Source: Fibrobacter sp. (GTDB lineage: Bacteria; Fibrobacterota; Fibrobacteria; Fibrobacterales; Fibrobacteraceae). From it: a stretch of 44,535 nucleotides of DNA. Below, in pieces: positions 1-44,535 of the stretch. The stretch lies in the NCBI GenBank assembly GCA_012511955.1, contig JAAZFC010000089.1, positions 1-44,535 on the forward strand, given 5' to 3'. The notes below the pieces were generated by a model, which worked only from the letters and a program-made list of their open reading frames with translations, was not told the origin of the DNA and ran no database searches. A program made the position numbers and the translations under genes. Positions within the stretch are counted from its first letter, which is position 1. Each line of letters begins with the position of its first letter.

Positions 1-1294
1 CTGGAAAAGGACTTTTAAATGGTGAATACAGCTGAATAGCGCCTTCTTCTGAAAGTTGATTTAAACCTTTGTTCATCTGCTTACTTTTTAAGGGATTGCG
101 CAATAACACTCGAGCAAAAAACTCGGGAGCAAAATCAGGTACTCCTGTAAACTGCAATTTTTCACCACTGGTTAGAGTATCGCCGATATTAAACAAACCA
201 GGATCATTTATCCCCACAATATCCCCTGCCCAGGCCTCATCAATAACTTCTTTATCTTTAGCCATGAAAGCCGTGGGAGCAGCCAAACGAATTTCTCTGC
301 CTGTACGACAATGCAATACTTTCGCTCCTCGCTGGAAATTCCCCGAACATATACGCAAAAAAGCGGTGCGATCGCGATGGCGAGGGTCCATATTGGCTTG
401 AATTTTAAAGACAAAAGCGCTGAATTTATCTTCCATGGGTTCTACCACACGAGTTTCCGCAGCTCGGGGCATGGGCGCTGGAGCTAATTCCGCAAAAGCA
501 TTGAGCAGTTGACGCACCCCAAAATTATTTACTGCAGAACCAAAAAATACGGGACACTGCTTACCTTCTAAAAACATTTTATGATCAAAGGGTTCCATCA
601 CTCCAGTTACCAATTCATAGCGTTCTATAAATTCATTGTAATAAGCCTCGCCACAGCGTTCTAGTAAAACAGGATCTTCGGGGCCGCTAAGTTGAATTAT
701 CTCTTGTTTTCCAGCGACATCAAAGGTATGAAAGGTGTTTTCGGCCAAAGAATAAACGCCTTTAAAGGTTTTGCCATAGCCTATGGGCAAAGTAAAAGGA
801 GAAACTTGGATTTGTAAAATTTCTTCTATTTCGTCAAATAAATCCACAATGTCTTTACCATCTAAATCCATTTTGTTAATGAAAGTGATGATAGGTGTTT
901 TGCGCATGCGACAAACTTCCATCAATTTAATAGTTTGCCTTTCTACGCCATTTACAGAATCGATCAATACCAAAGCGGCATCTACTGCGGTAAGAGCCCT
1001 ATAGGTATCTTCACAAAAATCTTGGTGCCCAGGGGTGTCCACCAAATTAAATTGGCGACCTTCAAAAGGGAAATTTAACACCGATGAACTCACGGAAATT
1101 CCCCGTTGTTGCTCGATTTTCATCCAATCGGAAACCGTATGACTGCGATTGGCTTTGGCCCGCACATGGCCAGCCTCTCGAATGGCTTTACCATACCATA
1201 AAAACTTCTCGGTCATGGTGGTTTTACCCGCATCAGGGTGAGAAACAATGGCAAAAGTGCGTCTTTGGGAAATCTCTTTTTCTAAATTGCTCAT
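1..1294 (-). CDS. prfC: Peptide chain release factor 3 (partial, C-terminus beyond window edge)
   Basis: RF3 is a cytoplasmic translational GTPase that recycles RF1 and RF2 from the ribosome after peptide release. Reading the minus strand from the ATG at 1294 gives an open frame of 431 codons that runs off the left edge. The N-terminus has the P-loop HPDAGKTT near residue 19, followed by the G3 motif DTPGHQDFCEDT and the G4 motif NKMD, all in RF3-specific form. RF3 is usually about 525-530 residues, so roughly the last 100 residues, part of domain III, lie outside the window. The gene is divergent from the M3 peptidase gene, with only 39 bases between the two starts. The start is preceded by a GTGCTCCTT-like purine-rich leader on its own strand. 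Elongation factor G is excluded by the RF3-type P-loop context and the NKMD segment. Confidence 0.95.
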   Translation of the reverse strand, partial: MSNLEKEISQRRTFAIVSHPDAGKTTMTEKFLWYGKAIREAGHVRAKANRSHTVSDWMKIEQQRGISVSSSVLNFPFEGRQFNLVDTPGHQDFCEDTYRALTAVDAALVLIDSVNGVERQTIKLMEVCRMRKTPIITFINKMDLDGKDIVDLFDEIEEILQIQVSPFTLPIGYGKTFKGVYSLAENTFHTFDVAGKQEIIQLSGPEDPVLLERCGEAYYNEFIERYELVTGVMEPFDHKMFLEGKQCPVFFGSAVNNFGVRQLLNAFAELAPAPMPRAAETRVVEPMEDKFSAFVFKIQANMDPRHRDRTAFLRICSGNFQRGAKVLHCRTGREIRLAAPTAFMAKDKEVIDEAWAGDIVGINDPGLFNIGDTLTSGEKLQFTGVPDFAPEFFARVLLRNPLKSKQMNKGLNQLSEEGAIQLYSPFKSPFP

Positions 1295-1333
1295 AAGGAG
1301 CACAAAGATAAGTAATATTATATCTTTTTAATT

Positions 1334-3058
1334 ATGAAAATCGATCACATACCCTCGAGAAACTATATAGCGGCAGATTTTGACCCTAGTCAATTGGCTC
1401 AAGTTAGCGCTGCCTACGAAGATCTTGCCCAGCAAAACCCCGCCACTCCCACGGCTTTGCGACTGTGGATTTTACATTGGTCTGAACTAGAATCCATTTT
1501 ATCTGATTATAGTTCTCGCTTATATATTGCCATGACTGTGGATACCACGGATGCTAAAGCGGCCCAAGTTTTTGAAGATTTTAATACTCAAATCGTCCCC
1601 ATAATTAATGCTTCTAGCGATAAATTACAACGGATTTTGCACCAACACCCCCACAAAAATGATTTAAGTGCCGAATTTGGGCACTGGTTTCAGAGTGTGT
1701 CCACGGATATCTCCCTATTCAGGACAGAAAACATTCCTTTATACACCAAAATCGCCCTAGAAACCCAAGCTTATCAAAAAATCACGGGAAATATGTCGGT
1801 AAACTACGCTGGGAGCGAAAAAACCTTGGCCCAGATGGGGGTTTATTTACAGAATCCTGAGCGCAAAACGCGTGAAGAAGCTTGGCGACTGACTTCTCAA
1901 CGGCGCTTGACCGACCAAAAGCCTTTAGACGATGCTTTTGATAAGCTTTTTGCCCTGCGCCAGCAAGTGGCCACTAATTCTGGCTATGAAAACAACTTTT
2001 TAGAATATATTTTCGCCGCTAAGCATCGCTTTGATTACACTCCTGAGCATTGCAGGGATTTTCACGATGCCATTGCCCAACATGCGGTTCCACGGGTGCA
2101 AAAAATCTATAAAAGACGAGCCAAAATCATGGATTTAGAAGCTTTGCGCCCCTGGGATTTACACTGCGATCCCCGAGGTTTAGCCGCTTTGCAACCTTTT
2201 GAAACGGGAGCAGAGCTTTTGGATAAAAGCTCCCAAGTTTTTGAGCATTTAGCCCCCCAGTTAGGAACTTGGTTTGCCCAACTGCGCCAACAAAATTTAT
2301 TGGATGTGGATAGTCGTTTGGGCAAAGCTCCCGGAGGCTATCAAATTTCTTTGGACGAGGCACGACTTCCTTTTATATTTATGAATGCGGCTGGCATCGA
2401 TGGCGATGTTTATACCATGTTGCACGAAGCGGGCCACGCTTTTCACCAATTTGCCATGGCCAAACAGCCTATTTTGGCTTTTAGAAACACACCTTCAGAA
2501 TTTGCCGAAGTGGCATCCATGAGCATGGAATTAATCGCTAGCCAGCACTTAGATGTGTTTTATTCTCCCGCAGAAATCGTGCGTTCCCGTATTGATCACT
2601 TAGAAGAAATAATTATCCTTTTACCTTGGGTGGCTTTGATCGATGCTTTTCAACATGAATTGTACACTCGCCCCCAACACGATGCCGAAGAACGACGAGA
2701 AATCTGGCAAAAACTACATAAACGCTTTGATAGCGGCGTAGATTGGTCTGGTTTAGAGCTAGAGCGAGATTATTGGTGGCAAAAACAGTTGCATTTATTT
2801 GAAGTGCCTTTTTATTACATAGAATACGGCATTGCTCAACTGGGGGCTTTGCAACTTTGGCACAATTACCGCCAAGATCCCCAAGCTACTTTGCAACAAA
2901 TGTTAAATGCTTATGCTTTGGGTAATTCCCAGCCATTGCCCCAACTTTTTGCCGCCGCTGGTTTGAAGTTTGATTTTTCTGCGGAAACTTTAGAGCCTTT
3001 GCTCCAAGCAGTGGAACAAGAATTAGCACAACTTTATGCCCAACAAGATCTATGCTGA
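1334..3058 (+). CDS. pepF: M3 family oligoendopeptidase (PepF-like)
   Basis: This is a cytoplasmic zinc metallopeptidase that cuts short peptides. The 574-residue product has the M3 zinc motif HEAGH at residues 364-368 within MLHEAGHAFH, followed by the downstream acidic helix (NTPSEFAEVASMSMEL) that supplies the third zinc ligand. There is no signal peptide. The length matches bacterial oligoendopeptidase F. The gene is first in a tight three-gene operon: its stop overlaps the start of the M20 peptidase by seven bases, so endo- and exo-acting peptidases are probably made together for peptide recycling or nutrition. Family assignment is firm. Exact substrate range cannot be read from sequence. 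Confidence 0.95.
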   Translation: MKIDHIPSRNYIAADFDPSQLAQVSAAYEDLAQQNPATPTALRLWILHWSELESILSDYSSRLYIAMTVDTTDAKAAQVFEDFNTQIVPIINASSDKLQRILHQHPHKNDLSAEFGHWFQSVSTDISLFRTENIPLYTKIALETQAYQKITGNMSVNYAGSEKTLAQMGVYLQNPERKTREEAWRLTSQRRLTDQKPLDDAFDKLFALRQQVATNSGYENNFLEYIFAAKHRFDYTPEHCRDFHDAIAQHAVPRVQKIYKRRAKIMDLEALRPWDLHCDPRGLAALQPFETGAELLDKSSQVFEHLAPQLGTWFAQLRQQNLLDVDSRLGKAPGGYQISLDEARLPFIFMNAAGIDGDVYTMLHEAGHAFHQFAMAKQPILAFRNTPSEFAEVASMSMELIASQHLDVFYSPAEIVRSRIDHLEEIIILLPWVALIDAFQHELYTRPQHDAEERREIWQKLHKRFDSGVDWSGLELERDYWWQKQLHLFEVPFYYIEYGIAQLGALQLWHNYRQDPQATLQQMLNAYALGNSQPLPQLFAAAGLKFDFSAETLEPLLQAVEQELAQLYAQQDLC

Positions 3059-4428
3059 GTCAAGATATACAAGAGCGAGTACTCCAGGATTTAAAAGAGC
3101 TATGTGCTATTCCTTCCATAGCTTTTGCAGGCTATGATTTTTCCCATTTGGAGCGAAGCGCCCAACGCACGGCGCAACTTTTTGAGGAATGGGGTTTTCC
3201 CCAAGTAAAAGTTGTGCGCAACCCGGATTTGCCACCAGGGCAAGGGGGTGCACCGGCGGTGCTGGCTGCCTGGGGAAACGATGCTTCTAAAGCTACGATT
3301 TTGCTCTATGCCCACCACGATGTGCAACCCGAAATGCGCAAAGATTTGTGGCGCACTCCGCCGTTCGAGGCCACCCTCAAAGATGGTCGTTTATATGCCC
3401 GTGGGGCGGCTGATGATAAGGCGGGGATCTTAATACATGCGGCGGCGGCAAATATGACTATGTGCCAAGATTCGCCGCCGGTGAATTTGCGGGTGATTAT
3501 TGATGGCGAAGAAGAGGTGGGTTCACCCGGTTTGGAACGATTGTTGTACACCCACCGCGACTTTTTGCAATGCCAGGCGGTGATCGTGGCGGATTTGAGC
3601 AATTTTGCCCCGGGAACACCCGCTTTAAGCGCTTCCCTACGGGGCATGGTGGCCGCCGGCGTAACTGTACGCGCTTTGCGCCAACCGCTGCATTCTGGGC
3701 TTTGGGGCGGCCCCCTACCTGATGCGGCACTGGCTTTAAGCAAAATTTTGGCAAGTTTATGCGACGATCAAGGACAAATTGCCGTGCCTGGCATCAGGGA
3801 ATTTGCTCAAAACCCCGCAGCTACTAATCTCTATAGCCCAGAAGTCAACCCTTCTGCCGTCGCTTTTAAAAACCAAGCTGGCCTGCACGCCACCGCCCAA
3901 TTATTAGTGGCTCCGGCAGAAATTAGCACCAGTTTGTGGCAACGCCCGGCTCTCACGGTTACCACCATCGAAGCCGGGCAGCGGCTCACTGCGGGCAATG
4001 TGCTTTTGGACAGTGCTTGGGCCCGCATTAGCCTGCGCTTAGCAGTAGGCATGGATTGGCAAAAAGCTTTGCAACAACTAGAAGATCATCTACGCAAAAA
4101 TTGTCCCTGGGGTTTAGAGTTGGAATTTTGCCCAGAAATCGGTGCCAATGCATGGCAAACTTCAACCCAAAACCCGATTTTTCAGCAAATGTTAACAGCT
4201 TTGAACCAGGGCTATGGGCAAAACGCTAAGATTATAGGCAGTGGTGCTTCCATACCTGGTGCACCCTTGTTCGCAGAAATTTTTGGAGAAATTCCCGTAT
4301 TGCTCACTGGGGTAGAAGATGATTTTTCCCACGCCCATGGAGAAAATGAAAGCGTCAATATGGCTGATGTGTATAAAGCCATAAAAAGTGAGCATCTGTT
4401 TTTTAATAGTTTTAAGGATAAAATATGA
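3052..4428 (+). CDS. M20/M25/M40 family dipeptidase/aminoacylase-type hydrolase
   Basis: This is a cytoplasmic di-zinc peptidase that probably finishes the breakdown of small peptides released by the preceding M3 enzyme. The 458-residue product has the M20 landmarks in order: LLYAHHDVQP near residue 84 (first metal ligand), ARGAADDKAG (bridging aspartate), DGEEEVGSPG (catalytic glutamate pair), and a C-terminal histidine in DDFSHAHGENE. The lid-domain region lies between. The closest known group is the CNDP/PepV-like dipeptidases (M20 proteins of about 450 residues); DapE or ArgE are less likely given length and motif context. The ATG at 3052 overlaps the pepF stop by seven bases, and the gene's own stop overlaps the next start as ATGA, indicating translational coupling. 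Confidence 0.93.
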   Translation: MLSQDIQERVLQDLKELCAIPSIAFAGYDFSHLERSAQRTAQLFEEWGFPQVKVVRNPDLPPGQGGAPAVLAAWGNDASKATILLYAHHDVQPEMRKDLWRTPPFEATLKDGRLYARGAADDKAGILIHAAAANMTMCQDSPPVNLRVIIDGEEEVGSPGLERLLYTHRDFLQCQAVIVADLSNFAPGTPALSASLRGMVAAGVTVRALRQPLHSGLWGGPLPDAALALSKILASLCDDQGQIAVPGIREFAQNPAATNLYSPEVNPSAVAFKNQAGLHATAQLLVAPAEISTSLWQRPALTVTTIEAGQRLTAGNVLLDSAWARISLRLAVGMDWQKALQQLEDHLRKNCPWGLELEFCPEIGANAWQTSTQNPIFQQMLTALNQGYGQNAKIIGSGASIPGAPLFAEIFGEIPVLLTGVEDDFSHAHGENESVNMADVYKAIKSEHLFFNSFKDKI

Positions 4429-4913
4429 AAAAATACTTGATTTTAATGCTGCTAATATGGTTTTGGGGATGCTCGAGTTCTCCCAGCTCCTTAAAAAACT
4501 TGGGAATCCCCGCCACCCAAGAAGCGCTGGAAAAACCCCAATGTACGCACTGGGGGACTAAATGGCTACCCCACGACAACTTCGCTTGTCGTTACGACCA
4601 AAAAGACCTGCTTTTTGGTTCCCAGCACGAATTTAGTCAAAATGAAGCCCTCACTCTTAAAGCCAAAGAGCAAATGATTCAGGACTGGTTTGAAGATGCT
4701 TTTTTGAGATTTTCGGGCTATGAAATTGGCACCATTCCAAGCTTTTGTTCCATTGATAGCCACACTGCTTGCATGGAGACTATTATCCAAGATTCCCAGG
4801 GTAACTTAACCTTCTGGGTGGGAATTAGCGATGGCAAAACTCTTAAAATGCTGTGGAAACCACAAAAAAAACCCAGCCTAGACGACTTTAATAAGTTCCA
4901 GACTGGGCAATAA
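4425..4913 (+). CDS. Putative lipoprotein of unknown function
   Basis: This 162-residue protein is not recognised. It starts with a short positively charged segment and a hydrophobic stretch ending in a lipobox-like WFWGC at residues 12-16, followed by SSSPSS, which is typical of a lipidated and exported protein. The mature part contains several cysteines (QCTHW, FACRY, SFCS, TACME) that could form disulfides in the periplasm. Its ATG overlaps the stop of the M20 peptidase by four bases (ATGA), so it belongs to the peptidase operon. It converges on trxA with 12 bases between stops. The pairing with peptidases hints at an envelope role in peptide handling, but this is only context. Confidence 0.7.
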   Translation: MKKYLILMLLIWFWGCSSSPSSLKNLGIPATQEALEKPQCTHWGTKWLPHDNFACRYDQKDLLFGSQHEFSQNEALTLKAKEQMIQDWFEDAFLRFSGYEIGTIPSFCSIDSHTACMETIIQDSQGNLTFWVGISDGKTLKMLWKPQKKPSLDDFNKFQTGQ

Positions 4914-4925
4914 TTTTACTAAAAA

Positions 4926-5249
4926 TTAAAGATGCTTGTCAATGGCAGCTTTTAGGGTGGTTTTAGGAACTGCACCCACGATATTATCTACTTCTACACC
5001 TTTTTTAAATATTTTCAAATTAGGGATAGAAGTTATACCAAAACGAGCAGCTAAACCATCGTTTTCTTCTACATCCACTTTGGCAATAATCGCTTTGGAT
5101 TCGTAATCCACAGATAATTCATCCAAAATAGGACCAATCATACGGCATGGACCACACCATTCTGCCCAAAAATCTACCAATACTGGTTTTTCAGAAGAAA
5201 TAACTTTATCAAAGCTACTTTCATCTAAGTGAATAACATTACTAGCCAT
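4926..5249 (-). CDS. trxA: Thioredoxin
   Basis: Thioredoxin is the small cytoplasmic dithiol-disulfide carrier that reduces ribonucleotide reductase, peroxiredoxins and other proteins. The 107-residue product has the full thioredoxin fold signature: VDFWAEWCGPCRM near residues 25-37 with the active-site pair in WCGPC, the cis-proline in ITSIPNL, and the C-terminal GAVPKTTL segment. The length is standard. There is no signal peptide. A GAGGT element precedes the ATG by six bases. It lies downstream of the DUF2914 gene on the same strand with a 70-base gap, and converges with the lipoprotein gene. Confidence 0.97.
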   Translation of the reverse strand: MASNVIHLDESSFDKVISSEKPVLVDFWAEWCGPCRMIGPILDELSVDYESKAIIAKVDVEENDGLAARFGITSIPNLKIFKKGVEVDNIVGAVPKTTLKAAIDKHL

Positions 5250-5319
5250 TTTTGTACCTCATAAAAAACTTAAACTATAACACCAAAAATAATAACAAAT
5301 ATTTAAGTACTATGATACA

Positions 5320-6444
5320 TTAACGCAAAACTTTCCGTTGATATGCATTTCCCGGCGGTTCTTTGACATCTGGCACTAAAAATTGAATATAACCCATAGT
5401 TGCACCGCTTTTTAAAGCTGTTTCCACTCGCCATAACCCCGTAGTCATGTCTTTTTGACTGGAATACAAGCGCCAACCATGCTCTTTTGCCACAGCTTTG
5501 GGAAATGGAAACACCGCTTTATTTTCCCAAACTCCGCTTGTACTATCATAAGCTAACCAGCGATGCTCTAACTCTGCGCTCGCACCTTGAGGTCCTAAAA
5601 CAGAGCTAAGCACATACACTACTTGGCCTGCTGAACTATGGATTACAAAATCACTAAAGCCTGCTTTTTGCTTAAAACTTTGTTGAGGTTCCATACAAGT
5701 GAAATCTCCATCCACTTTTTCGTAGTTTTTACATACTATGTTTTTATTGAGAACCATGGGAATAGGGGGAGTTAATTCCGCAAAATACACTGCTATAAAA
5801 GAAACCACCAGCGCCATAGGAAAAAGCAGTAACACTATGTTTTGCCTAGAAACTTTCCATAAAATATATGTAAAGACAAAAGCTAATAAAGAACTAAGCA
5901 CAAACCAAAGTCCACCAGCGGAACCCAAAGAATATGGAATTAAAAAGTTAAAGAGCATGACCCCACTTAGGGTAAACAAAATCCAATTTAAAAGTAAATA
6001 GGTGATTTTGTTGCGCAAAACCTCGCTTAACAACAAAAAAAGCACTATAAGTATGGACAACACTCCCACCCAGATATTGCCTAAACTTTTAAAATAAAAA
6101 GCCGCTAAACCGTTAAACAAAGCCCCAAAGCCAAATTGTGCTCCCCAAGCCAAAGCGCTTCTAAAAGTTAAATTGATATTTAAGCTTCCAATCAACAGCA
6201 ATGCAAAAGCAACAAAATAATAGGCAGCTAAAACCCATAAATCCGACCTACTAACCACTGTTTCCATGGTGAAACTGTTCCAAAAAAATCCTAATACAAA
6301 TGCTAAAGCTGGCACTATTTTAAGAAATTTAGGAAGTGTTTTTTTTGTTTTCACCGATACAACTTCGGCTTCTACTTCTACACTAGGTAAAATCTCAGCA
6401 TCCACCACTTCTTTATCTATTTCTACAATTTCTTTATCGCTCAT
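5320..6444 (-). CDS. Polytopic membrane protein with C-terminal DUF2914 domain
   Basis: The 374-residue protein begins with an acidic cytoplasmic segment (residues 1-35) and then has about seven hydrophobic segments between residues 40 and 230. The last 140 residues carry the pattern of DUF2914: the domain starts with a conserved-looking cysteine pair, has a HRW element, and then the GLWRVET...G..MGYIQFLV pattern near the end. DUF2914 domains are usually exported or periplasmic and of unknown role, so the C-terminal part is probably outside the cytoplasm. The start is preceded by AAGGAAAG. The gene is divergent from the secreted peptidase-like gene at 6494 and precedes trxA on the same strand. 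Function is unknown. Confidence 0.75.
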   Translation of the reverse strand: MSDKEIVEIDKEVVDAEILPSVEVEAEVVSVKTKKTLPKFLKIVPALAFVLGFFWNSFTMETVVSRSDLWVLAAYYFVAFALLLIGSLNINLTFRSALAWGAQFGFGALFNGLAAFYFKSLGNIWVGVLSILIVLFLLLSEVLRNKITYLLLNWILFTLSGVMLFNFLIPYSLGSAGGLWFVLSSLLAFVFTYILWKVSRQNIVLLLFPMALVVSFIAVYFAELTPPIPMVLNKNIVCKNYEKVDGDFTCMEPQQSFKQKAGFSDFVIHSSAGQVVYVLSSVLGPQGASAELEHRWLAYDSTSGVWENKAVFPFPKAVAKEHGWRLYSSQKDMTTGLWRVETALKSGATMGYIQFLVPDVKEPPGNAYQRKVLR

Positions 6445-6493
6445 AAACTTTCCTTAGATAATTCTCTTAGCAAAATCTACATTTCAAAAATAA

Positions 6494-8089
6494 ATGCAGA
6501 GAATTTTGTTTGTTTTATTCTTTTTTTCCACCACTTACGCTGCTGAATGTGGTTTTAATAAACTATTAAATTTTCACCATTCTCCCACTCAAGCTCATCT
6601 CGCTTATCAACACTTTGGACACAATATTTGTGTTCCCGAAGCCCTTTACGATCGTGTTTTGCTAAAAAGCACTCCTAACTTTCGCATACTTTACACTTTA
6701 GAAGGTCCCCACGCCATTCCCGCAGCACGAGCCGACTCGCTTTTAGACAGCCTAGCACTTTGGTTAGAACAAGCTCATTTTTTGCATACAGATAGCCTAG
6801 GTATGCGAACTCCTTTAGGAAGCGAAACATCTTTTCATTACCAAGATCAGCGTTATCCAGAAAAATATCCAGTGGAAATCATAGATATTGGCCTAATGCG
6901 CGATAGCGATGAACTTTTAGGTGGACCCTGCGGGGCTTGTTATGGGCTTACCATGCCTAGCAAAAACAATTTTAGACGCTCAACTTTGCTTATAGACAAT
7001 GATTTTATGTACCACACAAGCCATTCACCTTTGGATACATGGGAATACACGCAAAACGGGCAAATTAAGCAGTGCCAATACCGTCCCTCTAAGCAAGAAA
7101 TCACAGGTTCCCTGCAAAATCAAGAAATCAACTACGCGGTGGAATGGATTCCAGCTCTAAAAGTTACGACTTTTCACGAATTATATCATGCTTGCCAGCT
7201 ACGCTATCAAAACTATGAAGATCAATATCATTTCTGGTTCGAAGCCTCTGCCACTGGGGTAGAAGCCGTAGCGGTACCAGAAAGTGAAGATTATTTACAG
7301 TATTTACCTGGAGTTTTTTCCCAAAGTGAAATTAGCATATTAGATATTAACCAGCCCTATAGACCTTATGGACAGGCGGTATTTTACCACTCTCTTTTTG
7401 AGCTTTTAGGGCCAAAATTTGATCATGAAATTTGGTCTTCCTTAGAAAAAGACCCTTTTGATAAAATTGAGTCACACTTTGACAAGGTCTGTGATAAATT
7501 AGGCATCCAAAACTTAGCCAATGCAGTTCATTTTCATGCTAAAAGCCTAGCATTTTCAGGAGCTAGAAGTCAAGAAAACCCCATAGAAGATTGGCAAATA
7601 AATTTACACAAATGGCCCGAAGTAAATGTACAAAAACAGACTTCTGCCCAAGACCATTGGCAAGCATTTTCCTTTAGATATTATGATTACACTCCCGAAA
7701 ACCGCAGTGTTTTAGAGCAACACAGCTTAACGGTAAGTGAAATCTTGGGTAAAAAAGATCATTTTCTGGTAGCATCTTCGGGCGCTGAAGAAGTTAGGTT
7801 AAATTCGGAGCCAGCACCACCTAAAAATGCTGTTTGGCCCAACCCTTGGCGACCATTTCAAGGGGTTTTTGGACACGAACTTTGTTTTATCAACCCTGAC
7901 AATAAAAGCAAAAGCATAGATATCAGAGATAGATCAGGAAAAGTTATAATATCTTTGAAGCGCGATGATCTCAACAAAGCATTTAGCTGGAATGGCCGCT
8001 TGCCCAACCAACAAACCATTAGTCCAGGACTATATCTGGTACAAAGCTCGGCTCAAGCTAAGCTCTTGAGGTTTATTGTTCTACGCTAA
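6494..8089 (+). CDS. Secreted putative zinc metallopeptidase with C-terminal sorting-like domain
   Basis: The 531-residue protein has an N-terminal signal peptide (hydrophobic residues 3-16, cleavage probably after TYA). It has a gluzincin-like motif HELYH at residues 228-232, then Q235 and, after a tryptophan, E250 in FWFEASATG and E257. This layout (HExxH, then a W-x-E element about 18 residues on) resembles the MXAN_6640-type putative metalloproteases. The last 70 or so residues look like a FlgD-like or type IX secretion C-terminal domain: a FSWNGRLP element, SPGLYLVQSS, and a basic end. This suggests export across the outer membrane or attachment to the surface. Peptidase activity is inferred. 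The N-terminal part has several cysteines and a GGPCGACYG cluster. Confidence 0.75.
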   Translation: MQRILFVLFFFSTTYAAECGFNKLLNFHHSPTQAHLAYQHFGHNICVPEALYDRVLLKSTPNFRILYTLEGPHAIPAARADSLLDSLALWLEQAHFLHTDSLGMRTPLGSETSFHYQDQRYPEKYPVEIIDIGLMRDSDELLGGPCGACYGLTMPSKNNFRRSTLLIDNDFMYHTSHSPLDTWEYTQNGQIKQCQYRPSKQEITGSLQNQEINYAVEWIPALKVTTFHELYHACQLRYQNYEDQYHFWFEASATGVEAVAVPESEDYLQYLPGVFSQSEISILDINQPYRPYGQAVFYHSLFELLGPKFDHEIWSSLEKDPFDKIESHFDKVCDKLGIQNLANAVHFHAKSLAFSGARSQENPIEDWQINLHKWPEVNVQKQTSAQDHWQAFSFRYYDYTPENRSVLEQHSLTVSEILGKKDHFLVASSGAEEVRLNSEPAPPKNAVWPNPWRPFQGVFGHELCFINPDNKSKSIDIRDRSGKVIISLKRDDLNKAFSWNGRLPNQQTISPGLYLVQSSAQAKLLRFIVLR

Positions 8090-8145
8090 TTGTATTTTGA
8101 TATTATCTTTAACAGCGTATAGCATTTAGCTTTGAGGCAGTTAAT

Positions 8146-9756
8146 ATGGATTACAAACAGGTCATTTACAACTATCAAAAGACTCAATACTCACCTTTAG
8201 AAGCCCGGGAAGCCCTTTATAGGGCGGCGGTGGCTGCTTTTGAAGAAAACTGGACCTTTATGGATACTAGTTTTCAGTTGGGAGACAAAGCATTAGAAGA
8301 CGGCTTGGACAAAGAAACCATAGAATACACGATTAGAAGAGCTTTTTCCCAAGAAAAACGCATGGGCGAAAGAGAAGACAACATACCCAAAAGTGGACAA
8401 AGCTTAGATTTTGACGAAGAGTCTAGGGAATTACTTAAAAGCCAACATATTGATCCCGACGCTCTTGCCATTCCTTGGCCCGCTGATGATTGGCGCAAAG
8501 ATTTAGTAAAACTTATAGATGCTGCTTTTCAACCAGGCGATATAATAGAGTTTAAAGTTGCAGAGACACCAAATACCCATCAGGAACCCATTGAAAATAT
8601 CACTTCCCAAAAAGATAAAATCAATAAAATCATGCGCAATTTGGACGGCGACGATGGTGCATTAATCACAATTAATGCCATTAACTCAACTTCTGCCTCA
8701 GATGAATCATGGAAATACCGCTATGCGGTGGTGGATAGCAATCGCATGGATTTGTCCAAACAACTAGCTTTTTACAAAGCACTAAATTTGCCTTGTGTAG
8801 CCTTGGTAAACTCTGGGGCCAACACGGTCCAAGCTTGGGTCAAAATTGAAGCTACCGATGTCACCGAATATACTGAACGCATAGACTTTTTGTACTCCAC
8901 TTTAGAAGAACATGGCTTTAAAACAGATCCCACCTTAAAAAATCACTCTCAAATGGTGCGTATGCCCGGAGTGCTTAGGCAAGGAAAACAGCAATATCTT
9001 ATAGGACTAAACGAAGGTGCCCAAAACTGGGATGAGTGGAGAGAATGGGTTAATTTTAGTTTAGATGGTAATCCCATGGTGGAATTGGCTTCTTATCATA
9101 GCCACGCCCCAGCTCCTGAAAATATTTTAATCGATGGCATGTTAAGTACAGGACAATTCTTGGCTTTAGTGGGACCGCCCAAGTCTGGTAAATCCCTCAG
9201 CTTAATAAACATGGCTTTGAGCTTAGCTCAAGGTGGTGAATGGCTAGGTTACCACAGCAGCGCCTCCGATGTCTTATATATTAATTTTGACTTAAGTAAA
9301 AACGCTTTTATCAACAGAATACACCAAGTCGCTATTGCCACAGAACTAGACCCCAACAGTGTCAAACTAGGGCTTATACATTTGCGCGGTTACGATTTTA
9401 CACCTGATGAAATGGCAGATTTTTTAGTTCGTCGGATAAAAGGAGCCCAAAAATATGAACAACATAAATACAAAGCTGTAGTGATTGATCCTATTGGCCA
9501 CGCCATGCAAGAAGCCACAGCCACCACTATAAAGCAAATGGTGGATAAAGTTATTTCTGCCACAGGTTCTTCAATTATCACGGCTTTCTCTACAGCTGAT
9601 TTTATCACAGGAAATTATCAACCCGACGGTCTCCTTAAACTTAATTCTAACACTGATGATAACTCGTTTAGCCTTACAGGATTGTTTAAAGAGTTTGCTA
9701 ACTTCACAGACAAAAAAATATTTTGGAATTATCCTAGATTTGAACTACAAAGCTAA
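8146..9756 (+). CDS. Primase-like (AEP-type, degenerate) plus RecA/RepA-like AAA ATPase fusion
   Basis: The 536-residue protein has three parts. Residues 1-75 are helical. Residues 190-300 match the archaeo-eukaryotic primase-like region found fused to RepA-type ATPases, with the order VVDSNRMDLSKQL, SGANTVQAWV (223-232), VRMPGVLRQGKQQYLIG. Residues 325-480 form a RecA-like ATPase with an intact Walker A GPPKSGKS (343-350) and Walker B AVVIDP (444-449). In related proteins the second primase motif reads SGGKSxHAW. Here the histidine is Q229 and the lysine is asparagine, so primer synthesis is doubtful while ATP binding looks possible. A GAGG element lies eight bases before the ATG. The next gene starts eight bases after the stop. 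No plasmid or phage genes surround it. The exact role is unknown. Confidence 0.75.
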   Translation: MDYKQVIYNYQKTQYSPLEAREALYRAAVAAFEENWTFMDTSFQLGDKALEDGLDKETIEYTIRRAFSQEKRMGEREDNIPKSGQSLDFDEESRELLKSQHIDPDALAIPWPADDWRKDLVKLIDAAFQPGDIIEFKVAETPNTHQEPIENITSQKDKINKIMRNLDGDDGALITINAINSTSASDESWKYRYAVVDSNRMDLSKQLAFYKALNLPCVALVNSGANTVQAWVKIEATDVTEYTERIDFLYSTLEEHGFKTDPTLKNHSQMVRMPGVLRQGKQQYLIGLNEGAQNWDEWREWVNFSLDGNPMVELASYHSHAPAPENILIDGMLSTGQFLALVGPPKSGKSLSLINMALSLAQGGEWLGYHSSASDVLYINFDLSKNAFINRIHQVAIATELDPNSVKLGLIHLRGYDFTPDEMADFLVRRIKGAQKYEQHKYKAVVIDPIGHAMQEATATTIKQMVDKVISATGSSIITAFSTADFITGNYQPDGLLKLNSNTDDNSFSLTGLFKEFANFTDKKIFWNYPRFELQS

Positions 9757-9764
9757 AGGAAATT

Positions 9765-10844
9765 ATGGCTAAAAAAAACGCTATTAAAAAATGGCAAAAT
9801 GAACATCGTATCCCTGGTAAAATTCAAAGCATTTTCACTACTGAAACTGACTTTGAAGGTGATTGGAAAATAGCATTTAAACGCTATAGGATGCATACTA
9901 GGTTAGAACTACAAACCCCAGCTTCTGGCGTAGCTACCCCACAGTTGGTTCAAGACATTTACGATTATTTTAAACGAGATCATATTCGCAATATCAAAAA
10001 AAACACATTGCAAGCAATTTTGCGTTCCAATGGGAAAAACCAATGGGTTTTTATTTTGCACACCAACATACGCAGCGCACAAAACTCCCGTTCTATCAAA
10101 GTTTTAGAAGATTTTATCCGTCGTAATTTTCCTGAAATCATTGCATTTCACTGCCTAAGCACTCGCCCTTGGCATGATTTTGATTTAAAAACCCCCCCGC
10201 GGGCCATGCGTTACGATTTACGAAAAAATTTCGGACCAGAGTTTTTCACTTTAGCGGGGCCTCATCGACATCTGGTACACGCCTTAGATTGGCTTCCCCT
10301 CAATCGGTACCCTTATTTGCAACTACCCGAAAGGCTTTTGCAGGCTATCAATCCTAAACCCGATGACTTTTTACTAGAAATGCATTGTGGAAGTGGATTT
10401 ATTGGGTGTTCTATGGCTGGGCACTTCAAAAAAGTGTGGTGCACCGATGCCCGAGCCATTTCGAAATTATCCGTGGAAGAAAACATTAAAGTTCGCCAAT
10501 TAAAAAATGTGAAATACCAACAAACTCCTGCAGAAGCAAAGTTTGTGCACGAACTTTTAGTTGCGAATCCCGGTCGCTGGACTATGATTGTAAATCCCCA
10601 ATATGGCAATGCCCTTCCTGGAGGTTTTATTCGCTCCCTCACTGATTCTAATGTGGAAAGAGTGCTACATATTAGCTCTAATTTGCCCACCCTAGCAGCT
10701 GAGGTAAAAAGATGGCGCAGTTCAGGCTATATGCTGAGAAAAATTGTGCCCCTTGATTTAGCGCCACAAACAGATAACTTAGAAATAGCTTTACTTTTTG
10801 CCCTTGATCGACAAGGAGTTTTAGCCAAAAAAAAGAAATATTAA
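9765..10844 (+). CDS. TrmA/RlmD-family RNA methyltransferase homologue lacking the catalytic cysteine
   Basis: The 359-residue protein has the Rossmann methyltransferase core of the uracil-C5 family: motif I LLEMHCGSGFIG (203-214), an acidic residue in WCTDAR (225-230), NPQYG (277-281) where the family has DPPR, HISSNLPTL (302-310) where it has SCNPxTL, and DNLEIALLF (337-345) where it has H-x-E. The nucleophilic cysteine of the SCNP motif is therefore S305. There is no N-terminal TRAM domain and no iron-sulfur cysteine cluster. The glutamate (E340) is kept. Known uracil methyltransferases need the cysteine, so this protein may bind RNA or SAM without the standard reaction. It is cotranscribed with the ATPase upstream (eight-base gap, with AAAGGA before the ATG). 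Confidence 0.75.
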   Translation: MAKKNAIKKWQNEHRIPGKIQSIFTTETDFEGDWKIAFKRYRMHTRLELQTPASGVATPQLVQDIYDYFKRDHIRNIKKNTLQAILRSNGKNQWVFILHTNIRSAQNSRSIKVLEDFIRRNFPEIIAFHCLSTRPWHDFDLKTPPRAMRYDLRKNFGPEFFTLAGPHRHLVHALDWLPLNRYPYLQLPERLLQAINPKPDDFLLEMHCGSGFIGCSMAGHFKKVWCTDARAISKLSVEENIKVRQLKNVKYQQTPAEAKFVHELLVANPGRWTMIVNPQYGNALPGGFIRSLTDSNVERVLHISSNLPTLAAEVKRWRSSGYMLRKIVPLDLAPQTDNLEIALLFALDRQGVLAKKKKY

Positions 10845-10922
10845 AGAAAAAAATAAGTTTTTAACAAATTTTCCCAAAAAGTGAATATTTTTATGCAAGT
10901 TAAGGTATATAAGGTGGTTATG

Positions 10923-12032
10923 ATGAATTCTAAAATAAAAACTCTAATTTCAATAACATTATTGTTTAGTATTGTATGCTTAGCTTATATTGTTAAAAAA
11001 GGTGATACTTTGTGGGATTTAAGCGATACTTATTTACAAGACCCCTTTGTTTGGCCTGATTTATGGTCTAAGAATACTCACATACAAGACCCTCACTGGA
11101 TTTACCCTGGAGATTCTCTATATATTCCTGGTTTAAATGAAGCGACAGATACTACTGCAACCTCTGCCCAAATCCCTACCCCTAGCACTACCAAAGACCC
11201 TCGTAAAGATGATTTTAAAAAAAAAATAGGCACCTTACCTAGTAAAGCTACTATGGAAGAAGGTTTAGGTAAACCTCAAGCAACCACTTATGTTTACAAC
11301 AAACATGAAGAAATCACTGTATTTAACAAGTACTACCAGATATTAGCACCTATTTTAACTAGTTACGAAAAAATGTTGCAAAACGACTTTTGGTTTGAAG
11401 TCAAAAGTGGTGAGAAGCAAGCTTCAATCTTATTAAAAGCTGGAGATGAGCTTTTAGTGCAAAATCGTTCTCCACATTCTTTTGCGGCCCAAGAGTTAGT
11501 AGAACTTTGGCATGTTTCTAAAGTCGCTGTGCCCCAATATAAAAAAAGCGATGCTAACCGTATTGTAGCGCGTATGGTGGGATTCGCTAAAGTCCAAACC
11601 ATGGGCGATAGTCTTACCCGTATTCATATTTCACAAATGTTTAGCGATGCAAGAATTAGTGATTTAAAAGTTAAAAAAAGCTTTAATTTAAATCCTATTC
11701 AAGTTGAAACTTATGAACCTGTAAGAGAAGTTAGATATGAAGATATGGGAGCAGTGTTTTATGCTTTAGAACCCAAACTTGTAGTGGGACCTTATTCATA
11801 CATTATGAGCAACCAAGGAAGTGATAATGGGTTCAGGCCCGGCAATGGAGTAGCATTATGGGAGCATGAAATCATAGATCCAGGCTTACCCCCTCGTTTA
11901 TTAGGTCGCGGAATAGTGGTGTCGTCTAATAGAGACGAATCATGTATATTAGTGCGAGAACTATATTCCTCCACTCGACGAATAGCAGTAGGAAATCGCG
12001 TATCTCTAACCCATAAAGCAGTGCTGAAATGA
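10923..12032 (+). CDS. Exported LysM-domain protein
   Basis: I chose the ATG at 10923 because AAGGTGG lies five bases upstream and the product then begins with a good signal peptide, MNSKIK followed by a hydrophobic stretch ending in CLA. An in-frame GTG at 10881 would add 14 residues. The mature 350-residue protein starts directly with a LysM peptidoglycan-binding module (IVKKGDTLWDLS, PGDSLYIPG, residues 21-70), then a Thr/Pro/Lys-rich linker and a large domain of about 270 residues that I do not recognise. It probably sits in the periplasm on the cell wall. Its stop overlaps the start of the small downstream membrane protein as ATGA. Confidence 0.85.
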   Translation: MNSKIKTLISITLLFSIVCLAYIVKKGDTLWDLSDTYLQDPFVWPDLWSKNTHIQDPHWIYPGDSLYIPGLNEATDTTATSAQIPTPSTTKDPRKDDFKKKIGTLPSKATMEEGLGKPQATTYVYNKHEEITVFNKYYQILAPILTSYEKMLQNDFWFEVKSGEKQASILLKAGDELLVQNRSPHSFAAQELVELWHVSKVAVPQYKKSDANRIVARMVGFAKVQTMGDSLTRIHISQMFSDARISDLKVKKSFNLNPIQVETYEPVREVRYEDMGAVFYALEPKLVVGPYSYIMSNQGSDNGFRPGNGVALWEHEIIDPGLPPRLLGRGIVVSSNRDESCILVRELYSSTRRIAVGNRVSLTHKAVLK

Positions 12033-12220
12033 TCCAAACTCTTTTTAAAAACACATGGCGTTTTAATATGATTACCACTGGTATAACCATATTTTTAACA
12101 ATAATTATCTTTTTAATGGCAGGTATTATCGTTTTTTTCTGTTTCCCTGTTATTGGAGAGTCTTTGGCATCATGGATGGGCACCAGTCGTTTTGCATACA
12201 TAATCCAAATGCTGTATTGA
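12029..12220 (+). CDS. Small single-span membrane protein, unknown
   Basis: This is a 63-residue reading frame with one long hydrophobic segment (about residues 16-42, ITTGITIFLTIIIFLMAGII) and short polar ends. It fills the gap between the LysM gene and the histidine kinase. The ATG overlaps the LysM stop by four bases (ATGA), and its stop overlaps the Shine-Dalgarno GAGG of the kinase gene, a spacing expected of a true operon member. I recognise no family. Support is positional and compositional only; no strong ribosome binding site precedes it, so expression would depend on coupling. Confidence 0.55.
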   Translation: MIQTLFKNTWRFNMITTGITIFLTIIIFLMAGIIVFFCFPVIGESLASWMGTSRFAYIIQMLY

Positions 12221-12227
12221 GGTTATC

Positions 12228-14267
12228 ATGAATTTACCCAAAGGAAAACCTACACTTTGGGTGTTTTTTTTCCTGGGCATTGTGCTCCCCAGCATAGTAT
12301 TAACCTTTTTGAGCTTCCGAAGTATTCGCAATGAGTTTTATGTTGCCAAAAAAAGTTATGAAGATGACTGTATTATTTTCAATAAACAAATAGAAGAAAA
12401 AATAGAACAAGAATTCACCAAAGTGCTGGAAGAGGTAAGAGCAAATTCTATATGGCTGCTAGATCAACCCCGCAACATAGATGAATTAAGCAAGCCCATG
12501 CCTTTTGACTCAATCCCTGGAATCAAAGCCTTATTTTTATTTGATGCCCAAGGCAAAGTGCATCCTAAGTTCACTCCTAAAAAGCAATTTAAACTCCCTC
12601 CACAAAATATTGAGGTAGATTCTTTTGACATCAGTTTAAACCGCGAAAACAACTTAAATAGAGAGTATTTACTGAGATTGTTGCGCAGTGGGGTACATTT
12701 AAGCGAAGAAAAACATATTAATAATCTATTGGGGATTTTGCGTATCCACTATCAAAAGGAAAATTGGGGCCAATGCTTGGCAATTATCAACTCTTTACAA
12801 AGAAAAAACAATCTTACAGGAATCTTTAATTCTTCACTGCATATTTCTTTACAATTAATGCGCTTTAATATCTTAGTGAAAACTAATAACTTAGACCAAG
12901 CTCTAAACTTTGCCCAAACTTTGATAGAAGAGCTTTTGGAATCTCCAGAAATAAACCATTTAGAAGATGTACTTTTCGCCTTTGATTCCATTTTAAATAC
13001 AGTGCTTTCTTTTGAAAGCCTCAGCGCTGATAAGCGAGAAAGTTTGTGGTATATTCATAAAAACTTATTGTTTTTGCTTAAAAATGCCATAGCTTGGAAT
13101 ACTTATGAAGAACTTTTACTGCGTTTAAAAGTTAATCCTTACCCCAGTACTGATGGTATTATGGTTTTGGCCCAAGAAAATTTATGGGGTTTTAAACTAA
13201 ATCATCCATGGTTGCAAGGTACCCAAGAACTTGTAGGGGTAATAAATCCCCAAAGTTTAAATAAGCGCATACTTTCTGCCGTTAAGCCGTTAACCCGAGA
13301 ATGGAAAGAAATTTACTTCAAACTTTACGATGCCAATGATAAAGTTTTATTTAGTAGCCTAAGCGGAGATTCGTTAAATATACAACAAGAAACGCTACTC
13401 TTAGCCAACCAATTAAACTGGAGTTTGCAGATTTTTGAGCGGGATCATAAAGAACTGCGGCAACAGTCGCGCAAAAAGATGTTCTTACTTTACAGCTTAG
13501 TCTTCTTTTCTTTGGTGGTAATAGTACTAGGAGGAGTTGCCTTTGGTCGCTCCTTAACCCAAGAGCGAAGCTTGCTGTCCATGAAAAGCAACTTTTTGTC
13601 TAGCATAAGCCACGAGCTTAAAACTCCTCTAACATCGATTAAAATGTTTGCCGAAATGATGGCCCAAGGTCGTATTGCAAATAAAGAAAAAGTCTCAGAA
13701 TACGCAGAACTAATCGGCAAAGAAGCCACCCGTTTAGAAGATTTAATTCAAGCAATTCTAGATTATACTCGCATGGAAAGAGAGGATGTGGTTTTACAGA
13801 AAAAGAGCTTAAACCTTTCTAAAATGGTAGAAGACATTTGTGAGAAAGTCAAAACCATTGCTCACCAAAAAGGTCTGCGTTTCTATATGGAACTAACCCC
13901 AAACATTTTGTTTGAAGGCGATTACAGTTCTCTACATAGCCTTGTGCAAAAGTTAATTGAAAACGCCATAAAATACACTCCAGCTCCTGGCAATGTATGG
14001 GTAAAATTAATAGTGAGTGAAGATTTTTATATTTTAAAAATAAAAGATACTGGTATTGGTATCGATGTTAGTGAACAGAGCAAGATTTTTAATGATTTTT
14101 ATCGCGTGGGAGATGAAATGACTAGAAGCACTAAAGGTAGCGGATTGGGTCTAGCCATTGCACGCAAAGCCGCCGAAGCCCACCAAGCCAACATCAACAT
14201 TCAAAGTATATTGGGTAAGGGTTCCACTTTTACAGTACAATTTAAGAAGGTAAACAATGACTTATAA
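12228..14267 (+). CDS. Membrane sensor histidine kinase
   Basis: The 679-residue protein is an inner-membrane two-component sensor. Transmembrane segment 1 is at about residues 9-28 and segment 2 at about 422-444, enclosing a periplasmic region of nearly 400 residues that is largely helical and TPR-like in its middle. After the second segment comes the HisKA domain with the phospho-acceptor H462 in SSISHELKTPLTSIK. The HATPase domain follows with an N box (KLIENAIKYTP), G1 box (DTGIGID) and G2 box (GSGLGLAIARK), all intact. There is no HAMP domain. The stop overlaps the response regulator start by 11 bases, so the two form a pair. The unusual large sensor domain could read envelope or peptide signals given the LysM and transporter neighbours, but this is inference. 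Confidence 0.95.
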   Translation: MNLPKGKPTLWVFFFLGIVLPSIVLTFLSFRSIRNEFYVAKKSYEDDCIIFNKQIEEKIEQEFTKVLEEVRANSIWLLDQPRNIDELSKPMPFDSIPGIKALFLFDAQGKVHPKFTPKKQFKLPPQNIEVDSFDISLNRENNLNREYLLRLLRSGVHLSEEKHINNLLGILRIHYQKENWGQCLAIINSLQRKNNLTGIFNSSLHISLQLMRFNILVKTNNLDQALNFAQTLIEELLESPEINHLEDVLFAFDSILNTVLSFESLSADKRESLWYIHKNLLFLLKNAIAWNTYEELLLRLKVNPYPSTDGIMVLAQENLWGFKLNHPWLQGTQELVGVINPQSLNKRILSAVKPLTREWKEIYFKLYDANDKVLFSSLSGDSLNIQQETLLLANQLNWSLQIFERDHKELRQQSRKKMFLLYSLVFFSLVVIVLGGVAFGRSLTQERSLLSMKSNFLSSISHELKTPLTSIKMFAEMMAQGRIANKEKVSEYAELIGKEATRLEDLIQAILDYTRMEREDVVLQKKSLNLSKMVEDICEKVKTIAHQKGLRFYMELTPNILFEGDYSSLHSLVQKLIENAIKYTPAPGNVWVKLIVSEDFYILKIKDTGIGIDVSEQSKIFNDFYRVGDEMTRSTKGSGLGLAIARKAAEAHQANINIQSILGKGSTFTVQFKKVNNDL

Positions 14268-14961
14268 AGTTTTAATTGTAGAAGATGAGGATATTATTCG
14301 CTTAGGTTTAAAAGATAATTTTGAATTAGAAAATTATATTGTAGAAACCGCTATGGATGGCGAAGAAGCTATTATTAAAGCAGACCAAATGCGCCCTGAT
14401 TTAGTAATTCTTGACTTGATGCTTCCCAAAAAAAGCGGTTTTGAAGTCTGCAGATATCTGCGCAAAAAGCATCCTGGAATTTTCATTATTATGCTCACAG
14501 CAAAAACTGAGGAAACCTCTAAGGTTGCAGGTTTAGAAATAGGCGCCGACGACTATGTTACCAAACCTTTCTCCTTGCTAGAGCTCATTGCTCGCGTAAA
14601 AGCTTTTTTGCGCAGAATCCCTCCAAAAGATCAAAGAGATGAACAAAACGAAGACGATGTGGTGAATTTTCACAATATTTATTTAGACTTTAAAAAATTT
14701 GAAGCTAGCAAAAACGGTGAAAATATTGAACTAAGCACTAGAGAGTTTCAGCTTTTACAATATTTTTGGCAAAGGCGTAATGAGGTTATTACTCGCGAAG
14801 ACTTATTGCAAGAAATATGGGGATATACTCTAGACAATATGCCCACTACTCGTACCATTGACAACCATATTGTTAGATTGCGACAAAAGTTAGAAGACGA
14901 TCCTTCAAACCCTCAAATCATCTTATCTATGCGGGGCATAGGCTATAAACTAAATGCATAG
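14257..14961 (+). CDS. OmpR/PhoB-family response regulator
   Basis: The 234-residue protein has an N-terminal receiver domain with the acidic pair E9-D10, phospho-acceptor D53 in VILDLMLP, the threonine in MLTAKTEE and the lysine in DYVTKPFS. The C-terminal winged-helix DNA-binding domain is of the PhoB type (LSTREFQLLQYF, TRTIDNHIVRLRQKLE, ILSMRGIGYKL). All key residues are present, so it should be phosphorylated by the kinase encoded just upstream, whose gene it overlaps by 11 bases. Its stop in turn overlaps the next gene by eight bases. The regulon cannot be told from here. Confidence 0.97.
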   Translation: MTYKVLIVEDEDIIRLGLKDNFELENYIVETAMDGEEAIIKADQMRPDLVILDLMLPKKSGFEVCRYLRKKHPGIFIIMLTAKTEETSKVAGLEIGADDYVTKPFSLLELIARVKAFLRRIPPKDQRDEQNEDDVVNFHNIYLDFKKFEASKNGENIELSTREFQLLQYFWQRRNEVITREDLLQEIWGYTLDNMPTTRTIDNHIVRLRQKLEDDPSNPQIILSMRGIGYKLNA

Positions 14962-17461
14962 ATTTTTTCTTATAATAGGCTTTGGGCTCCTAAACTTAGG
15001 TTTCGCTTTGGATTTGCGTCTTAAGCAAGCGGAGTATTTATATGAGTTAGAGGGAGAAAAAGATGCCGCCATTAACCTATTACAAAAAGTAACGAAAAGC
15101 TCTAACCCTAACGATGTAAAACGCTCATATTTAGGTTTAGCCAAAATTTATGACTGGTCAGGACAAGCAGATTCTGCGCAGAAATACTATGAATTTTTCC
15201 TCCAAAAACCTTGTAAAGATCCCACTACTAAACAATGGGTTAGCAATCGATTAAACCTTTTACAAAGTCAAGCGCCGCACTTTTTTTTGAAGTCGCATAA
15301 TTTTAGTAGTCCCATAACTTCAATTGCGCAAAACGAAAAATTCGTCACTATTCTTTTAAATAATGGTAATCTATATAGCCTAGATTCTGTAGGTTTGAAA
15401 AAAACACCATTTATGCTTAAACATTCTCAGCAAATTGTTTATGCGAACCATAAAAGTTTTTGGGTTAATAACTATGAAAATGAACGCATATTATTAGAAT
15501 ACGACTACCATGGCAAACTTACCCATAACAACATTGAGTTAGACGGAAAGTTATTAGACAAATTAGAATTATCAAACAATAGGATATTAATTTCTACTGC
15601 TAAAAGTATTTATCTGCTAAAAAACCATCGCAAAGTTTGGCAAATTTCAAACCAATATCAAGGATGCACTCCTATTTCCGAAGCTTTTTCTTTAAAGCAG
15701 GTTTATTTTAACTGTTTAGACAATGCCGTACGCATTGTAAATCTTGAAGATGGACTAGAACTAGAAACCATAAATCTACTAAACCCTGTTGACTCCATTT
15801 TTAGCACCAATAACGGCTTATTTATAAGTAACAATCAAGGCTTATTACTTAAAAGCCCCATTGAGCAACCCAGTGCAACTCAATGGCAAAAAACTTTCAT
15901 AAACATTCATTCTATTTTAGCTTTTGATCGCGATAAACTAGCTGTTTTAGAATCTGATGGAAGTTTAAACCTGTTAAATCAGAAAAATGGTCAGTTAATT
16001 TCTAGAACCATGGTAGAACCTGGAGCACTTTTTCAAAATCAAGGCTATTTAGGACTAATATCTTGGTCAGGAAATTTATTTTTAATGGATAATCAAGCCA
16101 AAGTGTTCGCTAGTTATCAGTCTGGGTACAGCCCCAAACAAAAACCTTTAATTAACCATCAATTTATCTGCTTGCAAGTCTCTGATAAGCAAATTGCGGT
16201 ACTTTCTAACCAGTATTATGGCAAAACACATCATCACTTGCAAAATTCCCTAGATTCCATGGTAAACTTTCATCAACAAGGAAAACTATCTGCAGCCCAA
16301 AGTATCGCGGACAGTCTTTTGCAAAAAGAACCAGGAAATAAAAACGCTTGGGTTGTCAAAGCTAATGTCCAAGGGCAAATGGGTTCCACCGATTCAGCCC
16401 TTTGGGCATGGAGTAATGCTGCCCTCTTTTCTAACCATCACATCGCAGGATATTCTAAAAACTTAATTTTAAGAGAATTTGCCCAAGCAGCTCAAGCTAA
16501 TTGGATACAAAGTTTGCCCTCTTTGCAAAAAAGTTATCCTAAAATATTAAGTAACAGCAAACATATTTTTAGTCTAGATGCAGAAGGGAGCAACTTAGTG
16601 GCCATAGATCCCGCCACTGGAAGCTACAATTGGCGCAGTTCTTTGCAAAAACTAGAGACTGACTATACTTTAGGACACGATGAGAACTTGCTTGCTCTTA
16701 GTTCCCATTATAACGCAGCTATTTACGACTTACATGACAAAGGCAAGCATATAGGGAACCTAGACTTGCCAGGAAAAGCTTATAAAATTCATTTTACAAC
16801 AAAATACATTTATATCAGCACTTGGAATGGCTTTTTGATGAAATTCGACAAAAAGTCTCTACAAGCTTTATGGTCAAGGAAGCTTTTTACCGCAGAGGCA
16901 TTAATAGATAACTTCAATGATAAAATCGTTGCTTTATCAACCAAAGGCGATATGATACATATCGATGACAACACAGGAGCCACCCTTGAAGAAATTAATA
17001 TTAATTTAAACAGCATAACTTTATTACATTCCAATGACTCTCTGCTTTTTGTGCTAAATATCGATGGCACTCTCAATACATTTAATAACAAACTAGAAAA
17101 GATTATAACTCACCCTTTTGGGCAACAAGTATTTTCTTTACAAAAAACTAAACACAATAACAAAGTCATAGTAGGTTTAGCAAATCAACAAATTCGTCTT
17201 TTCGATGTCTATAAGAAGACTTTTCTTTGGAACTTTCAAGGGAAAAACTCTATTTTTGTGAAACCTTTATTGAGTGATAATCAAATCTTTTTAGATCAAG
17301 GAGAAAAAGTTATTCAACTAGACTTAGAAAATGGACATTTGATTAAAAGTTGGGATTTACCTGGTGGCTGCGGAAGCATCTGGCTCCATAATGACCTGTT
17401 GATTGTACCTTCTGCTTTGGGTTTCTTATACCAATTTACTCTAGATGATAGGCATTTTTAG
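14954..17461 (+). CDS. Exported protein with two beta-propeller-like regions and TPR segments
   Basis: The 835-residue protein has a signal peptide (residues 1-19, cleavage probably after GFA). A TPR-like helical stretch (20-100) is followed by a repeat-rich beta region (about 110-420) with PQQ/WD-like blades. A second helical TPR-like segment (about 425-505) and a second propeller-like region (510-830) follow, with blades such as LVAIDPATGSYNWR and GNLYSLDSVG. The ATG at 14954 overlaps the response regulator stop by eight bases. Such proteins usually act as periplasmic scaffolds. It lies between a two-component system and a permease-like gene, so it may be a periplasmic partner of one of them. 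No enzymatic motif is visible. Confidence 0.7.
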   Translation: MHRFFLIIGFGLLNLGFALDLRLKQAEYLYELEGEKDAAINLLQKVTKSSNPNDVKRSYLGLAKIYDWSGQADSAQKYYEFFLQKPCKDPTTKQWVSNRLNLLQSQAPHFFLKSHNFSSPITSIAQNEKFVTILLNNGNLYSLDSVGLKKTPFMLKHSQQIVYANHKSFWVNNYENERILLEYDYHGKLTHNNIELDGKLLDKLELSNNRILISTAKSIYLLKNHRKVWQISNQYQGCTPISEAFSLKQVYFNCLDNAVRIVNLEDGLELETINLLNPVDSIFSTNNGLFISNNQGLLLKSPIEQPSATQWQKTFINIHSILAFDRDKLAVLESDGSLNLLNQKNGQLISRTMVEPGALFQNQGYLGLISWSGNLFLMDNQAKVFASYQSGYSPKQKPLINHQFICLQVSDKQIAVLSNQYYGKTHHHLQNSLDSMVNFHQQGKLSAAQSIADSLLQKEPGNKNAWVVKANVQGQMGSTDSALWAWSNAALFSNHHIAGYSKNLILREFAQAAQANWIQSLPSLQKSYPKILSNSKHIFSLDAEGSNLVAIDPATGSYNWRSSLQKLETDYTLGHDENLLALSSHYNAAIYDLHDKGKHIGNLDLPGKAYKIHFTTKYIYISTWNGFLMKFDKKSLQALWSRKLFTAEALIDNFNDKIVALSTKGDMIHIDDNTGATLEEININLNSITLLHSNDSLLFVLNIDGTLNTFNNKLEKIITHPFGQQVFSLQKTKHNNKVIVGLANQQIRLFDVYKKTFLWNFQGKNSIFVKPLLSDNQIFLDQGEKVIQLDLENGHLIKSWDLPGGCGSIWLHNDLLIVPSALGFLYQFTLDDRHF

Positions 17462-17464
17462 ATT

Positions 17465-17950
17465 ATGCTAAAACAACTTGTCAATTTCATCGCTTTTGGT
17501 CTAATTTTAACCACGATATTATTTCTTATTCCTCACATAACTAAAAATGACTTTATTGAAAAAACTACTAAGCGAATTGAATTAAATACTAATGAACAAA
17601 TAGCAAGTTTCAGCCAAGAATTAGATAGTGCTTTTAATTTGCACCGCCCTTTAGTTACACAATGGGCTTTACAGCTAAAAAAAATATTTACCTTAGACTT
17701 AGGCTATAGTTTATACAATTATCCAACTAGAAATTGGCATATTTTAAAAAAACCTTTTCTACAAACTCTAAACTTATTTTTAATTTCAATTTTGTGTTCT
17801 TGGAGCTGCGGTACTCTTTTAGGAGCACTTATTTTTAGAGTCAATAGAATCTTTATCAACCGATTATTTGTAATCACAAGATTTCTTTCCTTTTTGCCTG
17901 GTTTTATTTACGCAATTCCATTTATTTTACTTTTTAAATTAAACTCTTAA
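17465..17950 (+). CDS. OppB/DppB-like ABC permease, N-terminal half (gene interrupted by in-frame TAA)
   Basis: This 161-residue product matches the first half of oligopeptide-type permeases: transmembrane segment 1 at 7-24, a periplasmic stretch with HRPLVTQWALQLKKIFTLDLG (compare the family's R..LGLdkPl..qY..wl...GDlG), then segments 2 and 3. It stops at TAA 17948-17950. The reading frame continues without shift into the next entry, which is the matching second half. The gene begins three bases after the propeller gene and lacks a clear ribosome binding site. Possibilities are a pseudogene, stop readthrough, reinitiation at the ATG 12 bases on, or a sequencing error. Confidence 0.6.
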   Translation: MLKQLVNFIAFGLILTTILFLIPHITKNDFIEKTTKRIELNTNEQIASFSQELDSAFNLHRPLVTQWALQLKKIFTLDLGYSLYNYPTRNWHILKKPFLQTLNLFLISILCSWSCGTLLGALIFRVNRIFINRLFVITRFLSFLPGFIYAIPFILLFKLNS

Positions 17951-17962
17951 AAATCTATTTTT

Positions 17963-18349
17963 ATGATTGTGTTGTTTTCTCTAATTTTATTCCCTTTAAT
18001 TAGTCAAGCCTCTAATTTTTTGAAAACACTAAATAAGGAATTACAAAGCACCAGCTCCTATTTTATACAATTAATGGGTCTTAATTTTCACAGTTATGCT
18101 TTTTCTTATATCCCTAAACACATGCTCGTTCAATTTGTGCAACTTTTACGGATTAGTCCTCTAATCATTTTAAATTTAATCGCTTTAGATGCCTTTTGTC
18201 TTAAAAATGGAATTAGTCAAATTGTAAGCATATATGTACAACAATATGATTTTGCCGTTCTGCAAAGCACAATTATTTTAATCTCATTAATTGGGCTTGT
18301 TTTAAGCTATTTAAGTAAATTTTTAACTGCGCTACAACCTCAACAATAG
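17963..18349 (+). CDS. OppB/DppB-like ABC permease, C-terminal half
   Basis: This is the continuation, in the same frame, of the permease fragment that ends at 17950; only one TAA and four further codons separate them. The 128 residues hold three hydrophobic segments and a cytoplasmic loop corresponding to the EAA coupling loop (FIQLMGLNFHSYAFSYIPKH, compare A.GLs....f..H.lp), here degenerate but with the central glycine kept. The end resembles the D.P...g......g segment of OppB. The start ATG at 17963 is only a possible reinitiation site, and no Shine-Dalgarno sequence is visible. Confidence 0.5.
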   Translation: MIVLFSLILFPLISQASNFLKTLNKELQSTSSYFIQLMGLNFHSYAFSYIPKHMLVQFVQLLRISPLIILNLIALDAFCLKNGISQIVSIYVQQYDFAVLQSTIILISLIGLVLSYLSKFLTALQPQQ

Positions 18350-18391
18350 CATTTAGTACACTCGCATTATTTTTTAAAGGTCAATAACCCC

Positions 18392-19237
18392 ATGAATTTC
18401 AAACTAACTTTCGATTTAAAACTTGGAGAAGTCTTTGGGGTTTTAGCTCAAAAAAACGGTGGAAAATCTTATCTAGCCCATCAATTGGTCACAGGGAATA
18501 TAAGAGGAATAAAAGTTTTGCTCAATGGCAAAAACGTTAATTTTAACGCTTTAAAAACTGATTCTAACTCTTCGCCGCGAAAACTCATCACGCTTATTCC
18601 ACAAAACGCAGAAAAAGCTCTTATCCCTCACATAAAAGCCGAAAAAACCGCCCTAAATATTTTAAAGCATAGTTTTCCTGACTTTTCTAAAAAACTATTA
18701 CTTAACCGCCTCAATAGTCGATTAAATTTAATGGGAATAGATGGGGAAAAATGTTTAAATTGTAAAGCACAACAGTTAAATAAGATTCAAACTCTTTTTT
18801 TAGTTCTAGCAGTGGGTACCATGCTAAATCCTGAAATCTTATTGCTAGATGAATGTGTGGAAAATCTTAACGAAAATGAGCAATTCACATTTTTGCAAGC
18901 TGTAGAGAGTTTAATTGAAAAAAGGATATGTAAAACTGCCATTTGTTTTTCCCGTAGAGCACAGCTTTTAAGAAAAACCAGCCAGCGCTTGGGAGTTTTA
19001 CTTGACGGCGAACTTATTGAAATGGGCTTGACAGACTTAGTTTTATCAAACCCCAAACACCCTTATACCCAAGATTACCTCCATTCTAAAGGAGAATTAA
19101 GCATAGATTTACAAACTCCTCACAACGGTTGCGCTTACAATCAGCTTTGCAGCATTGCCCAAAATGATTGCAAAACTATGAGGCCAATACCACGAACAAT
19201 AATTAATCGCGATGTAAATTGTATGTACGCAAAATAA
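18392..19237 (+). CDS. Degenerate OppD/DppD-like ABC ATPase
   Basis: The 281-residue product is recognisable as an oligopeptide-transporter ATPase from its C-terminus: NPKHPYTQDYLHS (219-231) followed by four cysteines C247, C253, C260 and C277 in the pattern of the Opp/Dpp C-terminal extension. The nucleotide-binding core is altered. Walker A reads AQKNGGKS (19-26) with the first glycine lost. The signature LSGGQ is not recognisable (CKAQQLNKIQ around 124-133). The switch histidine is missing (CFSRRAQ at 185-191). Walker B D153-E154 and a Q-loop glutamine (Q71) are kept. ATP hydrolysis of the normal kind is doubtful. It lies 42 bases after the split permease; no OppC or substrate-binding protein is nearby, so the system looks reduced or decaying. 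Confidence 0.7.
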   Translation: MNFKLTFDLKLGEVFGVLAQKNGGKSYLAHQLVTGNIRGIKVLLNGKNVNFNALKTDSNSSPRKLITLIPQNAEKALIPHIKAEKTALNILKHSFPDFSKKLLLNRLNSRLNLMGIDGEKCLNCKAQQLNKIQTLFLVLAVGTMLNPEILLLDECVENLNENEQFTFLQAVESLIEKRICKTAICFSRRAQLLRKTSQRLGVLLDGELIEMGLTDLVLSNPKHPYTQDYLHSKGELSIDLQTPHNGCAYNQLCSIAQNDCKTMRPIPRTIINRDVNCMYAK

Positions 19238-19240
19238 TTC

Positions 19241-19263
19241 TTAGATTTGATACAATAATCTAA
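19241..19263. repeat. Short inverted repeat upstream of pssA
   Basis: A perfect 7-base inverted repeat, TTAGATT and AATCTAA, is separated by nine bases in the 38-base gap between the OppD-like gene and pssA. It ends 12 bases before the pssA start. It could be a small operator or a weak AT-rich hairpin; there is no U-tract, so it is not a convincing terminator. Confidence 0.25.
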
Positions 19264-19275
19264 CCCTGAGAGAAT

Positions 19276-20058
19276 ATGTTATCGAGAACACGGTTTATCG
19301 TACCCAATGCTTTTACTAGTTTAAACTTTTTATTAGGACTTTTTGCGATTTGTTGGGCTTCAGGAGCTTTTACTCCCAAAAATGCTGGCATATTTTCTGC
19401 ATATATTATCGCAGGAAATTTTATCATATACAGTGCTTTACTAGATAAGCTCGACGGTTTTTCTGCTAAAGTTATGAATGCTTCTTCAGAATTTGGCGCT
19501 CAATTAGATAGTTTAGCTGACTTAGTAGCCTTTGGATTAGCTCCTGCCCTGTCACTATTTTTTGCTTATAAAACTTTGGTGCCACAGTGGTTCGATATTA
19601 ATGCGCCTTTCTTGATTATTGGAGTTTCTGTTTACACTTTGGCCACTGCTATCAGATTGGCTAAATATAATGCCATGGATTCTGATTCTTTACCTGATTA
19701 TTTTATGGGAATGCCCTCTACTTTTGCTGGTGCAGCCAATGCCCTCGTCTTAATTTTGATGTGCAACTATAATTTTTGGGAATTGCTACCGTTTAAATAT
19801 CTGCATCTACCTTTAGTACTTTTAGTAGGAACTGCGGTACTTATGGTGGCTCCTCTCTATCTACCAAAATTAAAACCCCGTAAAAACAAAATATTTAATC
19901 TTTTCCAAATCACCAACATCTTCTTCGTATATATATGCGGTTTTGCTATGATATTTCCCGAATACTTATTGTTTTTGATTTTAATTTATGCAGTATTTGG
20001 GTTCGGTCATGGTTTGCTTAATAAAGATAAAATAGAAGCAGAGCAAGCCAAATCATAG
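19276..20058 (+). CDS. pssA: CDP-diacylglycerol--serine O-phosphatidyltransferase
   Basis: This inner-membrane enzyme makes phosphatidylserine, the precursor of phosphatidylethanolamine. The 260-residue protein has the CDP-alcohol phosphotransferase signature DG(x2)A(x9)G(x3)D(x3)D, seen as LDGFSAK...FGAQLDSLAD near residues 59-83, with lysine in place of the usual arginine after the alanine. The flanking sequence (VPNAFTSLNFLLGLFAI at the start, VAFGLAPA after the motif, YFMGMPSTFAG further on) is typical of type II PssA rather than PgsA. Six to eight transmembrane segments are visible. Decarboxylase psd is not in the window. It converges with the glycosyltransferase gene. Confidence 0.93.
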   Translation: MLSRTRFIVPNAFTSLNFLLGLFAICWASGAFTPKNAGIFSAYIIAGNFIIYSALLDKLDGFSAKVMNASSEFGAQLDSLADLVAFGLAPALSLFFAYKTLVPQWFDINAPFLIIGVSVYTLATAIRLAKYNAMDSDSLPDYFMGMPSTFAGAANALVLILMCNYNFWELLPFKYLHLPLVLLVGTAVLMVAPLYLPKLKPRKNKIFNLFQITNIFFVYICGFAMIFPEYLLFLILIYAVFGFGHGLLNKDKIEAEQAKS

Positions 20059-20089
20059 TTGAATTAAGTTCTGCTAAATAAGACAAAAG

Positions 20090-21268
20090 CTAATTTTCAG
20101 TGACTAACATTGACTGATATTTCTGTTTTTGCTTGACAAAACAGTCTTCCCAGTCAAACTTTTCTGCGTATAAACGCGCATTCTTAGACCATTGAGCAAA
20201 TTGGGGTGACTTATAAGCTTGTGCAATGGCTTCAGCTAGAACTTTTGCATTTCCAGGGGCGATAGCTAAACCACTCTCAGCTGCCTCAATATGCTCTAAA
20301 GCAGCGCCAGTGTCCGCACCCACCAAAACCTGACCAGAAGCCATAGCTTCCAAAATAGACAAACCAAAAGTTTCCCAACCACTCATGGCCAACCCCATTT
20401 CAAAACTCGCTGTTAAACGTGCCATTTCATCTTTATCTTCAATAAAGCCTAAAAAATGAATATGCTCATGCTTTTGAGTAGCTGATTTTAATAAATCCTC
20501 GTAATTCCCCTGCCCTGCAAAAATAATTGCTGGTTCATGGTTTAGCAGTTTGCATAACATAGGATAAGCTTCTAAAAGAGTTAATAAACCTTTTTCTTCA
20601 CTCAAACGATGAGGGAAAAACATGGTTAGTCTTTCAGGTAGGCCTGCTTTGTATTTTTGTACCAAACTATCATCTTTTTTATCGGGATGAAAAAGGTCTG
20701 CATCCACTCCTAAAGGTAAGTATTGCGTGGGAGATAACCCGCGTTTTTCCATCCTTTGCTGAACTAACTTACTAGAAACTAAAATAGAGTTATAAGATCT
20801 AAATTCCCAACGCGCATAGAGCCATGCCGCACTTTCTGCCCCACTAGACAATATCTGAAATTTTGGTAAAAAAGCACGACGCACATAAGTTACAGGAAAA
20901 TCAGCATGCCAAAAGCCCACTAACTTACTCTTAGGACTGGCAAAAGCTCTTGCCATTTGCACTGCTGTGGGCAACCAATAAGGAGAACCGACTTCTATTA
21001 TATCTGGCTGGTGCTTTTTCAGTAATCTATATAAAACATCAGGTCGCCAAATAAAACGGTAATCCCAATTTCCCATCAGTTTTGGAGCTGGGACATGTTC
21101 TATAATCAATCCAGGACCTTTAACCTCAGTGTAATATTTAGTGCTTGGCGTGATAAAAACTAATTGTGCATCAGTTCTATTTTGATAAAAATCCATTTTT
21201 TCTAAATGGTACCTACGCACTCCCCCACCCGAAGGGCTCCAAAAGTTATTTATATCAATAATGATCAT
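20090..21268 (-). CDS. GT4-family glycosyltransferase
   Basis: This is a cytoplasmic GT-B fold glycosyltransferase, probably acting on a lipid-linked or polysaccharide acceptor. Starting at the ATG 21268 gives 392 residues beginning MIIIDINNFWSPSGGGVRRY, with the N-terminal glycine-rich acceptor loop. The C-terminal donor domain has LTMFFPHRLSEEKGL and the EX7E-type motif in GWETFGLSILEAMASGQVLV. The chosen start overlaps the stop of the upstream primase-like gene as ATGA; a longer frame from 21286 would lack the usual family start. Sugar donor and acceptor are not predictable. The coupling to a replication-type protein is unexpected. Confidence 0.9.
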   Translation of the reverse strand: MIIIDINNFWSPSGGGVRRYHLEKMDFYQNRTDAQLVFITPSTKYYTEVKGPGLIIEHVPAPKLMGNWDYRFIWRPDVLYRLLKKHQPDIIEVGSPYWLPTAVQMARAFASPKSKLVGFWHADFPVTYVRRAFLPKFQILSSGAESAAWLYARWEFRSYNSILVSSKLVQQRMEKRGLSPTQYLPLGVDADLFHPDKKDDSLVQKYKAGLPERLTMFFPHRLSEEKGLLTLLEAYPMLCKLLNHEPAIIFAGQGNYEDLLKSATQKHEHIHFLGFIEDKDEMARLTASFEMGLAMSGWETFGLSILEAMASGQVLVGADTGAALEHIEAAESGLAIAPGNAKVLAEAIAQAYKSPQFAQWSKNARLYAEKFDWEDCFVKQKQKYQSMLVTEN

Positions 21269-23151
21269 ACTTCTACCAGTCCACAATCACTATCACTTTT
21301 AGTAAAATTCATTGATCGCAAATTCTCTTGGCAATTACCGCGATCTTTCATCACGAATAAATTCAACTGGGAAGCACTAGAAGTCAAACGAAGCACATAA
21401 TCAGGATCCCTTGCTGCATATCCTGGTATTGCTTCTTCTGACCACAACTCGCCAGCACAAATCATAGGAATATTTAAACTTCTCTGCAGTTCTAACAGCA
21501 ATGCAGAACTATTTTCATATCCACCCATTTTAAACTTTGAGTTATTTATAGCTAAACGATAAAAACCATCTACACATAGAAGTATGTTAGGGTTTTCTGC
21601 AACCTCTGAGCGTAAAATCTTTAACAAACTAGCATCGTCAGTAATTTGGCTTGCATCTATTATTTCCAATGAATCAGAACTTACTAATTCTGCTAAGTCT
21701 TTGGTAGCTGCAAATATCCGATGACTCTTTTCAGGATCTGTATTATATTGCACATCTTCAATGGGCAAACTAGCTTTTAATGCGACAAAATAATTGATAA
21801 TGTACTGTCGAGGTGCATCTAGGCTTAAATATATTAGCTTAACTGAATTATTTTTTAACAAATCTAAGGCAATATTGCTTAGAAAACACGTTTTATCAAC
21901 AAATTGATCAGATAAAATTAGGTAATATGCTGGTTTTACCCCTCCTAAGAGGTTGTTAATTCCCTCGAACTGTGAAAACACCAAGTTAAAATTTGTTTTT
22001 TCACGACTCATGTTTAGCTCAAAATTTTTTAAAATCTCTTGCATTAAAACTGTTTGGCGACGGGCTTTTGAATTGTCAGGAGCAAAAGACTCCACCCATT
22101 TCTCAAACTCTTCTTTCCCTTTGTCCCTTAAAAACGATTCTACAGTATAACCTTCAGGTAACACTATAGATTTATAAGCCAAACCATGTTCATTTGCCAC
22201 TTGCAATAACTTTTCATGCTGATTTTCTTGGTTAAAAGAGTGTTTATCTATCACTAAGGTTATAGATTCTGCTCCGCCGGCTTGCAATTTAAAAAGATGC
22301 CCAGGATTTATTTTGTCACTAAAAACAGAAACTACACCTTGCAGTCCCATTAAATCAGCAGTAAGTGCATCAAATATGTGAGGTACTAAAATAGGACTTT
22401 TGGCTTTATTACTTATGTTGAATGGTACATCACCAGCCACAGAAGAAAAGGCAAAATTACTGTTAGATATACTTTCATCCTCAATTTCTATACCCAAAAC
22501 AGTATAAATTTGCCCCTTAGCATTGCGTACTGGTAAAGTAAAACAAGAGTTTTTAACAGCATTAATTTTATCTAAATAAAAAGGTATAAGACTTTGATCA
22601 ATTTCATTTAAAGCACAATAATCTAAAAAAGGGTCTATTTCAGCATTGTAAAAGCCGAGCCCATATAAACGAGATTCATATACAGACCACCCCCTAGACT
22701 GTAAAATTTCTTGAGCGCGAGTGTTAGAACTGAGCGACCAAACGCAATACTGTACAAACGAATTTAGCACTTTGGTTCTTTCAAAATACCCTGATTGCAT
22801 CCAAGCAGGGCCTTCAGGTTCTTCATTTAAGGCTTCTAATTCCGAAGCAGATAGCGACTCCATCCAAAATTCAAATGCTGCTTGAGCAGCTTTATCTGAA
22901 GGTAAGTGAGAATACTGCATATTGGCGACATAATCTATAAGATCTCCACCAATACCGCACTCTACACACTTATATTCCCAATATCCTAGAGATTTAAAAA
23001 AGAACATAGTTGCATTGGCAGAATCGTGTAAAGGGCACTGGGTTACAAAGTTGCGACCATGACGGGTAAGGGGAATAGCTAGTCGGCGCGGAGTTATAAC
23101 AGAACGCAGCTTATAACGCTGGGGTAAAGATTCAAAATGTGCTTGGCTCAT
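21265..23151 (-). CDS. Degenerate DnaG/DnaB-like primase-helicase homologue
   Basis: The 628-residue protein has the layout of phage T7 gp4 or Twinkle. A CHC2-type zinc finger lies at C39-x2-H42 ... C62-x2-C65. A primase/Toprim-like region covers about 150-345, with QSRGWSVYESRLYGLGFY and a PVRNAKGQIYTVLGIE element. A DnaB/RecA-like core covers 395-620, including the late element KDRGNCQENLRSMNF. Catalytic motifs are altered. The Toprim EGxxD is P257-H-I-F-D261, and DxDxxG is DKHSFN (302-307). Walker A reads SDQFVDKT (414-421), where only K420-T421 survive. Walker B D528 is kept. Priming is therefore unlikely and ATPase activity uncertain. The frame is intact over 1.9 kb, which argues for a retained function. 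It is coupled (ATGA) to a glycosyltransferase. The start lacks a strong ribosome binding site. Confidence 0.75.
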   Translation of the reverse strand: MSQAHFESLPQRYKLRSVITPRRLAIPLTRHGRNFVTQCPLHDSANATMFFFKSLGYWEYKCVECGIGGDLIDYVANMQYSHLPSDKAAQAAFEFWMESLSASELEALNEEPEGPAWMQSGYFERTKVLNSFVQYCVWSLSSNTRAQEILQSRGWSVYESRLYGLGFYNAEIDPFLDYCALNEIDQSLIPFYLDKINAVKNSCFTLPVRNAKGQIYTVLGIEIEDESISNSNFAFSSVAGDVPFNISNKAKSPILVPHIFDALTADLMGLQGVVSVFSDKINPGHLFKLQAGGAESITLVIDKHSFNQENQHEKLLQVANEHGLAYKSIVLPEGYTVESFLRDKGKEEFEKWVESFAPDNSKARRQTVLMQEILKNFELNMSREKTNFNLVFSQFEGINNLLGGVKPAYYLILSDQFVDKTCFLSNIALDLLKNNSVKLIYLSLDAPRQYIINYFVALKASLPIEDVQYNTDPEKSHRIFAATKDLAELVSSDSLEIIDASQITDDASLLKILRSEVAENPNILLCVDGFYRLAINNSKFKMGGYENSSALLLELQRSLNIPMICAGELWSEEAIPGYAARDPDYVLRLTSSASQLNLFVMKDRGNCQENLRSMNFTKSDSDCGLVEV

Positions 23152-23239
23152 AAGTTTAATCTAGTTAATCATTGGTTAAGAAACGCATTTCATTACAACT
23201 TACATAATCACTGCTATATAAAACAGAGTTATTAAAAAC

Positions 23240-24499
23240 TCATTGCTCTACAAAGCGCTCTATTTTGCCACCGAGTTGCTGTAATTTTTGTTCAAAGTTT
23301 TCGTAACCGCGGTCTAAATGGTAAATACGGCTAATTTCTGTGGTACTAGAAGCCACCAAACCTGCTAAAACCATGGCGGCACTGGCGCGTAAATCAGAAG
23401 CCATTACTGGAGCTCCAGTTAGAGAACTCCCACCATGAATAGTTGCAGTGTCACCTTGCAATTCTATTTTTGCTCCTAGTCTTTTAAGTTCAGAAACATG
23501 CATAAAGCGATCGTTATAAATTGTATCTTGAATAACGGATATTCCCGGAACTGTGGTGAGAACACTCATTAGTTGCGCTTGCATATCAGTGGGAAAGCCA
23601 GGATAGGGTATGGCTTTAATGGAAACCGCCTGCAAATCACTGTCACGGGCATCTAACTCCACCCAATCACTCCCCACCGACACCTGAGCGCCTATTTCTC
23701 TAAAAACCTCTAAAACAGCCTCTAAATGCTGAGGATCCACCTTATTAACCCGCACTCGTCCCCGAGAAATTAGCCCAGCTGCTAAAAAAGTCCCGGCTTC
23801 AATGCGATCGGGAATGGTTGCACCTTTACCTGGCTGAAGTTTTTCCACGCCAGTTATGGTTAAAGTTCTACTCCCTCGTCCCTCAATTTGCGCCCCCATA
23901 CTCAGCAAATAATCCACCGTGGCATCTATTTCGGGCTCCACCGCAGCGTTGTTGATAACAGTTGTCCCTTCGGCTAAAGTGGCAGCCATTAAAACATTGG
24001 CCGTGGCACCCACCGATGATATTGGGAAAGTTATATTGGCCCCACGCAATTTTTCTGCGGTGGTTTCTACATAACCGTGAGTTACCACAACCTTGGCACC
24101 TAAAGCTTCGAAACCTTTAAGATGCAAATCCACCGGACGAGGTCCCCACGCACAGCCACCAGGTAATGACACCCGCGCCCTGCCAAAACGAGCCAAAAGC
24201 GGTCCTAAGACATAAAAACTCGCCCGCATGGTTTTCACTAACTCATAGGGTGCTTCCAAATGATCTGCCCCTGTAGTATCCACCAATAATTGATTTTTAC
24301 CCCCAAAAACTCTGCAACCTATGACCCGCAACAAGTCCGACATGGTTTTCATATCTTTTAAATGAGGGGCATTGGTTATTTCTGAAATTCCTTCGGCAAG
24401 CAATGCCGAAGCCATCATGGGTAAAACCGCATTTTTTGCGCCAGAGATATCCACAGCACCATCTAAAGGTCCATTCCCGCTTAATCTAAATGCATCCAT
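23240..24499 (-). CDS. murA: UDP-N-acetylglucosamine 1-carboxyvinyltransferase
   Basis: MurA catalyses the first committed step of peptidoglycan synthesis, adding enolpyruvate from PEP to UDP-GlcNAc in the cytoplasm. Starting at the ATG 24499, with AGGGA seven bases upstream, the product has 419 residues and begins MDAFRLSGNGPLDGAV, matching the family; a TTG two codons earlier is less likely. Hallmarks are ISGAKNAVLP with the catalytic lysine, and the active-site cysteine C116 in GGCAWGPRPVDLH, the target of fosfomycin in other MurA enzymes. The late FPTDMQAQLM and the final RGYENFEQKL elements are present. It lies 85 bases after the antiporter gene, from which a terminator separates it. Confidence 0.98.
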   Translation of the reverse strand: MDAFRLSGNGPLDGAVDISGAKNAVLPMMASALLAEGISEITNAPHLKDMKTMSDLLRVIGCRVFGGKNQLLVDTTGADHLEAPYELVKTMRASFYVLGPLLARFGRARVSLPGGCAWGPRPVDLHLKGFEALGAKVVVTHGYVETTAEKLRGANITFPISSVGATANVLMAATLAEGTTVINNAAVEPEIDATVDYLLSMGAQIEGRGSRTLTITGVEKLQPGKGATIPDRIEAGTFLAAGLISRGRVRVNKVDPQHLEAVLEVFREIGAQVSVGSDWVELDARDSDLQAVSIKAIPYPGFPTDMQAQLMSVLTTVPGISVIQDTIYNDRFMHVSELKRLGAKIELQGDTATIHGGSSLTGAPVMASDLRASAAMVLAGLVASSTTEISRIYHLDRGYENFEQKLQQLGGKIERFVEQ

Positions 24500-24536
24500 A
24501 CACAATTCCCTGCAAAACTCAAAATTAACTTTTTAA

Positions 24537-24564
24537 ATAAAAAAGGCGCACCTAAGTGCGCCTA
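24537..24564 (-). terminator. Rho-independent terminator of the nhaD transcript
   Basis: An 8-bp perfect stem (AGGCGCAC at 24544-24551, GTGCGCCT at 24556-24563) with a four-base CTAA loop is followed on the minus strand by a run of T (TTTTTTATTT). It stands 20 bases after the antiporter stop and before murA, so it should end or attenuate the antiporter transcript. Confidence 0.85.
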
Positions 24565-24584
24565 AAAAACATCTGATCAAATTT

Positions 24585-26240
24585 TTAAAAGAAAATAAAG
24601 GTCAATACTAGGAATATGGGAATTAAAATACCAAAGGACCACACCATATAACCAAAGAAAGTAGGCATACGAATTTTATTTTCTTCGGCAATGGCTTTTA
24701 CCATAAAGTTAGGCGCATTACCAATATATGTGTTAGCTCCCATAAACACCGCACCCATGCTTATAGCCAAAAGCGTTTTAGCACCTTCGCCCATTAAGTA
24801 TGCGGCATCGCCACCAGCGGTATTAAAGAACACCAAATAAGTAGGAGCATTGTCTAAGAAGCTAGAAAGCAATCCCGTACACCAGAAATACATGCTATTT
24901 ACTGGGACTCCATTATTATTCACCAAATTAACTACCCCTGCCAAAGCCCCATCAGTTCCCGACTTAAGAATAGCGATGGTGGGTACCATAGTTATAAAAA
25001 TAGTTGCAAAAAGCTTGGCCACTTCTAAAATGGGCTCCCAAGTAAAACCATTGCCATCGCGCACAGCTTTGGGAGTAATTTTCATGGAAACCACGGTCAA
25101 AATCAAAAGTATGCTAATTTGAGCTAAAATACCCTTAGTTAGCATGGCAGTTCCAAACAATGTAATAGCTACATGGGCAGGATTATCAATATTTGCATTC
25201 CACACACCACTTAAAATAACAGCGGCAATTACGCCGGGAAACAACAAGAGATTCACTTTACCTTCTAAACCTAAGCCTTGGGGTTCGTCAGAAGGTGGAG
25301 CAGAATCTTCTTTTTTATAAAGAATAGTGTCCACCACAAAATAAAGAGCTAAAAGCACAGACGAAGTTAATATCATAGGCACTATCATGTGCTCTAATGT
25401 CCATAAGAAATCTACGCCTTTTAAAAAGCCTAAAAATAAGGGAGGATCGCCCAGGGGAGTTAAAGAACCACCAATATTGGCCACTAAAAAGATAAAGAAC
25501 ACAATGGTATGCACTTGGTGTTTACGCCAATCGTTGGCACGGATTATGGGACGAATTAAAAGCATGGCCGCCCCAGTGGTACCCATCATCGATGCTAAAA
25601 TAGTTCCAATAAACAAGATTAAGGTGTTTTTTCCAGGACTACCGCGCAAGGAACCCGTTAAGCGCACACCGCCTGAAATAGTAAACAGCGCCAGTAACAG
25701 CACTATAAAAGGAATAAATTCACCTATAAAGACCTCTGCCAGATAGAAAAAGGCGGTATCAGCTCCAAAACCAACAAGAAAAGAGATAAAAAAGCTCAAA
25801 CCCCAAAAAAGTGAGATTTTCCCGTAGTGCGCACTCCATAATTGAGGCAAAAACAAGGGAAATAAAGCTATGGAAAGTAAAATTCCTAAAAAGGGAATGG
25901 CCCACAACAGACTCAACTTAGATCCGTCCAGATGCAAGGATTTTTCCTCTTGGGCTGCTTGAGCTACAACTTCTGCAGCGGGGGTGGCTTCTGGTGCTGC
26001 TGTTTCTGCCACCGCAGTTTGCTCTGAATCCTCTACAAGAGCAGCTGTTTCTGCACCCTCTACTTGGGCTTCTTGCTCTACAGCTTCGCTAGCGACAGCA
26101 GCTTCAGTAGCAGTAGCTGGTTCACCAGCTGTTTCCTCTGCCACTGGTACTTCAGCATCAAGCACCTCTGGGCTTTCTTGGGCAATGGCTGTGCCCATTA
26201 GCATCATAAATGACAATAACCATAGTTGAATAACGCGCAT
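24585..26240 (-). CDS. nhaD: NhaD-type sodium:proton antiporter with exported Ala/Glu-rich N-terminus
   Basis: The 551-residue protein belongs to the ion transporter superfamily group of NhaD antiporters, shown by IGTILASMMGTTGAAMLL, RPIIRANDWRKHQ, and FLVANIGGSLTPLGDPPLFL in the first half and FLDNAPTYLVFFNTAGG and MGANTYIGNAPNFMVKA in the second half. These are the two inverted membrane halves with their helix-breaking segments. About 12 hydrophobic segments are visible. It would exchange Na+ for H+ at the inner membrane. Unusually, residues 1-20 form a signal peptide (MGTAIA end), and residues 21-98 are a low-complexity stretch of Ala, Glu, Val and Thr that should be periplasmic. A strong AAGGAG precedes the start. 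It is divergent from rsmE. Confidence 0.9.
   Translation of the reverse strand: MRVIQLWLLSFMMLMGTAIAQESPEVLDAEVPVAEETAGEPATATEAAVASEAVEQEAQVEGAETAALVEDSEQTAVAETAAPEATPAAEVVAQAAQEEKSLHLDGSKLSLLWAIPFLGILLSIALFPLFLPQLWSAHYGKISLFWGLSFFISFLVGFGADTAFFYLAEVFIGEFIPFIVLLLALFTISGGVRLTGSLRGSPGKNTLILFIGTILASMMGTTGAAMLLIRPIIRANDWRKHQVHTIVFFIFLVANIGGSLTPLGDPPLFLGFLKGVDFLWTLEHMIVPMILTSSVLLALYFVVDTILYKKEDSAPPSDEPQGLGLEGKVNLLLFPGVIAAVILSGVWNANIDNPAHVAITLFGTAMLTKGILAQISILLILTVVSMKITPKAVRDGNGFTWEPILEVAKLFATIFITMVPTIAILKSGTDGALAGVVNLVNNNGVPVNSMYFWCTGLLSSFLDNAPTYLVFFNTAGGDAAYLMGEGAKTLLAISMGAVFMGANTYIGNAPNFMVKAIAEENKIRMPTFFGYMVWSFGILIPIFLVLTFIFF
25947..26180 (-). repeat. Low-complexity Ala/Glu-rich coding segment in nhaD
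   Basis: About 78 codons of the antiporter N-terminus encode an acidic, alanine-rich spacer (for example AVASEAVEQEAQVEGAE) with no fold-like pattern. It sits between the signal peptide and the first membrane segment. It is imperfectly repetitive and probably prone to length variation. Confidence 0.5.
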
Positions 26241-26289
26241 GCATTTCTCCTTACTAATTTTTATAACTTTATTAATATAAAATATACCT

Positions 26290-27057
26290 ATGCAAAAAAC
26301 ACATTTTTTTGAAACTCATTTTTTTTGTGAGCAGATTTCAGGACAGAAAACTGTAGTTTTAAGTCATGAAGAAAGCCATCATATTAAAAAAGTGCTGCGT
26401 TTAAGGCCCGGCACGCACATAAAATTAAGCGATGGTAAAGGCCTAGTTGCGGTAGGAAAAATTGGCGAGATAACTTCGCCGCAAATACATGTAGAATTAA
26501 TTTCACAAAGCCAAATTGAGCGTAAAGCTATGCTACACTTAGCCGTGGCATGCCTAAAAGACAGGCATTTAGAAGATGTACTGGAACACTGCGCCCAACT
26601 TCCCCTAGGGAGCTTTACCTTATTACGCACCCAGCACTCCTTGGAGCCTCGCAAATCGAATTTGCAAGCTACAACGCGCCGTTTACAGCAAAAGGCCGTG
26701 GTAGCTCTAAAACAAAGCTTAACCCCTTGGCTTTGCCAAGTTAGGGGTCCGGTTTATTTAAAAGATTGGCTCACAGAGCAAAAACAACCACTTATTGTAT
26801 GCGATCCCCAAGGAGAAAGCACACTGCCAACCCATATTTTAGCTGATTTAAACACAAATCTGCCCAGTGGAGATAATGAACCAATTATTTTAGTGGGTCC
26901 AGAAGGGGGCTTTAGCCCCGAAGAAATAGAAGTTTTCAAACAAAACAACGCTTTTTTCTATAAATTAGGAGACACAAGGCTGCGCGCTCGCACCGCCCCC
27001 ATAGTTGCTTTAAGTAGTATTTTAGCCATGAGTCAAAGCTTAAACGAACGGCGATGA
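26290..27057 (+). CDS. rsmE: 16S rRNA m3U1498 methyltransferase
   Basis: RsmE is a SPOUT-fold enzyme that methylates N3 of U1498 in 16S rRNA of the small subunit. The 255-residue product has the N-terminal PUA-like domain (HHIKKVLRLRPGTHIKLSDGKG at 30-51) and the C-terminal knotted SAM-binding region ILVGPEGGFSPEEIEVF (about 201-217) followed by LGDTRLRARTAPIVALSSIL. The length is standard. One departure is RARTA where most members have a glutamate before TA. The last 25 bases overlap the end of rnhB on the other strand, tail to tail. Confidence 0.95.
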   Translation: MQKTHFFETHFFCEQISGQKTVVLSHEESHHIKKVLRLRPGTHIKLSDGKGLVAVGKIGEITSPQIHVELISQSQIERKAMLHLAVACLKDRHLEDVLEHCAQLPLGSFTLLRTQHSLEPRKSNLQATTRRLQQKAVVALKQSLTPWLCQVRGPVYLKDWLTEQKQPLIVCDPQGESTLPTHILADLNTNLPSGDNEPIILVGPEGGFSPEEIEVFKQNNAFFYKLGDTRLRARTAPIVALSSILAMSQSLNERR

Positions 27058-27926
27058 AAAGGCGTGTAGCCATTTTCATGTATAGCTAATTTATGCGCTT
27101 TAGTGGGATATCCTTTATGGCGAGCAAAGCCGTAATCAGGATAGGCTTCGCCTAGTTCTTCCATGATTTTATCGCGGCTCACCTTGGCTAAGACCGAAGC
27201 CGCCGCCACGCTCAGCACCAAGTCGTCGCCTTTGACCAAGGGGCTTTGCAAAGTATATTCTATGCCCTTGATGTATTGATTGCCATCTACCAAAGCAAAC
27301 AAGTCTTTTGCAGGTATTTCCACGCTGCGCTGCAAAATTTTTGTGCTATCATTTGGCTGATCGCTACTCCGAGAAATACCTGCGCCAGCATCAGCATCCG
27401 CGCTCCGTTGCAAAACACCTGCGCCAGCACCAGCCTCTGCGTTTTGCTGCAAAATTCCTGTACCATCACCAACCCCTGCATTTTGCTGCGAAATACCTGC
27501 GCTAGCACTAATCTGCCCATTTTTTTTCAAAATATTTGTGCTAGCACTTGTTTGCTTGGTATTTTGGGCCCAACCCAAAGCCCAAAGCGCCCGGCGCATG
27601 GCCAAAAAAGTCGCTTCTAAAATATTGATCTCATCAATTTCTTGCGCCGTAGCTTGGGCGATGGCAAAATACGACTTTTCACAAATTTGCGGAAATAGTT
27701 CCTCACGCTTTTTAGCGCTTAGTCTTTTAGAATCTCGCAAATCATCTAAATGGCGAAAATCTTTGAGCACCACCGCCGCGGCCACTACAGGCCCCGCCAA
27801 AGGGCCGCGGCCCGCTTCGTCCACGCCCACCAGCAATCGCGGTGAAACTTGTTGCTGCCACCATAGTTCTCCCTCTTCTAAATTGAGTTCCGAAGGCATT
27901 TCTCGGGATAGATTACTGAATATCAC
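27033..27926 (-). CDS. rnhB: Ribonuclease HII with an inserted 78-residue tandem-repeat segment
   Basis: RNase HII removes ribonucleotides from DNA and RNA-DNA hybrids. The 297-residue protein has the family motifs GVDEAGRGPLAGPVV (D36, E37), RDSKRLSAKKRE, ALVDGN (D214) and AAASVLAKVSRDKIM (D252), plus the GYPTKAH element and a normal C-terminus (TPFHRRSFKL). It is about 80 residues longer than usual because residues 127-204 are six tandem 13-residue units, inserted between the EATFLAMRRAL helix and the FALVDGN strand. The insertion keeps the reading frame and the catalytic residues, so activity is plausible, with the repeat looping out. The gene follows purN with a 14-base overlap. The start could also be further in, for example M10, which would remove that overlap. 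Confidence 0.95.
   Translation of the reverse strand: MIFSNLSREMPSELNLEEGELWWQQQVSPRLLVGVDEAGRGPLAGPVVAAAVVLKDFRHLDDLRDSKRLSAKKREELFPQICEKSYFAIAQATAQEIDEINILEATFLAMRRALWALGWAQNTKQTSASTNILKKNGQISASAGISQQNAGVGDGTGILQQNAEAGAGAGVLQRSADADAGAGISRSSDQPNDSTKILQRSVEIPAKDLFALVDGNQYIKGIEYTLQSPLVKGDDLVLSVAAASVLAKVSRDKIMEELGEAYPDYGFARHKGYPTKAHKLAIHENGYTPFHRRSFKL
27315..27548 (-). repeat. Six-unit 39-bp minisatellite inside rnhB
   Basis: Six tandem units of 39 bases encode SASTNILKKNGQI, SASAGISQQNAGV, GDGTGILQQNAEA, GAGAGVLQRSADA, DAGAGISRSSDQP and NDSTKILQRSVEI. The middle units are most alike and the outer ones most diverged, as expected for a tandem array that grew by slippage or unequal recombination and then drifted. 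Unit length is a multiple of three, so copy-number changes would keep rnhB in frame. Confidence 0.9.
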
Positions 27927-28551
27927 CGTAAACTTTTGACCCTTGCAAATAAATCTTGGAACTTAGCAAGCCTTGCAAGGCGCGCCAATATAAATCGTGT
28001 TCCACCACTAAAACCCTTTCTGCTACGTTTTTAGGCGTATCTTCAGAAAATACTGGTACAGATTTTTGGGCAATAATGGCGCCATTATCGTATATTTCAT
28101 CTACAAAATGCACCGTGGCACCGCTCACTCGCACCCCGCTTGCTATGACCGCCTTATGCACATGATGACCCCACATACCAGTTCCACCAAAAGCAGGCAA
28201 TAAAGCCGGATGAATGTTAATAATGCGATTTTTCCACTTTTCTAAGACTAAAGCAGGGATTTTCTTCATATATCCTGCCAAAACAATCCACTCCACCCCA
28301 TACTTTTGTAAAACTTGCACCATGGCCTGAGCTTGTTGCTCTTCTGTTTTATGAGTATAACCAGAAATATGCGCCACCGCCACTTGGGCCTCTTGAGCTT
28401 TAAGCACCGCACCGCATTTAGAATTATTGCTAATCAATAAAACGGGATCAGCTTCTGACAACTCTTGGGAATTGATCTTATCTAAAATAGCTTGAAAATT
28501 TGAACCACCGCCTGAGGCAAAAAACGCCACTTTATTTTTTTTATTAATCAT
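27913..28551 (-). CDS. purN: Phosphoribosylglycinamide formyltransferase
   Basis: PurN transfers a formyl group from 10-formyl-tetrahydrofolate to GAR in purine synthesis. Starting at the ATG 28551 the product has 212 residues and begins MINKKNKVAFFASGGGSNFQ, which includes the phosphate-binding loop. The catalytic asparagine and histidine are in RIINIHPALLPAFGG, and the aspartate region is GATVHFVDEIYDNGAII. A longer frame up to 28620 would add 23 residues overlapping pilB and has no family support. The chosen start overlaps the pilB stop by eight bases, and the end overlaps rnhB by 14. Confidence 0.95.
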   Translation of the reverse strand: MINKKNKVAFFASGGGSNFQAILDKINSQELSEADPVLLISNNSKCGAVLKAQEAQVAVAHISGYTHKTEEQQAQAMVQVLQKYGVEWIVLAGYMKKIPALVLEKWKNRIINIHPALLPAFGGTGMWGHHVHKAVIASGVRVSGATVHFVDEIYDNGAIIAQKSVPVFSEDTPKNVAERVLVVEHDLYWRALQGLLSSKIYLQGSKVYGDIQ

Positions 28552-30436
28552 CGTCACTTTCCGATGAAGCCAAAACCTGCTCCAGAGTAGTAATACCTGC
28601 CAACGCTTTTTCCATGCCATCCATACGCAAAGTAATCATCCCTGCTTTTAGAGCAGCATTTTTAATTTCTGCTCCCGAGGCTCTTTTGACAATAAGTTGC
28701 CTTATAGGATCATTAGGTACTAAATATTCATAAATTCCTAAACGGCCTTTATAGCCACTATTATCACATTTCGGGCAACCCTTACCTTGATAAAACACCG
28801 CATCTTTTGAAATAGCCAAAGATTCTCGCAATTCTTTACTTATTTCTGTTTCCTCTTTGCAACTGCTACATATTCTGCGCACTAAACGCTGGGCCAACAC
28901 CCCTTTAACCGCAGTGGCTATTAAAAAAGGCTCCAAACCCATTTCCAACAAACGGGGAAAAGCTCCAGGTGAATCATTGGTATGCAAAGTAGAGAAAACT
29001 AAGTGGCCAGTAAGCGCCGATTCTATAGCCATCATGGCAGTTTCTTTATCGCGCATTTCACCAATCATAATCACATCGGGGTCCTGACGCAAAATAGCTC
29101 TAATACCTGCAGCAAAAGAAAAACCCGCTTGGTTATTAATTTGTCCTTGGTTGATTCCTGTTAAGTTCAATTCCACGGGGTCTTCCATGGTGGTGATATT
29201 CACTGAATCGTCTCTGATTTCTCGTATAGACGAATACAAAGTGGGTGATTTACCCGAACCTGTAGGACCAGTTACTAAGATTATACCATTAGGTAAATTA
29301 ATGGAATGCAAAAAGCTTTTATAAACGCTTTCTTGCAAACCCATTTGTGCCAAAGCGATCTGTCCTGAATTAGGGTCTAAAATACGGATTACAATTTTTT
29401 CTTGCACACCCTTTTTTCTCAAAATCACTGGAAAAGAGCTTACTCGCAAGTCAACTTCTTTGCCCTTAACTTTTAAAGTAAAACGGCCATCTTGGGGTTT
29501 GCGGCGTTCGGCAATGTCCATTTTAGACAATAACTTGATTCGAGAAAGCATTTGAGGCATCAGACGGGGAGTAATTTCCGTGGCCACAGCTAAAACCCCA
29601 TCTATGCGATAGCGCACCTTCAAAGCATTTTCCTGAGGTTCAAAATGTATATCCGAAGCTTTTTTGATAACTGCTGTCTCGATGATATTCTTCACCGTTT
29701 GAGCAACTTTTAAGCCCTCTTCACTGGTTAATTGAATTTCTGGCTCTTGTTCTTCTTCAACTACTTCTAACTCATCGTATTCATCCCCTATAATATCGTC
29801 TAACATTTCGCTGAGGTTTCTTCCAGATCCATAGTATTTGTCTATGGCCGCCATTATTTCTTTTTCACTAGATAAAACGGCCTCTATGGGTTTGTGCAAT
29901 TTAAAACGCACATAATCAAGATTTCTCAAATTAGACGGGTCAGAAATAGCTACAGTTATGGCATTATCTTTTTGATAAAGAGGCATCATTTTATATTGAC
30001 GACACATTTCTTCGGGTATCAACTCAATAACACTTTCATCTATTTTAAATTCTTCTAATTTAACCCTTAATATTTCTAGCTGATCAGATAAAACTTCTAT
30101 TAAACGTTCTTCATCTATATATCCCAAGTTCATTATCGTATGGCCTAGCCGAGAACCTGTTCTTTTTTGTTCTTCTAAAGCTGTTTCCAATTGCTCTTGG
30201 TCTATGTATCCTCTTTCAAGTAAAATATCGCCTATTTTCTTTTTTTCCCTAAGCTGAGTATGGGTCCCCAAAATAGAATTCATATCTTCTTCGCTTACCA
30301 TATTTAAGCGAACTAAAATTCTACCCAACAACATCCCAGTACGAGCATGTTCAGCTAAAGCATGCTCTAATTGATCTTCATCTATCAGTCCTTGGCTAAG
30401 CAGTAGTTCCCCTATTTTACTTTTACTTTTGTTCAT
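28544..30436 (-). CDS. pilB: Type IV pilus assembly ATPase (PilB/GspE family)
   Basis: PilB is the cytoplasmic hexameric ATPase that drives pilus extension. The 630-residue protein has two tandem N-terminal T2SSE_N-like halves (KIGELLLSQGLIDEDQLEHA at 7-26 and KIGDILLERGYIDQEQLETA at 67-86), then a GSPII_E-type linker domain. The ATPase core has Walker A GPTGSGKS (390-397) with S-P in place of the usual T-T, an Asp box (TMEDPVE), Walker B (DVIMIGEMRD) and a His box (GHLVFSTLHTND). The tetracysteine zinc motif is C523-x2-C526 ... C554-x2-C557. Context with pilMNOPQ favours PilB over GspE. Its start overlaps the thiL stop as ATGA and its stop overlaps purN. No PilT or PilC gene lies in the window. 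Confidence 0.95.
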   Translation of the reverse strand: MNKSKSKIGELLLSQGLIDEDQLEHALAEHARTGMLLGRILVRLNMVSEEDMNSILGTHTQLREKKKIGDILLERGYIDQEQLETALEEQKRTGSRLGHTIMNLGYIDEERLIEVLSDQLEILRVKLEEFKIDESVIELIPEEMCRQYKMMPLYQKDNAITVAISDPSNLRNLDYVRFKLHKPIEAVLSSEKEIMAAIDKYYGSGRNLSEMLDDIIGDEYDELEVVEEEQEPEIQLTSEEGLKVAQTVKNIIETAVIKKASDIHFEPQENALKVRYRIDGVLAVATEITPRLMPQMLSRIKLLSKMDIAERRKPQDGRFTLKVKGKEVDLRVSSFPVILRKKGVQEKIVIRILDPNSGQIALAQMGLQESVYKSFLHSINLPNGIILVTGPTGSGKSPTLYSSIREIRDDSVNITTMEDPVELNLTGINQGQINNQAGFSFAAGIRAILRQDPDVIMIGEMRDKETAMMAIESALTGHLVFSTLHTNDSPGAFPRLLEMGLEPFLIATAVKGVLAQRLVRRICSSCKEETEISKELRESLAISKDAVFYQGKGCPKCDNSGYKGRLGIYEYLVPNDPIRQLIVKRASGAEIKNAALKAGMITLRMDGMEKALAGITTLEQVLASSESDDD

Positions 30437-31395
30437 AAATTAGACCATACCTTTGGTTGGACCTTAATTAAACCTTTATCTCCAGTATTAAGGAAAACAC
30501 CTTCGCCTTTTGTTATTCTACCAATAAAAGTTACCTTAAACACTTGTAAATATAAAATTAATAAACTCTCTGGTAGTTTACTAGTAAAAAGCAGTTGATA
30601 TTCTTCTCCTCCATGTAACGCTAAATTCAATGCTGAGAGCTTGTTTTTCTTGCTAAAAGCTTCTAAACCTTGAGCCAAAGGAATCTTATCTGCATCAACT
30701 TCTATTTTCACCCCAGATTGCAAAGCGATGTGAGTCATTTCTGAACTTAAACCATCGCTCAAATCAATGCATGCTCCCACCTGATGTTTATGTAATATTG
30801 GTCCTAAAGCCAAAGGTGGTTCGGGCAACAAATGTTTACGCACTAGCTGAGGATACTTATCGGCAACTCCATGCTCTAAAGCCCATAAACCGGCTTTAGA
30901 AGCCCCCAACTCACCGGTAACATACAAGTTTTCACCAGGTTGAGCGCCGCTGCGCAACAAAGCTTTATCTCCATCTGGAGTTCTACCAAAAACCGTTAAT
31001 TGAAAAGATGCAATATCACCGCTGACGGTGTCACCGCCTAAAATTCCCACTTGATGTTTTTTTAAAACGCCTTGAAAAGCTGAAACTATTTTCTCTTGTT
31101 CCTGTACCCCCCAACTTTTATTTAAACAGATCCCTAACAAAGCCCATTCAGCTTTAGCTCCCATGGCATTTAAGTCGGAAAGATTTGACAATACACATTT
31201 ATAAATAGCGTCTTCTATGCTCCCCCATTGTAAATTAAAATGCGTATTTTCCACAGAAATATCTGTGGATATTAACCATTGATTTAGCTGAGCGCAATCA
31301 TCTCCAGGACCTAAAACAAGATTTTTGTCGCTTTTTGAGGGTAAAGAGAGTATTTTTTTTATAAAACAAAATTCATTATTATTAAGATATTTCAT
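30433..31395 (-). CDS. thiL: Thiamine-monophosphate kinase
   Basis: ThiL phosphorylates thiamine monophosphate to the active cofactor thiamine diphosphate. The 320-residue protein shows the PurM/SelD-like ATP-binding features: LGPGDDCAQL near residues 28-37, STDISVENTHF, the LSNLSDLNAMGA helix, GGDTVSGD, and the later ACIDLSDGLSSEM and LALHGGEEYQLLF. All metal-binding aspartates of the family that I can place are present. It is the first gene of a thiL-pilB-purN-rnhB run with overlapping ends, and is divergent from the 31439 gene with 43 bases between. Confidence 0.95.
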   Translation of the reverse strand: MKYLNNNEFCFIKKILSLPSKSDKNLVLGPGDDCAQLNQWLISTDISVENTHFNLQWGSIEDAIYKCVLSNLSDLNAMGAKAEWALLGICLNKSWGVQEQEKIVSAFQGVLKKHQVGILGGDTVSGDIASFQLTVFGRTPDGDKALLRSGAQPGENLYVTGELGASKAGLWALEHGVADKYPQLVRKHLLPEPPLALGPILHKHQVGACIDLSDGLSSEMTHIALQSGVKIEVDADKIPLAQGLEAFSKKNKLSALNLALHGGEEYQLLFTSKLPESLLILYLQVFKVTFIGRITKGEGVFLNTGDKGLIKVQPKVWSNL

Positions 31396-31438
31396 TTCAG
31401 ACCTTTAGATAAACATATAATAAAGTAATTTTTATAAA

Positions 31439-31861
31439 GTGGGACATATAATTTTTGTAGCGCCGAATTCAGATGAGCAGTTAGACAAACTAGCTCATTG
31501 GACTGTAGAATGGATTTTAGAAAACGAAATTCCTATGGATTCTTCTATTTATAGCTGTAATTCATTGGCCACAGCAGAAGCTTCCATTGCCAACCCACTT
31601 TTTGAAAACACTTCCCCTTTTCTAGTGGTTCTCGGCCATGGACATCCCCACAAAGAAACCGCTGCTTTTGGAGAAAACCTGCGCTCTTGCTTACCTGAAA
31701 CTTGGATTATAGAAATCATCGATGATAAATCTAGGCTCTGCAAAAACTTAGAAAACGCATTTTTTGTAAAATCGCCTGTTCATCGCCAAGATTGGCAAAA
31801 TATTTTACAACACATTTTTATCGAAGCCGCCAGTCCCCAGTGGTCTCGCACAGAAATTTAA
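31439..31861 (+). CDS. Unknown protein, possible receiver-like fold
   Basis: The 140-residue frame starts with GTG at 31439 and has no clear ribosome binding site, so the start is uncertain. It is soluble, with alternating hydrophobic strands (HIIFVAP, FLVVLGHG, WIIEIIDD) and helices that recall the (beta-alpha) order of a receiver domain, but the key acidic and lysine residues are not evident. A histidine-rich LGHGHPHKET element stands out at about residues 68-77. It ends six bases before the TIM-barrel gene and is likely cotranscribed with it. I recognise no family. Confidence 0.5.
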   Translation: MGHIIFVAPNSDEQLDKLAHWTVEWILENEIPMDSSIYSCNSLATAEASIANPLFENTSPFLVVLGHGHPHKETAAFGENLRSCLPETWIIEIIDDKSRLCKNLENAFFVKSPVHRQDWQNILQHIFIEAASPQWSRTEI

Positions 31862-31866
31862 ACAAA

Positions 31867-32865
31867 ATGAACAATAAACCATTTAAAAAAGGCATTTCTT
31901 ATTTTGGAGTGCGTAACCCCAAACTTGCCAAATATGATTTTGAAATTATAGCCCAAGCTGGTTTTACTCATATTTTACAAACTTATTCCGAAGCCGATCT
32001 ACAATACTACCCCGAAACCATGGCAGAATTAATTGATCTTTCGGCACAATATGGACTAAAATCATACATAAACCCTTGGGGCGTGGGAAGAGTTTTTGGA
32101 GGTGAAGCATACTCGGAACTCACAGGACGCAATCCCGAAATGGCACAAAAAGGTCCCCAAGACGAGCATTTTGTAGCCGCTTGCCCCAATCATCCTGGGT
32201 TTCGCGCATATATGCAAAAATGGATAGAAACTGTATGCCAAACCCAAGTGGAAACTATTTTTTGGGACGAACCGCATTTTTATTTCGAAAAGCAAAATCC
32301 TGAAATTTGGGCCTGTACATGTGCAACTTGTCAAAAGCTTTTTAGAGAGCAATATGGTTTTAACATGCCTAGAGAGCTAAGCTCTGAATTTCTAGCATTT
32401 CGAGAAAACTCTTTAATTGATTTTTTGCGCTGGGCCACGGATTTGGTAAAAACCATGGGCAAAAGAAATTCTGTTTGCATGCTTCCACCCTGGTTTCCTG
32501 CAGGATTAGATAACTGGGAATTAGTTGCGGAAATTCCTAGCGTAGATGAACTTTCTTCTGACCCTTATTGGGAAAAACACACTCCTCGCTCGGAAATTGC
32601 ACCCACATACAACCACACGGCACAAAAGCTAGTGGGTTTAGCTGAAAAGTTTCAAAAAGATGCTCAGATTTGGATAAAAAACTACCATATTGTAGCAGGC
32701 ACTGAAGATTTTATTGATATAGCCACTCAAACTTCCATAAATAAAGGTATTCGCAATATCTTTGCATGGTCTTATATGGGGTCAGAATATATGAGCTGGC
32801 TTAAAAGTGACAATCCTAGTTTAGTGTGGCAAACACAAATTCAAGCATTAAAAAAGCTCAACTAA
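31867..32865 (+). CDS. Putative TIM-barrel glycoside-hydrolase-like protein
   Basis: From the ATG at 31867 the product has 332 residues and no signal peptide. The pattern is that of a TIM-barrel hydrolase: GISYFGVRNPK and AGFTHILQTYS near the start, SYINPWGVGR, then IFWDEPHFYF with an Asp-Glu pair at the end of a strand, and ACTCATCQKLFREQYG, a cysteine cluster followed by an aromatic-basic helix that is common in GH42-like and related barrel proteins. IKNYHIVAGTED and FAWSYMGSEY follow. Substrate is unknown. The lack of an export signal suggests a cytoplasmic role. The start was chosen over an upstream ATG (31792) that would overlap the preceding gene by 70 bases. Confidence 0.65.
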   Translation: MNNKPFKKGISYFGVRNPKLAKYDFEIIAQAGFTHILQTYSEADLQYYPETMAELIDLSAQYGLKSYINPWGVGRVFGGEAYSELTGRNPEMAQKGPQDEHFVAACPNHPGFRAYMQKWIETVCQTQVETIFWDEPHFYFEKQNPEIWACTCATCQKLFREQYGFNMPRELSSEFLAFRENSLIDFLRWATDLVKTMGKRNSVCMLPPWFPAGLDNWELVAEIPSVDELSSDPYWEKHTPRSEIAPTYNHTAQKLVGLAEKFQKDAQIWIKNYHIVAGTEDFIDIATQTSINKGIRNIFAWSYMGSEYMSWLKSDNPSLVWQTQIQALKKLN

Positions 32866-32880
32866 AAGTTGAGCTTAAAA
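32850..32880 (-). terminator. Rho-independent terminator after pilQ
   Basis: A 10-bp stem (AAGCTCAACT at 32854-32863, AGTTGAGCTT at 32867-32876) has a three-base AAA loop. On the minus strand it is followed by TTTTTTAAT, so it ends the pilMNOPQ transcript two bases after the pilQ stop region. The hairpin overlaps the stop codon of the convergent TIM-barrel gene; on the plus strand the tail is not U-rich. Confidence 0.8.
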
Positions 32881-32882
32881 TC

Positions 32883-34427
32883 TTATTCCCAATGATCATC
32901 CTCTACTTCTGGCATGGGAGGAGGAATGTTTTCTTCTGTGGGTGCTTCAGCCTGTGGCGATTCCGATGCTTGCACCGCTTCTGTGGATGCTGCTTCTTTC
33001 ACTACGGCAGTGCTTGGGTTTTCCTCAACTCTTTGTAACTCTGGACTATTTTGAACTACATTCTTAGGAACTGCTCGGACAGAGTTTTCTAAACCTGCTA
33101 TTTCTGCAATGTAATAGCGCTGTATATGGGGAGTTACAAATATCATTAAATCTTTTTTAGTGATTTCTTTTTTGTAATGCTTAAATAAGTTACCGATTAA
33201 GGGAATATCTTTTAAGAAAGGTACACCACTCTCTGTTTCTTGTTCCTCGTTTTTGGTTAAACCTGCTATTATCACAGTTTCGCCATCGTCCACCACAACT
33301 TTAGTTTTAGCTTCTTGGGTAGAAATCACAGGTTGGCCACGACTATCATAGCTATAAGAATTATTTTGAGGAAATAAGTCTAACATAATGCGATTATCGC
33401 CTGTTACATGGGGAGTTACAGTTAGTTTAATACCAGATTCGATTAATTCGTTGGCGTATTGCCCATTATCATCCAAAACTCGTATAGAAATCTTATCACC
33501 CATAAAAATTGATGCTTCAGTGTGATCCATGGTAGATATTTGTGGACTTGCTAGAATTTCTCCTGAGGCTTCTCCCAAAGAATTATATATGCCCATACCC
33601 ACATGACCATCTAAAATACTCATGGTTATGGCCTGCCCAGCTTCCTCTACAGCAGGTATTTTCCCTAAAGGGAAAGATTGAATGGTGGCTTGATTGCGAG
33701 AATCTCTTACCGAGCGAGGAGATATGTTGCCCCCCACTTCAGCACTTTGACCACCCACACCAACTTTTGCCGACCAATCCACTCCCAATTCTCTTGCCAA
33801 TTTTGAATCCACTACAACTAATTTTGCGGTAATTAAAATCTGTAAGGTTTCCACATCGAGTTCTTCGATGGTTTTTTCCATTTGTGAAATGCGTTGCTCC
33901 GTATCATAAACTATAATGGCATTGTTTCGATCCACCACGGTAATACGCCCCCTAGCCGAAGTCATATTAGCAAGAACTCCCTGCAAATCCACAGCTTTGG
34001 CATGACGGATTTGGAAATTTTTCCTTACCAAAGGCGCAACAGCTTCACTATGGGTTGCTTTTTCTGCCGCTTTCATCTCATTAGCTTGCCATGTTTCTAA
34101 AAGTTCAATGGCAATATAATTATCTGAAATTATCCAAGTTAAACCATAAGTTTTGCATATTATTTCTAAAGCTTCTTGCCAAGTTTTTTTAGTTATACGC
34201 AAATCTATTTTTATATCTCGGGCATCGGGATTAACTACAAAATCCACGCCTGCAGTAACAGCTAATGCCTGCATTACAGCTGTTATATCAGTGGCAACAA
34301 AGTCATAATCATAGGACTTTTGATTTCCACCCCCTGCAACCTCGGACAGTTCTGCGCTTATTAATTGTGCTGATAAATTAGCACAGGCTAAAAAGAAAAC
34401 CAATAAAAAAGAAATTATTTTTTTCAC
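32883..34427 (-). CDS. pilQ: Type IV pilus secretin
   Basis: PilQ forms the outer-membrane channel through which the pilus passes. The 514-residue protein has a signal peptide (residues 1-20, ending NLSA), an STN/N0-type domain (YDYDFVATDITAVMQALAV, about 40-110), an N1 domain (NFQIRHAKAVDLQGVLANM, about 137-195) and the secretin core (about 195-440) with GEILASPQISTMD, VTPHVTGDNRIMLDLFPQ, VVVDDGETVIIAGL and VPFLKDIPLIGNLFKH. A C-terminal tail rich in Ala, Glu and Pro (about 460-514) is unusual. It lacks the N-terminal AMIN domains common in PilQ; AMIN-like segments lie instead in the neighbouring PilP protein. The start overlaps the pilP stop by four bases. Confidence 0.96.
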   Translation of the reverse strand: MKKIISFLLVFFLACANLSAQLISAELSEVAGGGNQKSYDYDFVATDITAVMQALAVTAGVDFVVNPDARDIKIDLRITKKTWQEALEIICKTYGLTWIISDNYIAIELLETWQANEMKAAEKATHSEAVAPLVRKNFQIRHAKAVDLQGVLANMTSARGRITVVDRNNAIIVYDTEQRISQMEKTIEELDVETLQILITAKLVVVDSKLARELGVDWSAKVGVGGQSAEVGGNISPRSVRDSRNQATIQSFPLGKIPAVEEAGQAITMSILDGHVGMGIYNSLGEASGEILASPQISTMDHTEASIFMGDKISIRVLDDNGQYANELIESGIKLTVTPHVTGDNRIMLDLFPQNNSYSYDSRGQPVISTQEAKTKVVVDDGETVIIAGLTKNEEQETESGVPFLKDIPLIGNLFKHYKKEITKKDLMIFVTPHIQRYYIAEIAGLENSVRAVPKNVVQNSPELQRVEENPSTAVVKEAASTEAVQASESPQAEAPTEENIPPPMPEVEDDHWE

Positions 34428-36070
34428 TTCCTACCCCCATATTTGTCGGGCAAAGTCATGGTATAGCGTCTGCTAACTCCAACCTCGTTAATTATAAACA
34501 ACACTTCATCTTGAGTTATTTTTAAAACTTTTCCATTCAAAATAGCATCACCTTCTTTCAATGTATAAGACAAATTAGAGTTGCGCATATCACTGAGAAT
34601 AACCATAGGTGCTTCAGGTTCCCATATTATGCCCACTAACTCAACTCCATCTATATTTATACCATCAACTACCACCCCTTGCAAGGGAATAAAAGGATCG
34701 CGCCTTCCAAATGATTGATAACTAATGCGATCTGAAAACTCATCGTCAAAAACAAAACTTAAAATCTCTGAATCTTCTTCAGTATTGGGATCTTCTTTTT
34801 GCTTCGAACTAGCTAATTCTTGTAATTTTTCAGCTTGTTTATGGCTTAATTCATGGGGCGAAGAAACTTCTCGTCTGTTCACATAGCCTATGATATTTCC
34901 ATATTTAACTTTATAAAATAAATTATTCACTAATTCTAAACGGGTAAGTTTTGACCCAAAGGGGAGGTCCCTCATCATCGTACTAGCTCCATTGGGATTT
35001 TCTCTCAAAGCAGTCCCTTTATCTGCCACTACTATTAAGTCTCGAGACACACTTTTCAAAGCAAAAGTTTCTTTATTTTTTGTAACTTTAAACTGTTTTG
35101 CAAATGCTTCTAAACTTTCAGGAACTTCACTGTCATAGTTATAAAAAACTTTAAGTTCTTCTTTATCCGTACCCCAATTCCAGCTTTCTATCTGTTCTTT
35201 AAATGGTACAGACTTCTGCAGTAATAATGAGTTATTTCTGGACAAAACTTGTATGTTTTCATCTTTTAATTCTATGCTCAAAACCACTGTGTTTAGCGGT
35301 CCTGCAATTATCCTAAAGTTTTCCACAATAAATGAGCCATCTACATTAACCTTAGATAAGATTTTAGCACCCTCTACAAACAATCTTAAGGTTTTTTCGC
35401 CTCTAAATTCAGGCAAAAACTTTAAGGGATCAGTAAACTCTACATAAAAATGTTCTACCCCAGCCCCTCGTAGCCAAGAGACTTTAGTTATTCCTGGAAC
35501 TATTTCTTCTTTAACCGTAGCCTGTTGTTCTACTTCTGCTATTGTGTCTGTTTTTGCTAGTGGCTTAGCTTGTGCGGCTAAATCAGGCGTTGTTTTAGTA
35601 TTGTTTTTTACTTTCGCCTTAGATTTTGTTGTGGTTACTATTTTGTTTAAATCCCAAGCCTTATTTGAAAAAGAGGCGGGGAATTTTAGGCGGAAAAAAC
35701 GCTTATTAACCAATTCCGTTGGATTTTCTGCATTAACAATATCTTTTCCTGTTTCAAAAATAAAAGCCAGCAATGGAATGCCACCTTTAGATTTTTCTTC
35801 TCTTATTTGTAAAGTCTTTAATCCAGATGAATTATTATCCAAAACAAGCTTAGCATAGGGCAAATCTGTGTTGCTATTAGCAAAAACCACTTTCAATATT
35901 TGGGCATTTTTATCATAGGCTTGAAAGAATGATGGCAAACTTGGAGTATTTGCAAATTCAAATTGTAAATAACAGTTACTCTGCTCACAATTCCAAGAAA
36001 GATTTTTAATAGTTGCGCTATAACTTAAGCTTAGCATAGCCCAAAGCACTATATTAATCCAAACTCTCAT
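34424..36070 (-). CDS. pilP: PilP-like protein with AMIN-like, SH3-like and PilP domains
   Basis: PilP links the inner-membrane PilNO complex to the PilQ secretin. Starting at the ATG 36070, which overlaps the pilO stop as ATGA, the product has 548 residues with a signal peptide (cleavage near YSA). Visible parts are an AMIN-like beta region (about 20-130), a Lys/Thr/Ala linker (about 140-190), a second AMIN-like region (about 193-290), a bacterial SH3-like domain (DLIVVADKGTALRENPNGA to GNIIGYVNRREVSS, 343-404) and a PilP-type domain at the end (SFGRRDPFIPLQG, then LVGIIWEPEAPMVILSD and LKEGDAILNGKVLKI). Ordinary PilP is about 170-180 residues, so this is a large fusion. Assignment rests on operon position and the C-terminal RRDPF pattern. 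Confidence 0.85.
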   Translation of the reverse strand: MRVWINIVLWAMLSLSYSATIKNLSWNCEQSNCYLQFEFANTPSLPSFFQAYDKNAQILKVVFANSNTDLPYAKLVLDNNSSGLKTLQIREEKSKGGIPLLAFIFETGKDIVNAENPTELVNKRFFRLKFPASFSNKAWDLNKIVTTTKSKAKVKNNTKTTPDLAAQAKPLAKTDTIAEVEQQATVKEEIVPGITKVSWLRGAGVEHFYVEFTDPLKFLPEFRGEKTLRLFVEGAKILSKVNVDGSFIVENFRIIAGPLNTVVLSIELKDENIQVLSRNNSLLLQKSVPFKEQIESWNWGTDKEELKVFYNYDSEVPESLEAFAKQFKVTKNKETFALKSVSRDLIVVADKGTALRENPNGASTMMRDLPFGSKLTRLELVNNLFYKVKYGNIIGYVNRREVSSPHELSHKQAEKLQELASSKQKEDPNTEEDSEILSFVFDDEFSDRISYQSFGRRDPFIPLQGVVVDGINIDGVELVGIIWEPEAPMVILSDMRNSNLSYTLKEGDAILNGKVLKITQDEVLFIINEVGVSRRYTMTLPDKYGGRK

Positions 36071-36666
36071 TGCTCTATTCCTTTTGAAGTATAGGTAGTC
36101 AAATCCATGGTAACTGTTGTTGTTATTGGAATCCACCCATGCAAACTTGCTTTTTCAATTTCATTATCTATGCCGCCATAACGCATAACCCTTAAACTGC
36201 TTATGCTAGTTGGATAGCCAAAATTTGCTATTTCCGCAAACAAATAACCTAACATGTGATAACCAGCGTTCATAGCCAAAGAATATTTATTTTCTATAAA
36301 ATACTCTTGTTCGTCTCTGCTAGATGGAGCGAATTTAGTAATATGAACCCCTGAAGTGCGAATAACTGCATACAGATCTTGCAAGCGGGAGGGAACTTTT
36401 TCTTGCTCTGGAAACATGTCTCTTAATCTTTGAAATTCTTTTTCTGCATTTTGTAGCTCTTTTTCCAATTTTAATTCGCGATTTTTTTGAACATTAATTC
36501 TTGATAACTCGTTTTTAGCTGTTCTAAGTTTTTCTTCAATTTTAACTTTCTCTTGAGAATAGGGAATCCAATATAAATCCCATGCAAAGTATCCTCCAGC
36601 AGTCAACAAAAGAATAACTATTACCATATAAGCATTGCGAGGATTTTTCAAATCAAACTTATTCAT
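36067..36666 (-). CDS. pilO: Type IV pilus inner-membrane alignment protein PilO
   Basis: PilO forms a complex with PilN in the inner membrane. From the ATG at 36666 (GAGG six bases upstream) it has 199 residues: a short cytoplasmic start, one membrane span (MVIVILLLTAGGYFAWDLYW), a coiled coil (about 35-90) rich in Glu, Lys and Leu, and a small periplasmic ferredoxin-like domain (HITKFAPSSRDEQEYFIENK, YHMLGYLFAEIAN). These are the hallmarks of PilO. It overlaps pilN by eight bases and pilP by four. A longer start at 36681 is possible. Confidence 0.92.
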   Translation of the reverse strand: MNKFDLKNPRNAYMVIVILLLTAGGYFAWDLYWIPYSQEKVKIEEKLRTAKNELSRINVQKNRELKLEKELQNAEKEFQRLRDMFPEQEKVPSRLQDLYAVIRTSGVHITKFAPSSRDEQEYFIENKYSLAMNAGYHMLGYLFAEIANFGYPTSISSLRVMRYGGIDNEIEKASLHGWIPITTTVTMDLTTYTSKGIEQ

Positions 36667-37249
36667 CAGCAACCTCTTCAAGCCCTAGTTCTGGATTAAC
36701 CATGCATTGTATCGTAAAAGAATAAACCTGTTCGGCTTTTACCATTTGTTTTTCAATGGAAACCAATGACATACTTGAAAAACTAATCTGCCTTTCTAAA
36801 CTCACCATATATTCCGCAATCTCTGAAAAGTCATAGGTGCTACCTTTTATTTCCAACAAATCCTTCTCAACTTCAACCAAAGCTGTTAGCCACATATTAG
36901 CAGGTAAAACAGATGAGATGCTCTCAAAAAGTATTACCCAACGCTTTTTGCTTACCTGTATAGACATTAAAGCCTTATTTTTCTGAGCTATCAACTCTAA
37001 ACGCTCATCTAATTGTTTTATTTTTTCCAATGTTGGCCTATTAGCCTCTATGCTTGCATTAACCCTTCTTAAATCAGAATTTAAATCGTCTAGTTTATCG
37101 TTCATGTTTAACCATGCCACAAAACCGATAAAAACAAATACTAAAACAGCAATGGTAGGCCAAATTACACGGCGATCGGTTAACCAAGTTAAATCTCGCT
37201 TGGAAGTTCTGTACTCTGGGGGAAGTAAATTTATCTCTATTAAATTCAT
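36659..37249 (-). CDS. pilN: Type IV pilus inner-membrane protein PilN
   Basis: The 196-residue protein begins with the PilN signature MNLIEINLLPPEYR, the short cytoplasmic motif that inserts into the groove of PilM. One transmembrane segment follows (VIWPTIAVLVFVFIGFVAWL, about 28-48), then a coiled coil (about 50-95) and a small periplasmic domain with LPANMWLTALVEVEKDLLEIKG. All expected features are there. It starts one base after the pilM stop, so the PilM and PilN subunits are translated together. Confidence 0.95.
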   Translation of the reverse strand: MNLIEINLLPPEYRTSKRDLTWLTDRRVIWPTIAVLVFVFIGFVAWLNMNDKLDDLNSDLRRVNASIEANRPTLEKIKQLDERLELIAQKNKALMSIQVSKKRWVILFESISSVLPANMWLTALVEVEKDLLEIKGSTYDFSEIAEYMVSLERQISFSSMSLVSIEKQMVKAEQVYSFTIQCMVNPELGLEEVADE

Positions 37250-37250
37250 A

Positions 37251-38366
37251 TTATAACTTCCTTAAAGCCAGCCCTAAAGCAGTGGTCATCATATTTACAA
37301 ATTCATCACTAGTATTAAACACGCTGGGGTCAAACAGCAGTTTTTTATGCTCCGCCATTTTAGCTTCACTGCTTCCCCAAGCAGAAGTAAATGGATTTAA
37401 AACACTAGTTTTTATTTCTAGTTTATTTTCTAAAAACTCTACTAAGCCTGAAATAGAAGCGCCGCCGCCAGTTAAAAACAACTTTTCTACTTGGTCTTGA
37501 TTTTCTGTGGATGAATAATATTTTAACGCAAGTTCCACAGCAACACTATATTCTTCAGCTGCTATTTCTAAAGAATTCAAATACAATTCTCGCGGATAAC
37601 CATCTTTTATTTCACCACACAATATTTTACCCGCTTCTTCTTCTTCCATTCCTAACCTTCTACAAATAACTGACAAAAAGTCTGAAACAGAAGCGTTTTG
37701 CACATCTCTTGTGTATATATAACTTCCTTTTCTTATAAAAACTATTTGAGCCCTTTTTGCCCCTATATTCAAGATAGCTACGGTTTTTTCTAATTCTTCT
37801 TCCGATGCGGAACTTAAAAACACATTGGTTAAAGCAAAAACATTTATATCCAAAGCATGGGGAGTTACTCCGTTTATGGCGAAGTTACCCATCCAGCTAT
37901 TGAGGACAGCTTCTTTTGCAGCCACCACTAAGACATCCTGTTCATTTGCATCGTTAGTGCTAATTATTTCATAATCAAGTACTACCCCAGGTTCATCAAA
38001 AGGACTCCGCTTGCTGGCTTCTGTTATGATATTTGCTTCATTTTCTGTGCCTATCACCTTTTTTATCTTCATCTTATCTGCTAGCACACTGTTGGCCCAG
38101 TTCATGCCCACCACTACATCGCCCAAAGTACCTTCTTGCCTATACCTATCTAAAAGTTCATCCAATGCTTCTTTAAATACCTCAGGATTTTTTATCTCAT
38201 AATTACTTTTTACATTAGCATCAAGCTTTTTGTAATCAAGAGACAGCAATTTTTTAAAGTGTCGAGCGTGCTCTATACGGGCTACTTTTATGGCGTGATG
38301 ACCCACATCTATCCCCGTTGTGATAGATTCACCTTTGATACTTGCAATTAAACTTGAAATAGACAT
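37251..38366 (-). CDS. pilM: Type IV pilus actin-like protein PilM
   Basis: PilM is the cytoplasmic actin-like ATP-binding protein that recruits PilN and links the inner-membrane complex to PilB. The 371-residue protein has the phosphate-1 loop TTGIDVGHHAIKVARI (about 16-31), the connect and phosphate-2 region (VAILNIGAKRAQIVFI, about 189-204) and the adenosine-binding glycine cluster LFLTGGGASISGLVEFLE (about 293-310). It is the first gene of the pilMNOPQ operon. No Shine-Dalgarno sequence lies close to the ATG, and a promoter-like element sits immediately upstream. Confidence 0.95.
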   Translation of the reverse strand: MSISSLIASIKGESITTGIDVGHHAIKVARIEHARHFKKLLSLDYKKLDANVKSNYEIKNPEVFKEALDELLDRYRQEGTLGDVVVGMNWANSVLADKMKIKKVIGTENEANIITEASKRSPFDEPGVVLDYEIISTNDANEQDVLVVAAKEAVLNSWMGNFAINGVTPHALDINVFALTNVFLSSASEEELEKTVAILNIGAKRAQIVFIRKGSYIYTRDVQNASVSDFLSVICRRLGMEEEEAGKILCGEIKDGYPRELYLNSLEIAAEEYSVAVELALKYYSSTENQDQVEKLFLTGGGASISGLVEFLENKLEIKTSVLNPFTSAWGSSEAKMAEHKKLLFDPSVFNTSDEFVNMMTTALGLALRKL

Positions 38367-38374
38367 ATACTATA

Positions 38375-38403
38375 AGTTTAGGTTTACCTTTCGTTCCTGT
38401 CAA
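38375..38403 (-). promoter_or_regulatory. Candidate sigma70-type promoter of pilMNOPQ
   Basis: On the minus strand a perfect TTGACA (38398-38403) is followed by a 17-base spacer and TAAACT (38375-38380, four of six matches). The -10 lies only eight bases from the pilM ATG, which would give a leaderless or nearly leaderless message, in line with the missing Shine-Dalgarno sequence. Confidence 0.45.
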
Positions 38404-38468
38404 GATTTTTCTTTGCTAAGATGTTGATTTTCATAGATTTAACGATTTTTTCGTCTTTTTTTGACTTT

Positions 38469-39578
38469 TTATTTCCATTGGAGGTCTTGACGCTGTTTAT
38501 CAAACACATAACGCACTATTTTTTCTTGCAATTCTTTTCGCTCATCAACAAAAGAGACTGAGTGATTATATTTAGGGTCAGTTGCATCTCCAATGACTGA
38601 GACGCGAACAATTTTTGCCTGTACATCTTCCATGGGCATTCCATTTACAACAAAACTTGCTGCCACCACAGAACCAACCACAAAATGGTGTGGCAGAACC
38701 ATTGCCAATCCCCCTCCAGACAAATCAACAATGCGCCCTTCAATTATCAAATTTTCAACTTCTTCATTATTAGGCGTACTAACGAGTTTTGCCACCACAG
38801 GCAAATTTACATCAATGCGAACCCAACTTCGCAATTGCTTGCGATGCAAACGACGAGTATGATTTATAATTATTTCATTATCTTGAACATCAAAAATTTT
38901 ACATTCAATGGTATATTCAGCGTCACCAGCTCTGGTAATAATTAAGCGCACAGGCGTATCTTTCTGTACTTTTATACTTTTATCAAAATTATTTAATACC
39001 CCCCACTTTTCTTCATTTACAAAAGAAACATTTGTATTAACAGCCATTCCTTTGTCTATCAATTCAATCATAATTCTAGCAGAAGGAGAAAATTGTCTAG
39101 TACTCAAAAATGGTGTTTCAACTGGTAAGGGAAAATATCCTAATTTATGCCGCAACTCCTTAATTAAATCCAATTTATAACTATCTATGTTCCTTGCGCC
39201 GCGATTAATCTTATAAAACATCTCCACGGCATTTTCAAAAGCTTGGGATGAGTCCAAAATTAATTCTGCATTGGGGTATTTGGTTTTTTGCAAAACTTCT
39301 GTTAATATTTCTATTTCAGCACTCAATAAACCCTTTTCTTTACTTGAACTATTAAATGCACCCCAACTTACCTTAGCTCTTTGTTTTTCTCTAGCGATAG
39401 ACTTACGAATCTCATTATATACAGCTATGGCTATGATAACTAAGGCAGCTATTGTTATGGCAATCACTGCCACGGGACTAGCTCCATCGGAAAAAGTTTT
39501 TTTAACCGAAGCCAAGGTCTGATCTAAACCTGCATGGCCTAAATTAAAAATCAATAAAACGAACAAAAAACACTTCAT
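38469..39578 (-). CDS. Membrane-anchored PilZ-domain protein
   Basis: The 369-residue protein has an N-terminal signal-like segment (MKCFLFVLLIFNLGHA), a transmembrane helix at about 34-54, a helical cytoplasmic middle part (70-150), a YcgR-like N domain (about 155-235) and a C-terminal PilZ domain. The PilZ binding motifs are intact: RKQLR (246-250) for RxxxR and DLSGGG (285-290) for D/NxSxxG. It should therefore bind cyclic di-GMP and could act on pilus or surface behaviour, since it stands next to the pilus operon (102 bases upstream of pilM on the same strand). No Shine-Dalgarno sequence is obvious. It is divergent from the signalling cassette at 39644. Confidence 0.88.
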   Translation of the reverse strand: MKCFLFVLLIFNLGHAGLDQTLASVKKTFSDGASPVAVIAITIAALVIIAIAVYNEIRKSIAREKQRAKVSWGAFNSSSKEKGLLSAEIEILTEVLQKTKYPNAELILDSSQAFENAVEMFYKINRGARNIDSYKLDLIKELRHKLGYFPLPVETPFLSTRQFSPSARIMIELIDKGMAVNTNVSFVNEEKWGVLNNFDKSIKVQKDTPVRLIITRAGDAEYTIECKIFDVQDNEIIINHTRRLHRKQLRSWVRIDVNLPVVAKLVSTPNNEEVENLIIEGRIVDLSGGGLAMVLPHHFVVGSVVAASFVVNGMPMEDVQAKIVRVSVIGDATDPKYNHSVSFVDERKELQEKIVRYVFDKQRQDLQWK

Positions 39579-39643
39579 AATTTTTGATTGGCATTAAGTA
39601 TGTTCAAATTATATACATTTTATACTTGCGTCTGGGTGGAAAA

Positions 39644-39976
39644 ATGAAAAAAATTAACATAAAACATATTAAAAACGATATGATTTTAGCCCAACCTGTA
39701 ATAGGTTCAAATGATAACACCTTATTAGGTGTTGGTTTTGTGCTTAATAAAGAACTTATCCCACGCTTAAATTCATGGGGAATTACCCATGTACATATCA
39801 TAACATCAAGCAATCACCAAGAAGCTTCTGCTGAAAAAGTTACTGTAAGCACCCAAAATATTAACATCCAAAAGGACCTAGAAGAAATTTTTCAAAACCG
39901 CTTACAAAATGAGCCTATGAAAGTTATTTATCGCGCAATTAAGAGGCAATTTGAAAGCCATGACGAAGCCCAATGA
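39644..39976 (+). CDS. Stand-alone DUF3391-like domain protein
   Basis: From the ATG at 39644 (GGGTGG a few bases upstream) the product has 110 residues. Its first 60 residues, INIKHIKNDMILAQPVIG followed by LLGVGFVLNKELIPRLNSWG and ITHVHII, have the shape of the small domain found at the N-terminus of many HD-GYP phosphodiesterases (DUF3391-like: lkxGMxLaxxv...g..Lt...i..L...gi..v.i). The rest is a helical tail. Here it stands alone and is followed, with overlap, by a separate HDOD gene, as if the usual two-domain protein had been divided. Confidence 0.6.
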   Translation: MKKINIKHIKNDMILAQPVIGSNDNTLLGVGFVLNKELIPRLNSWGITHVHIITSSNHQEASAEKVTVSTQNINIQKDLEEIFQNRLQNEPMKVIYRAIKRQFESHDEAQ

Positions 39977-40823
39977 CATTTTAATTGAAATAACTAAAGA
40001 AATTAGTGAACTCCCCGCTTTACCCGATGTTATTTTAAAAAGTAACGCATTGCTTTCTAATCCTCGTTCTTCCATCACAGAACTGGGAGCGGTGATATCC
40101 TCTGATCAAATTATTGCAGCTAAAATCATTAGAGTTGTAAATAGCGCCCTATATGGGTTCCCAGGCCGAATAAGTTCCATTAATCACGCTTTAGTTATTT
40201 TAGGATTTTCTGCCGTTAAAAATATCTTGTTGACCACTGCTATCTTAAGCAACTTTAATTTAAAACAAGAGATACATGGCTTTAGCATGCAAAGTTTTTG
40301 GCGACATTCTTTGGCTACGGGGTGTGTTGCTCAAGTTTTAGCTTTACACACCCTGCAAAAAAATCCTGATGAGGCTTTTGTTGCAGGTCTTTTACATGAT
40401 ATAGGAAAAATAATTTTAACGCAAACCCTGCCTGAAAAGTTCTATAAAGCCGTCGAAATCGCGCATAATAGAAACATTCTTATCGCTCAAAGTGAAAAAG
40501 AAATATTTGGTTTCGACCACTCCATAGTGGGTAAACTTTTAGCTGAAAAATGGAACTTGCCCGAAAACCTCCAAGCTACCATTGCATATCATCATCACCC
40601 TCAAACCCTATCACCACACAGCGATTTGATAAAAATTGTACATGCTGCGGATATAATTGCTCGCGGACTCCTAATAGGACATCCTGGTGACAAAAGCATA
40701 CCCATTATGGATATAAAAACTTGGGAACACCTTAATATTAACGATAAAGAAATTGACGAAATTTTAATAGAAAGCCTTGATGCCATAAAAAAGTCTGAGA
40801 TTTTCCTCGAAATCAACAACTGA
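39960..40823 (+). CDS. HDOD-domain signalling protein
   Basis: The 287-residue product consists of an HDOD domain: ISELPALPDVILKSNALLSN (about 14-33), DQIIAAKIIRVVNSALYGFPG, SINHALVILGFSAVKNILL, the histidine in FWRHSLATGCVA, and LLHDIGKIILTQ with an HD pair kept, then AYHHHPQT and IVHAADIIARG. HDOD proteins are usually regulatory adaptors for cyclic-di-GMP or stress signalling rather than enzymes, although the kept HD pair leaves catalysis open. The ATG at 39960 overlaps the previous gene by 17 bases; a TTG at 39951, four bases after AAGAGG, is an alternative start. Confidence 0.9.
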   Translation: MTKPNDILIEITKEISELPALPDVILKSNALLSNPRSSITELGAVISSDQIIAAKIIRVVNSALYGFPGRISSINHALVILGFSAVKNILLTTAILSNFNLKQEIHGFSMQSFWRHSLATGCVAQVLALHTLQKNPDEAFVAGLLHDIGKIILTQTLPEKFYKAVEIAHNRNILIAQSEKEIFGFDHSIVGKLLAEKWNLPENLQATIAYHHHPQTLSPHSDLIKIVHAADIIARGLLIGHPGDKSIPIMDIKTWEHLNINDKEIDEILIESLDAIKKSEIFLEINN

Positions 40824-40842
40824 TTAGTGTAAAATAAAGATT

Positions 40843-41514
40843 ATGAAACAAATTAACAGTGATTTTGTCTCTTATATCTTGCATGGATTGCGCAATGGCA
40901 CTTCCGCCATTTACGCTTGGTCAGAAATGTTAAATAAAGGTTTTTTGGAAAGTGAGTCAGAAATTGAAGAAGCCCATGAACAAATTTTTATGGAATGCAA
41001 AAAACTCAACCAAAGCTTGAGCATTATTTCATATTACAATTATTTATACTTAAGTGATTTCCCCTTGCAAAAAAGCGAAATCACAACAAATAAATTTATT
41101 AAAGAAATAAATAACCTACTCGGTAAAAAAAACGAAAAATGCATTTTTACCATCCCTAAACCACAAAAAGAAGCAATTTTAAACTTTGATTTAAATTTAA
41201 TAATGACTTTTAGTGAAAGTTTTTGTGCATTTTTAACAAACTCTGCAGTGGAATCTGTTGAAAAAATAGAGACAAGTACAAATGAATTTTTTTTTCACAT
41301 AAAAATCACACTCAATACGCATTTAAATCATACTGAAATAAAACATTTACTAGATAACCCTTTAAAAGACAGGGCTAAATCCATAACCCCTGTTTTTATA
41401 CTCTCATTGCGTATTTTATGGAAAATATGCCATAAACTTGAAGGGAAAGCTTCTTTTAAGCAAAATGAAACCCAAACAATAGCCAGCTTCTTTATTCCCC
41501 TAGCTAAGAGCTAA
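40843..41514 (+). CDS. Degenerate histidine-kinase-like protein
   Basis: The 223-residue protein lacks membrane segments and resembles a trimmed histidine kinase. An N-terminal helical hairpin has FVSYILHGLRNGTSAIYAWS (8-27), where active kinases have sHELRtPLsxI, so the histidine is kept but its Glu and Thr-Pro partners are not. The C-terminal part resembles an HATPase fold (FSESFCAFLTNSAVESVE, then a final ASFFIPLAKS) but without recognisable N, G1 or G2 boxes. It may act as a phosphotransfer or dimerisation partner without ATP. It follows the HDOD gene by 19 bases and converges on the pyrimidine operon. Confidence 0.55.
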   Translation: MKQINSDFVSYILHGLRNGTSAIYAWSEMLNKGFLESESEIEEAHEQIFMECKKLNQSLSIISYYNYLYLSDFPLQKSEITTNKFIKEINNLLGKKNEKCIFTIPKPQKEAILNFDLNLIMTFSESFCAFLTNSAVESVEKIETSTNEFFFHIKITLNTHLNHTEIKHLLDNPLKDRAKSITPVFILSLRILWKICHKLEGKASFKQNETQTIASFFIPLAKS

Positions 41515-41680
41515 TGTCACTGTCTTTTTTACTGCCAAGCATAGCCGAACGACGCTGACTTAACTCAAAATCTCGTCGTTCCTGTTGGCGAGTTTCAAAT
41601 TTTTTGTTCATTTGCAACATTTTAAAAAACATAAAAAATATTGCCAGCACTAAAAAGAAAAAAGCTACTTGCCAAATCAT
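41504..41680 (-). CDS. Small single-span membrane protein coupled to the pyr operon
   Basis: From the ATG at 41680 the product has 58 residues: a transmembrane helix (IWQVAFFFLVLAIFFMFFKM, residues 2-21) and a charged tail rich in Arg, Gln and Glu (KFETRQQERRDFELSQRR). A strong GGAGGA lies seven bases upstream, and the start overlaps the pyrC-like stop as ATGA, so it is a convincing gene despite its size. Its last bases overlap the end of the kinase-like gene on the other strand. No family is recognised. Confidence 0.65.
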   Translation of the reverse strand: MIWQVAFFFLVLAIFFMFFKMLQMNKKFETRQQERRDFELSQRRSAMLGSKKDSDISS

Positions 41681-42918
41681 TGTGCATTCCTCCATTGTCC
41701 ATTAAACATTGTTCCTTGCACAACCCCATTAATTTCTTGTCTCAATAATGGAGAGTTACATACTTGCCCTGCAAAAAAACACTTGTTAAGCTCTACTGTA
41801 GCTTCAGGATTAAACAAAAACCAGTTGAGCTTTGAATCTTCCATAGCCATAACTTTATTAGGCCCAATAGTTAACAACTTTAACAAATCTGCCAAAGGAT
41901 CCTTTAAATATAATTCAGCTCTTTCCCAAAGTGCAGAAAAAGCTATTTCTAAAGAAATAGCACCAGGCACTGCACTTTCGTAGTTAGTTAGCTTGTCTTG
42001 CTCTAAAACTGGCTTATGGGCCAAAGAAATAGCTTGTATGACTCCCTGATTTAAACCTTCCCATAAAGCAGCTTTATCACTGCTTTCTCTAAAAGGAGGC
42101 AACACAAAGGCATTGGTATCTAATTTGCGTAATATTTGGTGATCAAAAAGCAAATGATACACAGACACATCACAAGTTACATCTAAGCCTGCTTTTTGAG
42201 CCTGCTTTATCAAATCAACGCTTTCCGCACAGGTGATTTGCTTTAAATGCAAGGGGCAGTTAGTGTTACGCGCCAACTCTATCAGTTCATATACTGCAAT
42301 GGTTTCTGCTATTTTAGGGATAGCGCGCATTCCCATACCATCGGCAATGCTACCTTCATGCACATAACCTTTACTACTTAGGGAATATTCTTGAGGCTGC
42401 ATAAAAAACCGCTTTTGCGTCATACTTCCATAATCAAAGGCGCGACGTAAAAACAGCAAATCCGCAGGCAATTCTCCCCCATCGCCAAAGCCCACAGCCC
42501 CACCTTGAGAAAGTTCCAACATTTCGCTAAGGTTTTGGTGGTCATAATTCAAAGAAATTGCTGCTAAGTGACGAATATCTAATTTACTTTTTTCACACTC
42601 ACTTTGTATGGCTTTTAACCTTTGAATGCTATCAATAGGATTATAACAGCTTTCCAATAAAGCACTATAAAAGCCACCGCGATACATGGCCTCAAAACCG
42701 GCTTTTAAGGTATAAATGTCATCCCGGGCAGGCTCGCAAAAATCTACTCCCAAAGCCGTTAACGCGGGCAATAACCAACATCCTTTGGCATTTACCTCTA
42801 CAACTTCACCAGAAGGTTTATCCACCATTTTGCCGTCTAGCCAAAAACTATCCTCACTTTGGCTTAATTTGCCTTGGGAAAAAACCTGTGCACCCGCAAA
42901 TTTTATCACTTTATTCAT
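41677..42918 (-). CDS. pyrC: Dihydroorotase homologue without the metal ligands (PyrC'-type)
   Basis: The 413-residue protein follows the dihydroorotase/amidohydrolase layout. However, the first metal motif PGxIDxHxHxREP is read as PALTALGVDFCEP (51-63): the two histidines are G57 and D59 and the arginine is C61. Later ligand segments are also altered (for example FFMQPQEYSLSS where H.ED is expected). An HLK segment at about 224-226 and the barrel-closing C-terminus remain. This is the pattern of the inactive PyrC' that partners ATCase in Pseudomonas. The gene overlaps pyrB by eight bases. A catalytically active dihydroorotase should be encoded elsewhere in the genome. Confidence 0.85.
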   Translation of the reverse strand: MNKVIKFAGAQVFSQGKLSQSEDSFWLDGKMVDKPSGEVVEVNAKGCWLLPALTALGVDFCEPARDDIYTLKAGFEAMYRGGFYSALLESCYNPIDSIQRLKAIQSECEKSKLDIRHLAAISLNYDHQNLSEMLELSQGGAVGFGDGGELPADLLFLRRAFDYGSMTQKRFFMQPQEYSLSSKGYVHEGSIADGMGMRAIPKIAETIAVYELIELARNTNCPLHLKQITCAESVDLIKQAQKAGLDVTCDVSVYHLLFDHQILRKLDTNAFVLPPFRESSDKAALWEGLNQGVIQAISLAHKPVLEQDKLTNYESAVPGAISLEIAFSALWERAELYLKDPLADLLKLLTIGPNKVMAMEDSKLNWFLFNPEATVELNKCFFAGQVCNSPLLRQEINGVVQGTMFNGQWRNAQ

Positions 42919-43846
42919 GCGCTAAGCCTCCACTCAACAAATATAAAATTGCCATGCGCACCGCCACGCCATTACTCACTTGTTCTAAAATCACCGAATT
43001 TGAACCATCGGCCACAGTAGAATCCAATTCTACTCCGCGATTTATAGGGCCAGGATGCATAATTTTCACCCCCGCCTTTGAACTTTCAAGAACTTCTTCG
43101 GTAATTCCAAAAAAATTCCGATATTCCCGTAATGAAGGCAAAAGGTTATCATCTTGCCGTTCCTTTTGCAAACGCAAGGCTATAACTGCATCGGCATTAT
43201 TTACTGCATGCCGCACATCAGTGGTAAAAACCACATTTTGAAACTCCGCAGGATTTTTAGGCAAAAGCGTTGAAGGTCCACATACTCGAACTTTGGCTCC
43301 CAAAGCGCTAAGTCCCCATATATTGGAACGCGCCACTCGCGAATGACGCACATCGCCTACTATACACACGGTTTTTCCGCGCAAAGAACCTAATTCTTGC
43401 TCTAAGGTGTACATATCTAACAAAGCCTGAGTGGGATGCTCATTAGCCCCATCCCCCGCATTGACAATTATGGCATTGGAATGCTTGGCCAAAAAAGCTG
43501 GGACACCTGTGCCCGAATGGCGTACCACCACTAAATCTATTTTCATGGCTTCAATGTTACGCAGGGTATCTAAAATGGTCTCACCTTTTTTAAGGGAACT
43601 TCCCGATGATGCAAAGTTAACCAAATCAGCACTTAAGCGTTTTTCTGCTAATTCAAAGGAAATACGAGTGCGAGTACTATCTTCAAAAAACAAGTTTACC
43701 ACGGTGAGGCCACGCATAGAAGGAACTTTTTTAACTGGCCTGTCCAATATGCTGCGAAAAGACCTTGTAGTGTCCAAAATAACGCGGAGATCGTTGGGCT
43801 TAGCATCTCGCAAACCTAATAAATGACGCATGGACAATGATGACAT
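42911..43846 (-). CDS. pyrB: Aspartate carbamoyltransferase catalytic chain
   Basis: ATCase condenses carbamoyl phosphate and aspartate in pyrimidine synthesis. From the ATG at 43846 the product has 311 residues, the usual length, with the carbamoyl-phosphate motif FFEDSTRTRISFE (about 46-58), the SSLKKGE loop, HPTQALLDMYTLEQ (about 132-145), the RVARSNIWGL segment and MHPGPINRGVEL near the end. GGGGGA lies five bases before the ATG, and the ATG shares one base with the pyrR stop (TAATG). A longer frame from 43873 would run into pyrR. It overlaps the pyrC-like gene by eight bases. Confidence 0.97.
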   Translation of the reverse strand: MSSLSMRHLLGLRDAKPNDLRVILDTTRSFRSILDRPVKKVPSMRGLTVVNLFFEDSTRTRISFELAEKRLSADLVNFASSGSSLKKGETILDTLRNIEAMKIDLVVVRHSGTGVPAFLAKHSNAIIVNAGDGANEHPTQALLDMYTLEQELGSLRGKTVCIVGDVRHSRVARSNIWGLSALGAKVRVCGPSTLLPKNPAEFQNVVFTTDVRHAVNNADAVIALRLQKERQDDNLLPSLREYRNFFGITEEVLESSKAGVKIMHPGPINRGVELDSTVADGSNSVILEQVSNGVAVRMAILYLLSGGLAHE

Positions 43847-44409
43847 TATAAATCCCCCACATTGACTAGCCACACACTATCTTCGCCATCTATAGGCTTA
43901 ACTTTAACGCGAACTTCTTCGTCGGACTGGGTGGGTACATGAACTCCTATAAAATCAGCCGCTATGGGTAACTCGCGATGACCTCGATCCACCATTACGC
44001 AAAGTTTAACCGTGCGAGGGCGACCTAAATCCATAAGGGCATCGAGAGCAGCTCGCACCGTGCGCCCGGTATATAGCACATCATCTACTAAAATGATATG
44101 ACAACCCTCTATGCTCAATGGCATAGAAGTTATGCGCATCTCTACATGAGGCATGCGTTTTCTGTAATGAAAATCGTCTCGATAAAATGTGGCATCTAGC
44201 TCCCCTACAGGAATTTCTGTACCATACAGTTTCCCTAAGTTTTCTGCCAAAGCATGAGCTAAGGGAATTCCGCGACTGGCCATTCCCATTAAAATCAGTT
44301 TTTGGGGATCCGAATAGATATTAAATATTTCATCACTTATTTTAGCAATAGTGGACGACAGCCCTGAGGCGTCGAGTATTTGTTTTATTTTTTTAGCTGA
44401 ATCTTGCAA
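43846..44409 (-). CDS. pyrR: PyrR pyrimidine operon regulator / uracil phosphoribosyltransferase
   Basis: The 187-residue protein has the PRTase fold of PyrR: LILMGMASRGIPLA (about 38-51), ATFYRDDFHYRK, and the PRPP-binding motif CHIILVDDVLYTGRTVRAAL (about 103-122), then LVMVDRGHRELPI-like segment and the VHVPTQ element near the end. It begins with TTG at 44409, with GGAG six bases upstream; no in-frame ATG suits the family start. PyrR binds pyr mRNA or acts as a UPRTase in other bacteria. I see no clear PyrR-binding hairpin in the short 5' region here, so regulation may differ. It is the first gene of pyrR-pyrB-pyrC'. Confidence 0.95.
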   Translation of the reverse strand: MQDSAKKIKQILDASGLSSTIAKISDEIFNIYSDPQKLILMGMASRGIPLAHALAENLGKLYGTEIPVGELDATFYRDDFHYRKRMPHVEMRITSMPLSIEGCHIILVDDVLYTGRTVRAALDALMDLGRPRTVKLCVMVDRGHRELPIAADFIGVHVPTQSDEEVRVKVKPIDGEDSVWLVNVGDL

Positions 44410-44463
44410 AAAGCGCTCCAGTTTTATTTTAAAAATAATATTTTCTTTATATTAAATTAGGTT

Positions 44464-44492
44464 ATTTTATATCTAAGCTTGGTTTTTCTCAA
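44464..44492 (-). promoter_or_regulatory. Candidate promoter of the pyrR-pyrB-pyrC' operon
   Basis: On the minus strand TTGAGA (44487-44492) and TAAAAT (44464-44469) are separated by 17 bases, about 55 bases upstream of the pyrR start. The region is otherwise AT-rich, and chance matches to such hexamers are common, so this is a candidate only. Confidence 0.4.
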
Positions 44493-44535
44493 GTTAAAAT
44501 AGTTTTCAACCGATATTAATAATATGAGTATATTC

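Follow-up and report, generated by a model that had tools for sequence, protein, structure and literature searches.

A primase-helicase homologue with degenerate catalytic motifs, encoded beside a glycosyltransferase in Fibrobacteraceae

T7 gp4 carries a zinc finger, a Toprim primase domain, a linker and a RecA/DnaB-type core in one chain, and metazoan Twinkle has the same architecture with an inactivated primase. Most known primase-helicases with a lost activity come from animal mitochondria and retain the helicase: in metazoan Twinkle the Walker motifs have been kept, and the cysteines of the zinc finger are gone (PMC3610141). Within the DnaG family, archaeal DnaG in the exosome is an example of a protein that serves as RNA-binding subunit of another complex (PMC4227792). 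Here, we describe a pseudo-primase-helicase of Fibrobacteraceae, for which a literature search returned no published description.

Gene and domain order

The DNA analysed (hereafter, the window) is a stretch of 44,535 nucleotides that forms a contig of a 2.68-Mb Fibrobacteraceae genome. On its minus strand, at 21265..23151, lies an open frame of 628 aa from its ATG (P0001); at the base composition of the stretch, the chance of a 628-codon open frame is approximately 4e-18. An initial annotation made from the sequence had read this frame as CHC2 zinc finger, Toprim-like region and DnaB-like RecA core, and the frame is real, with domain search, profile alignment and AlphaFold2/Foldseek agreeing on that order, which is the one found in T7 gp4 and Twinkle.

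In the HMM searches it had proposed, the CHC2 zinc finger (ligands C39, H42, C62 and C65; residues 39-65, 22957..23037, minus strand) scores 36.4 bits in Pfam against a cut-off of 24.9, while DnaB_C (cut-off 27 bits) reaches only 19.5 bits in the window protein but 36.6 bits in the orthologue of the sister genome (L034). The Pfam search found no significant Toprim match in the window protein, and the TIGR01391 dnaG match over the N-terminal part (65.8 bits) lies far below the 283.6-bit equivalog cut-off. The Toprim fold is confirmed by a profile alignment with Aquifex DnaG (2au3) and by Foldseek searches with two AlphaFold2 models. When 19 orthologues are combined in a profile, positions 23-351 align with Aquifex DnaG and positions 388-590 with DnaB. 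The DnaB-like RecA core (about residues 388-610; 21322..21990, minus strand), recognised by Pfam, profile and the models with Foldseek, is the part modelled with most confidence. Mean pLDDT is 68.5 for the window protein and 79.4 for a crown Fibrobacter protein, and Foldseek searches of the PDB with both models retrieved human Twinkle, T7 gp4, Aquifex DnaG and DnaB among the best matches. Whole-chain TM-scores are modest (0.3-0.4), so that the modelled arrangement of the domains in space is tentative.

Catalytic and binding residues across the orthologues

We compared motifs in 79 distinct orthologues, with residue equivalences to DnaG resting on alignment with Fibrobacteraceae DnaG proteins and 2au3. 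All four zinc ligands are present in 79/79. The same holds for the R and K of the basic R-N-x-K-G motif, which in the window are R209 and K212 of the template-binding motif LPVRNAKG in the DnaG RNA-polymerase domain (residues 206-213; 22513..22536, minus strand).

The Toprim motifs named in the initial annotation, V-P-H for V-E-G and DKHSFN for DxDxxG, are as written. Toprim motif 1 of the window protein (VPHIFDALTAD, residues 256-266; 22354..22386, minus strand) has PH in place of EG, but most relatives read VEG: the glutamate is kept in 67/79, replaced by Q in 10/79, by P in the window and by S in L034, and the D of this motif is invariant (79/79). At the motif 2 position (LVIDKHSFNQE, residues 299-309; 22225..22257, minus strand), DxDxxG is absent from the window protein and all other orthologues. 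No orthologue has DxD (0/79); arginine occupies the first position in 76/79, mostly as R-x-E or R-x-D, and the second position is E or D in 74/79, with D-x-H in the window and E-x-G in L034. In the third Toprim motif, the residue at the first acid's position is never acidic (0/79), and the last Toprim motif has D/E in 79/79. Among DnaG-type features, the protein has the CHC2 ligands and lacks the combination of EG and DxDxxG, besides the equivalog score.

Apart from the window contig, the same genome carries DnaG on contig C76, DnaB on C124 and a third DnaG-like protein on C51. The last (L175:6761-8002, genome G000), of a type approximately 350-416 aa long, has DxDxxG intact, so the DxD loss is specific to the pseudo-primase-helicase; the gene of this type adjoins MurB in several Fibrobacteraceae examined. 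In genome G051, a separate 871-aa CHC2-Toprim protein (L030) combines an intact DxDxxG with a different P-loop C-terminal half, and its match to the N-terminal half of the pseudo-primase-helicase is one of the best from outside the family.

In the RecA core, the reduction of GKT to DKT is likewise as first described (SDQFVDKTCF, residues 414-423; 21883..21912, minus strand). An intact Walker A, GxxxxGK[ST], occurs in 0/79 orthologues: the glycine before K is missing from all, and the first P-loop glycine is S or A. Other residues are mostly kept, namely the P-loop K (78/79) and T/S (78/79), the Walker B aspartate (79/79; D528 in LLCVDGFYRL, residues 524-533, 21553..21582, minus strand) and the H1a catalytic E/D (78/79). 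An arginine is found in the arginine-finger region in 70/79, and G or A stands in place of the H3 glutamine. Orthologues with intact motifs were sought, and none was found for either DxD or the glycine before K. Relatives thus share the DxD and P-loop glycine losses of the window protein and not its EG-to-PH change. The alignment indicates that the universal losses are the Toprim DxD and the P-loop glycines, not EG, and that basal and crown lineages lost different Toprim residues; the Toprim degeneration initially described is universal as regards DxD and peculiar to the window's lineage as regards EG.

From these losses we infer that the protein is incapable of making primers, and the retained residues make DNA or nucleotide binding plausible. 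Since what is conserved on the surface serves nucleic-acid recognition, and what is consistently lost serves catalysis, we favour, as the probable explanation, an ancient, family-specific scaffold that binds nucleic acid and does not prime. Single-stranded DNA (or RNA) would be held by the zinc finger together with the basic side of what was once the polymerase domain, the scaffold would probably be oligomeric, and the RecA core may bind nucleotide and turn it over poorly. Replication, repair or expression would then be influenced by binding, not catalysis.

The residues kept in the RecA core count against this reading: with the P-loop K and T/S, Walker B and the H1a glutamate mostly in place, residual ATPase or helicase activity is possible. 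By analogy with Twinkle, the protein could have lost priming and still function as a ring ATPase/helicase alongside DnaB, at forks or during recombination. Such a role would suit the kept ATPase residues, the arginine in the arginine-finger region, the confidently modelled core and the divergent RuvC gene next door in 70/71 named loci. However, no orthologue has either P-loop glycine, the H3 glutamine is replaced, and RuvC is not adjacent in the two basal genera, including that of the window; we regard a working helicase as unlikely, if the most serious of the alternatives.

The glycosyltransferase neighbour

Directly downstream of the pseudo-primase-helicase gene lies a GT4 glycosyltransferase gene (20090..21268, minus strand; alternative in-frame upstream TTG at 21286) with an EX7E motif. 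Its GT4 domain (PF00534) scores 95.8 bits, above the curated cut-off, and it reaches no specific equivalog, the best being NF053787 with 174 bits against a cut-off of 480. The ATGA overlap reported initially is confirmed, with the GT4 ATG at 21268..21266 and the TGA of the primase-like gene at 21267..21265. The pairing is conserved: GT4 is directly downstream in 71/71 named loci and in 20/20 other, fetched loci (the automatic adjacency count is 70/71; L064, whose called start is longer, is likewise adjacent). Many of the junctions are ATGA or TAATG and some are short gaps. The pseudo-primase-helicase and GT4 probably share an mRNA, with translational coupling. In the basal genome G010 and in several crown genera, GT4 is followed by a Dabb-domain gene and then by a HAD hydrolase gene. 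Between window and crown the unit is inverted relative to PssA, and the pair stays joined.

The invariant gene order, the start/stop overlap in most loci, the persistence of the pair (with the Dabb and HAD genes in several genera) through the inversion and the constraint on GT4 itself would all fit a protein that has left DNA metabolism and now regulates or scaffolds the co-translated GT4 and envelope synthesis, e.g., as a nucleotide-sensing partner. Yet GT4 is retained without the protein in genera g6 and g8 and in the outgroup families f3 and f5, the best-kept residues are those of the zinc finger and of template binding, which point to nucleic acid, and operon neighbours need not share a pathway. 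We therefore consider this explanation rather improbable, and an obligate dependence of GT4 on the pseudo-primase-helicase is rejected by the occurrence of GT4 alone in these groups. A protein that senses ssDNA or the replication state and ties it, via the co-translated GT4, to the synthesis of envelope glycolipid or glycan is a still longer shot; if true, it would be a new replication-envelope coupling confined to Fibrobacteraceae. Gene order ties the protein strongly to GT4; the functional link is weak.

Other neighbours vary. In the crown, RuvC is divergent from the primase-like gene (70/71 named loci, e.g., L040:8334-8993), with overlapping starts in some loci. Because RuvC adjoins the gene in crown genera only, and not in the two basal genera, it was rejected as the ancestral partner. 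In g6 and g8, the place in front of GT4 is taken by an RNase H1-like gene whose N-terminal domain, Cauli_VI, is of the viroplasmin type (L135, L136, L138, L139 and L143).

Two further genes of the window are unusual. The RNase HII gene (27033..27926, minus strand) contains 3.5 copies of a 39-bp in-frame tandem repeat (27374..27508); the repeat is inserted within the catalytic domain, and the Pfam RNase_HII match is consequently split into two stretches. An ABC-permease-like gene (17465..18349, plus strand) consists of two short frames of 161 and 128 aa, compared with a single frame of 507 aa in the relative G010 (L034); relatives have a solute-binding-protein gene beside it, which was not seen in the window.

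Distribution, history and known systems

When 168 genomes of the phylum were searched with a profile, 98 full-length matches with no internal stops were obtained in 97 of 111 Fibrobacteraceae genomes (G108 has two copies), and no orthologue in the 57 genomes of other families (genome counts tallied by hand). The gene is missing from genus g6 (12 genomes), from g8 (1 genome) and from one 71%-complete g4 genome. A pattern scan of 84,980 species recovered 71 loci, in Fibrobacteraceae only. Pairwise dN/dS among the named Fibrobacter loci has a median of 0.072 and a maximum of 0.27 (GT4, 0.062); by part it is lowest in the zinc-finger part (0.067), the other two parts having 0.12 and 0.11. Decay in relatives was looked for and not found, which bears out the initial view of an intact, degenerate homologue retained by selection.

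The window copy itself is altered at 28% of the positions that are fixed in all other orthologues, compared with 12% for the sister genome, suggesting that constraint may be somewhat relaxed in the window lineage, with the frame intact; the corresponding values for window and sister are 6% and 4% for GT4 and 9% and 5% for DnaG. The window branch length of 2.84 under a mixture model was taken as model-inflated, given that FastTree gives 0.85. Degenerate motifs and an accelerated lineage are what a decaying phage or plasmid primase-helicase would show, and proteins of this fold are carried by phages. For the family, however, the full-length, stop-free copies with dN/dS of approximately 0.07, the fixed chromosomal context and the lack of any full-length relative in IMG/VR (pattern scan), a phage collection and plasmids refute such a remnant, which we hold to be very improbable. 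A mobile-element origin was also rejected, since the viral scan, phage records and plasmids gave only generic DnaG-like matches of approximately 25% identity to the N-terminal half, as was a defence system, for which the only PADLOC matches were weak ones, via the zinc finger, to reverse-transcriptase-linked primase models. Weakest is the idea of an active primase with an altered metal site, which the EG glutamate, the motif 1 and last-motif acids and the acidic second DxD position might allow, but which the arginine at the first DxD position, the lack of the third motif's first acid in every orthologue, the different losses in the basal lineage and a normal DnaG in the genome make hardly credible.

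In DnaG and GT4 trees, the former built with poor outgroups, the window genus and g11 are basal in the family, followed by g6/g8 and then the rest. GT4 is older than the pairing, and the simplest history suggested by the trees is a single gain of the primase-like gene, upstream of the older GT4, in the family ancestor, with probably one loss in the g6/g8 sub-clade. A single gain after the g6/g8 split is not formally rejected (AU p = 0.075) and is less favoured by both trees. Our best reading is that the pseudo-primase-helicase is vertically inherited, ancient and specific to Fibrobacteraceae.

Besides the ATPase residues, two observations count against the favoured non-priming scaffold: the g6 and g8 sub-clade lives without the gene, and the window copy has changed at so many otherwise fixed positions. 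Nevertheless, that a whole bacterial family with normal DnaG and DnaB keeps this protein, stripped of its primase metal site and canonical P-loop, implies that the fold serves here in binding or regulation. Cultured Fibrobacter carry the gene (e.g., F. intestinalis ATCC 43854), making the question open to testing, and GT4 is a concrete candidate partner.

Among known systems, metazoan Twinkle is the best Foldseek match, and it shows that loss of the primase can be tolerated within this architecture, here by analogy. The parallel drawn initially stands for domain order and primase loss and is otherwise inverted, as the Fibrobacteraceae protein keeps the zinc finger and has a degraded P-loop. 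T7 gp4 is matched across the same series of domains (Foldseek E approximately 1e-14) at approximately 15% identity; unlike gp4, the Fibrobacteraceae protein has neither the Toprim DxD nor the P-loop glycines, and its gene is chromosomal with no phage context. With bacterial DnaG (TIGR01391) it shares the CHC2 finger, basic motif and Toprim fold, but it lacks the catalytic acids, continues into a RecA core and coexists with a true DnaG. The archaeal exosome DnaG differs in architecture, and the Fibrobacteraceae gene has no exosome context.
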